This document shows positions 1 through 41,914 of a stretch of DNA of 41,914 bases, one piece after another. The DNA is from Beijerinckiaceae bacterium (GTDB taxonomy: Bacteria > Pseudomonadota > Alphaproteobacteria > Rhizobiales > Beijerinckiaceae), in contig JALOTF010000024.1 in NCBI GenBank assembly GCA_025458025.1, positions 1 through 41,914 of the forward strand, in the 5' to 3' direction. Position 1 is the first letter of the stretch, and every line of letters starts with the position of its first letter. The position numbers were made by a program, and so were the translations under genes. The notes beneath the pieces are model-generated. The model did no database searches and was not told the origin of the DNA. It worked only from the letters and a program-made list of their open reading frames with translations.

Positions 1-1035
1 GGCATGCCCGAGGGCATCGCGGCGGTGGCCGCCGAGGAGCGGGTGGTCGACCTGCTGACACTCACGGCCGAGCCGGGCGTGGTGGGCGGCATTCCCGCTT
101 CTGGCCTCAATTTCGGAGCCGCAACGAACACGCAAGCCATCATCGACCAGCCCTACCAGTTCGATTTCTACGATGGCGGTGGGCTCGATCAGGCCTTTCT
201 CGGTCTCGCGCAGGCGGATCGGTACGGGAACCTCAACGTCTCGAAATTCGGGCCGAGGCTCGCAGGCGCGGGCGGGTTCATCAATATCAGCCAGACCGCC
301 AAGGCGGTGTATTTCGTCGGCACCTTCACGGCGGGCGAGGCGGACATTGCCATTTCCGAAGCTGGTTTGCGCATTTTGAAGGAGGGCGGGACGGCGAAAT
401 TCGTCGAGGAGGTGGAGCACCGCACCTTCTCCGGGGGCTATGCCCTCAAGCGCGGCCAGCCGGTGCTCTACATCACCGAGCGCTGCGTGATGCAGCTGAC
501 GCCTGAGGGCATGGAGGTGATCGAGATCGCGCCGGGCATTGATCTCGACCGCGATATCCTCGCGCGGATGGCCTTCCGACCCATCGTGAAGAACCCGCGC
601 CAGATGGATCTGCGGCTCTTCCGCGAGGATCTTCTCGGCCTCAGGGATGCGATGCTCGCCCTGCCGATTTCCCGGCGTTTCTCCTACGATCCGGTCGAGA
701 ACCTGTTTTTCATCAATTTCGAGCGGTTGAGTCTAAAATCGCTCGTGGAAATCGAGGAAATCCGCGCGAGTGTCACGAGAATGCTCGCGCCGGCGGGGCG
801 GAAAGTGAAGGCGATCGCCAATTACGATCACTTCACCATTCCTGATGACCTGATGGACGAATACGCGGCGATGGTCGCAGGGCTCACACGGGATTTCTAT
901 TCCAACGTCACGCGCTACACGACCTCGGGCTTCCTCCGGCTGAAGCTGGCATCGGCCCTGGAAACGCGCGGGGCGGCTCCGCAGATCTACGAAACGGCCG
1001 ATGAGGCGCGCGCCCGGCTACGTGCGGAGGGCTGA
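1..1035 (+). CDS. Acyl-CoA:acetate/3-ketoacid CoA-transferase (propionate CoA-transferase type), 5' end missing
   Basis: The reading frame is open from the first base, so this is the C-terminal part (about 344 residues) of a longer protein. Family I CoA-transferases move CoA between acyl-CoA and a free acid through a glutamyl-CoA intermediate. The stretch [14 protein letters not shown], about 20 residues into the visible part, matches the E-x-G-x-x-GG-x-P active-site segment of propionate CoA-transferases, with its Glu as the expected nucleophile. The following [22 protein letters not shown] and [12 protein letters not shown] segments are also typical of the family. The gene ends at TGA 1033-1035 and directly abuts the stop codon of the convergent tetR gene. 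The HMG-CoA-lyase-like gene nearby suggests a shared role in acyl-CoA catabolism, but the substrate cannot be read from the sequence. Confidence 0.88.
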
Positions 1036-1695
1036 TCACGCCGTCACGAAGCGCAGGACCGTGTCGATCACCTGCGCGCGGCGTTTTTCGAGAGCGTCTG
1101 TGCTGCCCATGTCATGCCCGAACAGGGCGCGGATCGTCGCGCGATTCGACATGTTGTAGAACGAGAGCGCGCTGATCGTGACGTGGATATCGATGGGCTC
1201 AAGGCCCGCACGGAACACACCATCGGCCATGCCGCGATCATAAACTGTCCGGATGGTCGCGAGTGCCGTGAGATTCAGCGCCTGAATCCGCTCGGATTGC
1301 TCGATATGGCGCGCGTAATGGATATTCTCGTCCATCACGAGGCGCACGAATTCGGGGTGCTTCGCGTGGTAGTCGAAGGTTTCGCCGGCGAGGCGCGCCA
1401 GAGCCTCGCGCGGCGGCATCGCCAGCAGGTCGAGATGCTGCTCGTGGCCGCGAATACCAGAATAGGCCTCTTCGAGAACCGCGACATAGAGGCTGCGCTT
1501 GTCGCCGAAATAATAATAGATCATCCGCTTGGAGGTCGCGGTGCGGGCCGCGATATCGTCCACGCGGGCACCGGCGAAGCCCAGTTCCACGAAAGCCTCG
1601 CGTGCGGCCGCGAGGATATTGCGCTTCACGCCTTCCGGGTCCTGCGTCCAGGAATTCGAGCGCGCCGGTGCGCGTTTTCCCTCACGGTTGGCCAT
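1036..1695 (-). CDS. TetR/AcrR-family transcriptional regulator
   Basis: A 219-residue one-domain regulator. An N-terminal helix-turn-helix lies at about residues 25-70 (ILAAAREAFVELGFAGARV, then TSKRMIYYYFGDKRSLY, a classic TetR recognition helix), followed by an all-helical ligand-binding domain. Its start overlaps the end of the HMG-CoA-lyase-like gene by 14 bases, so the two are co-transcribed and translationally linked. It probably controls that operon and perhaps the divergent dehydrogenase gene, because a near-perfect inverted repeat lies in their shared upstream region (2725-2746). The inducer is unknown; an acyl-CoA or an aromatic/alicyclic acid would fit the neighbours. Confidence 0.9.
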   Translation of the reverse strand: MANREGKRAPARSNSWTQDPEGVKRNILAAAREAFVELGFAGARVDDIAARTATSKRMIYYYFGDKRSLYVAVLEEAYSGIRGHEQHLDLLAMPPREALARLAGETFDYHAKHPEFVRLVMDENIHYARHIEQSERIQALNLTALATIRTVYDRGMADGVFRAGLEPIDIHVTISALSFYNMSNRATIRALFGHDMGSTDALEKRRAQVIDTVLRFVTA

Positions 1696-2647
1696 GCATC
1701 ACCCCCGGGCTTGCGGGCCGGTAGCCCTTGGGCAGGCCGGCGCCGGCCAGCATGCCGTAGAGTTCCGCACCCGGCAGGGTTTCGGACAGGATCGCGCGGG
1801 ATCGCACGAGGCTCGCGGCATCCACGCCCGTTTTCACACCCATCGCCTCGAACATGAAGACGAGATCCTCCGTCACCACATTGCCCGAGGCGCCGGGCGC
1901 ATGCGGGCAGCCGCCGAGCCCGGCATGGGAGGAATCGAAGATGCGCACTCCGGCTTCATAGGCCGCGAGCACATTCGCAAGGCCGAGGCCGCGCGTGTTG
2001 TGCATGTGGGCCGCGCCGATCTTCTCGCCGATTTCGCCGATGACGCGCGTGAAAAGCCGCTTCACCTGCACGGGGTTGCCCATGCCGGTGGTATCCGAGA
2101 GGCCGGAATCATCCACACCCGCCTCCACAAGGGACACGCAGAGGCGAGTCACTTCATCTTCGGAAACTGGCCCGGCAATGGTGCAGCCGAAGGCCACCGA
2201 GATATTCGCCTCCACCGGTACATGCGGCGCGTGCGCATTGCGATAATCCACGATGCGGCGCACCTCCTCCACCATCTCGGCGCGCGTTCTCCGCACATTG
2301 GCGAGGCTATGCTCCTCGCTGCCCGAGACGGGAATCGTGAGCTTGTGCGCGCCGGCGGCAAGGGCGGCTTCCGCGCCGCGCAGGTTCGGCACGAGCGCCA
2401 GAACCGTGAGGCCCGGCAGGGTGCTGGCGAAGGCCACGATCTCGGCGGCATCGGCCATTTGCGGCATCAGCTTCGCCGGCACGAAGGAGCAGACCTCGAT
2501 CTCGCGCAAGCCGGCGGCGTGCAGGGCGGCGATCCAGCGCTTCTTCGCCTCGGTCGGCATGATCTGTGACAAGATCTGAAGCCCGTCGCGCGGGCCGCAT
2601 TCGCTGATCAGGATATCGGGACTGCTTGCCCCATCTGGAAGCACCAT
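1682..2647 (-). CDS. Hydroxymethylglutaryl-CoA lyase family protein
   Basis: A 321-residue TIM-barrel protein of the HMG-CoA lyase/DRE-TIM metallolyase family, which cleaves 3-hydroxy-acyl-CoA compounds by retro-aldol or retro-Claisen chemistry. Visible motifs are GPRDGLQ (R20, D21), the metal-binding HMHN pair (H214, H216), and the signature GLGGCPHAPGASGN with the catalytic cysteine at about C247. Length matches bacterial MvaB-type lyases (about 300-320). With a CoA-transferase next door it could serve leucine or another branched or dicarboxylic acyl-CoA degradation. A citramalyl-CoA-lyase-like activity is possible, since family members differ in substrate. The first gene of a two-gene operon with tetR; the start at 2647 faces a divergent promoter region. 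Confidence 0.88.
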   Translation of the reverse strand: MVLPDGASSPDILISECGPRDGLQILSQIMPTEAKKRWIAALHAAGLREIEVCSFVPAKLMPQMADAAEIVAFASTLPGLTVLALVPNLRGAEAALAAGAHKLTIPVSGSEEHSLANVRRTRAEMVEEVRRIVDYRNAHAPHVPVEANISVAFGCTIAGPVSEDEVTRLCVSLVEAGVDDSGLSDTTGMGNPVQVKRLFTRVIGEIGEKIGAAHMHNTRGLGLANVLAAYEAGVRIFDSSHAGLGGCPHAPGASGNVVTEDLVFMFEAMGVKTGVDAASLVRSRAILSETLPGAELYGMLAGAGLPKGYRPASPGVMHGQP

Positions 2648-2699
2648 TGCGTGATTTTTCCAACCATCTGAAATCCGCGCCGCATGAGCAGGGAAATAG

Positions 2700-2750
2700 G
2701 CGATAAGGTCAAGTCCTGCTTGACGAATGGACCGCTTGGTTCATTCTGCG
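2700..2750. promoter_or_regulatory. Divergent promoter region with candidate TetR operator
   Basis: Between the HMG-CoA-lyase-like and dehydrogenase genes lie two nested symmetries. First, GTCAAG (2708-2713) and CTTGAC (2719-2724) form a perfect 6-base inverted repeat; the halves read as back-to-back TTGAC -35 elements (TTGACC on the minus strand, TTGACG at 2720-2725 on the plus strand). Second, GAATGGACC (2725-2733) and GGTTCATTC (2738-2746) form a 9-4-9 inverted repeat with one mismatch, directly after the plus-strand -35. The second repeat has the size and position of a TetR operator. No good -10 box is obvious on either side, so the promoter calls are weaker than the operator call. Confidence 0.5.
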
Positions 2751-2770
2751 GTGTTTCCGGAGTTTCCCTC

Positions 2771-3607
2771 GTGACTGACCTGCTTGACGGCTATTCCCGC
2801 CTTATCCTGCATCTGGGCTATCCCACCGAGAGTTTTCGCGCGCCGCTGATCTACAATCCCTATTTCGCGTCCATTCGCCTGAAAATGGCGGTGATCCCCA
2901 TGGGCTTGAAGGCGGAGGATTTCGATACCGTTTTCCCCGGCCTGTTCCGGCTCACCAATGTGCATGGCGCGCTGATCACCATGCCGCACAAGATCCGCGT
3001 GCGGGATTTTCTGGCGGAAGTCTCGCCTGCGGTGGAGATCGCAGGATCCTGCAACGCGGTCTTTCGCCGGGAGGACGGATCGCTCATTGGCGACATGTTC
3101 GATGGCCAGGGCTTCGTTCTCGCCATGAAGGAGAAGGGTGAGGTGATCGCCGGGCGGCGCGTGCTCATCCTCGGGGCGGGCGGCGTGGGCTCGGCGATTG
3201 CCGCAGCTTTCGCGGCGCATGGCGTGGCGATGATGCGCCTGCATGATTCGAACCCCGCCATGGCCGGCGCGCTTGGCGAGCGCATCACCCGGCACTATCC
3301 GGGCGTGACGATCGAAACCGGCGCGGATGCTGTGGGCTGCGACATCATCGTGAACGCGACCCCGCTCGGCATGTCGCCGGGCGATCCCATGCCGATTGTG
3401 GTCGAAAGCCTACCGGTCGGCGCTTTCGTGGGTGATGTGGTGATGAAGGGCGGCAAGACCGCCTTCCTCAAGGCCGCCGAGGCACGCGGGCACAAGATCC
3501 AACTCGGAATCGACATGCTCTACGCGCAGATCCCAGCCTATCTCGCCTTTTTCGGCCTGCCGGTGACGGATTCGGAAACCTTGCGGCGCATTTCCGGCGC
3601 GACCTGA
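2771..3607 (+). CDS. Shikimate/quinate dehydrogenase family protein (AroE paralogue)
   Basis: A NAD(P)-dependent dehydrogenase, 278 residues from the GTG at 2771. I chose that start because CCGGAG sits 8 bases before it, whereas the frame from the ATG at 2684 would run through the promoter/operator region. The N-terminal substrate domain has the conserved MPHK lysine, SCNAVFRREDG, and GDMFDGQGF where AroE proteins carry GDNTDGxGF. The Rossmann domain shows GAGGVGSAIAAAFAAHG and VNATPLGM. The changed residues in the GDNTDG motif suggest a catabolic or altered-substrate paralogue rather than the biosynthetic AroE. It is convergent with quiC, only 3 bases away, which supports quinate or shikimate oxidation to dehydroquinate/dehydroshikimate. 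Confidence 0.82.
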   Translation: MTDLLDGYSRLILHLGYPTESFRAPLIYNPYFASIRLKMAVIPMGLKAEDFDTVFPGLFRLTNVHGALITMPHKIRVRDFLAEVSPAVEIAGSCNAVFRREDGSLIGDMFDGQGFVLAMKEKGEVIAGRRVLILGAGGVGSAIAAAFAAHGVAMMRLHDSNPAMAGALGERITRHYPGVTIETGADAVGCDIIVNATPLGMSPGDPMPIVVESLPVGAFVGDVVMKGGKTAFLKAAEARGHKIQLGIDMLYAQIPAYLAFFGLPVTDSETLRRISGAT

Positions 3608-3610
3608 TCC

Positions 3611-5524
3611 TCAGAGCGCGAGATCGTCGACGACAATCTCTTCCTCCGCCGCGCGCAGGCGGGATTGCGCCGCGAGGCGGATTCCCGCATTGGTCGCGCC
3701 ATAGCCGGCATAGCCGTTGCGTTCGACAATCTCGAAGAAGAAGCCGCCTTCCAGCGTGGTCGTGTAGGCCTGCAGGAAGGTGCCGCGCTCGTCGCGATCA
3801 TAGAGGATGCCCAGCGCCTTCAGGGCGTCGATATCCTCCAACGAGAGATCGGTGCGGGCCTCGAGGTCGTCGTAGTAGTTCTCGGGGATCGGCAGCATGG
3901 AAACGCCACGCTCGCGTAGGGTCGCCACCGTGCGGCGGATATCCCGCGTGTTCAGCGCGATATGCTGTACGCCCGAGCCGAAAAAATCGGTCACGAAACG
4001 TGCGGAGAGCGTGCGATGGCTCTGCGAGCCGTTGAGCACAAGGCGCAACCCTTCACCCGTCGCGCCGATGCCGCTCTCGATCACCTGGCTCTGCACCACG
4101 CCCGCAGGGTCCACCACCGCCTGGCTCGGCGTTTTCCGCGCATCGAGCAGCGAGGTGTAGAAGAGCAGCCAGGTCAGCATCTCTTCGTATTGCATGGTCT
4201 GGGAGACGTGATCGACCGAGACCAGCCCCGCATCGCCCGGATTGTCAGCCGCCACGGGCTCGAAATCGACCTCGGCCCAGCGCCCGAGGCCCGAGGCATC
4301 GTCCATCACGTAGAGCAGGCTGCCGCCGAGCCCGCGCACGGCGGGGATATCGAGTTCACCCGGCCCGACCGCACCGGTATGCGGCGCATCGAGCAGGGCG
4401 CGGGCGCGGGCGATCAGGGCCGGCGCATCCGGCACCTTCACCGCCAGCGCGCAGACAGAGGTGCCATGCGTGATCTGGTAGGAATGCGCGAACCCTTCCT
4501 TGTCGGAATTCACGACGAGGCGGATATCACCCTGCCGGAAGAGCGCGACATCCTTCGAGCGGTGCTGCCCGGTTTTCGCAAAGCCCAGCGCGCCGAGCAG
4601 ACCTTCGAATTCCGGCCGTGCAGCTTCATCCACCGCGAATTCGATGAATTCCACGCCCCGCACCGGGGCTGGCGGCGGCATGGGCGCGGCACCAGGCACG
4701 CTTTTGCCGGTGCGCGTCTCGGCTTGGTTCATCAGCCAGAGCAGCGAGCGATGTCCGTCGCGCGCCACGAGCCGAGCCGATCCCGCGCGGAAGCGATCGT
4801 TGAAGATCTCGAGGCTCAGCGGCCCCTGATAGCCGGTGGACAGCAGGCAATCGAGAAAACCCGGCAGGTCGAAATCGCCCTGTCCCGGCAAGCAGCGCCA
4901 ATGGCGGCTCCAGGAGAGCGTATCCATCTGGAGTTTCGGTGCATCCGCGACCTGCACCAGCGCGATGCGATCACCCGGAATATTGCGGATGCTCTCGATC
5001 TCGAAGCCGCGCGAGAAGATGTGGAAACTATCGAGAATGAGCCCGACATTGGGTTGGCCCGCGCGCCGCACGATCTCCCAGGCATCGCGATAATCCGAAA
5101 CGTGCTTGCCCCAGGCGAGCGCTTCATAGCCCACCCGCAGGCCGCGCTTGGCGGCGCGCTGGCCCAGTTCGGCGAAATCCTCCGCGAGGCGGGGAATGCC
5201 GCCTTCTGCTTCGGGCGAGAGGCTGGAGCAGACGAAGAGCAGATCCGTGCCCAGTTCCTGCAACAGGTCGAATTTCCGCTCCGCGCGATCAAAGGTGCGG
5301 GCGCGGCGCGCGGCAGGCATGCCCTCGAAATCGCGGAAAGGCTGGCAGGTGACGATTCGGAGCCCGAGATCCTCGCAGATCCGCCGCACCTCGGCAGGCG
5401 AGCCGGGATGGGCGATGAGATCGTTCTCGAAAATCTCGACCGCGCTGAAACCCGCTTTCGCGATGGCCTCCAGCTTTTCGAGCAGGTTGCCGGAGATGCA
5501 GACGGTGGCGATGGAGGGGATCAT
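3611..5524 (-). CDS. quiC: 3-dehydroshikimate dehydratase fused to HPPD-like domain (QuiC1 type)
   Basis: A 637-residue two-domain protein that converts 3-dehydroshikimate to protocatechuate. Residues 1-260 form a sugar-phosphate-isomerase-like TIM barrel with the expected metal ligands at E134 (in GYEALAW), D165 (in LDSFH), Q191 and E239 (in LEIFND). Residues 290-620 resemble 4-hydroxyphenylpyruvate dioxygenase and keep its iron triad: H439 (VDHVSQ), H521 (VQHIAL) and E598 (FFEIVER). This fusion is known from the QuiC1 enzymes of Pseudomonas; the role of the second domain is not obvious from sequence. It is the last gene of the leftward liv-dehydrogenase-quiC operon and overlaps the upstream Gfo/Idh gene by ATGA. 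Confidence 0.92.
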   Translation of the reverse strand: MIPSIATVCISGNLLEKLEAIAKAGFSAVEIFENDLIAHPGSPAEVRRICEDLGLRIVTCQPFRDFEGMPAARRARTFDRAERKFDLLQELGTDLLFVCSSLSPEAEGGIPRLAEDFAELGQRAAKRGLRVGYEALAWGKHVSDYRDAWEIVRRAGQPNVGLILDSFHIFSRGFEIESIRNIPGDRIALVQVADAPKLQMDTLSWSRHWRCLPGQGDFDLPGFLDCLLSTGYQGPLSLEIFNDRFRAGSARLVARDGHRSLLWLMNQAETRTGKSVPGAAPMPPPAPVRGVEFIEFAVDEAARPEFEGLLGALGFAKTGQHRSKDVALFRQGDIRLVVNSDKEGFAHSYQITHGTSVCALAVKVPDAPALIARARALLDAPHTGAVGPGELDIPAVRGLGGSLLYVMDDASGLGRWAEVDFEPVAADNPGDAGLVSVDHVSQTMQYEEMLTWLLFYTSLLDARKTPSQAVVDPAGVVQSQVIESGIGATGEGLRLVLNGSQSHRTLSARFVTDFFGSGVQHIALNTRDIRRTVATLRERGVSMLPIPENYYDDLEARTDLSLEDIDALKALGILYDRDERGTFLQAYTTTLEGGFFFEIVERNGYAGYGATNAGIRLAAQSRLRAAEEEIVVDDLAL

Positions 5525-6558
5525 GCGAGCCTCACGGATTGTCCTGTGGCAGCCGCCTGCCGGATGGCCTCGATGACGCGAAGGCTTTCGAGCCCCTCGC
5601 GGCCGGGCACGAGCGGGGCCTCGCCGTCACGGATGACGCGGCAGAACTGTGTGATCTGTGCGCGCAGCGGGTCCACGGGCGGAAAGCTTTCGCGTTCACC
5701 GATCATCGGTTGCCACCAGCTTTTCACCGGCTTGTGCTGCCAGAGTTCGAGGCGTGGCAGGCTGAGGGACGCCTCGCGCCCGCCGATCATCAGATAGGCT
5801 TCGCCGGTTGCGGCGTAAGCCGGGTTCTCGGCGCTGGTGAGCTCCCAGCTCCACGGCGAGGGGATGGCATCGGAGAGCGTGAAGGTGCCAAGCGCGCCAT
5901 TGGCGAAGCGCATCATCACGGCCGCGCTATCCTCGACGGCGAAACCACGCTGTTGGTTGCTCGCAATGGCCGAGACCTCGGCGATTTCCCCGCAGAGATG
6001 GCGGATGAGGTCGATCTCGTGGATGAGATTGATGAGGATCGGCCCGGCCCCCGACTCGCGCCGCCAGGTGACGTTGAAATAATCGTCGGGCTTCGCGATC
6101 CAGAAGAAGCCGTGCACGGCCACGAGCGGGCCGAGTTCGCCCGCGGCAATTCTCGCCTTGGCGCGCGCGATGATCGGGTTGTGGCGGCGGTGATGGCCCA
6201 CGGCCAGCGGCACGCCCGCCTTTTCCGCAGCGGCCACCAGTTTCTCCGCGCCTTCCACGGAATCGGCCAGTGGCTTTTCGATCAGCACAGGAATGCCTGA
6301 CGCGATAGCCGTGAGGCCGTGTTCCACATGCATCGCGTTGGGTGTCGCGACGATCACGCCATCCGGCTTGTCCGGGCCGGCCCCGTCAAAGCCGGGTTGC
6401 CATCGCCACCCCCGTTCCGCCGCGAGCGCCTGCGCTTCTGCCGAGGGGTCGATAACGCTCTGCAGCGCGGCCATGGGCTCGGCGAGGATATGCTCGATAT
6501 GCCGCCGGCCAATCAGTCCGGCACCCATCACAGCGAGGCGGACCGGGTTCGCGCTCAT
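5521..6558 (-). CDS. Gfo/Idh/MocA-family NAD(P)-dependent oxidoreductase
   Basis: 345 residues. The N-terminal Rossmann fold has GAGLIG at residues 12-17. The EKPL motif has its lysine at K95, and HEIDLIRHLCGE supplies the catalytic H180/D183 pair typical of the family. Such enzymes oxidise a secondary hydroxyl on sugars, cyclitols or related compounds. It sits between the ABC transporter genes (2-base gap to livF) and quiC (4-base overlap). I therefore infer that it oxidises the transported compound to something feeding 3-dehydroshikimate, for example quinate, shikimate or a stereoisomer. The exact substrate is not readable from the protein; inositol dehydrogenases look similar. Confidence 0.87.
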   Translation of the reverse strand: MSANPVRLAVMGAGLIGRRHIEHILAEPMAALQSVIDPSAEAQALAAERGWRWQPGFDGAGPDKPDGVIVATPNAMHVEHGLTAIASGIPVLIEKPLADSVEGAEKLVAAAEKAGVPLAVGHHRRHNPIIARAKARIAAGELGPLVAVHGFFWIAKPDDYFNVTWRRESGAGPILINLIHEIDLIRHLCGEIAEVSAIASNQQRGFAVEDSAAVMMRFANGALGTFTLSDAIPSPWSWELTSAENPAYAATGEAYLMIGGREASLSLPRLELWQHKPVKSWWQPMIGERESFPPVDPLRAQITQFCRVIRDGEAPLVPGREGLESLRVIEAIRQAAATGQSVRLA

Positions 6559-6560
6559 GC

Positions 6561-7298
6561 TCAGCTGGCCTCCGCCATCGCGCCGCCCAGAAAGAGCTGC
6601 GCCACGCGCGGATCGTTCAGGATATCCCGCGCCGGGCCCTGCAGGCGCGCGCGCCCGGTTTCGAGCACGAGGCCCTCATCGGAGATTTCCAGTGCCGAGC
6701 GGGCATTCTGCTCGACCATAAGGATGGTCACGCCCTTGTTGCGGAGCTCCTTCAGGATGCCGAAGGTCTCCTGCACCATCAGCGGCGAGAGACCGATGGA
6801 GGGTTCGTCGATCAGGATCAGCTTGGGGTCGAGCAGCAGCCCGCGCATGATCTCGAGCTGCTTCTGCTGCCCGCCGGAGAGGGTGGAAGCCTGTACATCG
6901 GCTTTCTGGCGCAACGCAGGAAAGCGATCGAGCGCGGCTTCGATGCGGGCTTCCATATCCGTGATGTGCGGACCCGCCGCGACGGCGCCGAATTCGAGAT
7001 TATGGCGCACGGAAAGCTCGGGGAAGATGTTCCGGCCCTGCGGCACATAGACGATGCCTGCCTCGAGCAGCTTGCGTGGCGGCCAGCGCGTGATGTCGCG
7101 CCCGTCATAGCGGATGGTGCCGGAGGAGAGGTTCAGCAGGCCGAAAATCGCCTTGAAGACCGTGGATTTGCCCGCGCCATTCGGGCCGATGACGGTGGTG
7201 ATGGCGCCGCGCTTCACCTTGAAGCTCGCGCCGTTGAGGATGGTGATGCGCCCGTAGCCGCCCACCACATTCTCGAGTTCGAGGATCGTGTCGCTCAT
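6561..7298 (-). CDS. livF: Branched-chain-amino-acid-type ABC transporter ATP-binding protein LivF
   Basis: 245-residue ABC ATPase of the LivF type, one of the two ATPases that power HAAT-family importers at the inner membrane face. Visible are Walker A GPNGAGKST, the LivF-typical YVPQGRNIFPELSVRHNLEFG Q-loop region, the signature LSGGQQKQLEIMRGL, Walker B LILIDEPSIGLSP and an H-loop equivalent in ILMVEQNA, where Liv ATPases normally have EQN rather than His. It starts 3 bases after livG ends, with a weak ribosome site, so translation is probably coupled. The cargo is inferred from the operon (QuiC and a Gfo/Idh enzyme) to be an alicyclic acid rather than an amino acid. Confidence 0.93.
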   Translation of the reverse strand: MSDTILELENVVGGYGRITILNGASFKVKRGAITTVIGPNGAGKSTVFKAIFGLLNLSSGTIRYDGRDITRWPPRKLLEAGIVYVPQGRNIFPELSVRHNLEFGAVAAGPHITDMEARIEAALDRFPALRQKADVQASTLSGGQQKQLEIMRGLLLDPKLILIDEPSIGLSPLMVQETFGILKELRNKGVTILMVEQNARSALEISDEGLVLETGRARLQGPARDILNDPRVAQLFLGGAMAEAS

Positions 7299-7301
7299 CG
7301 T

Positions 7302-8045
7302 TTAATGCCCCAGATAGGCTTCGATGACAGCCGGGTTTGCGCGCACCTCGTCGGGTGTGCCCACGGCCAGCACCTTGCCTTCGGCCATCACCACCACGCG
7401 GGTGCAGAGGCTCATCACGAAATCCATGTTGTGCTCAATGACCACGAAGGTCGAGCCGGCCTCGGCATTCATCACCTTGAGACGCTCCTTCAGGTCGCCG
7501 AGCATGGTGAGGTTCACGCCGCCGGCGGGCTCGTCGAGCAGCACGAGGCGCGGCCCGGCCATGAAGGCCATCGCGGCATCGAGCAGCTTCTGCTGGCCGT
7601 AGGAGAGCCCGCCCGCCCTCGCATCCGCAAGGTGGCCGAGGCGGAAGAAGCCGATCATCCGGTCGGCCTCGGCGGTGAGCCCGGCATCGCGCGGGCCGAA
7701 AAGGCGCGAGAGCATCGTGCCCCGGTGCTCCTGCCCTGCGAGGATGAGGTTCTCGCGCACTGACAACTCGGGGAAGACCTGCAGAAGCTGGAAGGTGCGG
7801 CTCACGCCACGCTTGTTCATCTCTTCGGGCGTAAGGCCGGTGACATCCTGCCCGTCGAGCCGCACGCGACCCGATGTCGGCGTCAATTGCCCGAGGATGC
7901 AGTTGAAGAGGGTGGATTTTCCGCAGCCATTCGGCCCGATGATGCCGAGGATTTCGCCCTCATGCACCTCGAAGCTCACATCCTCCACCGCGCGGATGCC
8001 GCCGAAATGCTTCGCGAGGCCTTCGACCTGAAGAACGGTTTTCAC
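7302..8045 (-). CDS. livG: Branched-chain-amino-acid-type ABC transporter ATP-binding protein LivG
   Basis: 247-residue ABC ATPase starting at the GTG at 8045. The frame is open much further upstream, but that part is antisense-like arginine-rich sequence overlapping livM, and the GTG forms a GTGA overlap with the livM stop. Motifs are Walker A GPNGCGKST, the LivG segment KRGVSRTFQLLQVFPELSVRENL, the degenerate signature LSYGQQKLLDAAMAF, Walker B LVLLDEPAGGVN and the switch segment VVIEHNMDFVMSLC. The C-terminal GTPDEVRANPAVIEAYLG is the usual LivG ending. It pairs with LivF on the LivHM permease. Confidence 0.94.
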   Translation of the reverse strand: MKTVLQVEGLAKHFGGIRAVEDVSFEVHEGEILGIIGPNGCGKSTLFNCILGQLTPTSGRVRLDGQDVTGLTPEEMNKRGVSRTFQLLQVFPELSVRENLILAGQEHRGTMLSRLFGPRDAGLTAEADRMIGFFRLGHLADARAGGLSYGQQKLLDAAMAFMAGPRLVLLDEPAGGVNLTMLGDLKERLKVMNAEAGSTFVVIEHNMDFVMSLCTRVVVMAEGKVLAVGTPDEVRANPAVIEAYLGH

Positions 8046-9079
8046 AGCGCGCTCTCCTTCACGGGGAGGTTGCGGCCTGCCGGACGGCGGCGAATGGCGG
8101 TCCAGCCGCGCTCCAGAAGGCCCATGATCCCCTGCGGACAGGCGATCAGCAGCGCCACCACGATGGCCGCAAAGAGGATGAGATATAGCCCGCCGGTTAC
8201 GCGCAGATATTCCGGCAAAACCACGCCCAGAAGCGCCCCGATGAATGGCCCGAGCTGGTAGCCGGAGCCGCCGGCAACGACCATCAGCAGCAGGAAGAAC
8301 GAGGCGGAGAGGGCGAAGGGCGAGGGATCGATGAACTCGACCAGCGGCGCATAGAGCGCCCCGGCAAATCCCGCATAGGCCGAGCCGATGGCAAAGGCGA
8401 GGAGCGTGTAGTTGCGGATGTTGATGCCGAGCGACGCCGCGCGCACCGGGTTCTCGCGAAGCGCGAGGAAGGCGCGGCCCCAGGGCGAGCGGATGAGCCA
8501 CCACAAAGCCAGCGCGAGGATGAGCGTCACCACCACCACGAAACGATGGAAGGCGAGATGGCCGTCGAGCTTCATGCCGAAGAGGGTGGGGCGCGGAATG
8601 TTCGAAAGGCCGAAGACGCCGCCCGTCAGCCATTGCTCGTTGCGGAGCACCAGCCAGATCAGCGTCGAGAAGGCGAGCGTCACGAAGGCGAGGTAATGCG
8701 CCTTCACGCGCAGGGCCGGGAAGCCCAGCACGAGGCCCACCGCGAAGGTCAGAAGGCCGGAAATCGCGAAGGCCGGCAGCCAGCCCATGCCGCCCTTGGT
8801 GGTGAGCAAGGCAGTCGCATAGGCGCCGATGCCCATGAAGGCCGCCTGCGCGAGGCTCTTCAGGCCTGCGAGACCAAGCGTGAGATTCAGGCCCATCACG
8901 GCAATCGCCGTCACCAGCCAGAGCGAGAGCACATAGGTGCCGTAGCGGCCCATGCCCGCGGGCACGAACCAGAGCAGAACAGCCGCCACCAGCAGGGTGA
9001 TCAGCACACCATCGGTGCGTCTCCAGAAGCTGCGGGCGGGCGAGGGCACGTTGCCCGTGAAGGAGGGAATATCGCTCAT
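8042..9079 (-). CDS. livM: Branched-chain-amino-acid-type ABC transporter permease LivM
   Basis: 345-residue inner-membrane permease with about ten hydrophobic segments, starting near residue 25 (VLITLLVAAVLLWFVPAG). The family-typical NLTLGLAGLKSLAQAAFMGIGAYA and the EAA-like SPWGRAFLALRENPVRAASLGIN loop contact the ATPases. It overlaps livH by 4 bases (9076-9079) and livG by 4 bases. It forms a heterodimer with LivH. The short soluble tail after the last membrane segment is normal for LivM. Confidence 0.94.
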   Translation of the reverse strand: MSDIPSFTGNVPSPARSFWRRTDGVLITLLVAAVLLWFVPAGMGRYGTYVLSLWLVTAIAVMGLNLTLGLAGLKSLAQAAFMGIGAYATALLTTKGGMGWLPAFAISGLLTFAVGLVLGFPALRVKAHYLAFVTLAFSTLIWLVLRNEQWLTGGVFGLSNIPRPTLFGMKLDGHLAFHRFVVVVTLILALALWWLIRSPWGRAFLALRENPVRAASLGINIRNYTLLAFAIGSAYAGFAGALYAPLVEFIDPSPFALSASFFLLLMVVAGGSGYQLGPFIGALLGVVLPEYLRVTGGLYLILFAAIVVALLIACPQGIMGLLERGWTAIRRRPAGRNLPVKESAL

Positions 9080-9954
9080 ACGCGGCGCTCCTCCTTGCGG
9101 CCGAACAGGCCTTCGGGCTTCACGAGGATGATGATCACCAGCAGCACCAGCGGCACGGCGAGGCGATAGGAGGTCGAGACGTAAGCCGCAGCGAGGCTGT
9201 CGATCACGCCGACGATCAACCCGCCCGCAAGCGCCCCGCGCACCTGGTTGAAGCCGCCGACGATGGCCGCGATGAAGGCGAAGAGGCCGATGACCTCACC
9301 GTTCGAGAATTTCGCGAGATAAATCGGGGAGATCAGCACGGAGGCGAGCGCCGCGAGGCCCGCATTGATCAGGAAGGTTAGCATCACCATCCGCGCCACG
9401 GGAATGCCGAGGATGAGCGCCACGCCCGGGTTCTGTGCCGCGGCCTGCATCTGCCGGCCCGTGCGGGTGCGGGTGACGAACCATTGCAGCCCGCCAATCG
9501 CCACGCAGGCGACCACGATGATCGCGATATGCTGGAGCGAAATGGAGATGCCCATGAAGCTCAGCGTTTGTGCCGGCAGCAGCGAGGGGAAGCTCTGCGC
9601 TTCGGCCGAGAAACCGTCCTTCGCGCCTTCCTTCATGATGATCGCGAGCGCCATGGTCGCAATCGCCAGCGGCAGCACCCCGTGGCGGATCATCGGGTCG
9701 ACGATGGTAATCTTGAAGCCCCAGCCGAAGAGCGCGATGAAGAGCGCCACGCCCAGCACCGCCGCAAGCCAGAACGGCGCGCCTGCGAGCTTCACCAGCG
9801 CGAGGATAAGGATCGCCGGGAGCATCACGAATTCGCCTTGCGCGAAATTGATGGTCTGCGAGGTCTGCCAGACCAGCGTGAAGCCGATGGCGGCCAGCGC
9901 GTAGATCGCGCCTGTCGCGAGGCCCGCGATCAGATAGGCGATGAATTCGGCCAT
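9076..9954 (-). CDS. livH: Branched-chain-amino-acid-type ABC transporter permease LivH
   Basis: 292-residue inner-membrane permease with family hallmarks: GLATGAIYALAAIGFTLVWQTSQTINFAQGEFVML at the N-terminus and the EAA-like loop TGRQMQAAAQNPGVALILGI. The C-terminus is QVRGALAGGLIVGVIDSLAAAYV followed by a final membrane helix ending in LVKPEGLFGR. The start at 9954 has CCGGAG about ten bases upstream. That ribosome site can be drawn into a hairpin with the livK-livH spacer (see the repeat at 9967-10014), which may set the ratio of permease to binding protein. Confidence 0.94.
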   Translation of the reverse strand: MAEFIAYLIAGLATGAIYALAAIGFTLVWQTSQTINFAQGEFVMLPAILILALVKLAGAPFWLAAVLGVALFIALFGWGFKITIVDPMIRHGVLPLAIATMALAIIMKEGAKDGFSAEAQSFPSLLPAQTLSFMGISISLQHIAIIVVACVAIGGLQWFVTRTRTGRQMQAAAQNPGVALILGIPVARMVMLTFLINAGLAALASVLISPIYLAKFSNGEVIGLFAFIAAIVGGFNQVRGALAGGLIVGVIDSLAAAYVSTSYRLAVPLVLLVIIILVKPEGLFGRKEERRV

Positions 9955-9966
9955 CGCTTGATATCT

Positions 9967-10014
9967 CCGGGATGAGGTGGTCGTCGCATCATCCCGGCGC
10001 GAGGGCCGGGATGA
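9967..10014 (-). repeat. Palindromic spacer element with two alternative hairpins between the binding-protein gene and livH
   Basis: Three copies of one arm lie in the 93-base spacer: CCGGGATGA (9967-9975), TCATCCCGGC (9989-9998) and GCCGGGATGA (10005-10014) on the plus strand. The middle arm can pair perfectly with either neighbour (10-base stem, 6-base loop to the right; 9-base stem to the left). In the leftward transcript the left copy overlaps the likely livH ribosome site. The TCATCCCGGC/GCCGGGATGA palindrome resembles a REP-like intergenic sequence seen in many alphaproteobacteria. It may protect the binding-protein mRNA 3' end as well. Confidence 0.6.
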
Positions 10015-10047
10015 CGGAGGGAGAAACGGGGCTTTCGCCCGGCTCCT

Positions 10048-11181
10048 TTACGGATTGATCATCGGCAGGGTCTGCTTGATAACCTGCTTGCCGGCCACGA
10101 CTTCCGCGAGGAAGCTCTCGCGGTCGAGATCGCCGTTCTGCTCGATCTTGGTCTCGATCATGATGCCCGGCTCATCCTTGGGCGTGATGCGCGCGCCGCG
10201 TAGCGTGTCGGCGAGGCCTTTCTTGTCGAACTTCTTCTGCTTTTCGGTGGCCCATTTCACCATGTAGACCGCCATGTAGCCCTTCAGGCCATTATGGTCT
10301 GAGGCATAGTTGAAGCGCTGCTGGAACTTCTTGCCGAATTCCTGGAAGGCCGGCACCGGCGCATCGATCGAGAGTCCGACATGGCCCTTCACGCCGTTCG
10401 CGGCTTCGCCGGCAAGCTCGATCACCTTCGCGCCGAGCAGCGTGGTTTCACCCACCATCGGCTTGTCCACGCCCTGCTGCTTGGCGGCGCGCAGGAAGCG
10501 GGCGCTTTCCTCCTCGTTGAGGTAGACGAACACCGCATCGGCATTCGCGTTCTTCACCTTGATGGCGTCGGAGGCGAAATCGGCCTGGCCCTGCTCGGTC
10601 GAGACATCGGCCACGACCTTGATGCCGCGCTTCTCGAGTTCGGGGAGGATGGCATCACGGCCGCCCTTGCCGAAATCGTTGTTCACCCAGACAACCGCGA
10701 CGGTCTTCGCCTTCACGTCATTCTGGAGATAGGCGGCGATCTTCGGCATCGCGGCCGACTGGCTCAGCGAGGTGCGGAAGAGATAGGGGTTGCCCTGCTT
10801 CGTCAGGCCCGCCGCCTCGCCGCCGACGATCTGCGCGATCTCCGCGCGCTGGGAGATCTGCATCGAGGCGCCGATCGGGCCGGAGAAAACCGGTCCCAGC
10901 ACCGCATAGGTGCCTTCATCAATGGCGCGCTGCACGGCGGCGCGGGTGTTCCCCGGGTTGGTCTGCGTGTCGTAATGCACGATCTCGATCTGCCGGCCGA
11001 GAATGCCACCCTTGGCGTTGATTTCGGCGACGGCGATGTCGATGCCGTTCTTCCAGTTGGTGCCGGCCGTGGCACCCGCACCCGAAAGCTCCACCACGTT
11101 GACGAGCTTCACCTTCTCCTGCGCCATGGCCGGCGACAGGCAGAGCACGGCCGCAGCCGCAACGAACATTCGGCGATCCAT
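10048..11181 (-). CDS. Periplasmic substrate-binding protein of the Liv/HAAT ABC transporter
   Basis: 377 residues with a cleavable signal peptide (MDRRMFVAAAAVLCLSPAMA, cleavage after AMA). It is a type I periplasmic binding protein of the LivK/peripla_BP_6 family: VELSGAGATAGTNWKNGIDIAVAEIN, GGILGRQIEIVHYDTQTNPG, and VLGPVFSGPIGASMQISQ are characteristic. It lies first in the transporter part of the operon and is followed by livHMGF, the Gfo/Idh gene and quiC, so its ligand is probably quinate, shikimate or a related hydroxy-acid rather than a branched amino acid; this is inference from context. A strong ribosome site GGAGGGATCC precedes the start. Confidence 0.9.
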   Translation of the reverse strand: MDRRMFVAAAAVLCLSPAMAQEKVKLVNVVELSGAGATAGTNWKNGIDIAVAEINAKGGILGRQIEIVHYDTQTNPGNTRAAVQRAIDEGTYAVLGPVFSGPIGASMQISQRAEIAQIVGGEAAGLTKQGNPYLFRTSLSQSAAMPKIAAYLQNDVKAKTVAVVWVNNDFGKGGRDAILPELEKRGIKVVADVSTEQGQADFASDAIKVKNANADAVFVYLNEEESARFLRAAKQQGVDKPMVGETTLLGAKVIELAGEAANGVKGHVGLSIDAPVPAFQEFGKKFQQRFNYASDHNGLKGYMAVYMVKWATEKQKKFDKKGLADTLRGARITPKDEPGIMIETKIEQNGDLDRESFLAEVVAGKQVIKQTLPMINP

Positions 11182-11272
11182 GGATCCCTCCTTCTTCTTC
11201 TTCTCTCCCGCCCGACCATCGCCTTGTGCCAGCGACTTCCCGGGTTTCAGGCGGGATAAAACACAGCCCGGA

Positions 11273-11319
11273 AACCTAACGCAACGACCACTTTATGTGG
11301 CGAACCTAACACGATGTTA
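11273..11319. promoter_or_regulatory. Repeat cluster upstream of the liv-qui operon, candidate LysR binding region
   Basis: In the 135 bases between lysR and the binding-protein gene, AACCTAAC occurs twice (11273-11280 and 11303-11310), exactly 30 bases apart, about three helical turns. Between them is the inverted repeat CCACTTTATGTGG (11288-11300), and overlapping the second copy is TAACACGATGTTA (11307-11319), a 5-3-5 palindrome that reaches into the lysR stop codon. The phasing suits a LysR-type tetramer controlling the downstream leftward operon. On the minus strand a poor -35/-10 pair (TTGCGT, TTTTAT, 17 apart) follows. Confidence 0.4.
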
Positions 11320-12267
11320 TGTTTTGGCAGACATGGCACCCGCCACCGCCTGCATCTCGCCACGCAGCAGGCGGATGAAGTTTTCCGCATAGCGCGACAG
11401 CGCCCTGTCTGTCTTCACCGCCACATAGGTCTGGAACGGTGTATCCTCCGCAATCGGCAAGATGCGGATGCCCGGCATGGAGCCATGCGCCACCGTGAAT
11501 TCGTCGATGATCGCGATGCCCAGCCCCGCCTTCACCAGCGCGCAGACCGTGGTGCCGAAGCGCGCCTTGATGATGAGATCGAAGGCGAGATTCTCGCGCT
11601 CGAACAAGCCGCACATGATGCGGCCATAGGGATCAGTGGGCTCGATGCCGATCATGGGGTAGCGCACCATGTCGCGCGCGGTGACTTCCTGCCGTTCCGC
11701 CAGCGGATGGCTTTCCGGCACGATGCAGACGAGCTTCCCGCGCGCGAGCGGCAGGAAATCCATGCCGGGATGGTCGAGCTTGTAGCTCATCACCGCGAGT
11801 TCGCCCTTGCCGAGGAGGATGTAATCCACCGCCTCCTCGATCTTCAGGATGTTGATGTCGAGGCGCAAATCGGGGTGCTGGGCCCGGAGTCGCTCGATCG
11901 CGCGCGGCACCATCACATGCGAGATGGACGGCACGGAGCCGATGCGCAATTCGATGCCCGCGCCGCGCTCGATGCGCGAGAGCGTGAAATGCAGGTCATC
12001 CACCTTCTTGTAGACGCCGTTGATCTGCTCGAAAATGTCCTGCGCTTCGGGTGTCGGCACATAGCGGCCGTGGCGGCGTTCAAAGAGCCGCAGATTCAGC
12101 GATCTTTCGGTGTATTTCATCAGTCGGCTGATGCCCGGCGCGGAGACACGCAGCAATTCCGCAGCACCCGCGATGGTGCCGGTGATCATGATCGCACGTA
12201 CGACCTCAATCTGCCGCAGGGTCATGCCGCTGCGAGGCCCGACGAATGTGTGGCCGAGTTCGTTCAC
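11317..12267 (-). CDS. LysR-family transcriptional regulator (probable liv-qui operon regulator)
   Basis: 316 residues from the GTG at 12267, chosen because GGGAGG lies 5 bases upstream; an ATG at 12366 is in frame but would overlap the neighbouring transketolase-type gene. N-terminal winged helix: MTLRQIEVVRAIMITGTIAG, AAELLRVSAPGISRLMKYTE, LRLFERRHGRYVPTPEA. The rest is the periplasmic-binding-like effector domain (LRIGSVPSISHVMVPRAIERL, VKAGLGIAIIDEF). It is encoded on the same strand just before the binding-protein gene, and repeats in the 135-base gap look like binding sites. The effector may be a pathway intermediate. Confidence 0.9.
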   Translation of the reverse strand: MNELGHTFVGPRSGMTLRQIEVVRAIMITGTIAGAAELLRVSAPGISRLMKYTERSLNLRLFERRHGRYVPTPEAQDIFEQINGVYKKVDDLHFTLSRIERGAGIELRIGSVPSISHVMVPRAIERLRAQHPDLRLDINILKIEEAVDYILLGKGELAVMSYKLDHPGMDFLPLARGKLVCIVPESHPLAERQEVTARDMVRYPMIGIEPTDPYGRIMCGLFERENLAFDLIIKARFGTTVCALVKAGLGIAIIDEFTVAHGSMPGIRILPIAEDTPFQTYVAVKTDRALSRYAENFIRLLRGEMQAVAGAMSAKT

Positions 12268-12328
12268 CGGCTCCTCCCTGATGCCGAATGTCGAACGCGC
12301 CGGGGGGAATTGTCCAGCCTGTTTAAAT

Positions 12329-14743
12329 CTAGATGCGAGCCTCAAGTGGCCGCAGGTAGCGCACATCGCGGCCGCGGCTCACGGCCTGTGCGGCGTTGAT
12401 GATAGCGTTCGTGTCGATGCCGTGGTGCCGGTAGAGATCGGAGATCGTGCCGGTCTGGCCGAAATGCTCGATGCCCAGCGCCTTCAGCCGATGGCCATAG
12501 ACCCCGCCCAGCCAGGCCAGGGTGGCCGGGTGGCCGTCGATCACGCTCACGATGCCGCATTCGCGCGAGAGCGGCGCGAACAGGCGCTCGATATGGCTCA
12601 TCGCGCCAGCATGTCCGCGCTGGCGGGCGCGTTCCGCCGCCTGAAGCCCGGCATTCAGCCGATCTGCCGAGGTGACAGCCAGAAGCGCCACATCGCGCCG
12701 ATCTTCCGCGAGGAGCCCTGTCGCCGCGATGGCCTCGGGCGCGACGGCACCCTGATAGGCGATGACCACGGAGCAATTCGGCCCCGGTGGGCGCAGCCAA
12801 TAGGCGCCATTCACGATATCGCGGGCGAGATCCGCGCTCATCTCGCGCAAGGGCTGCTCCAGCGGGCGCGTCGAGAGGCGGAGATAAACCGAGCCGCCGG
12901 TTTCATCGCGCAGCCAGGTATGTTCGTCGGGGTCGCCTTCGCCGTCCCGCTGCATGTAATCGAAGGAGAAGCGCAGGATGGTCGCGAGTTCATCCACGAA
13001 GGCCGGCTCGAAAGAGCAGAGCCCGTCCTGCGCCATGCCGATCAGCGGCGTGCCGATGGATTGATGCGCGCCACCTTCCGGCGCGAGCGTCACGCCCGAA
13101 GGTGTCGCCACGAGCAGGAATCGCGCATCCTGATAGCAGGCATAATTCAACTGATCCGCCGAGCGGTAGATGAAAGGATCATAGACTGTGCCGATCGGCA
13201 GCAGGCGCGCGCCATTGATCGAATGCGACAGCCCAAGGGCCGAGAGCATGATCATGAGGTTGGATTCAGCGATTCCCAGCTCGAAATGCTGGCCTTTGGG
13301 TGAGAATTCCCACGTATAGGTCGAGGGAATGCGCTCGGCCTTGAAGAGATCGGCCATGCTTTCCCGCGCGAAAAGCCCGCGCCGGTTCACCCAGCCGCCG
13401 AGATTGGTCGAGACGGTCACATCTGGCGAGGTCGTGACGATGCGGCTCGCGAGGTCGGAATCGAGCTTCGCGATCTCGTTGAGAATCTGCCCGAAGCCCA
13501 TCTGGGTCGAAACCGGTTTGCCACGCTCGGTTGGCACCGGCAATTGCGCGGGAACCGGCACGGCAAGCGAGGAATGGCGGCGCCGCCCCTTGCTGAAGAA
13601 TGTCGCCTGCTTAACGAAGCTTTCGAGCCGGGCGGGATCGAGCTTTGCCCCCTCCCACTTCTCCCATTCCGCACCGGGTCGCACGTTCATGCCCTTGCGG
13701 AACACCTCCATCTGCGTGGGCGTCATCAGCCCGGCATGGTTGTCCTTGTGGCCTGCGAGCGGTAGGCCGAAGCCCTTGATCGTGTAGCAGATGAAAAGCG
13801 TGGGCCGGTCATGCTGCGCGGCCTTCTCGAAGGCTTCGATCAGCGAGGGCAGATCCTGCCCGCCGAGATTGCCCATGAGCGCCGCGAGTTCGGCATCCGA
13901 GCGCTTCTCGATGAGGCGTGTCACTGGGCCCTGATCGCCGATTTCATCCAGAAGGCGCTTCCGCCATGCGGCTCCGCCTTGGAAGGTAAGGGCCGAATAG
14001 AGCTGGTTCGGGCATTGGTCGATCCATTGGCGCAGCCGGTCGCCGCCGGGTTCGGCAAAGGCCGTCTGCTGGAGCTGGCCGTGCTTCACGATCACCACAT
14101 CCCAGCCGAAGCTCTCGAACATGTGTTCGAACTTCTCCCACAGGCCCTCACGCACCACGGCATCGAGGCTCTGGCGGTTATAATCCACCACCCACCAGCA
14201 ATTCCGGAGGCCGTGCTTCCAGCCTTCGATGAGGGCCTCGTAGATGTTGCCCTCGTCCATCTCAGCATCGCCCACGAGCGCGACCATGCGGCCCTCGGGG
14301 CGACCATCCATGAGGCCGTGGGCCTTCACGTAATCCTGCACGAGGCTGGAGAAGAGAGTCTGCGCCACGCCGAGGCCCACGGAGCCGGTGGAGAAATCCA
14401 CGTCATCCACGTCCTTCGTGCGGCTGGGATAGCTCTGCACGCCCTTGAAGCCGCGGAAATTCTGCATCTTCTCCACGGGCAGATTGCCCGCGAGATACTG
14501 GATCGCGTGGAAAATGGGCGAGGCATGCGGCTTTACGGCCACGCGATCCTGCGGGCGCAGGATGTGCCAGTAGAGCGCGGTCATGATCGTCGCCATGGAG
14601 GCCGAGGAGGCCTGATGCCCGCCGACCTTCACCTCATCGCCCGGGCGGACATGGTTCGCGTGATGGATCATCCACGAGGCGAGCCAGAGCGTGCGGCGCT
14701 CGAGTTCGGACAAAACGGCGAGATTGTCAGGGGCGATTGGCAT
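12329..14743 (-). CDS. Thiamine-diphosphate enzyme of the transketolase/homodimeric pyruvate dehydrogenase E1 type
   Basis: 804 residues, between typical transketolases (about 660) and AceE (about 890), and closest in design to AceE/MdeB-like 2-oxoacid dehydrogenases. The N-terminal cofactor domain shows GGHQASSASMATIMTALYW, STGSVGLGVAQTLF and the ThDP/Mg motif GDAEMDEGNIYEAL with a distal VVDYNRQSLD. The central domain shows ESMADLFKAERIP and the glutamate-containing HFELGIAESNLM, followed by the C-terminal transketolase domain (GHPATLAWLGGVYG, HFGQTGTISDLYRHHGID). No E2 or E3 gene is nearby. The divergent Lrp gene resembles the Lrp-regulated MdeB arrangement of Pseudomonas, where the enzyme acts on 2-oxobutyrate, but no methionine lyase is present here. 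Substrate unresolved. Confidence 0.82.
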   Translation of the reverse strand: MPIAPDNLAVLSELERRTLWLASWMIHHANHVRPGDEVKVGGHQASSASMATIMTALYWHILRPQDRVAVKPHASPIFHAIQYLAGNLPVEKMQNFRGFKGVQSYPSRTKDVDDVDFSTGSVGLGVAQTLFSSLVQDYVKAHGLMDGRPEGRMVALVGDAEMDEGNIYEALIEGWKHGLRNCWWVVDYNRQSLDAVVREGLWEKFEHMFESFGWDVVIVKHGQLQQTAFAEPGGDRLRQWIDQCPNQLYSALTFQGGAAWRKRLLDEIGDQGPVTRLIEKRSDAELAALMGNLGGQDLPSLIEAFEKAAQHDRPTLFICYTIKGFGLPLAGHKDNHAGLMTPTQMEVFRKGMNVRPGAEWEKWEGAKLDPARLESFVKQATFFSKGRRRHSSLAVPVPAQLPVPTERGKPVSTQMGFGQILNEIAKLDSDLASRIVTTSPDVTVSTNLGGWVNRRGLFARESMADLFKAERIPSTYTWEFSPKGQHFELGIAESNLMIMLSALGLSHSINGARLLPIGTVYDPFIYRSADQLNYACYQDARFLLVATPSGVTLAPEGGAHQSIGTPLIGMAQDGLCSFEPAFVDELATILRFSFDYMQRDGEGDPDEHTWLRDETGGSVYLRLSTRPLEQPLREMSADLARDIVNGAYWLRPPGPNCSVVIAYQGAVAPEAIAATGLLAEDRRDVALLAVTSADRLNAGLQAAERARQRGHAGAMSHIERLFAPLSRECGIVSVIDGHPATLAWLGGVYGHRLKALGIEHFGQTGTISDLYRHHGIDTNAIINAAQAVSRGRDVRYLRPLEARI

Positions 14744-14789
14744 GGCATTCCTCCACGCGCGTCATCATAGGGCAAAAGTGGAATGCGTC

Positions 14790-14838
14790 TTGCCAATTGT
14801 CGCTAGTCCTGCGAGCCGTATTAGCGGAAATTGCCAAT
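14790..14838. promoter_or_regulatory. Direct repeats TTGCCAAT in the divergent Lrp/transketolase-type spacer
   Basis: TTGCCAAT is present at 14790-14797 and 14831-14838, 41 bases apart, close to four helical turns, in the 111-base space between the two divergent genes. Lrp proteins bind phased sites near the genes they adjoin, so these are candidate binding sites for the Lrp protein encoded at 14855, controlling itself and the divergent enzyme gene. Confidence 0.38.
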
Positions 14839-14854
14839 AGAAAGCGCATAGCCG

Positions 14855-15337
14855 ATGAATTCTGCCAATCCAGCGCTTGATGCCATCGATGCGCGCATCC
14901 TCGCGGCGTTGCAGCGGGATGGCCGTATGACCATCACGGATCTCGCCGAAAAGGTGGGCCTCTCGCCGTCGCCCTGCCTGCGGCGTGTGCGGTTGCTGGA
15001 AGAGGCGGGGGTGATCGCGGGTTATGTCGCGGTGGTTGACCAGAACCGAGTGGGCCTCGAGATCAACGTCTTCGCCTCCATCCGCCTCGAACGCCAGCGC
15101 GAGGACGAGATGGAGCGCTTCAGCGCCGCCGTGGCGCAATGGCCAGAGGTGATGGAATGCTACCTGATGACCGGCACGCGCGATTACCTGATGCGCATCG
15201 TGGTCGGCAGCCTTGGCGAATACGAGCGCTTCATCAAGGACAAGCTCTCGCGGCTGGAGGGCGTGTCTTCCATCGAATCGAGCTTCGCGCTCTCCCGCTT
15301 GAAGCACATCACGGCGGTGCCCATTCGCGCCCGCTGA
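14855..15337 (+). CDS. Lrp/AsnC-family transcriptional regulator
   Basis: 160 residues. The N-terminal helix-turn-helix is DAIDARILAALQRDGRMTIT followed by DLAEKVGLSPSPCLRRVRLL; the C-terminal RAM effector domain contains IAGYVAVVDQNRVGLEINVF, the GxxDYL-type motif TGTRDYLMRIVV and a C-terminal strand ending in KHITAVPIRAR. Length is standard for the family. It is divergent from the transketolase/E1-like gene, which it most likely controls in response to an amino acid or 2-oxoacid. Confidence 0.93.
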   Translation: MNSANPALDAIDARILAALQRDGRMTITDLAEKVGLSPSPCLRRVRLLEEAGVIAGYVAVVDQNRVGLEINVFASIRLERQREDEMERFSAAVAQWPEVMECYLMTGTRDYLMRIVVGSLGEYERFIKDKLSRLEGVSSIESSFALSRLKHITAVPIRAR

Positions 15338-15380
15338 ACCTTGCACGCTTGCCAGATCGATAAAAATTCGGGCTTGATGT

Positions 15381-15405
15381 GAACCTCCTGCGCCGCCCGC
15401 GCGAC
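15381..15405 (+). promoter_or_regulatory. ECF-type promoter in front of the sigma factor gene
   Basis: GAACC at 15381-15385 (TGTGAACC in context) and CGAC at 15402-15405 are separated by 16 bases. The layout (GAAC-type -35, short CG-rich -10) is that of extracytoplasmic-function sigma factors, and the identical pattern with identical spacing recurs at 18325-18349 and 18836-18860. I infer autoregulation of the sigma operon. The predicted transcript start would be about 15411-15413, leaving a short leader before the GTG at 15431. Confidence 0.6.
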
Positions 15406-15430
15406 ACAAGCGTGCAGGCCGAGTTCGAAA

Positions 15431-16000
15431 GTGACGCCGATGGAGAGGGACAGCGACGAGGATCTCGTCCGTCGCATCGCGAAGGGGGATAACCTCGCGA
15501 TGCGGGTTCTCTACGCCCGGCATCACCTGCGCGCCTTCCGGTTTCTACAGCGTCTCCTCAAGGATGAGGCGCTGGCGGAGGATGCGCTGAGCGAGGTCTT
15601 TCTGGATGTGTGGCGGCAGGCGGGCAGTTTCGAGGGACGATCCTCGGTCTCCACCTGGCTCCTCGCGATGGCGCGCAACAAGGCCTGGTCGGCCCTGCGC
15701 AAGCGTCGCGAGAGCGCCCTCGACGAGGGGGTCGCCGAAGCGATGGAGGATGAGGGCGATGACCCCGAAGTGCAGCTTCAGAAGAGCGACAAGGGCGCGG
15801 CAATCCGCGCCTGCATGGAGAAGCTCTCGCCCGAACACCGCGAGGTGCTCGATCTCGTCTATTACCACGAAACCTCGGTGGAGGAGGTCGCGATGATCGT
15901 CCAGATCCCCGAGAACACCGTGAAAACCCGCCTGTTTCACGCCCGCAAGAAGCTCGCGGAGCTTCTGAAATCCAACGGAATCGACCGGGGGTGGCCATGA
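15431..16000 (+). CDS. ECF-type RNA polymerase sigma factor (sigma-70 family)
   Basis: 189 residues with only sigma regions 2 and 4. Region 2 (about residues 20-90) contains LYARHHLRAFRFLQRLLKDE, AEDALSEVFLDVWRQAGSF and STWLLAMARNKAWSALRKRR. Region 4 (about 125-180) contains LSPEHREVLDLVYYHETSVE and the DNA-binding helix-turn-helix VAMIVQIPENTVKTRLFHAR. The start is the GTG at 15431; the ATG at 15440 is an alternative, since neither has a strong ribosome site. Its stop overlaps the anti-sigma start by ATGA, so the two are made in fixed ratio. A matching promoter pattern lies upstream and before two small secreted-protein genes. Confidence 0.94.
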   Translation: MTPMERDSDEDLVRRIAKGDNLAMRVLYARHHLRAFRFLQRLLKDEALAEDALSEVFLDVWRQAGSFEGRSSVSTWLLAMARNKAWSALRKRRESALDEGVAEAMEDEGDDPEVQLQKSDKGAAIRACMEKLSPEHREVLDLVYYHETSVEEVAMIVQIPENTVKTRLFHARKKLAELLKSNGIDRGWP

Positions 16001-16677
16001 GCAATGTGTTGAATGACATGGAGCGCGAGATCGAGGATCTCCTGCCGTTCTATCACAATGGCCGCATCTCTGCTGCTGACCGGGCGCGCGTGGAATCCGC
16101 GTTGAAGACCAGTGCCGAACTGCGCCGCCGGCTCGATCTCATCGCGGAGGAAGCGGAAATCGCGATTGCGCTGAATGAGTCTGTCAGCGGTCCCTCGCCG
16201 CGTGCCCTCGATGCCCTGATGGCGAAGATCGAGGTGGAGCCGAAGCATGCCGCGCATCGGCTCGATGCCGTGAAGCTCGGGTTCATGGAGCGTCTCGGCG
16301 GGCTCATTGGCGCGCTCTCGCCGCGCAAGCTCGCCTATGCTGCGGCCCTCGCGATGGCGGTGATCGCCGCGCAGGGCGTGGTCATAACCGGCATCGTGCC
16401 CGGTGGCCCGGGCGCGCCGCAATACCAGACGGCCTCAGCGCCGGCTGTGAGCGAGGGCAGCTTCGTGCTCGTGTCCTTTGCGCCCGAGGCGAAAGCGAGC
16501 GCGATCGCAGAGCTTCTCAAGAGCCTGAATGCCTCGATCACCGAGGGGCCTCGCGCCAGCGGGCTCTATCGCCTGCGCATCGGCGACAAGGCCTTGCCGA
16601 AGGCGGAGGCCGAGCGCATCATCGCGCGTCTCCAGGCGGCCCGCGATGTGGTCGTCCTTGTCGCGCCCGATCGCTGA
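15997..16677 (+). CDS. Transmembrane anti-sigma factor with propeptide-like periplasmic domain
   Basis: 226 residues from the ATG at 15997, which forms the ATGA overlap and follows a GGGGG ribosome site. Residues 1-60 form the cytoplasmic helical anti-sigma domain (MEREIEDLLPFYHNGRISAA, ARVESALKTSAELRRRLDLI), without a visible zinc HxxxCxxC motif. One membrane segment lies at about 112-132 (LAYAAALAMAVIAAQGVVIT). Residues 155-224 are periplasmic and read as strand (FVLVSFAP), helix (AIAELLKSL), strand, strand (GLYRLRI), helix (AEAERIIARL), strand (VVVLVAP), the layout of an I9-type protease propeptide. It should hold the ECF sigma factor at the membrane. The next gene encodes a subtilase, a candidate partner. 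Confidence 0.82.
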   Translation: MSNVLNDMEREIEDLLPFYHNGRISAADRARVESALKTSAELRRRLDLIAEEAEIAIALNESVSGPSPRALDALMAKIEVEPKHAAHRLDAVKLGFMERLGGLIGALSPRKLAYAAALAMAVIAAQGVVITGIVPGGPGAPQYQTASAPAVSEGSFVLVSFAPEAKASAIAELLKSLNASITEGPRASGLYRLRIGDKALPKAEAERIIARLQAARDVVVLVAPDR

Positions 16678-16687
16678 GGAGGGGAGA

Positions 16688-18304
16688 ATGACCGGCAAAC
16701 GGGGTTCGGTTTCGCTCCTGGCACTGCTCGGTTGGGCTCTGGGCGGCATGGTGCCGGCCTTCGCGATGCCTGTGCCGCATGAGATGCCGGGAGGCTTGTT
16801 GGTCGAGGCCGTGCAGTTCAACGGCCGCGTGCGACCGCAAATGCCTACAGGCGTGGATGGTGGCGGGCGCTCCCCCGGCGGGGGCGGCCGTTTTCCGGGT
16901 GGAGGCGGGATCTTCATTGATCCCGGTCTTCTCATCGGTCCGCTGGTCGAACCACCGCGCGGGCGTCGCGTCATCATCGAGGAATATGATGATGACGAGG
17001 AGGAATTACGCCCGCGTCCGCGGGCGAAACGGCCGCCCGCCCAGCGTGCGGCACCGCCCCGGCAGCCGCCACGCCAGCAACAGGCGCGTCCCGCCGCGCC
17101 GCGCCTTCCGCCGGTGAGCGTGCCGCGCGCCAATGAGCGGCGCTATGTGGCCGATGAGGTTCTGCTCGAATTGCGCGCGGGCGCAGATAATGCCGCCGTG
17201 ATGCGCCGCCACCGGCTGACGCCGCTTTCGACCACCCGCTTCGCGCTCGCCAATGCCACGATCATCCGCGCGCGGGTGGAGGGCGGACGCAATGCCCGGC
17301 AGGTTCTTCAGCAGATGGCGGGGGATGCCCGCATCGCCAGCGCCCAGCCGAATTACCTCTATACCTTGCAGGAGGAACCGGCGAAGCCTGCGGAAAATGC
17401 GGCCCCGGAGGCGCAGAAAGCGAGCATCGCCGCTCCTCCCGCTGAACCACCCCCTGCACCCAAGCCGCAATATGTGCTCGACCGCATGGCGATTGCTGAT
17501 GCGCATCGGCTGGCGCAGGGTGCGAAGGTGAAAGTCGCGCTGATCGATACCGGTCTCGATGATGCGCATCCCGAATTGCAGGGCGTGATTGCCGCGAAAT
17601 TCGACGCGCTCGGCACGGATTCCACCGGCAGTCTCGACCATGGCACGGCGCTCGCGGGTGCGATTGTCGCGAAATCGACCTTGCGCGGTGTGTCGCCGGG
17701 GGCGGAACTGCTTGCGGCGCGTGCGTTCGGCGGCGCTGCGCCCACGGCGCAGGGCACGAGCTTCAACATCCTTCAGGCGCTGGATTGGTCAGCCGAGCAG
17801 GGGGCGCGGGTGTTCAACCTGAGTTTCGCTGGCCCGCAGGATCGGCTGATGGCGCGCACGCTGGAAGGCGCGCAGGCGAAGAAGATCATTGCCATCGCAG
17901 CCGTGGGCAATGCCGGGCCGGGCACCGCACCGCTTTATCCTGCCGCCGAACCTTCCGTGCTGGCCGTCACCGCCACGGATGCCAGCGATGCCGTGTTCAA
18001 CCGCGCGAATACCGGCAGGCAGGTGGCGATTGCCGCGCCGGGCGTGGATGTGATCGCGGCAGCGCCAGAGCGGAACTATGCCTTCTCCTCCGGTACCTCG
18101 ATCGCGGCGGCGCATGTCTCCGGACTTGTGGCCCTGATGCTCGAGAAGAATCCGGGTCTCGATCTTCCGGGTGTCCGGCGGCTTTTGGCGGCTACTGCGC
18201 AAGATCTCGGCCCCAAGGGCAATGATCCTGTCTTCGGGGCGGGGCGCGTGAATGCCGCCGCTGCCGTGGCGCGCGCAGCCGAGGAAGCGGCCAAAAGGCC
18301 CTGA
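16688..18304 (+). CDS. Subtilisin-like (S8) serine protease with signal peptide and prodomain
   Basis: 538 residues from the ATG at 16688 (ribosome site GAGGAGGGGAG). The frame is open further upstream, but that part lies inside the anti-sigma gene. A signal peptide (LLALLGWALGGMVPAFA) is followed by a glycine-, then proline/arginine-rich low-complexity stretch to about residue 145. Next comes a fervidolysin-like prodomain (about 152-224: EVLLELRAGA to SAQPNYLY), a short Pro/Ala linker and the catalytic domain. The triad is D287 (ALIDTGLDD), H318 (LDHGTALAG) and S471 (SSGTSIAAAHVSG), with oxyanion N408 (AVGNAGPG). All catalytic residues are intact. Ten bases after the anti-sigma gene, it belongs to the same operon and may process the anti-sigma factor or secreted targets. 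Confidence 0.92.
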   Translation: MTGKRGSVSLLALLGWALGGMVPAFAMPVPHEMPGGLLVEAVQFNGRVRPQMPTGVDGGGRSPGGGGRFPGGGGIFIDPGLLIGPLVEPPRGRRVIIEEYDDDEEELRPRPRAKRPPAQRAAPPRQPPRQQQARPAAPRLPPVSVPRANERRYVADEVLLELRAGADNAAVMRRHRLTPLSTTRFALANATIIRARVEGGRNARQVLQQMAGDARIASAQPNYLYTLQEEPAKPAENAAPEAQKASIAAPPAEPPPAPKPQYVLDRMAIADAHRLAQGAKVKVALIDTGLDDAHPELQGVIAAKFDALGTDSTGSLDHGTALAGAIVAKSTLRGVSPGAELLAARAFGGAAPTAQGTSFNILQALDWSAEQGARVFNLSFAGPQDRLMARTLEGAQAKKIIAIAAVGNAGPGTAPLYPAAEPSVLAVTATDASDAVFNRANTGRQVAIAAPGVDVIAAAPERNYAFSSGTSIAAAHVSGLVALMLEKNPGLDLPGVRRLLAATAQDLGPKGNDPVFGAGRVNAAAAVARAAEEAAKRP

Positions 18305-18324
18305 AAAAAGAATCGCGGATGTTT

Positions 18325-18349
18325 GAACCCAAAGCCCTCGCCCCGCGAC
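18325..18349 (+). promoter_or_regulatory. ECF-type promoter before the first small secreted-protein gene
   Basis: TTTGAACCC with GAACC at 18325-18329 and CGAC at 18346-18349, 16 bases apart, the same pattern and spacing as before the sigma gene (15381) and before the second small gene (18836). It starts 20 bases after the protease stop, so the small gene probably has its own transcript as well as possible read-through. A 7-3-7 inverted repeat GGGCCGA/TCGGCCC (18361-18377) lies in the leader. Confidence 0.6.
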
Positions 18350-18403
18350 CAACGGGAAGAGGGCCGATGATCGGCCCCTCGCTTGAAACAAGGGAGTTCG
18401 ACC

Positions 18404-18712
18404 ATGGTCATGATCCGCAAATCCACGAGCCTGTTCCTCGGTGCCGTCGCGCTCGCCGGCGCCGCCCTTTCCCTGGTGGGCGATGCTTCCGCCGGCCCCG
18501 GCCGCGGCCATATCGCCCATCCCGGCCATCACGGTCACCATGGCCATGGCATGCACCGCCCGCATCACCGCCCTCATCATGTGTGGCGTGGTCATTACGG
18601 CCCGCGCTTCGTGGGTGTGTATGATGGCGGCTATCGCTGCCGCTTCGTGCGCCGGGTGAATGCCTATGGCGAGCTTGTGGTGCGCCGCGTCTGCTTCAAC
18701 CCCTATTACTGA
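18404..18712 (+). CDS. Small secreted His-rich protein, first of a related pair
   Basis: 102 residues from the ATG at 18404, preceded by AAGGGAG. A signal peptide (about residues 1-27, SLFLGAVALAGAALSLVGDASA) is followed by a histidine/glycine-rich stretch with more than a dozen His in about 35 residues, which could bind metal. The C-terminal module reads CRFVRRVNAYGELVVRRVC followed by an aromatic end. The same module (C-x3-RVN-x-[YF]-GE-x3-RRVC-x3-Y in outline) ends the next gene product. No enzyme motif is visible. With an ECF promoter in front it is a likely envelope-response output. Confidence 0.8.
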   Translation: MVMIRKSTSLFLGAVALAGAALSLVGDASAGPGRGHIAHPGHHGHHGHGMHRPHHRPHHVWRGHYGPRFVGVYDGGYRCRFVRRVNAYGELVVRRVCFNPYY

Positions 18713-18737
18713 TCCCGGCTTTCTCCTGAGCCGGCCC

Positions 18738-18766
18738 ACCAGCCGCCCCCAGCCGGGGCGGCTGGT
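18738..18766 (+). terminator. Strong hairpin after the first small secreted-protein gene
   Basis: ACCAGCCGCCCC (18738-18749) and GGGGCGGCTGGT (18755-18766) form a perfect 12-base stem with a 5-base loop, 26 bases after the stop codon and followed by CTCGTTTCGG. It is a probable terminator, though the T-run is short. Confidence 0.65.
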
Positions 18767-18835
18767 CTCGTTTCGGGCCTTGAATCGCGCTTCCGAAAAA
18801 AGTGGCGATCAGCCAAAAAATTTTTCAACCCGCGT

Positions 18836-18860
18836 GAACCCAAATCGAAGTCGCCGCGAC
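18836..18860 (+). promoter_or_regulatory. ECF-type promoter before the second small secreted-protein gene
   Basis: GTGAACCC with GAACC at 18836-18840 and CGAC at 18857-18860, again 16 bases apart. This is the third copy of the pattern. It follows the 18738-18766 hairpin, so the second small gene forms its own transcription unit. Confidence 0.6.
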
Positions 18861-18910
18861 CAAGGAGCATGGAGGCTGAATGTTCAGCCCCTCAATCAGG
18901 AGAAGACACC

Positions 18911-19204
18911 ATGGCCAAGATCCTCACCCGGAAATCCGCCGCTCTCGCCCTTGCCCTCGCCACCCTCGGTTCGGCGGCCCTCATCAGCGGCGCCGAAGCC
19001 CGTCCCCGCCACTACTGGGGCTATGGCGCGGCGGCTGTCGCCGGCGGCCTCGTCCTCGGCTCGGTCCTCGCGGCCTCCTCCGCCCGCAGCGCCCCGGTTT
19101 ATGTGGACGAGGAAGAAGCGCCCCGCCGCTGCCAGACCGTGGAACGCGTGAACCGCTTCGGCGAGGTAATCGGCTACCGCCGCGTGTGCCGCTCGATCTA
19201 CTGA
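18911..19204 (+). CDS. Small secreted protein, second of a related pair
   Basis: 97 residues from the ATG at 18911, with TCAGGAGAAG upstream. A signal peptide (KSAALALALATLGSAALISG, cleavage near AEA) is followed by an Ala/Gly-rich hydrophobic stretch (GYGAAAVAGGLVLGSVLAAS), an acidic patch DEEEA, and the C-terminal module CQTVERVNRFGEVIGYRRVC ending in Tyr. The module is shared with the product of the gene at 18404, while the middle regions differ (His-rich there, Ala/Gly-rich here), so the pair probably arose by duplication and diverged. Function unknown. Two cysteines bracket the module and may form a disulfide. Confidence 0.8.
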   Translation: MAKILTRKSAALALALATLGSAALISGAEARPRHYWGYGAAAVAGGLVLGSVLAASSARSAPVYVDEEEAPRRCQTVERVNRFGEVIGYRRVCRSIY

Positions 19205-19227
19205 GCGCCCCACATGCTGACGCTTAA

Positions 19228-20601
<1,374 letters not shown>

Positions 20602-20625
20602 TGCGGAAGGGCCTCGCGCAGGCTT

Positions 20626-21417
20626 TCAGACGCGGCCGTGTTCTGCGGCGCAACCCCGTTTCAGCGCGGCTCCGTGCAATTCCGGAGTTGCGGCGGCAAG
20701 CACGCGCGGGCCGCTCTCCAGCGTCAGAGATCGGCCCTCCCAATCGGTGACGACACCGCCCGCGCCCTCGATGATCGGGCGGAAACAGGCGAAATCATAG
20801 ACCTGAAAGCGGGTATCGCAGGCGAGATCCGTGCGGCCGCTGGCGAGGCGCGCATAGCTCAGGGCTGCGCCACCATAGATACGCCAGCGCGTGGCCTGCC
20901 GCAGGGCATCGAGCACCGGGCGTTCGGCCTCGGAGTAGAAATCCGGACTGCTGGTGGACATCATGGCAGAGGCGAGATCGGTTGTGCCGCTGGTGCGGCA
21001 GATTTCACCATTGCGGGTTGTTGCCCGCCCCTCCGCACCCAGCCAGCGTTCCCCGATGGCCGGAAAATCCATGAGGCCGAGCACCGGCACGCCACCGCGC
21101 GCGAGTGCGATCAGCGTGGCATAAACGGGAATGCTGGCGATGAATTGCGCTGTTCCGTCAATGGGATCGAGAATCCATTGCCATTCGGCACCGGGGCGCT
21201 CGCGACCGAATTCCTCGCCCCAGATTCCATGCTGTGGAAAGCGATCCGCGATCAGCTCGCGCAGGCGCTGCTCGATGGCCCTGTCCGTGTCGGTCACGAA
21301 GGTGCGATCGGGCTTGAGTTCGGTCGCGCTGCGCCCGGTTGCGGCGGCATGGAGCATCGTCCGGCTGACATCGGCGAAGGCCGATGCCGCCGCGAGGCAA
21401 TCATCCAGCTCTGCCAT
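20626..21417 (-). CDS. Inositol-monophosphatase-family phosphatase (HisN-like)
   Basis: 263 residues with the Mg-dependent phosphatase motifs GEEFG (metal-binding Glu), WILDPIDGTAQF (the DxIDGT core) and a late YDFACFRPIIEGAGG that matches the usual WDxAAxxxIxxxAGG with the Trp replaced by Tyr. Such motif patterns occur in histidinol-phosphate phosphatases of the HisN type and in phosphatases for sugars or inositols. It starts 3 bases after the binding-protein gene, so it is the last gene of the ABC operon. That context favours a role in dephosphorylating an imported phospho-compound over histidine biosynthesis, but both remain possible. Confidence 0.85.
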   Translation of the reverse strand: MAELDDCLAAASAFADVSRTMLHAAATGRSATELKPDRTFVTDTDRAIEQRLRELIADRFPQHGIWGEEFGRERPGAEWQWILDPIDGTAQFIASIPVYATLIALARGGVPVLGLMDFPAIGERWLGAEGRATTRNGEICRTSGTTDLASAMMSTSSPDFYSEAERPVLDALRQATRWRIYGGAALSYARLASGRTDLACDTRFQVYDFACFRPIIEGAGGVVTDWEGRSLTLESGPRVLAAATPELHGAALKRGCAAEHGRV

Positions 21418-21420
21418 GGC

Positions 21421-22419
21421 TTACTTCGGCGCGCCGGCCGAAGCCGTCCATTCCGCAAGGAAGGCCGTGCGCTGCTTTGCGGCTTCCGCCTCGTCGATCG
21501 GCGCGACCTTGATCGAGTTGAGGTTCGGCAGCTTCACATATTTCGGCACGTCGATATCCGCGCGGCTGGGACGCCGGAAGGCGGCTTCCAGCAGTGCGAT
21601 CTGCGTCTCCTTGGCGAGCAACAGGTCATACACCTTGCGCGCGGCCTCGCCCGCCGGTGCGTTCTTGATGAGAACAAGGCTCTCCGGGCTCGTGAATGTG
21701 CCGTCCTCGGGATAGAGCAGTTCGATCTCCTTCTGGCCGCCCGCGACATAGGCATAGGCGTTGGATTCAAACGTGAGGCCGATCGCGTATTCACCCTGCG
21801 CCACGGCACGCAGCACGGTGGCGGCGGCGCTGGTGACGGTGACATTCGCCGCAAGCTTCTTCAGCCCCTCGGAGCCGAACAAAGTCTTCACGCCCCAGAT
21901 GATGGTATAGGCCGTGGAGGAATTGGCGGGGTCGGCGATGATGATCTTGCCCTTCCAGCGGGGGTCGAGCAGGTCTGTCCAGGTCTTTGGCTTCGGGTTC
22001 CCGCCAAGCTGGTTCGTGTTGAGCATCGCCACGACGACATGGATGTTCGCGGCGGTCCAGAGATTGGCCGGCTCGATCAGGTCCGCCGGAACAGAGGCTG
22101 CATTCGGTGACTTGTAGGGCTCGTAGAGGCTCTTGAAAGCGCCAAGCGTGTTCGGGCTGGAACTCCAGAAAATATCGGCCTGCGTTTTCGTGGCCTCCGC
22201 CTCGATGCGGCGCAGCAATTGCCCGCTTCCGCCCGTGATGGTGCTGATCTTCACCTTCGGGAGCAAGGTGGCAGCGGTATCGGTCACAGCCTGCACGGCT
22301 TGCTGGTTGTTCGAGGTGTAGATCACCACGTTGCCCGAGACCTGGCTCTGCTGTGCGAAGGCGGGAGCGGCAGATGCGCTGGCCAGCGTGGCAAGGACGG
22401 TTCGACGCGTGAGATTCAT
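21421..22419 (-). CDS. Periplasmic substrate-binding protein, AfuA/FbpA-like family
   Basis: 332 residues from the ATG at 22419; an earlier ATG in frame lacks a ribosome site and would extend the signal peptide. Signal peptide MNLTRRTVLATLASASAAPAFA. The mature protein begins with VVIYTSNNQQAV, then ITGGSGQLLRRIEAE, ADIFWSSSPN, WTDLLDPRWKGKIIIADPAN, typical of type II binding proteins (SBP_bac_1/6) that carry ferric iron, phosphonates or hexose phosphates. A run of Tyr iron ligands near the C-terminus is not evident, which argues against Fe(III). Third gene of the operon ATPase, permease, binding protein, phosphatase. Confidence 0.87.
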   Translation of the reverse strand: MNLTRRTVLATLASASAAPAFAQQSQVSGNVVIYTSNNQQAVQAVTDTAATLLPKVKISTITGGSGQLLRRIEAEATKTQADIFWSSSPNTLGAFKSLYEPYKSPNAASVPADLIEPANLWTAANIHVVVAMLNTNQLGGNPKPKTWTDLLDPRWKGKIIIADPANSSTAYTIIWGVKTLFGSEGLKKLAANVTVTSAAATVLRAVAQGEYAIGLTFESNAYAYVAGGQKEIELLYPEDGTFTSPESLVLIKNAPAGEAARKVYDLLLAKETQIALLEAAFRRPSRADIDVPKYVKLPNLNSIKVAPIDEAEAAKQRTAFLAEWTASAGAPK

Positions 22420-22485
22420 GAGGTTCACTCTCCCTGAGGCGGATTGTTCTTGAGACCAGAATAGACATCTGGTCCCGCGCCGCAA

Positions 22486-24138
22486 TCATTTAGCCCCGAA
22501 AATATCGAGCCGGAATACGGTAGTCGCAACCACGATCGGGATCAGGATGATCGAAACCAGCACGAGGCCATAGGCCGAGGCCTGCGCCATCAGCCCGGAA
22601 TCAATCAGCCGGAAGATCTGGATCGGGAGCGTTTCGCGTCCGCCGGAATAGACCACGATGGAGGCCGAGAGTTCGGCAACCGTCGTGGTCCAGACGAGCA
22701 CGCCCGCTGCGGCAATGGCCGGGATCATCAGGGGCAACACGACGGCCACAAAACTGCGCAGGGGCGGCACACCGAGGCTGATCGAGGCTTCCTCGATGGA
22801 ATTCGGAATGTTGTAGAGCGTCGAGGAGGCATTGCGCACGCCGAAGGGCAGACGCCGGATGAGATAGGCCAGTACGATGATCGCCGCCGTTCCCGTGAGC
22901 GACAGCCAGCCCTGGTTGAAGGACATGACAAGCCCGATGCCGATGACCGTTCCGGACAAGGCGAGCGGCAACGCCGCGAGATAGTCGATGGCCGGTGTCA
23001 GCGCGTTGCGCTTCTTCACCAGCAGGTAGCTCACGCCCGTGGAGAAGATCAGGCTCAGGGCCGTGGCGATGCCGGCATAGATTAACGTGTTGATGATGGG
23101 ATCGGGTGCGTTGATCAGCACCCGCTCGAGATTGGCCGTGGTCCATTCGCCCCAGCGCATCACCGGGCCGCGCGCCCGGGTGAAGGCTCCGGCGATGACA
23201 CTCGCCAGTGGCAGCAGGGAGATCAGCACCACCACGGCTGCTGCACCGGCCAGCGCAAAGGCGGGCGCGCCCTTGATGTCCACCGGCTTCGCGCCACGCC
23301 CCAGGGTGATCTCGTAGCGCCCGCGCGACAGCACGAAACGCTGGACGAACAAGGCGATGGCGACGATGCCGATCGATACGGAAGCAAGGGTCGATTGCAT
23401 CACCGGGTCGTTTCCGATCTCCGAAACGAAGGTCTGGTAGGTGATGACCGAGAGCAATTCGACCTTGTGGCCGAGAATGGTCGCGACCGCGAAGTTCCCC
23501 ACCACCAGCGTGAAGACCAGCAGTGCGCTCGCAAGAATAGCCGGCAACACGACAGGGAGCATCACATCCAGCCGTGCGCGGCCGGGTGCTGCGCCTAGGC
23601 TCTGGGCGGCCTGTTCCAGTTGCTGGTCAAAGCCGCGAATGGCCGCCAGCGTGCCCATGTAGATGTAGGTGTAGTAGATGAAGGTCATCACGATGATGAG
23701 GCCCGACCAGCCATAGAAGCTGGGCACCGGGATGCCCCATCCGCCCAGGGTTCGGGTGATCAGCCCGTTATTGCCCAGCATCATCAGCCAGGTCTGCGCC
23801 GCGATCACCTCCGGTACGATTAGCGTGGTGAGCGGCAGGATGGCGATCAGCGCCTTGCCGGGAAAACGGAAGCGCGCGGTAACATAGGCCAGCGGCACAC
23901 CGATCAGCGTGGTCGTGAGCGTGACGACGAGGCCGAGCAGCACGGTATTGCTCACGGCCCTGAGATATTTCGGCTCGGCCAGCAGGATCTGCCAGCCGCT
24001 GCGTCCATCCGCACGCGCCGCCCCGAAGCTCGAAGCCAACACATTGATGAGCGGGTAAAGGATGAAAACGCCCAGCACGATCAGGGCTGCCAGCGACAGC
24101 CAGAACCAGACATTCGTGGTGATGGCACGGCTGTTCAT
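22486..24138 (-). CDS. ABC transporter permease, fused two-domain (FbpB/AfuB type)
   Basis: 550 residues from the ATG at 24138, which forms an ATGA overlap with the ATPase stop. About twelve membrane segments in two homologous halves. Each half has an EAA loop: EQAAQSLGAAPGRARLDVML in the first and EEASISLGVPPLRSFVAVVL in the second. Such fused permeases serve iron, phosphonate and sugar-phosphate importers. It is followed after 66 bases by the binding-protein gene. Confidence 0.92.
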   Translation of the reverse strand: MNSRAITTNVWFWLSLAALIVLGVFILYPLINVLASSFGAARADGRSGWQILLAEPKYLRAVSNTVLLGLVVTLTTTLIGVPLAYVTARFRFPGKALIAILPLTTLIVPEVIAAQTWLMMLGNNGLITRTLGGWGIPVPSFYGWSGLIIVMTFIYYTYIYMGTLAAIRGFDQQLEQAAQSLGAAPGRARLDVMLPVVLPAILASALLVFTLVVGNFAVATILGHKVELLSVITYQTFVSEIGNDPVMQSTLASVSIGIVAIALFVQRFVLSRGRYEITLGRGAKPVDIKGAPAFALAGAAAVVVLISLLPLASVIAGAFTRARGPVMRWGEWTTANLERVLINAPDPIINTLIYAGIATALSLIFSTGVSYLLVKKRNALTPAIDYLAALPLALSGTVIGIGLVMSFNQGWLSLTGTAAIIVLAYLIRRLPFGVRNASSTLYNIPNSIEEASISLGVPPLRSFVAVVLPLMIPAIAAAGVLVWTTTVAELSASIVVYSGGRETLPIQIFRLIDSGLMAQASAYGLVLVSIILIPIVVATTVFRLDIFGAK

Positions 24139-25202
24139 CGCGGTGCCACCAATGTGCGCGCGGGCTCCAGAACCGCCTCTACGCTCTCGCCCGGAGCAAA
24201 GCGCGCATGATCGGCCCCCGTGCATTCCACGGTGAGAACCGGGCCATCATCGCCCAGTCTCACGCGGTAATGCGTGCGGCTGCCCAGATATTGCCGGCGC
24301 AGGATGGTCGCAGCGAGGCCTGACCCCGATCCGGTTGGTAGAAGCAGGATGTCCTCGGGCCGCGCGAGAAGCCATGCCTCGCCTTCGTTCAACCAGCTAA
24401 CGGCGCGGGCGGCTATATCCTGATTCGCCAGGCGGAAACGCGCCGGGCCCCCCGCTTCCACACCGCCTGCGAGCCGGATTGCCACGACATTCGCGGCGCC
24501 AACGAAATCCGCGACATAGGACGAGACCGGAGCCGCATAAATCTCGCCCGGAGGCCCCATCTGCTCGATCTTGCCTGCGCGCATCAGGCCGATCGCGTCG
24601 GAGAGTGCCAGCGCTTCCTCCTGGTCATGCGTGACGAACACGGTGGTGATCGCCGACTCGCGTTGCAGGTCGTGGATAGTCTCGCGCACCTGCACGCGCA
24701 ACTTGGCATCGAGATTGGACAGCGGCTCATCCATCAGCAGCAAGCGCGGCGCGATGACGAGGGCGCGGGCGAGCGCCACGCGTTGGCGTTGCCCGCCCGA
24801 GAGTTCGGCAGGCCGCCGCGCCTCGAAGCCGGAAAGCCCGACCCGTTCGAGATATTCGCCCGTCTTGCGGCGAATCGTGGCTTCGTCGCGTTTCCGGGCG
24901 CGCAAGCCATAGGCCACATTGTCGAAGACGGTCTTGTCGGGGAAGAGCGCGTAATCCTGAAACACCATGCCGATGTCCCGGCGATGCGGGGGTGTTTCCG
25001 TGACATCGGTTTCGCCGAAGCGGATGCGCCCGCTTTCTACCGGAAGGAAGCCGGCGAGCATGCGCAAAAGGGTGGTCTTGCCGCAGCCCGACGGACCGAG
25101 CAGCGTGAAAAATGACCCGTTCGGGATGGTCAGGGACAACCGCTCGATCACGCGGTTGCCAGCATAGGACACGGAGACGTCCTCGATCGAAATTCCGCCC
25201 AA
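24135..25202 (-). CDS. ABC transporter ATP-binding protein (FbpC/PotA-like) with TTG start
   Basis: 355 residues if translation starts at the TTG at 25202, 9 bases after GGAGGG. No ATG or GTG fits between that ribosome site and the first ABC strand (ISIEDVSVSYAG), and upstream sequence does not look coding. Motifs: Walker A GPSGCGKTT, Q-loop MVFQDYALFPDKTV, signature LSGGQRQRVALARAL, Walker B LLLMDEPLSNLDAK, H-loop VFVTHDQEEALALSD, then a complete TOBE-like C-terminal domain (LARPEDI to RTLVAPR). All motifs are intact, which makes it a useful standard for the damaged paralogue at 33450. Confidence 0.88.
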   Translation of the reverse strand: MGGISIEDVSVSYAGNRVIERLSLTIPNGSFFTLLGPSGCGKTTLLRMLAGFLPVESGRIRFGETDVTETPPHRRDIGMVFQDYALFPDKTVFDNVAYGLRARKRDEATIRRKTGEYLERVGLSGFEARRPAELSGGQRQRVALARALVIAPRLLLMDEPLSNLDAKLRVQVRETIHDLQRESAITTVFVTHDQEEALALSDAIGLMRAGKIEQMGPPGEIYAAPVSSYVADFVGAANVVAIRLAGGVEAGGPARFRLANQDIAARAVSWLNEGEAWLLARPEDILLLPTGSGSGLAATILRRQYLGSRTHYRVRLGDDGPVLTVECTGADHARFAPGESVEAVLEPARTLVAPR

Positions 25203-25407
25203 AACGATTGTCCCTCCTGCACTGTTTAGCCAGCATAACGCTATAGATTGCGGGCGGAAACAATACCCTCGTGCGCCTCCTGTTCGATGTCGGCTCGTTG
25301 ATGGCCGCCGCGGCAGGGGAGCGCGCCTCGGCATCATCGATGCCGGTTTCGACAGGAACATCTGCGGGTGCTTGCGCAGCTGCGCCAAATCCGCCTCAAT
25401 CGCGCGC
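25203..25407. other. 205-base divergent spacer without a gene
   Basis: The space holds the start regions of the leftward ABC operon and the rightward sensor operon. I see a 6-3-6 inverted repeat GGCATC/GATGCC (25331-25345) and no convincing sigma-70 or sigma-54 promoter. A sigma-54-like TGGC/TGCA pair on the minus strand has the wrong spacing by one base. Open frames here on either strand lack ribosome sites. Confidence 0.4.
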
Positions 25408-26736
25408 ATGAGAGCATCTTTCCTGCGCATTCTGCTGCTGGCCGGCCTGCTGCTGGCATTCGGGCGACCGTCCCTGGCGCGCGAGGAGATCGTGGTCATT
25501 ACCTCGTTTCCGGCGTCGCTCTATGAGCCCTTCCGCCGGGCTTTCGAGGCGAGGGAGCCCGATCTCCGCTTGCGAATCCTGAACCGCAAGACCACGGCGG
25601 CCATCGCCATGGTGGCGGGCGGGCGCTTCGAGGCGGATGTGTTCTGGGCCTCGGCGCCCGATGCCTTCGAGGTTCTGCGCGAGGCGGGCAAGCTTCTGCC
25701 GATTTCCCCCGGCCTTCCGCCGGTTTCGCCCCGGATCGGCGGCTTTCCCGTGGATGCCCGCGATGGCACGTTCCGCGGCTTCTCGGTGTCCGGCTACGGC
25801 ATGATGTGGCACCGGCCGAGCCTTGAGCGCGCTGGCCTCGCCCCGCCCCGAGCCATCGCGGACCTCACCGATCCGCGCTATCGCGGGCTGATCGCGATGT
25901 CGGCGCCGTCGCGCTCGGGCACAACGCATCTCATGGTGGAAACTGTGCTCCAGCGGCATGGCTGGCGGAAGGGCTGGGAAATCTGGCTGCGGCTCGCGGG
26001 CAATCTCGCGACGGTGACGGCCCGCTCTTTCTCGGTGCCGAGCGGGGTGGCGCAGGGGCGGTTCGCCATCGGCCTCTCGATTGATTTTCTCGGGCGCTCC
26101 GGCACGGGCGAACTGGGCTTCGCCTATCCGGCGGAAAATGTCTTCCTGCCCGCGAGCATTGCCGTGCTCTCCACCGCACAAAACCCCGAGGGCGCGCGGC
26201 GCTTCGCGGCTTTCGTGCTCTCCGAGGCCGGGCAGAAGCTGCTGGCTGAGCCGCGGATCAACCGGCATCCGGTGGCTGCCGGCATGGCCGCGCCGGATCG
26301 TGAAAATCTCTTCGCGCTGGCGGATTCGGCGCAGACCGGGTTTGTGTTCGATGCTGCGCTTTCCGGGCGGCGCTATGAACTCGTGAACATCCTGTTCGAC
26401 GAACTCATCACGGAACGTCTTGTGCGCCTGCAGAAATTCTGGCGATTGCACGCCGAAATTCGCGAGAAGGCGCAGGCCGACGCCAATCTCGCGCGGGAAT
26501 GGCAGGTGGTGGGTGAACTCGCCGCGAACCTGCCCCGCCTGCTCGCCACCATCGAGGACGACCCGGCCGCGACCGAGCTGAAGCGCGTGCCGCGCGGCGT
26601 GCCTCTGCCACCAGTTCAGGCGGCCCTTGTCGAGCGCATCCGTCAGAATGCGGAAGCGAGCCTCGCCCATGCGGAAGCCCGGCTTGACGTTCTGGCGCGC
26701 CGGCTGAACCCCGAAAGCGTGGGGTTGCGGCCATGA
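25408..26736 (+). CDS. PgtC-like periplasmic binding protein, probable sensor partner of the kinase
   Basis: 442 residues from the ATG at 25408. Signal peptide FLRILLLAGLLLAFGRPSLA. The body aligns with the transporter-linked binding protein at 30217: ASAPDAFEVL is identical, and RSGTTHL-VETVLQRHGW-KGWEIW has a clear counterpart there. Both have a helical C-terminal extension of about 100 residues. Its ATGA overlap with the histidine kinase gene shows it belongs to the signalling operon. Known parallel: the Salmonella pgt system, in which PgtC is a periplasmic regulator acting with kinase PgtB and regulator PgtA. I infer that it senses an external phosphorylated or carboxylated ligand and passes the signal to the kinase. 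Confidence 0.83.
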   Translation: MRASFLRILLLAGLLLAFGRPSLAREEIVVITSFPASLYEPFRRAFEAREPDLRLRILNRKTTAAIAMVAGGRFEADVFWASAPDAFEVLREAGKLLPISPGLPPVSPRIGGFPVDARDGTFRGFSVSGYGMMWHRPSLERAGLAPPRAIADLTDPRYRGLIAMSAPSRSGTTHLMVETVLQRHGWRKGWEIWLRLAGNLATVTARSFSVPSGVAQGRFAIGLSIDFLGRSGTGELGFAYPAENVFLPASIAVLSTAQNPEGARRFAAFVLSEAGQKLLAEPRINRHPVAAGMAAPDRENLFALADSAQTGFVFDAALSGRRYELVNILFDELITERLVRLQKFWRLHAEIREKAQADANLAREWQVVGELAANLPRLLATIEDDPAATELKRVPRGVPLPPVQAALVERIRQNAEASLAHAEARLDVLARRLNPESVGLRP

Positions 26737-28652
26737 GCAATGGCGCATCCTCCGAAACGCCGCGCACGCGCCTCGGCATTGGCGGCAGGCTGGGCCTTGC
26801 CTTCGGCCTCTCCGCGCTGTTCGCGGTGCTCGCGGGCGTGATTTCCTGGCTCGCTTTCGAGAGAGTCAGCAGCTCCATCCGTACCATTGGCGAAGGGCAA
26901 TTGCCGGTGGTGATTTCCGCCGGGCAGCTCGCGCAGCTCGGTGGGGCCATCACCGCCGGTGCGCCATTGCTCTCGCGCGCCGAAAGCAGTGCGGAAGTGG
27001 AGGAGATCGGCACCCGCCTGCGAGACCGGGCGGCGCAGTTGCGTCAGCTCGTGACGCGCGAGCGCTCCACTGCGCCGGAGGGCATGCGACGCCTGATCGA
27101 TGACCTCGAGGAGAATCTCGAGGCGATCCGCGCGGAAACGCTCGCCTCACTCAGCATGCGCCGCCAGAACGAGATCCTGCTGCGCGAGGTGAGAAGCCTC
27201 CATTCCGATTTCGTGGAAGAGGCCGAGCCGCTGGTGGATGATGCGCGCGTCATCGTGCAGGGCCAGCTGGAAGAGCTGGAGACCCGCGCGCGCGGCGATG
27301 CCCGGCCGGTGGAGGAAATCCGGCGGCAGATCCGCAAGGCCGAGGCGATCTTACAGTTATCCTCGCATGCAAACCTCGCGATCGGCCTCATCAGCCGCAT
27401 CGCGGCAGTGGACAGCCTCGAACAACTGACGCTCGACAGCCACTTTCTGGCGGAAGCCGTGGACCTCATCCGCCAGCAGGTGCCGCCGCTGGAGGAGGCG
27501 CCGGATACCCTCACCTTGCGGCAGATCGTGCAGCGGCTCGTGGAGCTCTCCACCGCCGAGAATGGGCTACCTGCCCTGCGACGGCTGGAACTCGCACAGC
27601 AGCGCAAGCTCGCGCTTCTCCTGGGCGAGAACCGCACGCTGGTCGGCGCTTTCGATGGCGAAATCGCAGGCATGGTCTCGCGCGCCTCGTTGCAGGCGGG
27701 CGAAACGCGGCGCAGCGCGGAAGCCGCCATTGCGCTGGGCCGGAACCTGTTGCTGCTCGTGGGCATCGCGGCGGTGGTGGCTTCACTGGGCGTGGGGATT
27801 TTCTATGTGCGTTCGAACCTCATCCGGCGCATCCGCCACCTCGCGGATGCCGCGCGCATGCTGGGTGACGGGCGGATTCCCCCGCCGATCGAGATTTCGG
27901 GCCGCGATGAACTGAGCGACATGGCTCGCGCCATGGAGGGTTTCCGGCGCGCACAGAGTGACCTCGTGCAATCCGCGAAGCTCGCCGCTTTGGGCCACCT
28001 CTCGGCGGGCATAGCGCATGAACTCAATCAGCCGCTGAATGCCATCCGCGCGCATGCCTTCAACGCAAGCCTGCTGCAGGAGCGTGGCGACGCCGAGGGC
28101 GTGACGCGGGCGCTGAAGAAAGTGCAGGACCTTACGGCGCGCGCGGCGCATGTCGTGGGGCATCTCAGGCGGTTTGCCCGCCGGCCCGACCTCACTTTGC
28201 GCCCTGTGAACCTCAACGAGGTGGTGGAGGGCGCGGTGCTGATCCTGCAAAGCCGATTGCGCGAGAGCGATACGCGCCTCGAACGCGACATCCCAGAGGG
28301 TTTGATGGTCGAGGCCGAGGATATCCGCCTCGAACAGGTCTTCGTGAACCTGCTCGCGAATGCGCTGGATGCGCTGGCGGGAACGCCCGAACCGGTCATC
28401 ACCATCCGCGCGGAGCCGCGCCACAACCTCGTGCGGATCGAGGTTCTGGATAACGGCCCCGGTGTGCCGGAAGCCGTGCGCGCCTCGATTTTCGACCCCT
28501 TCGTGACTTCGAAACCGCCCGGCGAGGGCGTGGGTCTGGGCCTCACGATTTCCTTCAGCATCATCCGCGATTTCGGTGGCGCGCTGCGCCTGCTGCCGAC
28601 CGAACGCGGGGCACATTTCGCGCTGGAATTGCGCTTAGCGCCCGAGAATTGA
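26733..28652 (+). CDS. Membrane sensor histidine kinase (PgtB-like)
   Basis: 639 residues. The first membrane segment is at about 17-42, then a roughly 290-residue periplasmic domain predicted to be largely helical (coiled-coil-like, many Glu/Arg), with a second segment at about 336-358 and a HAMP region (RRIRHLADAARMLGDG). The kinase core has the phospho-acceptor H429 in GIAHELNQPLNAIRAH, N box NLLANALDALAG, G1 DNGPGVPEAV, F box FDPFVTSKPPGEG and G2 GVGLGLTISFSI. Length and layout match PgtB-type kinases. It lies between the binding-protein gene (ATGA overlap) and the response-regulator gene (13-base gap). Confidence 0.94.
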   Translation: MSNGASSETPRTRLGIGGRLGLAFGLSALFAVLAGVISWLAFERVSSSIRTIGEGQLPVVISAGQLAQLGGAITAGAPLLSRAESSAEVEEIGTRLRDRAAQLRQLVTRERSTAPEGMRRLIDDLEENLEAIRAETLASLSMRRQNEILLREVRSLHSDFVEEAEPLVDDARVIVQGQLEELETRARGDARPVEEIRRQIRKAEAILQLSSHANLAIGLISRIAAVDSLEQLTLDSHFLAEAVDLIRQQVPPLEEAPDTLTLRQIVQRLVELSTAENGLPALRRLELAQQRKLALLLGENRTLVGAFDGEIAGMVSRASLQAGETRRSAEAAIALGRNLLLLVGIAAVVASLGVGIFYVRSNLIRRIRHLADAARMLGDGRIPPPIEISGRDELSDMARAMEGFRRAQSDLVQSAKLAALGHLSAGIAHELNQPLNAIRAHAFNASLLQERGDAEGVTRALKKVQDLTARAAHVVGHLRRFARRPDLTLRPVNLNEVVEGAVLILQSRLRESDTRLERDIPEGLMVEAEDIRLEQVFVNLLANALDALAGTPEPVITIRAEPRHNLVRIEVLDNGPGVPEAVRASIFDPFVTSKPPGEGVGLGLTISFSIIRDFGGALRLLPTERGAHFALELRLAPEN

Positions 28653-28665
28653 CCCGGAGAAGCCT

Positions 28666-30006
28666 ATGCCGAGCACAATCGTGCTGATCGACGATGATGA
28701 GGAAGTGCTGGAAGCGCTCGCGGAAACCTTCCGTCTCGGTGGTTATCCGGTGAAGCCCTGTTCGTCGCTCATGGCTGCGCGCGAGCACCTGAAGCGCGAA
28801 GCGAACATCGTCGTGGTCACCGATGTGCGCATGCCCGCCCGTGATGGCTTCGCCGTGCTTTCCGAGGTGAAGGCCATCGATCCGGATATCCCGGTGATCC
28901 TCATTTCCGGCCATGCCGATGTGCCGATGGCGGTTTCCGCCATGCGGCAGGGCGCGCATGATTTCGTCGAGAAGCCGGCGGACCCGGCCTATCTGCTCGA
29001 ACTCCTGCGCCGCGCGAGCAGCTTGCGTGCCCTCGTGCTCGATCATCGCCGCATGGCCGGGAACATCCAGAACCGGGCCATCGAGCAGCGCATCCTCGGG
29101 CAATCCGCAGCCATCCGACGGATGCGCGAACTCGTGCTGGCGCTGGCGGAGGTGGACAGCACAGTGCTCATCCATGGCGAGACGGGCACGGGCAAGGAGT
29201 TGGTGGCGCGCTCGCTCCATGATTTCGGGCCACGGGCGCGCGGGCCGTTCGTGGCCATCAACTGCGCGGCCTTGCCCGCGACGCTGATCGAATCCGAGCT
29301 TTTCGGCCATGAGCCCGGTGCTTTCACGGGTGCGAAGGAACGGCGCATCGGCAAGATCGAGCAAGCGCATCAGGGCACGCTCTTCCTCGACGAGATCGAG
29401 AGCATGCCGATGGAGGCGCAAACGCGCCTGTTGCGCGTGTTGCAGGAGCGCCGGCTCGAACGCCTCGGCGGGACGAAAGAAATCCCGGTCGATCTCCGTG
29501 TGATCGCCGCGACGAAGGCGGATCTTTCCGCGCTCGCGAAGACCGGGCAGTTCCGGGAGGATCTGGTCTATCGCCTCGCTGTTTTGCCCATCGATTCGCC
29601 TCCTTTGCGGCAACGTGGCGAGGATGTGCTGCTGCTTTTCCGGCATTTCGTGGCAGAAGCCGCCAGCCGCCTGCGTCGCCCGCTGCCGCCCGAAGGCGAT
29701 CTTGCGACGCTGCTCGCGCATGACTGGCCGGGCAATATCCGCGAATTGCGGAACGCGGCCGAGCGCGCGGCCATGGGCTTCCCGCCCCTCGGCCCCGGTC
29801 CGGTGGCGCAGGCCAGCGTCCGCGAGAACGGCACGAGCCTCGACGCGCGCATGGCGGCCCACGAGAAGCGCGAACTCATGGCGGCACTCGCAGAGGGCGG
29901 CACCTATGAAGAAATCGCGCGGCGGCTCGAGATCACCCGGAAAACGCTTTATCTCAAGCTGCGCGCCCATGGCCTGAGCCGCCCGGATGAGGCCGCAGAG
30001 GTCTGA
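28666..30006 (+). CDS. Sigma-54-dependent response regulator (NtrC family, PgtA-like)
   Basis: 446 residues in three domains. The receiver domain (1-120) has its acidic pocket at D10-D12 and the phospho-acceptor D53 in VVTDVRMPARDG, with K at the EKPADP motif. The AAA+ domain (about 138-370) has Walker A GETGTGKE (171-178), the sigma-54-contacting GAFTGA loop (218-223) and Walker B GTLFLDEIES. The C-terminal Fis-type helix-turn-helix is EEIARRLEITRKTLYLKLRA. It must act with RpoN, and a strong sigma-54 promoter lies 128 bases after its stop, in front of the ABC transporter genes. Cognate kinase: the product of the gene directly upstream. Confidence 0.95.
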   Translation: MPSTIVLIDDDEEVLEALAETFRLGGYPVKPCSSLMAAREHLKREANIVVVTDVRMPARDGFAVLSEVKAIDPDIPVILISGHADVPMAVSAMRQGAHDFVEKPADPAYLLELLRRASSLRALVLDHRRMAGNIQNRAIEQRILGQSAAIRRMRELVLALAEVDSTVLIHGETGTGKELVARSLHDFGPRARGPFVAINCAALPATLIESELFGHEPGAFTGAKERRIGKIEQAHQGTLFLDEIESMPMEAQTRLLRVLQERRLERLGGTKEIPVDLRVIAATKADLSALAKTGQFREDLVYRLAVLPIDSPPLRQRGEDVLLLFRHFVAEAASRLRRPLPPEGDLATLLAHDWPGNIRELRNAAERAAMGFPPLGPGPVAQASVRENGTSLDARMAAHEKRELMAALAEGGTYEEIARRLEITRKTLYLKLRAHGLSRPDEAAEV

Positions 30007-30019
30007 AAAGCCGGCCTTC

Positions 30020-30103
30020 GTTACCCCTTCGACCCATCCGGGACAGGGCTTTGGGTAAAAACGGTAACATGCTGTCTTCTTCGCACATGCGGGAAGATCT
30101 TCC
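30020..30103 (+). promoter_or_regulatory. Candidate enhancer sites upstream of the sigma-54 promoter
   Basis: GTTACC (30020-30025) and GGTAAC (30063-30068) form an inverted pair, TTACCC/GGGTAA (30021-30026, 30053-30058) another. GGAAGATCTTCC (30092-30103) is a perfect 12-base palindrome. Relative to a predicted transcript start near 30160 they sit at about -140, -92 and -68 to -57, where NtrC-type regulators usually bind. The protein bound is inferred, not shown. Confidence 0.42.
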
Positions 30104-30133
30104 GTTATCGCGGCTTTTCGCGTTGCCCTACCT

Positions 30134-30149
30134 TGGCACGCCGGGTGCA
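30134..30149 (+). promoter_or_regulatory. Sigma-54 (RpoN) promoter of the second ABC transporter operon
   Basis: TGGCACG (30134-30140), four bases, then GTGCA (30145-30149). The -24 GG (30135-30136) and -12 GC (30147-30148) are exactly 12 bases apart, and 11 of 12 consensus positions in TGGCACG-N4-TTGCA match. It is preceded by CCT, as is common. The gene 68 bases downstream encodes the transporter's binding protein, and the gene just upstream encodes an NtrC-family activator, which strongly supports the call. Confidence 0.88.
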
Positions 30150-30216
30150 AACTCCATGGCGACCGTCGGGACCGAACCGGCGGCAGACGTTTAGTCACAA
30201 AGCGGGAGAAACATCC

Positions 30217-31554
30217 ATGTTGAACCGTCGCCATTGGCTCCATGCCCTTGCGGCCGGCGCGCTGCTCGTCGGAGCCGGGCCTGCCCTTGCGCAAGGCGCA
30301 TCCGGCAAGGTCACCGTCGTCACCTCGTTCTCGAAGGACGTGACCGATCCGATCAAGAAGGCCTTCGAGAAGGCCAATCCCGGCCTCACCCTCGAGGTGC
30401 AGAACCGCAACACCAATGCGGGCGTGAAATTCGTCGAGGAAACCCGCTCCAATCCGCAGAGCGACCTGTTCTGGGCCTCGGCGCCCGATGCTTTCGAGGT
30501 GCTGAAGAGCAAGAAGCTGCTTCAGAAATATGATCTCAAGGTGAAGGGCATTCCGGCCCGCGTGGGCTCCTACCCGATCAACGATCCGGATGGCTTCTAT
30601 TTCGGCTTCGCGGCCTCGGGCTACGGCATCATGTGGAATGAGCGCTATCTGCGCGCGAACCGCATCCCCGAGCCGAAGGAATGGGCGGATCTCGCCAAGC
30701 CAGTCTATCATGACCATGTGTCTATCGCCTCGCCTGCCCGTTCGGGCACGACGCATCTCACGCTGGAAACCATCCTGCAGGGTGAGGGCTGGGAGAAGGG
30801 CTGGGCCACCATCAAGGCCATGGCCGGCAACTTCAACAACATCGCCGAGCGTTCGTTCGGCGTGCCGGATGCGGTGAATTCGGGCCAGGTCGGCATCGGC
30901 ATCGTCATCGACTTCTTCGCCTTCTCGGCGCAGGGCGCGGGCTTCCCGGTGAAGTTCGCCTATCCCAGCGTGACGACCGTGGTGCCGGCGAATGTGGGCG
31001 TCATCGCCGGAGCGCCGAACCGCGCTGGTGCGGAAGCCTTCATCGAGTTCCTGCTCTCGCCTGTGGGCCAGGAAGTGCTGCTGGAGCCGACCATTCGTCG
31101 CCTGCCGGTGAACCCGGAGACCTATGCGAAGGCCCCGGCCGGGTTCCCCAACCCGTTCAAGGATGCGAACTTCCAGAAGATGCTGCACTTTGACGTGGAC
31201 AAGTCGGAGCGCCGCACGGCGGTGGTCGATACCCTTTTCGACCAGATGATCACGTTCCAGCTCGCGGATCTCAAGGCCGTGACGAAGCTGATGCACGAGG
31301 CAGAGGGGCTGCTCGCGAAGAAGGCCAATCCGCAAGCCAAGGCGGCTCTGGATGAGGCACGCAAGCTGGTCTCCGCCGTTCCGGTGACGGAGACGCAGGC
31401 CGGCAGCGACACGGAAATCGTCGGCGCATTCCGCGGCGGCGCAGATGCCAAGACCCGCCAGGCGGAGTTCGAGCGTCGCTGGGCCGCCTTCTCCAAGGAG
31501 AACTACGCCAAGGCGAAAGCCAAGGCCGAGGAAGCCGTGAAACTCGCCCGCTGA
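30217..31554 (+). CDS. Periplasmic substrate-binding protein of a PgtC/AfuA-like ABC importer
   Basis: 445 residues from the ATG at 30217 (ribosome site GCGGGAG). Signal peptide HWLHALAAGALLVGAGPALA. The mature part begins VTVVTSFSKDVTDPIKKAFE and has NRNTNAGVKFVEE, FWASAPDAFEVL, SPARSGTTHLTLETILQGEG and a lysine/alanine-rich helical C-terminus (about 110 residues). It is a paralogue of the sensor-type protein encoded at 25408. It is the first gene behind the sigma-54 promoter, followed by permease and ATPase genes. Ligand unknown; sugar phosphates, phosphoglycerate-like acids or ferric complexes are all handled by relatives. Confidence 0.88.
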   Translation: MLNRRHWLHALAAGALLVGAGPALAQGASGKVTVVTSFSKDVTDPIKKAFEKANPGLTLEVQNRNTNAGVKFVEETRSNPQSDLFWASAPDAFEVLKSKKLLQKYDLKVKGIPARVGSYPINDPDGFYFGFAASGYGIMWNERYLRANRIPEPKEWADLAKPVYHDHVSIASPARSGTTHLTLETILQGEGWEKGWATIKAMAGNFNNIAERSFGVPDAVNSGQVGIGIVIDFFAFSAQGAGFPVKFAYPSVTTVVPANVGVIAGAPNRAGAEAFIEFLLSPVGQEVLLEPTIRRLPVNPETYAKAPAGFPNPFKDANFQKMLHFDVDKSERRTAVVDTLFDQMITFQLADLKAVTKLMHEAEGLLAKKANPQAKAALDEARKLVSAVPVTETQAGSDTEIVGAFRGGADAKTRQAEFERRWAAFSKENYAKAKAKAEEAVKLAR

Positions 31555-31581
31555 GGCCCCCGCACCTCTCCGGTTGAGAAA

Positions 31582-31611
31582 CCCGGCGGTGAACTCCCTT
31601 TCGCCGCCGGG
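31582..31611 (+). terminator. Intra-operon hairpin between binding-protein and permease genes
   Basis: A 12-base stem with one G-U pair (CCCGGCGGTGAA 31582-31593, TTCGCCGCCGGG 31600-31611) and a 6-base loop. A T-rich stretch (CTTCTTTTGA) follows only about 16 bases later, so it is more likely a partial terminator or mRNA-stabilising structure that raises binding-protein level relative to the permease. Confidence 0.55.
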
Positions 31612-31699
31612 GCATCATCCCCCATCTTCTTTTGATCGCGTCTTTGTCTCCCCCGCGTGAGGCCCGGTGCCGCGCGCCTGATGAAAAGTGGACCCGCCC

Positions 31700-33424
31700 A
31701 TGTCGGCCGCTACCGATTATTCCGCGAAAGCTGCGCCCGCCGCGCGACAGGCCGTTGCCACGCCCGGCCAATGGCTGACGATTGGCGCGATTGTCGCCTT
31801 CCTCGCGCTGTTCCTTGTCATTCCCGTGGCGATGGTGATCCTCGTCGCCTTCCAGGACCCGAATACTGGCGCTTTCACGCTGGTGAATTTCTGGGATTTT
31901 GCGCGCAACGAGATGTTCCTGCGCTCCTTTGCGAACTCGCTCTATGTCTCGGGCATGTCCGTGGTCTGGGCGACGATCTTCGCGCTGCCGCTCGCCTATT
32001 TCACGACGCGCTTCGAGTTCCGGGGTGCTGCGATCATCCAGACGCTCGGCGTTATTCCGCTGATCATGCCGCCCTTTGCCGGCGCGATCGCGATGCAGCT
32101 CTTCTTCGGGCGCAACGGCTCGGTGAACCTGCTGCTGGGCGACTGGTTCGGCATCAACATCCCCTTCATGGAGGGGCTGAACGGCGTGATCTTCGTGCAG
32201 AGCGTGCACTATTTCCCGTTCATCCTCATCAATCTCACGGCCTCCTTGCGCAACATCGACCGCGCGATGGAGGAAGCCGCGCAGAACCTTGGCTGCTCCG
32301 GCAGCCGGCTCTTCCGCCGCATCGTGTTCCCGCTCGCCATGCCCGGCTATGTGGCGGGCGCGAGCCTTGTCTTCATCAAGGTCTTCGATGACCTCGCGAC
32401 GCCCTTGCTGCTCAACGTGAAGGACATGCTCGCGCCGCAGGCCTATCTGCGCATCACCTCCATCGGGCTCAAAGACCCGATGGGCTATGTGATCTCGGTC
32501 GTGCTGATCGTCTTCTCGGTGCTCTCGTTGTTCATCGCGACCTCGGCCACGCGCAACCGCGATTACGCGACCGTGCAGCGCGGCGGCGGTGGCCTCACCA
32601 AGCGACCCATCGGCGGTCTCGATCTCGTGATGGCCTGGGGCACAATCGGGCTGATCCTGACCCTCGTGCTGGCGCCGCATTTCGGCCTGCTGCTGTTGTC
32701 GTTCTCGACCGTCTGGTCCTTCAGCGTGCTGCCGGATGCTTACACGACCGCGCATTATGCTCGGGTGGTGACAGAGGCAGGCCAGTACATCTGGAACACG
32801 CTGCTCTATGCCACGATGGCCGGGCTCATCGGCATCACCATCGGCACGGCGATCTCCTATATCGTCTTGCGCACCAAGGTGCCGGGACGCCAATGGCTGG
32901 ACTACCTTGCGAGCGCGGCACTCGCCGTGCCCGGCGTGGTGCTCGGCATTGGCTATCTCCGCGCCTATTACGGGGTGAGCCTGCCCTCGGGCCAATCGGT
33001 CGCGAGCCTGTGGATCATCATCGTGATCGCGCTGGCCGTGCGTCGCCTTCCTTATGCGCTCCGGGCCTGCATGGCCGCGATGCAGCAGATCAGCGTCTCG
33101 CTGGAGGAGGCCGCCGAAAATCTCGGCGCGAACAAGGCATCGACCATTCGCAAGATCGTGGTTCCGCTGATGACCGGCGGCATCCTCGCTGGTTTCGTCA
33201 CGAGCTTCGCGACTGCCGCAGTGGAACTCTCCGCGACAATGATGCTCGTGCAGAACACCTCGGACGCCCCTCTCGCCTATGGCCTTTACGTCTTCATGCA
33301 ATCGCCCGCCGGGCGCGGTGCGGGCGCGGCTCTGGGCATCATCGCGGTGCTGATCGTCGGCATCTCCACCTACCTGTCCCATGCCCTGGCCGAGCGTGAT
33401 CGCTCCGCCAAGGCCGGGCGCTGA
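31700..33424 (+). CDS. ABC transporter permease, fused two-domain (FbpB/AfuB type)
   Basis: 574 residues from the ATG at 31700 (a GTG at 31688 is an in-frame alternative; both have weak ribosome sites). About twelve membrane segments in two halves, each with an EAA loop: EEAAQNLGCSGSRLFRRIVF and EEAAENLGANKASTIRKIVV. Same architecture as the permease encoded at 22486. It is followed 25 bases later by an ATPase gene that appears damaged, so whether this importer works is uncertain. Confidence 0.92.
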   Translation: MSAATDYSAKAAPAARQAVATPGQWLTIGAIVAFLALFLVIPVAMVILVAFQDPNTGAFTLVNFWDFARNEMFLRSFANSLYVSGMSVVWATIFALPLAYFTTRFEFRGAAIIQTLGVIPLIMPPFAGAIAMQLFFGRNGSVNLLLGDWFGINIPFMEGLNGVIFVQSVHYFPFILINLTASLRNIDRAMEEAAQNLGCSGSRLFRRIVFPLAMPGYVAGASLVFIKVFDDLATPLLLNVKDMLAPQAYLRITSIGLKDPMGYVISVVLIVFSVLSLFIATSATRNRDYATVQRGGGGLTKRPIGGLDLVMAWGTIGLILTLVLAPHFGLLLLSFSTVWSFSVLPDAYTTAHYARVVTEAGQYIWNTLLYATMAGLIGITIGTAISYIVLRTKVPGRQWLDYLASAALAVPGVVLGIGYLRAYYGVSLPSGQSVASLWIIIVIALAVRRLPYALRACMAAMQQISVSLEEAAENLGANKASTIRKIVVPLMTGGILAGFVTSFATAAVELSATMMLVQNTSDAPLAYGLYVFMQSPAGRGAGAALGIIAVLIVGISTYLSHALAERDRSAKAGR

Positions 33425-33449
33425 ACACCTGAATTCGGGAGGAATTCTC

Positions 33450-34426
33450 ATGAGCACCACCTCGGAACTTCGCGCCGAAATCCGGCAGCGTGCGGCGGGC
33501 ATCGATGTTGTCGGCGTCAACCTCTCCTATGGCGCGACCCATGTGCTGAAGGACGTTAACTTGCGGATCGACCCGGGCGAGTTCTTCGCCTTCCTCGGCC
33601 CTTCCGGTTGCGGCAAGACCACGCTGCTGCGCCTGATCGCCGGCTTCAACATCGCCCAGACCGGCCGCGTGATGGTGGGCGGGATGGATATTTCCAGCCT
33701 TCCGCCGTGGAAGCGCGATGTGGGCATGGTGTTCCAGTCCTACGCGCTATGGCCACATATGAGTGTCGCGAAGAATGTCGCGTTCGGCCTTGAGGAGCGC
33801 AAGCTCCCGAAGGACGAGATCGAAATGCGCGTTGATCAGGCGCTGGATCTCGTGAACCTGAAGCACCTCAAGGATCGCAAGCCCTCACAGCTCTCGGGCG
33901 GGCAGCAGCAGCGCGTGGCGCTCGCGCGCACCATCGCCGTGCGCCCCAAGGTGCTGTTGCTCGATGAGCCGCTCTCGAACCTCGATGCCAAGATGCGCGT
34001 GCAGGTCAGGCGCGAATTGCGCGATCTCCAGCAGGAACTCTGCGATCGCATCGCCGTGATGAGCGACGGCGTGGTTCAGCAGGTGGGAACACCCATGGCG
34101 CTTTATGATCGGCCTGCGAACCTCTTCGTCGCGAACTTCCTTGGCACCGCGAATATCCTCGACGGGATGGCCGAACCGGCGGGCGCGGAATTCGCGATTG
34201 CCGGCGGCGGACGCCTGCCTTTTCCGCCCAAGGAGAATGTGCAGCCCGGCGCGAAGCTGGTCTTCCGGCCGCAGAATGCCCGCGTTCCCTGCGCTATGGC
34301 GTGGCGATCGGTGCGAACGAGGTGCTGGTCGATGTGCCGCATCAGGCCGGCAATGCACCTCTGCCGCCGGGTGCACCGATTGCGGTGGATCTCGACCATT
34401 CCCGCGCCTTGTTCCTCGCGGCGTGA
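33450..34426 (+). pseudogene. ABC transporter ATP-binding protein with two internal deletions and a frameshift
   Basis: Start ATG 33450 with GGGAGGA upstream. Intact N-terminal motifs: Walker A GPSGCGKTT (50-58), Q-loop MVFQSYALWPHMSV, signature LSGGQQQRVALAR (148-160), Walker B LLLDEPLSNLDAK. At L197-C198 (34040/34041) DLQQEL runs straight into CDRIAVMSDG. The intact paralogue at 24135 has 17 more residues there, including the H-loop VTHDQEEALAL. Near 34280-34291 the frame shifts: after VFRPQNAR the TOBE tail LRYGVAIGANEVLVDVPHQ continues in another frame to TGA 34424-34426, with about 22 residues of the family's spacing missing. In the start frame translation ends at 34469 with a nonsense tail. 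Real decay or an assembly error are the two readings. Confidence 0.78.
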
Positions 34427-34449
34427 TTGCGCGAGCGAGACGCGTTCAT

Positions 34450-34473
34450 CCGCTCACCCCGGGAGGTGAGCGG
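34450..34473 (+). terminator. Hairpin after the second ABC transporter operon
   Basis: CCGCTCACC (34450-34458) and GGTGAGCGG (34465-34473) form a perfect 9-base stem with a 6-base loop, 23 bases after the ATPase stop in the TOBE frame. TTGGTG follows, so the T-run is weak. Confidence 0.55.
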
Positions 34474-34517
34474 TTGGTGCGGTGATGTCCGATATTGAGC
34501 AACAATCGAGCGGAGAG

Positions 34518-34540
34518 GGCCTCCTGCGACAGGAGGCCTT
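34518..34540. terminator. Second hairpin between convergent genes
   Basis: GGCCTCCTG (34518-34526) and CAGGAGGCC (34530-34538) form a perfect 9-base stem with a 3-base loop, followed by TTCGCTAT. It lies between the convergent ATPase and DHH-family genes (from 34427 to 34587 no gene is seen) and may stop transcripts from both sides. Confidence 0.55.
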
Positions 34541-34587
34541 CGCTATATCACCACCGGCTGGCATGCAGCCTGCGCGGACGGTTCGTG

Positions 34588-35580
34588 TCAGGCCGCAGCC
34601 GGACGGTATTCCTGATTGATCCGGCGGGTGAGAGCCGCGAGAATCCGCTCCGCCTCGGCATTGTCGACCTGGCAGGTTCCGGCCGCGTGATGCCCGCCGC
34701 CGCCCTGTTCCAGCATCAATTCGCCGATATTGCTCGGGTTCGAACGGTCGAAGATCGACTTGCCGAAAGCGAGCACGGTGTTCTGCTTCGCGCGGCCCCA
34801 CATGACATGGACCGAGACCGAGGCCTGCGGGAAAAGCGCATAGATCATGAAGCGGTTCGAGGCATAGATCGTCTCCTCGCCGCGCAGGTCGAGGATCGCG
34901 AGCGTGCCTTCGACGCGGGTGCAGCGCTTGATCTGCTCGCGCGAGAGTGTCTGGTGCTGCTTGTAGAGATCGACCCGCTCCTTGATGTCCGGAAGCTCGA
35001 GAATGGTCTCGATCGAGCTGTGGTTCCGGCAGGCGTCGATCAGCATCATCATCAGCTGATAGTTCGAGATGCGGAAATCCCGGAACCGGCCGAGGCCCGT
35101 CCGTGCATCCATCAGGAACGAGAGCAATTCCCAGCCGCGTGCATCCAGCACGTCATCCCGCGTGAAGCGGGCGGCATCGGCCTTGTCGACCGCGAGCATC
35201 ATATCCGCATTGATGCGCGGGAAGGCGCTGCGACCGCCGAAGAAATCATAGACCACGCGGGCCGCAGACGGGGCATCCACATCGATGATGTGGTTTTGCG
35301 GCTTGTCAGCATTGCGCTTGCCTTCGCTCGCATGGTGGTCGAACGCGGCATAGATGCCCGGCACGTAAGGAAGGTTGGTCGAGATATCCGATGCGGAGAC
35401 CGCGATCTTGCCATCCTGCATATCCTTGGGATGGACGAATTCGATTTCGCCGACGAGATCCAGTTCCTTGAGCAGCGTGCCGCAGACCAGTCCATCCATG
35501 TCGCTGCGGGTGATCAGGCGGAACTTCCCCGGGGGGCAATCCTTCCGAAGCTGCGCGCTGGTAACCGGATGGGCTTTCAT
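34588..35580 (-). CDS. DHH-family phosphoesterase-like protein
   Basis: 330 residues from the ATG at 35580 (AAGGGAAGAG upstream; an ATG at 35613 is less likely). It has the DHH motifs RSDMDGLVCGTLL (DxDG), DISTNLPYV, the eponymous FDHHAS, and a C-terminal DHHA1-like GGGGHHAAGTCQV. Relatives include exopolyphosphatase, RecJ and nanoRNase/pAp phosphatase; this one is of the exopolyphosphatase-related group of unknown substrate. It stands alone on the minus strand between a converging transporter operon and the next lysR gene, with no visible functional partner. Confidence 0.85.
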   Translation of the reverse strand: MKAHPVTSAQLRKDCPPGKFRLITRSDMDGLVCGTLLKELDLVGEIEFVHPKDMQDGKIAVSASDISTNLPYVPGIYAAFDHHASEGKRNADKPQNHIIDVDAPSAARVVYDFFGGRSAFPRINADMMLAVDKADAARFTRDDVLDARGWELLSFLMDARTGLGRFRDFRISNYQLMMMLIDACRNHSSIETILELPDIKERVDLYKQHQTLSREQIKRCTRVEGTLAILDLRGEETIYASNRFMIYALFPQASVSVHVMWGRAKQNTVLAFGKSIFDRSNPSNIGELMLEQGGGGHHAAGTCQVDNAEAERILAALTRRINQEYRPAAA

Positions 35581-35702
35581 GGTGGTTCTCTTCCCTTGGA
35601 ACATGGTTTTCAACCGTGTCCGCAGGTTTAGACCCAGAAAGCAAAGCCTTTCCTAAGGCCTGCTGCAAATGCGCCGAACGCTGCACCCGTTTTGTGCAGT
35701 CG

Positions 35703-36629
35703 TTAAGAAAGGGTAGACAAGGGGCAACCGGGAGGTGTGGAGCGGCTCTCTGCGAGAAGTGCCCTGAAACGCGCGGCAGCGGGTGAAAGGCGACCATTCC
35801 GCCGCTCCACGATTCCGATGGTGCGCGAGACCACAGGCCCGAGAATCGGCAGCGTCACGATCGTCGGATGATCATCCTGCGGGGTGGCAAGGCGCGGCAG
35901 CACGGAAATGCCGATGCCCGTTTCCACAAGGCCCAGGGAGGTGGAGAGGTGGTTCACTTCGTAGAACCAGTTGAGGCGGACATTCGCGTTCGCCAGCGCA
36001 TTGTCGAGAATGGTGCGGTTGCCGGAATGCCGGCTCACGCCGATCAGCAATTCGTTGCTGAGATCGCCCCATTCCACGCTTTTCCGCGCGGCGAGGGGGT
36101 GGTCGCGATGGCAGGCGAGCACGAAGGGATCATCCATCAGCGGCGTGAAGGTGAGTTCCGGGTCGGCTGAGCCGAGCATGCTGATGCCGAATTCGCACTC
36201 GCCTTGCGCCACGCTTTTCAGGCCCTCGCTGGCGGAGAGGTCGAGAATGCGGATGCGGATATTCGGGTGAGCGGCGTGAAACTGCCGGATCACCTGCGGC
36301 AGGAAGTAGAAGGCCGCCGTCGGCACGCAGGCAATCGTCACCTGTCCATGCTGGAGTTTTCCGGTCGCACTCATCGAGAGGACCGAGGATTCCAGCTCAT
36401 CCAGCAGGCGCACGAGCAGCGGCTGCAATTCGCGCCCCACGACGGTTGCGGCCACGCGGCGCGTGGTGCGCTCCAGAAGTGGTGCGCCAAGCGTTTCTTC
36501 CAGCTGCTTGATGCGCCGGCTCAGGGCGGGCTGCGAGAGATTGAGCTGCTCTGCTGCTTTGTGAAAGCTGCCGGTTTCGAGAACCGCGAGAAAGGCCCTG
36601 AGATCGAGAAGTTCGAAATTGATGCGCAT
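35703..36629 (-). CDS. LysR-family transcriptional regulator, divergent from the PrpF/GalD-like gene
   Basis: 308 residues. N-terminal winged helix: LLDLRAFLAVLETGSFHKAA, EQLNLSQPALSRRIKQLEET, LLERTTRRVAATVVG. Effector domain: VTIACVPTAAFYFLPQVIRQ, LVETGIGISVLPRLA. Divergent transcription from the isomerase/TctC genes (135-base gap) is the classic arrangement for a LysR activator and its target. Its start codon lies in the loop of a perfect inverted repeat (36618-36640), and there is no good ribosome site, suggesting low, self-controlled expression. Confidence 0.93.
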   Translation of the reverse strand: MRINFELLDLRAFLAVLETGSFHKAAEQLNLSQPALSRRIKQLEETLGAPLLERTTRRVAATVVGRELQPLLVRLLDELESSVLSMSATGKLQHGQVTIACVPTAAFYFLPQVIRQFHAAHPNIRIRILDLSASEGLKSVAQGECEFGISMLGSADPELTFTPLMDDPFVLACHRDHPLAARKSVEWGDLSNELLIGVSRHSGNRTILDNALANANVRLNWFYEVNHLSTSLGLVETGIGISVLPRLATPQDDHPTIVTLPILGPVVSRTIGIVERRNGRLSPAAARFRALLAESRSTPPGCPLSTLS

Positions 36630-36640
36630 GGCGCATCAAT
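36618..36640. promoter_or_regulatory. Perfect inverted repeat centred on the lysR start codon
   Basis: Arms ATTGATGCGC (36618-36627) and GCGCATCAAT (36631-36640) are perfectly complementary with a 3-base spacer. The start codon occupies 36627-36629. As DNA it could be the autoregulatory operator of the LysR protein; as RNA it forms a 10-base stem that would hide the start codon. Confidence 0.55.
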
Positions 36641-36763
36641 AGCCTGAATCTTTGCATTTAACAATGGAGCCGCTCAGGATTAGGACTCTTCTGGAAATCA
36701 GATGAATAAGGCTGACTGTTCCGAACTTCGGATCAATTAGCCGCAAGATCCGGAAGAATCGCC

Positions 36764-37870
36764 ATGGAAACGCGGGCAATCCCCTGCACCCTGATGAGAG
36801 GCGGAACGTCACGCGGGCCGTTTTTCCTCGCTTCCGACCTGCCAAGTGATGTCGCTGCGCGTGATGCCGCGCTGATCTCCGCCATGGGCGCGGGGCATGA
36901 ATTGCAGGTCGATGGTCTTGGCGGGGGCAACCCGCTCACCAGCAAGGTGGCGATTGTCTCGCGATCCAGCCGCCTGGATTGCGATGTGGATTATCTCTTC
37001 GCGCAGGTGAAAGTCGCCGAACGCGTTGTCGATACATCGCCCAATTGCGGCAACATGCTCAGTGCCGTCGCGCCTTTTGCCATCGAGCACGGCCTGATCC
37101 ACGCCGAGACGGGCACGACGCGCGTGCGTATTTTCAACGTCAACACCGGCAAGCGCATCGAAGTCGTGGTGCAGACCCCCAATGGCCGCGTCACCTATGA
37201 TGGCGATTGCCATATCGATGGCGTGCCGGGCTCTGCCGCGCCGGTGCAACTCACCTTTCTTGATGCGGCCGGTGCCAAGACCGGCAAGCTGCTGCCCTCC
37301 GGCCAAGCGATTGATTTCATCGACGGCATCGCCTGCACGCTGATCGATGCAGCGACACCACTCATGCTCGTGAAGGCCAGCGATCTTGGCAAGACGGGGC
37401 ATGAAGCGCCCGCTGCACTCGATGCCGATCGTGATTTCATGGCGCGGCTCGAGGCGCTGCGGCTCGAGGCTGGGCGCCGCATGGGCCTCGGCGATGTGCG
37501 CCATCTCGTGCTGCCGAAGCCCGTGCTGCTCGCGCCGCCGGCGCAGGGCGGCACGCTCGCCGCCCGCTATTTCATGCCGCATTCTGCGCACAAGGCGCTG
37601 GCTGTGACCGGGGCGGTCGGCATCGCCATGGCGGTCGCCACGCCGGGAACGGTGGCGCATCGTCTCGCGCCCGAGGTGGGCATCGGCTCGCCGATCCGGA
37701 TCGAGCATCCCTCGGGATCGCTCGACCTCACGCTGGCGCAGCGCCAACCAGGCGCGCCGGTAGAAGCCTCGGTGCTGCGCACCGCGCGGAAAATCTTCGA
37801 TGGTGCTGTCTTCATCCGCCTGCCGAAAGCAGCGGCGGAAGAGGTCGTCCTCTTCGCAAAATCAGCTTAA
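36764..37870 (+). CDS. PrpF/4-oxalomesaconate tautomerase (GalD/LigU)-family isomerase
   Basis: 368 residues with CCGGAAG upstream. The family has a diaminopimelate-epimerase-like double fold and moves double bonds in tricarboxylic acids: PrpF acts on 2-methylaconitate, GalD on 4-oxalomesaconate. Motifs: CTLMRGGTSRGPFF with the conserved Arg-Gly-Gly-Thr-Ser-Arg, LGGGNPLTSKVAIV, SPNCGNMLSAVAPFA with the catalytic Cys, and MPHSAHKALAVTGAV. No 2-methylcitrate genes (prpB, prpC, acnD) are nearby. The divergent lysR gene and the window's aromatic-acid theme favour a GalD-like role, but the gallate or 4,5-cleavage genes are absent, so this is only likely. The tctC gene follows 21 bases later. Confidence 0.86.
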   Translation: METRAIPCTLMRGGTSRGPFFLASDLPSDVAARDAALISAMGAGHELQVDGLGGGNPLTSKVAIVSRSSRLDCDVDYLFAQVKVAERVVDTSPNCGNMLSAVAPFAIEHGLIHAETGTTRVRIFNVNTGKRIEVVVQTPNGRVTYDGDCHIDGVPGSAAPVQLTFLDAAGAKTGKLLPSGQAIDFIDGIACTLIDAATPLMLVKASDLGKTGHEAPAALDADRDFMARLEALRLEAGRRMGLGDVRHLVLPKPVLLAPPAQGGTLAARYFMPHSAHKALAVTGAVGIAMAVATPGTVAHRLAPEVGIGSPIRIEHPSGSLDLTLAQRQPGAPVEASVLRTARKIFDGAVFIRLPKAAAEEVVLFAKSA

Positions 37871-37891
37871 AACAACCCGAGGGAGAGAAAC

Positions 37892-38869
37892 ATGTTGCTC
37901 GACAGGCGACTTTTCACACTGGCATTGGCTTCCACCGCTCTGGGTTTCCGGCCCGCTCTGGCCAGCCCCAGCTACCCCACCAAGCCCATCAAGCTCATCG
38001 TGCCCTATGCGGCCGGCGGCGGCACGGACACCATTGCCCGTGTCATCGCGCAGGGCATCAGCCAGGCCATCGGCCAGACCATGGTGGTGGAGAACAATGG
38101 CGCGGCGGGCGGCAATGTCGCGACTCAGCAGGCCGCGACCGCCGACAAGGACGGCTACACCGTGCTGATGGCCAATCAGGGCCCGATGGTGGTGAATCCG
38201 CATCTCTTCAAGTCGATGCGCGTGGATACGCTCAAAGCCTTTGATCCCGTCACTTTGCTGGCCTCGGCCCCGCTGGTGCTGGTGGTGCCGAAGGAGTCGC
38301 GTTTCAAGGACCTGAAAGACCTCGTCGCTTTCGGCAAGGCGAATCCGGACAAGCTGAGCTATGGTTCGGCCGGCAATGGCTCGGCCAGTCATCTCGCGAC
38401 CCTGCTGCTCGAAAAGGCCGCGGGCTTCCAGTCGCTGCACATCCCGTATCGCGGCGCCGGGCCTGCCATCAATGATCTGATCGGAGCGAAGACCGACTTC
38501 ATGGTCACCACCTTCCCCTCGATCATCGGGCAGATCGAGGGCGGCACGGTGCGTGCCATCGCGGTTACCTCGAAGGCGCGCACGGCGGCGTTCCCGCAAT
38601 TGCCCTCCGTGGCTGAACTCGGCTGGCCCGATTACGAGGCGAGTGCCTGGTATGGCTTCGTGGTGCCCGCCGGCACGCCGCAGCCGATTGTCGAGCGCCT
38701 GCGCCAGGCGACGCTCGATGCGCTGAACACGCCGCTTCTGAAGGATCGCCTCTCGAAAGAGGGCGCGGCGGCTATCGGTAACAGCCCCGAGGATTTCCGC
38801 CGCATGATGGTGGAAGAACACAAGCGCTGGGGTCAGCTCATCCAGTCCGCCGGGCTGAAGCACGACTGA
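37892..38869 (+). CDS. Bug/TctC-family periplasmic tricarboxylate-binding protein
   Basis: 325 residues (ribosome site GAGGGAGAG). Signal peptide LLDRRLFTLALASTALGFRPALA. Family motifs: YPTKPIKLIVPYAAGGGTDTIAR, VVENNGAAGGNVA, YGSAGNGSASHLATLLLEKA, HIPYRGAGPAINDLIGAKTD. Such proteins feed the TctAB tripartite carriers, but no tctA or tctB gene is here, as is common for orphan Bug proteins. Co-transcribed with the PrpF/GalD-like isomerase, it may bring in a tricarboxylate or an aromatic-pathway acid. Followed by a terminator at 38894. Confidence 0.92.
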   Translation: MLLDRRLFTLALASTALGFRPALASPSYPTKPIKLIVPYAAGGGTDTIARVIAQGISQAIGQTMVVENNGAAGGNVATQQAATADKDGYTVLMANQGPMVVNPHLFKSMRVDTLKAFDPVTLLASAPLVLVVPKESRFKDLKDLVAFGKANPDKLSYGSAGNGSASHLATLLLEKAAGFQSLHIPYRGAGPAINDLIGAKTDFMVTTFPSIIGQIEGGTVRAIAVTSKARTAAFPQLPSVAELGWPDYEASAWYGFVVPAGTPQPIVERLRQATLDALNTPLLKDRLSKEGAAAIGNSPEDFRRMMVEEHKRWGQLIQSAGLKHD

Positions 38870-38893
38870 TTCTCACGAAAGCAGAGGGGCGAG

Positions 38894-38925
38894 CGACTGG
38901 CATCCGGCCCGGATGCCAGTCGTTT
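38894..38925 (+). terminator. Rho-independent terminator after tctC
   Basis: CGACTGGCATCCGG (38894-38907) and CCGGATGCCAGTCG (38909-38922) are perfectly complementary; the innermost pairs open to leave a 5-base loop. TTT (38923-38925) follows directly, then CC. Confidence 0.85.
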
Positions 38926-39058
38926 CCTGCGTAAAAAGCGCAACAAGAGGCACGAACGGAGCGCTTGGGAAGCCTCATCCGGATCGCAATCGTCCGATCG
39001 GTGTTTGCGTTTGTTTCTCCGTTATGATGAGTGCAGAGAGAGGCAGCTGGAGGTTTTC

Positions 39059-39478
39059 GTGCCGGCTTCGGGGTGCAGCAACGGGGAATGGCGGAGGACA
39101 CGACGCTTTGTCGTGGGACTGTTCGTTGCCTATGCGATCCTTATTCAGGCGCTCGCGAGCCCATTCCTCCGGGCGCAGGCTGCCGATCATGCACCGCGTG
39201 ATGCCCTCGCGATCCTCTGCCTCAGTGATGGTGCACCGGGGCATAAGGAGCCGGGCCAGCGGAAAATGCCGCATGGCCATGGCCTCGATTGCTGCCTTCC
39301 GGGATTGCGCTTCGCGGCACTCGATGCGCCTGCACTGATCACATCAGCCGTCACTTTCGAACAGCCGGCGGAAAGCTGTTCATCGCATGTCGATTATGTG
39401 CTGCCGCAGAGTCGCGCGCCGCCGCCCGCGTTGACAACGGTTCTCCAACCGCGCGCGCCGCCCGTTTCCATCGCCTGA
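39059..39478 (+). CDS. DUF2946-like small exported protein
   Basis: 139 residues from the GTG at 39059, 5 bases after GGAGG. A membrane-spanning or signal segment (FVVGLFVAYAILIQALAS) comes early, then ILCLSDGAPGHKEPG with a following His pair and Cys pair (MPHGHGLDCCLPG), the pattern of DUF2946 proteins found near copper, cobalt or TonB-linked metal uptake genes. The C-terminus is proline-rich. The gene lies 80 bases before the metal-chelate binding-protein gene and is likely in the same unit. A TATGAT-type -10 box at about 39022-39027 is possible but no good -35 is seen. Confidence 0.65.
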   Translation: MPASGCSNGEWRRTRRFVVGLFVAYAILIQALASPFLRAQAADHAPRDALAILCLSDGAPGHKEPGQRKMPHGHGLDCCLPGLRFAALDAPALITSAVTFEQPAESCSSHVDYVLPQSRAPPPALTTVLQPRAPPVSIA

Positions 39479-39558
39479 GCCCATCCGCCTGACCCGCGGA
39501 TCAATCGCCGTGCCGGCCTCATGCCAGCGCGCTCTCAGTCTCACGATGGAACCTGATC

Positions 39559-40659
39559 ATGTTCAGAAGAACGTTTCTGGCTGCTTTTGCGGCCCTCTCA
39601 CTTGCGCCCGCCTTCGCGGCGCCTCTCGAAGTCACCGATGCCCTGGGACGCAAGGTGACGATCAACACGCCGGTCAACCGCGTGCTGGCCACCTTCAATT
39701 ATGAGGAATTCACGGCCATTGCCGGTGTGGACGGGTGGAAGAAGGTCGTCGCCATGTCGCGCGAGCCCTGGGCAGGCTGGCGCCCGGCCATCTTCGCGCG
39801 CTATGCGAAGGTGATCCCCAACTTGCAGGCTATGCCGGATGTCGGCCACGTCGAGGACAACACCTTCTCTGCCGAGAAGGTGATCGCCGCCAAGCCTGAT
39901 GTGGTGCTGATGTCCGAGTGGGGGTTCTCCTCCATGAAGACGCAGATGGAGCAGATCGCGGCCGTGGGCATTCCCATCGTCGTGATCGATTACAACGCGC
40001 AGGATCTCGGTCGTCACCTCGCCTCCACCCGCGCGATCGGCAAGGTGATGGGCACGGAGGCCCGCGCGGAAGAGCTCGCGACCCTCTACGAGACGCAGTT
40101 CAAGGACATTCTCGCCCGCGTGACCAAGGCGCAGACGGGCGCGAAGAAGAAGGTCTATGTCGAACTCGCGCGCGACGGCGCGGAGACGATCGGCAACACC
40201 TACAACAACACGATGTGGGGCAAGATCATCACCACGCTTGGCGCGGAAAACCTCGCGACCGGGCGAATTCCCGGCGCCTGGGCACCGCTCAATGCCGAAG
40301 CAGTGATTGCTGAGAACCCGGATGTCATCCTGCTCGCGGGTTCCTCCTGGGTGAACAGGCCAAAGGCTGTTCGCACAGGTTATGACGCGACGCCCGAGGC
40401 CGTCCGCGCAGCGCTTCAGGCCTATGCGAACAGGCCCGGCTGGGCAGGTCTGAAGGCGGTGCAAAGCGGCAATGTGAACGCCATTGAGCACGGCCTGTGC
40501 CGCACGCTCTTCGATTTCGTGGCCATGCAATACATCGCCAAGCGCCTCTATCCCGAGGCCTTCGCCGATGTGGACCCCGAAAAGAGCTTCCGCGATTACC
40601 ACGCGAAATATCTGCCGGTGGAATTTTCCGGCACGTGGTTCCTGCCGCTGAAGCCGTAA
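39559..40659 (+). CDS. Periplasmic binding protein of a metal-chelate (FecB/BtuF-type) ABC importer
   Basis: 366 residues with signal peptide MFRRTFLAAFAALSLAPAFA. Type III binding-protein fold: LEVTDALGRKVTINTPVNRV, ARYAKVIPNLQAMPDVGHVE, KVIAAKPDVVLMSEWGFSSM, PLNAEAVIAENPDVILLAGS. It precedes FecCD-type permease and ATPase genes, so it binds a siderophore, haem, cobalamin or similar complex. No cobalamin riboswitch is seen upstream, which argues weakly against vitamin B12. Confidence 0.9.
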   Translation: MFRRTFLAAFAALSLAPAFAAPLEVTDALGRKVTINTPVNRVLATFNYEEFTAIAGVDGWKKVVAMSREPWAGWRPAIFARYAKVIPNLQAMPDVGHVEDNTFSAEKVIAAKPDVVLMSEWGFSSMKTQMEQIAAVGIPIVVIDYNAQDLGRHLASTRAIGKVMGTEARAEELATLYETQFKDILARVTKAQTGAKKKVYVELARDGAETIGNTYNNTMWGKIITTLGAENLATGRIPGAWAPLNAEAVIAENPDVILLAGSSWVNRPKAVRTGYDATPEAVRAALQAYANRPGWAGLKAVQSGNVNAIEHGLCRTLFDFVAMQYIAKRLYPEAFADVDPEKSFRDYHAKYLPVEFSGTWFLPLKP

Positions 40660-40663
40660 CACC

Positions 40664-41731
40664 ATGGCGATGCTTGCCCCTGCTGCGGGCGAGAAGGCGG
40701 ATGCGCTCGCATCCGCCTATCGCCGGATTGTGTTGCGCCGCTTGATGGTTTTGGCCGTCGCCATGCTTGCGCTGGTGTTGAGCTTTCTTCTCGATGTCGC
40801 GACTGGCCCGGCGCAATTGCCGCTCGGTCATGTCGCGGCCTCGGTTTTCCGGCTGGCGGAGGATTCCACGATTGATGCGATCGTCTGGAATATCCGCCTG
40901 CCCGTGGCGGTGATCGCGGTTTTGGTCGGAGCGTGCCTGGGACTCTCGGGCGTCATCATGCAGACGATCCTGAATAACCCGCTGGCATCATCCTACACGC
41001 TGGGCGTTTCGGCGGGGGCCGGCTTTGGTGCCGGCCTCGTGATCCTCCTGGGCTCGGCGATCCCGTTGTCAGAGGCCTATGCCATTCCGCTCAATGCCTT
41101 TCTCTTCGCGGGCATTGCCTGTGCGGGCGTCTATTTCATCGGGAAGGCGCGCGGGGCGTCGCCGGAAATGCTGGTTCTGGCCGGCATTGCAATGCTCTTT
41201 CTCTTTCAGGCTTTGCTCGCATTGTTGCAATTCATGGCCTCGCCTGAAGCCCTGCAATCCATCGTTTTCTGGTTGTTCGGCAGCCTGCAGAAAGCCACGT
41301 GGCCCAAGACGATCGTTATCGCAGTCGTACTCGCCGCGACCCTTCCCGTGATGATGCACGACCTGTGGCAGCTCACCGCGCTGAAACTCGGCGATGAACG
41401 CGCGGCGGGCCTTGGCGTGAAGGTCGGAGCCCTGCGCCTCAGGGCTTTCGTGGTCATCTCGATCCTCACCGGTGTCGCCGTGGCTTTCGTGGGCACGATC
41501 GGCTTTATTGGGCTTGTAGCGCCGCATATCGCGCGGATTTCTCTCGGCGAGGACCAGCGCGCCTTGCTGCCGGGTTCGGCGCTCGTCGGAGCGCTCACGC
41601 TTTCCCTCGCCTCGGTCGCGAGCAAGATGATCTTGCCCGGCGCGATTTTCCCCATCGGTATCGTGACCGCCCTGATCGGCGTGCCGTTCTTTGTCTGGCT
41701 CATCATAGCCAACCGGAGGGCCTTCTGGTGA
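40664..41731 (+). CDS. FecCD/BtuC-type ABC transporter permease
   Basis: 355 residues with about nine to ten membrane segments. Family motifs: IRLPVAVIAVLVGACLGLSG, MQTILNNPLASSYTLGVSAG, the ATPase-contact region GDERAAGLGVKVGALRLRAF, and GTIGFIGLVAPHIARISLGE. It starts 4 bases after the binding-protein gene and ends with a GTGA overlap with the ATPase gene. The homodimer would form the pore for a metal chelate. Confidence 0.94.
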   Translation: MAMLAPAAGEKADALASAYRRIVLRRLMVLAVAMLALVLSFLLDVATGPAQLPLGHVAASVFRLAEDSTIDAIVWNIRLPVAVIAVLVGACLGLSGVIMQTILNNPLASSYTLGVSAGAGFGAGLVILLGSAIPLSEAYAIPLNAFLFAGIACAGVYFIGKARGASPEMLVLAGIAMLFLFQALLALLQFMASPEALQSIVFWLFGSLQKATWPKTIVIAVVLAATLPVMMHDLWQLTALKLGDERAAGLGVKVGALRLRAFVVISILTGVAVAFVGTIGFIGLVAPHIARISLGEDQRALLPGSALVGALTLSLASVASKMILPGAIFPIGIVTALIGVPFFVWLIIANRRAFW

Positions 41732-41914
41732 GTGTAGATATCGACAAACTGGCCATCCGCTATGGCCGCCACGTTGCGCTCGAGGGCGTGAGCCTCACGG
41801 CGATGCCGGGGGAGATCCTTGGTGTGCTTGGGCCGAATGGCTCGGGCAAATCCTCCCTGGTGAAGGCCATCGCGGGCATCCTGCCATATGACGGCGCGGT
41901 GCGTTTCGATGGCG
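41728..41914 (+). CDS. FecE/BtuD-type ABC transporter ATP-binding protein, 3' end outside the window
   Basis: The first 62 residues are visible from the GTG at 41728, which overlaps the permease stop as GTGA. Walker A GPNGSGKSSL follows the strand segment GEILGVLG; the sequence then runs off the window at DGAVRFDG. It completes the metal-chelate importer of the preceding two genes. Confidence 0.9.
   Translation, partial: MSVDIDKLAIRYGRHVALEGVSLTAMPGEILGVLGPNGSGKSSLVKAIAGILPYDGAVRFDG

Follow-up and report, generated by a model that had tools for sequence, protein, structure and literature searches.

It is often unknown how a membrane anti-sigma factor senses its signal and by which protease it is first cut. 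The general scheme to which the locus described here has a likeness is regulated intramembrane proteolysis, in which a membrane anti-sigma factor is cut first outside the membrane and then within it; the text of a review of this process does not mention subtilisin, subtilase, prodomain or propeptide (PMC10202637). In Sinorhizobium meliloti, the RpoE6-EcfR6-SMa0142 system combines an ECF sigma factor and an adjacent membrane anti-sigma factor with a serine protease gene as target. RpoE6 (ECF26) is reported to raise expression of this neighbouring gene, which is divergent, and its other targets are hypothetical proteins (PMC6180224). EcfF-OsrA of Bradyrhizobium (ECF16) is an autoregulated ECF operon with the promoter tGTAACc-N16-CGAA, equal in spacing to the one found here. 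It differs in having GTAAC, not GAACC, and in that the anti-sigma factor OsrA uses cysteines to respond to H2O2; the text of that paper contains none of the words subtilisin, serine protease and peptidase (PMC3420878).

We compared these systems with a locus in a 41,914-nucleotide stretch of DNA from a Beijerinckiaceae bacterium (hereafter the window; contig JALOTF010000024.1 of assembly GCA_025458025.1). Its features all lie on the forward strand (Table 1). The gene content is similar to that of the RpoE6 system, including the neighbouring serine protease, and a locus of matching layout that we found in strain LMB1 has an S8 family gene. Membership in ECF26 was nevertheless set aside, since the promoter and the anti-sigma domain differ. 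The RpoE6 promoter is given as GGAATA (-35) and GT (-10) (PMC6180224), as against TGAACC-N16-CGAC here, and the LMB1 anti-sigma factor has no convincing match to the periplasmic domain of the window type (4.6 bits). The LMB1 sigma factor is also only 27 per cent identical to that of the window, over 141 residues. A preliminary description of this DNA knew of no account of its exact gene set. RpoE6 with its serine protease is already published (PMC6180224), with a different promoter motif and a different periplasmic part in the anti-sigma factor.

Table 1. Features of the sigma/anti-sigma/subtilase locus, in window coordinates.
Feature	Position	Strand	Evidence
Promoter P1, TGAACC-N16-CGAC, 5' of sigma gene	15380..15405	+	Motif count, spacing scan, orthologous loci
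ECF sigma factor gene, ATG start	15440..16000	+	Sigma70_r2 and Sigma70_r4_2 above Pfam cut-off; NCBIfam NF009168 above cut-off
Membrane anti-sigma factor gene	15997..16677	+	zf-HC2 just above Pfam cut-off; sequence; AF2 model
Predicted anti-sigma transmembrane segment	16342..16398	+	Best hydrophobic 19-residue window
Conserved linker motif YQTAS next to the membrane (family [YF]x[TV]A[ST]), possible site of the first cut	16423..16437	+	
Anti-sigma periplasmic domain, beta-alpha-beta-beta-alpha-beta, subtilase-prodomain-like	16456..16671	+	AF2, Foldseek, profile comparisons
S8 subtilase gene	16688..18304	+	PF00082 1.2e-39; invariant catalytic residues; fold
Subtilase prodomain	17135..17368	+	AF2 secondary structure; profile match with anti-sigma domain
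Promoter P2, 5' of sp1	18324..18349	+	Motif count; same-genus locus L069
sp1, small exported-looking His/Gly-rich protein, C-terminal two-cysteine motif	18404..18712	+	Sequence
Promoter P3, 5' of sp2	18835..18860	+	Motif count; same-genus locus L069
sp2, small exported-looking protein, C-terminal two-cysteine motif as in sp1	18911..19204	+	Sequence

The sigma factor is an ECF (group IV) member by its domains, having the sigma-2 and sigma-4 regions only. Its gene also has an in-frame GTG at 15431, and the Pfam and NCBIfam scans used the 189-residue reading from that position. The start of the anti-sigma gene overlaps the sigma stop codon (ATGA). With an N-terminal anti-sigma domain and a gene adjoining that of the sigma factor, the anti-sigma factor meets the criterion for class I; its zf-HC2 match scores 23 bits against a cut-off of 22.2, and 27 of 29 orthologues match the same model at E ≤ 1. 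Zinc-binding class I anti-sigma factors carry an Hx3Cx2C motif (PMC7406223). This motif is absent from the window protein, which has no cysteine at all. The subtilase consists of an N-terminal signal-like segment, a low-confidence region rich in proline and arginine, a prodomain and a catalytic domain, and residues D287, H318, N408 (the oxyanion asparagine) and S471 are invariant in 27 orthologues. Its overall fold is of fervidolysin type (1r6v), as is the fold of its prodomain. Neither sp1 nor sp2 had any Pfam or NCBIfam match when scanned as longer readings (from 18383 and 18869, respectively); the locus draws attention to a group of small exported proteins that share a two-cysteine motif.

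Sigma, anti-sigma and subtilase genes occur as a unit. Across 74 collected loci, mostly from one bacterial order, the sigma and anti-sigma genes are always adjacent, a count that includes one sigma gene cut by a contig end (L185) and one lying in two frames (L197). The full trio is present in seventy-one. Of the three loci without it, two lie at contig ends; in the third genome (G041) a different contig carries the subtilase, which there follows a copy of the promoter motif and a small exported protein. The subtilase is present in each of the 29 family genomes whose anti-sigma match is strong (once unlinked), and 117 of the remaining 120 lack it at E ≤ 1e-20.

The preliminary description had reported three copies of TGAACC-N16-CGAC, before the sigma gene and before two genes for small secreted proteins. 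All three are present; the ATG starts of the sigma gene, sp1 and sp2, read off the sequence, lie at 15440, 18404 and 18911. The expected number in the window is 0.07 (mean of 100 dinucleotide shuffles), and no shuffle reached three matches; a relaxed pattern, without the leading T and with spacers of 14–18, gave four matches against 2.0 expected. The organism's own genome assembly (3.29 Mb, 97 per cent complete) has twenty-one exact copies, compared with two for a reversed-pattern control. Eighteen of these copies lie outside the window. In every case a Pfam match was obtained for whichever covering frame shows the strongest codon bias, and seventeen copies lie within or behind the matched domain and before the stop, inside recognisable genes. 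The other (L223) precedes the domain by 64 codons and is possibly intergenic. By comparison, the window copies are covered by seven chance frames that are 100 codons or longer, none with a Pfam match. A stricter family consensus, TGAACC-N15-GCGACNNA, occurs exactly three times in the genome, at the three window copies. The motif is not equally common in other upstream regions; had it been, the preliminary description would have counted this as a refutation.

It is also conserved in orthologous loci. The exact motif precedes the sigma gene, or the operon that contains it, in fifty-four of the seventy-four; of the remaining twenty, fourteen have a variant that differs by one letter, at -50 to -71. 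When spacings from 10 to 23 were scanned before the sigma gene in all seventy-four, 57 matches fell at 16 and at most four at any other value. The same-genus locus carries all three copies. Among 149 family genomes, those that have the system are enriched in the motif, and motif load tracks the presence of the system; homologues of sp2 have the motif at seven of fourteen places in system-bearing genomes, against none of thirty-six in genomes that lack it. The motif might instead be bound by a different regulator, or its three copies might be due to chance, with the sigma factor having other targets. Exact copies do arise by chance inside genes, and neither transcript nor binding data exist, but the two boxes, held at a spacing of 16 as an ECF promoter would be expected to have, are conserved order-wide before the sigma gene, and motif load follows the system down to the sp2 homologues, which makes this alternative very improbable. 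A chance origin was rejected on account of the fixed spacing and conservation. In the absence of transcript data, the sequence reads as a two-box promoter with a GAAC-type -35 element before the sigma factor's own operon, and it is well supported that the sigma factor recognises promoters like TGAACC-N16-GCG(A/T)C, from which it would drive its own gene, the anti-sigma factor, the subtilase and the exported two-cysteine proteins. The single regulon proposed in the preliminary description is well supported by conservation, spacing and genome-wide tracking; that this sigma factor controls it remains an inference.

The most unusual part of the system is the prodomain-like domain of the anti-sigma factor. 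In its AF2 model (overall pTM of the anti-sigma model 0.36), strands and helices follow the order E-H-E-E-H-E, matching the subtilase prodomain. The first three Foldseek matches to the model were EpiP, a prosubtilisin complex and a subtilisin–propeptide complex; the list includes complexes 1scj and 1spb, and further prodomains appear at lower ranks, intermixed with other ferredoxin-like folds. The E-values (0.015) are weak, and folds of this class are widespread. Aligned by hhalign with the prodomain of the co-encoded subtilase, the domain scored 35.7 (E 3.8e-7), against no more than 15.9 (best E 0.009) in 100 column permutations. Disjoint halves gave scores of 33.5–35.5, and segments taken from elsewhere in either protein did not exceed 13.9. 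Two of ten orthologous domains, each scanned singly, exceeded the 21-bit cut-off of PF22148, the fervidolysin prodomain model (27.7 and 24.7 bits), and the window domain fell below it (15.3 bits). The likeness to fervidolysin-type subtilases (PF22148; 1r6v) extends from the subtilase and prodomain folds to these matches; the difference is that here a prodomain-like domain also sits on the anti-sigma factor. PF22148 found no match in twenty-one close relatives, own genome included, so the model also misses the subtilase's own prodomain. An HMM of the anti-sigma domain had no convincing match among 71 subtilases (best E 0.016), and a sequence and profile search of solved structures with the domain found no prodomain; the relation therefore rests on profile–profile and fold comparison. 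These comparisons support a periplasmic domain that has, as modelled, the architecture of a subtilase prodomain and a relationship to its counterpart in the co-encoded enzyme.

A SPOR-like identity for the domain remains a live rival. The regulon would then be as described, with the subtilase confined to an output role, the processing of the exported proteins, while the anti-sigma domain would be an unrelated ferredoxin-like sensor (e.g. SPOR-like and peptidoglycan-binding) and an ordinary site-1 protease would cut first. SPOR matches occur in ten of twenty-one anti-sigma domain sequences, all below the cut-off (best 0.0024); the window domain has the best E-value of the twenty-one and, at 18.6 bits (cut-off 21), scores slightly better against SPOR than against PF22148. 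Its best sequence match among solved structures is an amidase (1x60, E 0.014), and ferredoxin-like folds are frequent in the Foldseek list. A profile comparison with SPOR, using twenty-seven domains built up from five sure rows, scored 26.4, against at most 15.5 in sixty permutations. The prodomain comparison outscores this, however, and spans 63 columns rather than 45. Two domains pass the prodomain cut-off, whereas none of the SPOR matches shown passed that of SPOR, including every one in the ten orthologous domains scanned singly, and no SPOR entry was seen among the best 50 of 1260 Foldseek matches. Nor would such a sensor explain the strict co-occurrence with the subtilase. We consider this reading unlikely.

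Because the anti-sigma domain resembles the enzyme's own safety cap, we suggest that the subtilase may operate the membrane lock. Active periplasmic subtilase would dock on the tethered prodomain-like domain as on its own prodomain and cleave the linker beside the membrane at its conserved [YF]xTAS motif (site 1). A resident site-2 protease, whose presence is assumed, would next release the sigma factor, and the freed sigma factor would yield more subtilase and more exported proteins. The input could be subtilase released from its own prodomain, or exported proteins failing to occupy the enzyme. To this self-amplifying ECF regulon, with a membrane lock tied to its own protease, we give slightly less than an even chance; docking and cleavage are inferred, without binding, cleavage or transcript data. 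That the anti-sigma factor took up a subtilase prodomain as its sensor, so that the regulon's protease is both signal and first cutter and prodomain mimicry couples protease activity to transcription, is possible but somewhat doubtful.

Prodomains with this fold inhibit their proteases tightly, as in subtilisin. The anti-sigma domain could likewise bind the subtilase as an inhibitor or anchor without being its substrate, in which case bound free subtilase would stabilise the anti-sigma factor and shut the response down, a negative feedback reporting excess protease. The complexes 1scj and 1spb among the Foldseek matches fit such binding, as does the protease's own place in the regulon. In true subtilase prodomains, though, the C-terminal tail enters the active site. 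The window domain stops two residues past the proline of its last strand, and so lacks the tail that would block it. The linker motif [YF]x[TV]A[ST], found between membrane and domain in 57 of the 74 anti-sigma factors (the strict motif is absent from seventeen) and in none of 222 control windows from N-terminal parts of the same proteins, also better suits a cleavage site. An inhibitor or anchor is, in our judgement, quite improbable.

If the subtilase does act on the anti-sigma factor as proposed, signal transduction would here rest on a protease that makes its own activity known by means of a copy of its inhibitor. Sensor domain, candidate protease, candidate cut site and target promoters lie within about 4 kb and recur in seventy-four loci, which makes the mechanism accessible to experiment with a single reporter and two purified proteins. 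The human site-1 protease is a subtilase, and its control would offer a conceptual parallel. There the partner SPRING dislodges the inhibitory prodomain of this serine protease and licenses cleavage of its substrate SREBP2 (PMC11231238); the difference, besides the eukaryotic setting, is that SPRING displaces the prodomain, while here the substrate itself seemingly bears a prodomain-like domain.

No anti-sigma factor with a subtilase prodomain was found among the literature matches listed, in a search that left out most subscription journals; direct queries for such a protein gave, among the matches listed, no more than one paper, on an HtrA protease. The domain was not mentioned in the preliminary description. 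A search for it in 190 genomes of the class gave eight matches at E < 1e-5, namely the window and seven known anti-sigma matches, and four weaker ones (E 7e-4 to 0.009).

The preliminary description had reported three copies of a promoter-like pattern, TGAACC-N16-CGAC, in the window, and this count was right: three exact copies, all on the plus strand, are present against 0.07 expected by chance, and no shuffle out of 100 had as many. A looser form of the motif (no leading T, spacer of 14-18) gave four matches against 2.0 expected, which is not a clear excess. The gene order is P1, sigma, anti-sigma, subtilase, P2 with sp1, and P3 with sp2, where P1-P3 are the predicted promoters and sp1 and sp2 encode small exported-looking proteins that matched no Pfam or NCBIfam model. 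The zf-HC2 score of the anti-sigma factor is just over the Pfam cut-off, and the protein contains no cysteines. Neither the Lrp-type regulator nor the FAD monooxygenase has an exact motif copy of its own in front. Divergent from the Lrp/AsnC regulator runs a long frame that by eye alone resembles transketolase/pyruvate-dehydrogenase E1; this frame looks unrelated to the regulon.

Features of the locus in the window, and large exported-looking proteins in four related loci (L-numbers)
Feature	Position	Strand	Remarks
P1, TGAACC-N16-CGAC	15380-15405	+	exact motif match, before sigma gene
P2, TGAACC-N16-CGAC	18324-18349	+	exact motif match, before sp1
P3, TGAACC-N16-CGAC	18835-18860	+	exact motif match, before sp2
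Sigma gene	ATG 15440	+	Sigma70_r2 and r4_2 matches
Anti-sigma gene	ATG 15997	+	overlaps sigma stop codon; zf-HC2 match
Subtilase gene	ATG 16688	+	Peptidase_S8 match
sp1	ATG 18404	+	behind P2
sp2	ATG 18911	+	behind P3
Lrp-type (Lrp/AsnC) regulator	14855-15337	+	upstream of sigma promoter
FAD monooxygenase	19249-20601		downstream neighbour of locus
Transketolase/pyruvate-dehydrogenase E1-like frame	12329-14743	-	recognised by eye only
Large exported-looking protein	L198:7620-11150	+	motif copy in front
Large exported-looking protein	L203:1131-4304	-	motif copy in front
Large exported-looking protein	L207:7436-9421	+	motif copy in front
Large exported-looking protein	L208:7464-9443	+	motif copy in front

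The window's own genome (3.29 Mb, 153 contigs, 97% complete) contains 21 exact motif copies, and a reversed control pattern occurs twice. Eighteen copies lie elsewhere in the genome, and for each the overlapping frame of strongest codon bias was scanned against Pfam. All 18 frames had a match, and 17 copies lie in or behind the matched domain, ahead of the stop. The other (L223, at G000:C58:8688-8713) stands 64 codons short of its frame's domain, a glutamine amidotransferase class II domain encoded on the opposite strand. This copy may be intergenic, the sole such candidate among the 18, and does not fit the stricter consensus. The window's three copies also fall inside chance frames, each 100 codons or longer (seven in all), none of which matched Pfam. 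The family consensus, TGAACC-N15-GCGACNNA, has exactly three copies in this genome, those of the window.

Used as a query against 149 Beijerinckiaceae genomes, the anti-sigma protein matched in 30 and strongly in 29; the partial match in G098 (7e-4) was counted as a genome without the system. We compared 74 loci: the window, 28 from the family, five from named genomes (L068 and L070-L073, out of a set of 48) and 40 hand-picked ones, in most cases a single locus for each genus (35 from the order and five from the class, where 124 of 397 and 32 of 385 genomes had matches). L069 was left out because it shares a contig with L039, and the other 42 named-genome loci were excluded as remote sigma factors or fragments. 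As these loci are related, the counts are not independent events, and no tree was used.

The spacing was examined by searching for GAACC-Nn-CGAC (n = 10 to 23) up to 1.2 kb upstream of the sigma gene. A spacing of 16 gave 57 matches, in 55 of the 74 loci, and every other spacing at most four; in the rest of the same loci, n = 16 gave 34 matches on the plus strand and 29 on the minus strand, against no more than 13 and 14 for other spacings. In 54 of the 74 loci the full TGAACC-N16-CGAC motif stands ahead of sigma or of the operon it belongs to, counting positions as far as -1450; among the remaining 20, 14 carry a version with one letter changed, between -50 and -71 (CGTC in ten, CGAACC in three, TGAACG in one). 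Neither form was found before sigma in L046, L055, L070, L185, L195 and L205; the contig of L185 starts within the sigma gene. The comparison with related loci proposed in the preliminary description thus came out in its favour, with the motif kept and the spacing of 16 specific. Near the window, the same arrangement recurs with all three copies in L069, before sigma and sp2 in L068, and before the two small genes in L070.

Two other layouts were observed. L046 (genome G041) has a motif copy ahead of the anti-sigma gene (+573 from sigma), which would allow separate anti-sigma production. In three distant class members (L212, L213, L214) the motif sits about 1.3 kb upstream of sigma, before the gene for an exported-looking protein of 384-397 residues, so the operon may start with that protein; the two scanned (L212, L214) had no Pfam match.

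Across the family, the 29 genomes that have the system hold 88 copies of the consensus motif (at least one copy in 28), and the 120 that lack it hold 50 (at least one in 36); the reversed control totals 8 and 20. The difference in motif load (Mann-Whitney p 5e-15) is not corrected for relatedness. Where the system is present, 7 of 14 sites encoding an sp2 homologue (E<=1e-3) have a motif less than 250 bases upstream; where it is absent, 0 of 36 do. For close homologues (E<1e-10) the counts are 4 of 5 and 0 of 3. In three of the seven cases (G110, G148, G041) the motif is separated from sigma by about 93 kb or is not on its contig at all, and these trans copies stand before small exported-looking proteins. 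The G041 subtilase is encoded on another contig than the fetched sigma locus, preceded by a motif copy and the gene for a small, His-rich protein that looks exported. Sixteen stretches were hand-picked from the 88 copies, all away from fetched sigma loci; an exported-looking frame begins 34-86 bases behind the motif in eight, and none was found by that rule in the other eight. Homologues of sp2 were seen in 39 of the 149 genomes, including 27 without the sigma system, where they lack the motif.

In the 74 loci, 61 motif copies fall outside the 90 bases directly upstream of sigma. A crude signal-peptide-like frame start follows within 260 bases in 54 of the 61 (372 of 1480 random positions), and a stricter rule is met by 44 (33 of 1480). 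Most often the target is a small protein whose middle is rich in His and Gly and whose C-terminal motif has two cysteines spaced by about 20 residues; neither cysteine varies among 25 aligned examples, partly by choice, since these were picked from proteins with at least two cysteines. Of ten larger targets scanned, one each passed the Pfam cut-off for DUF6600, DUF11 and DUF7929, and no family was found for seven. Motif conservation, exported-looking targets and trans copies lend good support, on sequence evidence alone, to the preliminary description's reading of one ECF sigma regulon including the protease and secreted proteins, with control by this sigma factor inferred.

The large exported-looking proteins of L198, L203, L207 and L208 (660-1177 residues) are divergent from sigma and share a segment like GDxxxTGFxG near the N-terminus; three had no Pfam match and one matched DUF11. 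In L057 and L058, similar proteins of 65-69 residues with one hydrophobic segment stand behind a minus-strand motif copy near the subtilase.

Sigma and anti-sigma genes are adjacent in all 74 loci, and a subtilase is present in 71, the misses being L042 and L193 (contig ends) and G041. A subtilase at E<=1e-20 was found in 29 of 29 family genomes with a strong anti-sigma match and was absent from 117 of the other 120. The three exceptions (G099, G131, G091) have the three weakest best subtilase matches, with G099 near the weakest of the 29. Judged from sequence alone, this protease is a regular partner of the anti-sigma factor.

The C-terminal periplasmic domain of the anti-sigma factor was modelled confidently by AF2, with block means of 88-96 from residue 161 (whole-protein pTM 0.36), and its secondary structure order, E-H-E-E-H-E, is that of the prodomain in the subtilase model. 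The first three Foldseek matches were EpiP protease, a prosubtilisin complex and a subtilisin-propeptide complex (prob 1.00, E 0.015-0.016); no match reached 0.001, and below rank 3 prodomains were mixed with other ferredoxin-like proteins. Whole-protein profile comparison aligned just this domain and the subtilase prodomain (E 0.0016, hhalign probability 16%). Compared directly (74 anti-sigma, 71 subtilase sequences), the two scored 35.7 over 63 columns (E 3.8e-7, probability 92.9), with 15.9 the best of 100 column permutations. Three disjoint halves gave 33.5-35.5, and a run restricted to loci that were not in the first family set gave 33.9; the N-terminal part of the anti-sigma factor scored 13.3 and four catalytic-domain segments at most 13.9. 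Scanned singly, two of ten orthologous domains passed the Pfam cut-off (21 bits) for the fervidolysin prodomain, at 27.7 and 24.7 bits. A plain HMM search of subtilases with the anti-sigma domain was unsuccessful.

The window's own domain is under the cut-off for both the fervidolysin prodomain (15.3 bits) and SPOR (18.6 bits). The higher SPOR score, and a SPOR profile comparison that also exceeded its permutations (26.4 vs 15.5), speak for an unrelated, SPOR-like ferredoxin-fold sensor, with the subtilase only the output enzyme. We consider this the less likely reading but a live rival, and homology to or mimicry of a subtilase prodomain probable. For a specialist, the prodomain-like domain would be the surprise here, and it is directly testable.

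Comparison has shown, at the level of prediction, an autoregulated regulon, exported-looking targets, a protease partner and the domain fold. By inference, the subtilase would dock on the tethered prodomain-like domain, a first cut would fall at the juxtamembrane linker, a site-2 protease would make the second, and the regulon would feed back positively. Between membrane and domain, 57 of 74 anti-sigma proteins have the linker motif [YF]x[TV]A[ST], which none of 222 windows taken from the N-terminal regions of these proteins contains; it is the best candidate recognition site, its cleavage being inferred. In true prodomains, such as that of subtilisin, a C-terminal tail enters the active site. 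The subtilase's own prodomain has the tail QPNYLYTLQ; the window's anti-sigma domain stops soon after its last strand (VAPDR) without one, a point in favour of docking and against tight inhibition. Some orthologous domains have longer tails (L049, L053, L057, L058).

Among the matches listed, in open-access literature only, there was no anti-sigma factor with a subtilase prodomain. The nearest published case among them is S. meliloti RpoE6, an ECF26 sigma factor; its overexpression increases expression of SMa0142, a divergent serine protease gene, and of hypothetical genes (PMC6180224). Both systems pair an ECF sigma factor with a nearby serine protease gene, in the window a predicted target. 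The published RpoE6 promoter is GGAATA/GT (PMC6180224) rather than TGAACC-N16-CGAC. A locus of strain LMB1 with the RpoE6 layout, which we take to be its counterpart, contains an S8 peptidase; its anti-sigma factor lacks the domain found in the window, and its sigma factor is 27% identical to the window's over 141 residues. Separately, L235 (in G099) has a related subtilase, no anti-sigma factor and no N16 motif copy, and the different small sigma factor nearby is 28% identical to the window sigma over 145 residues.
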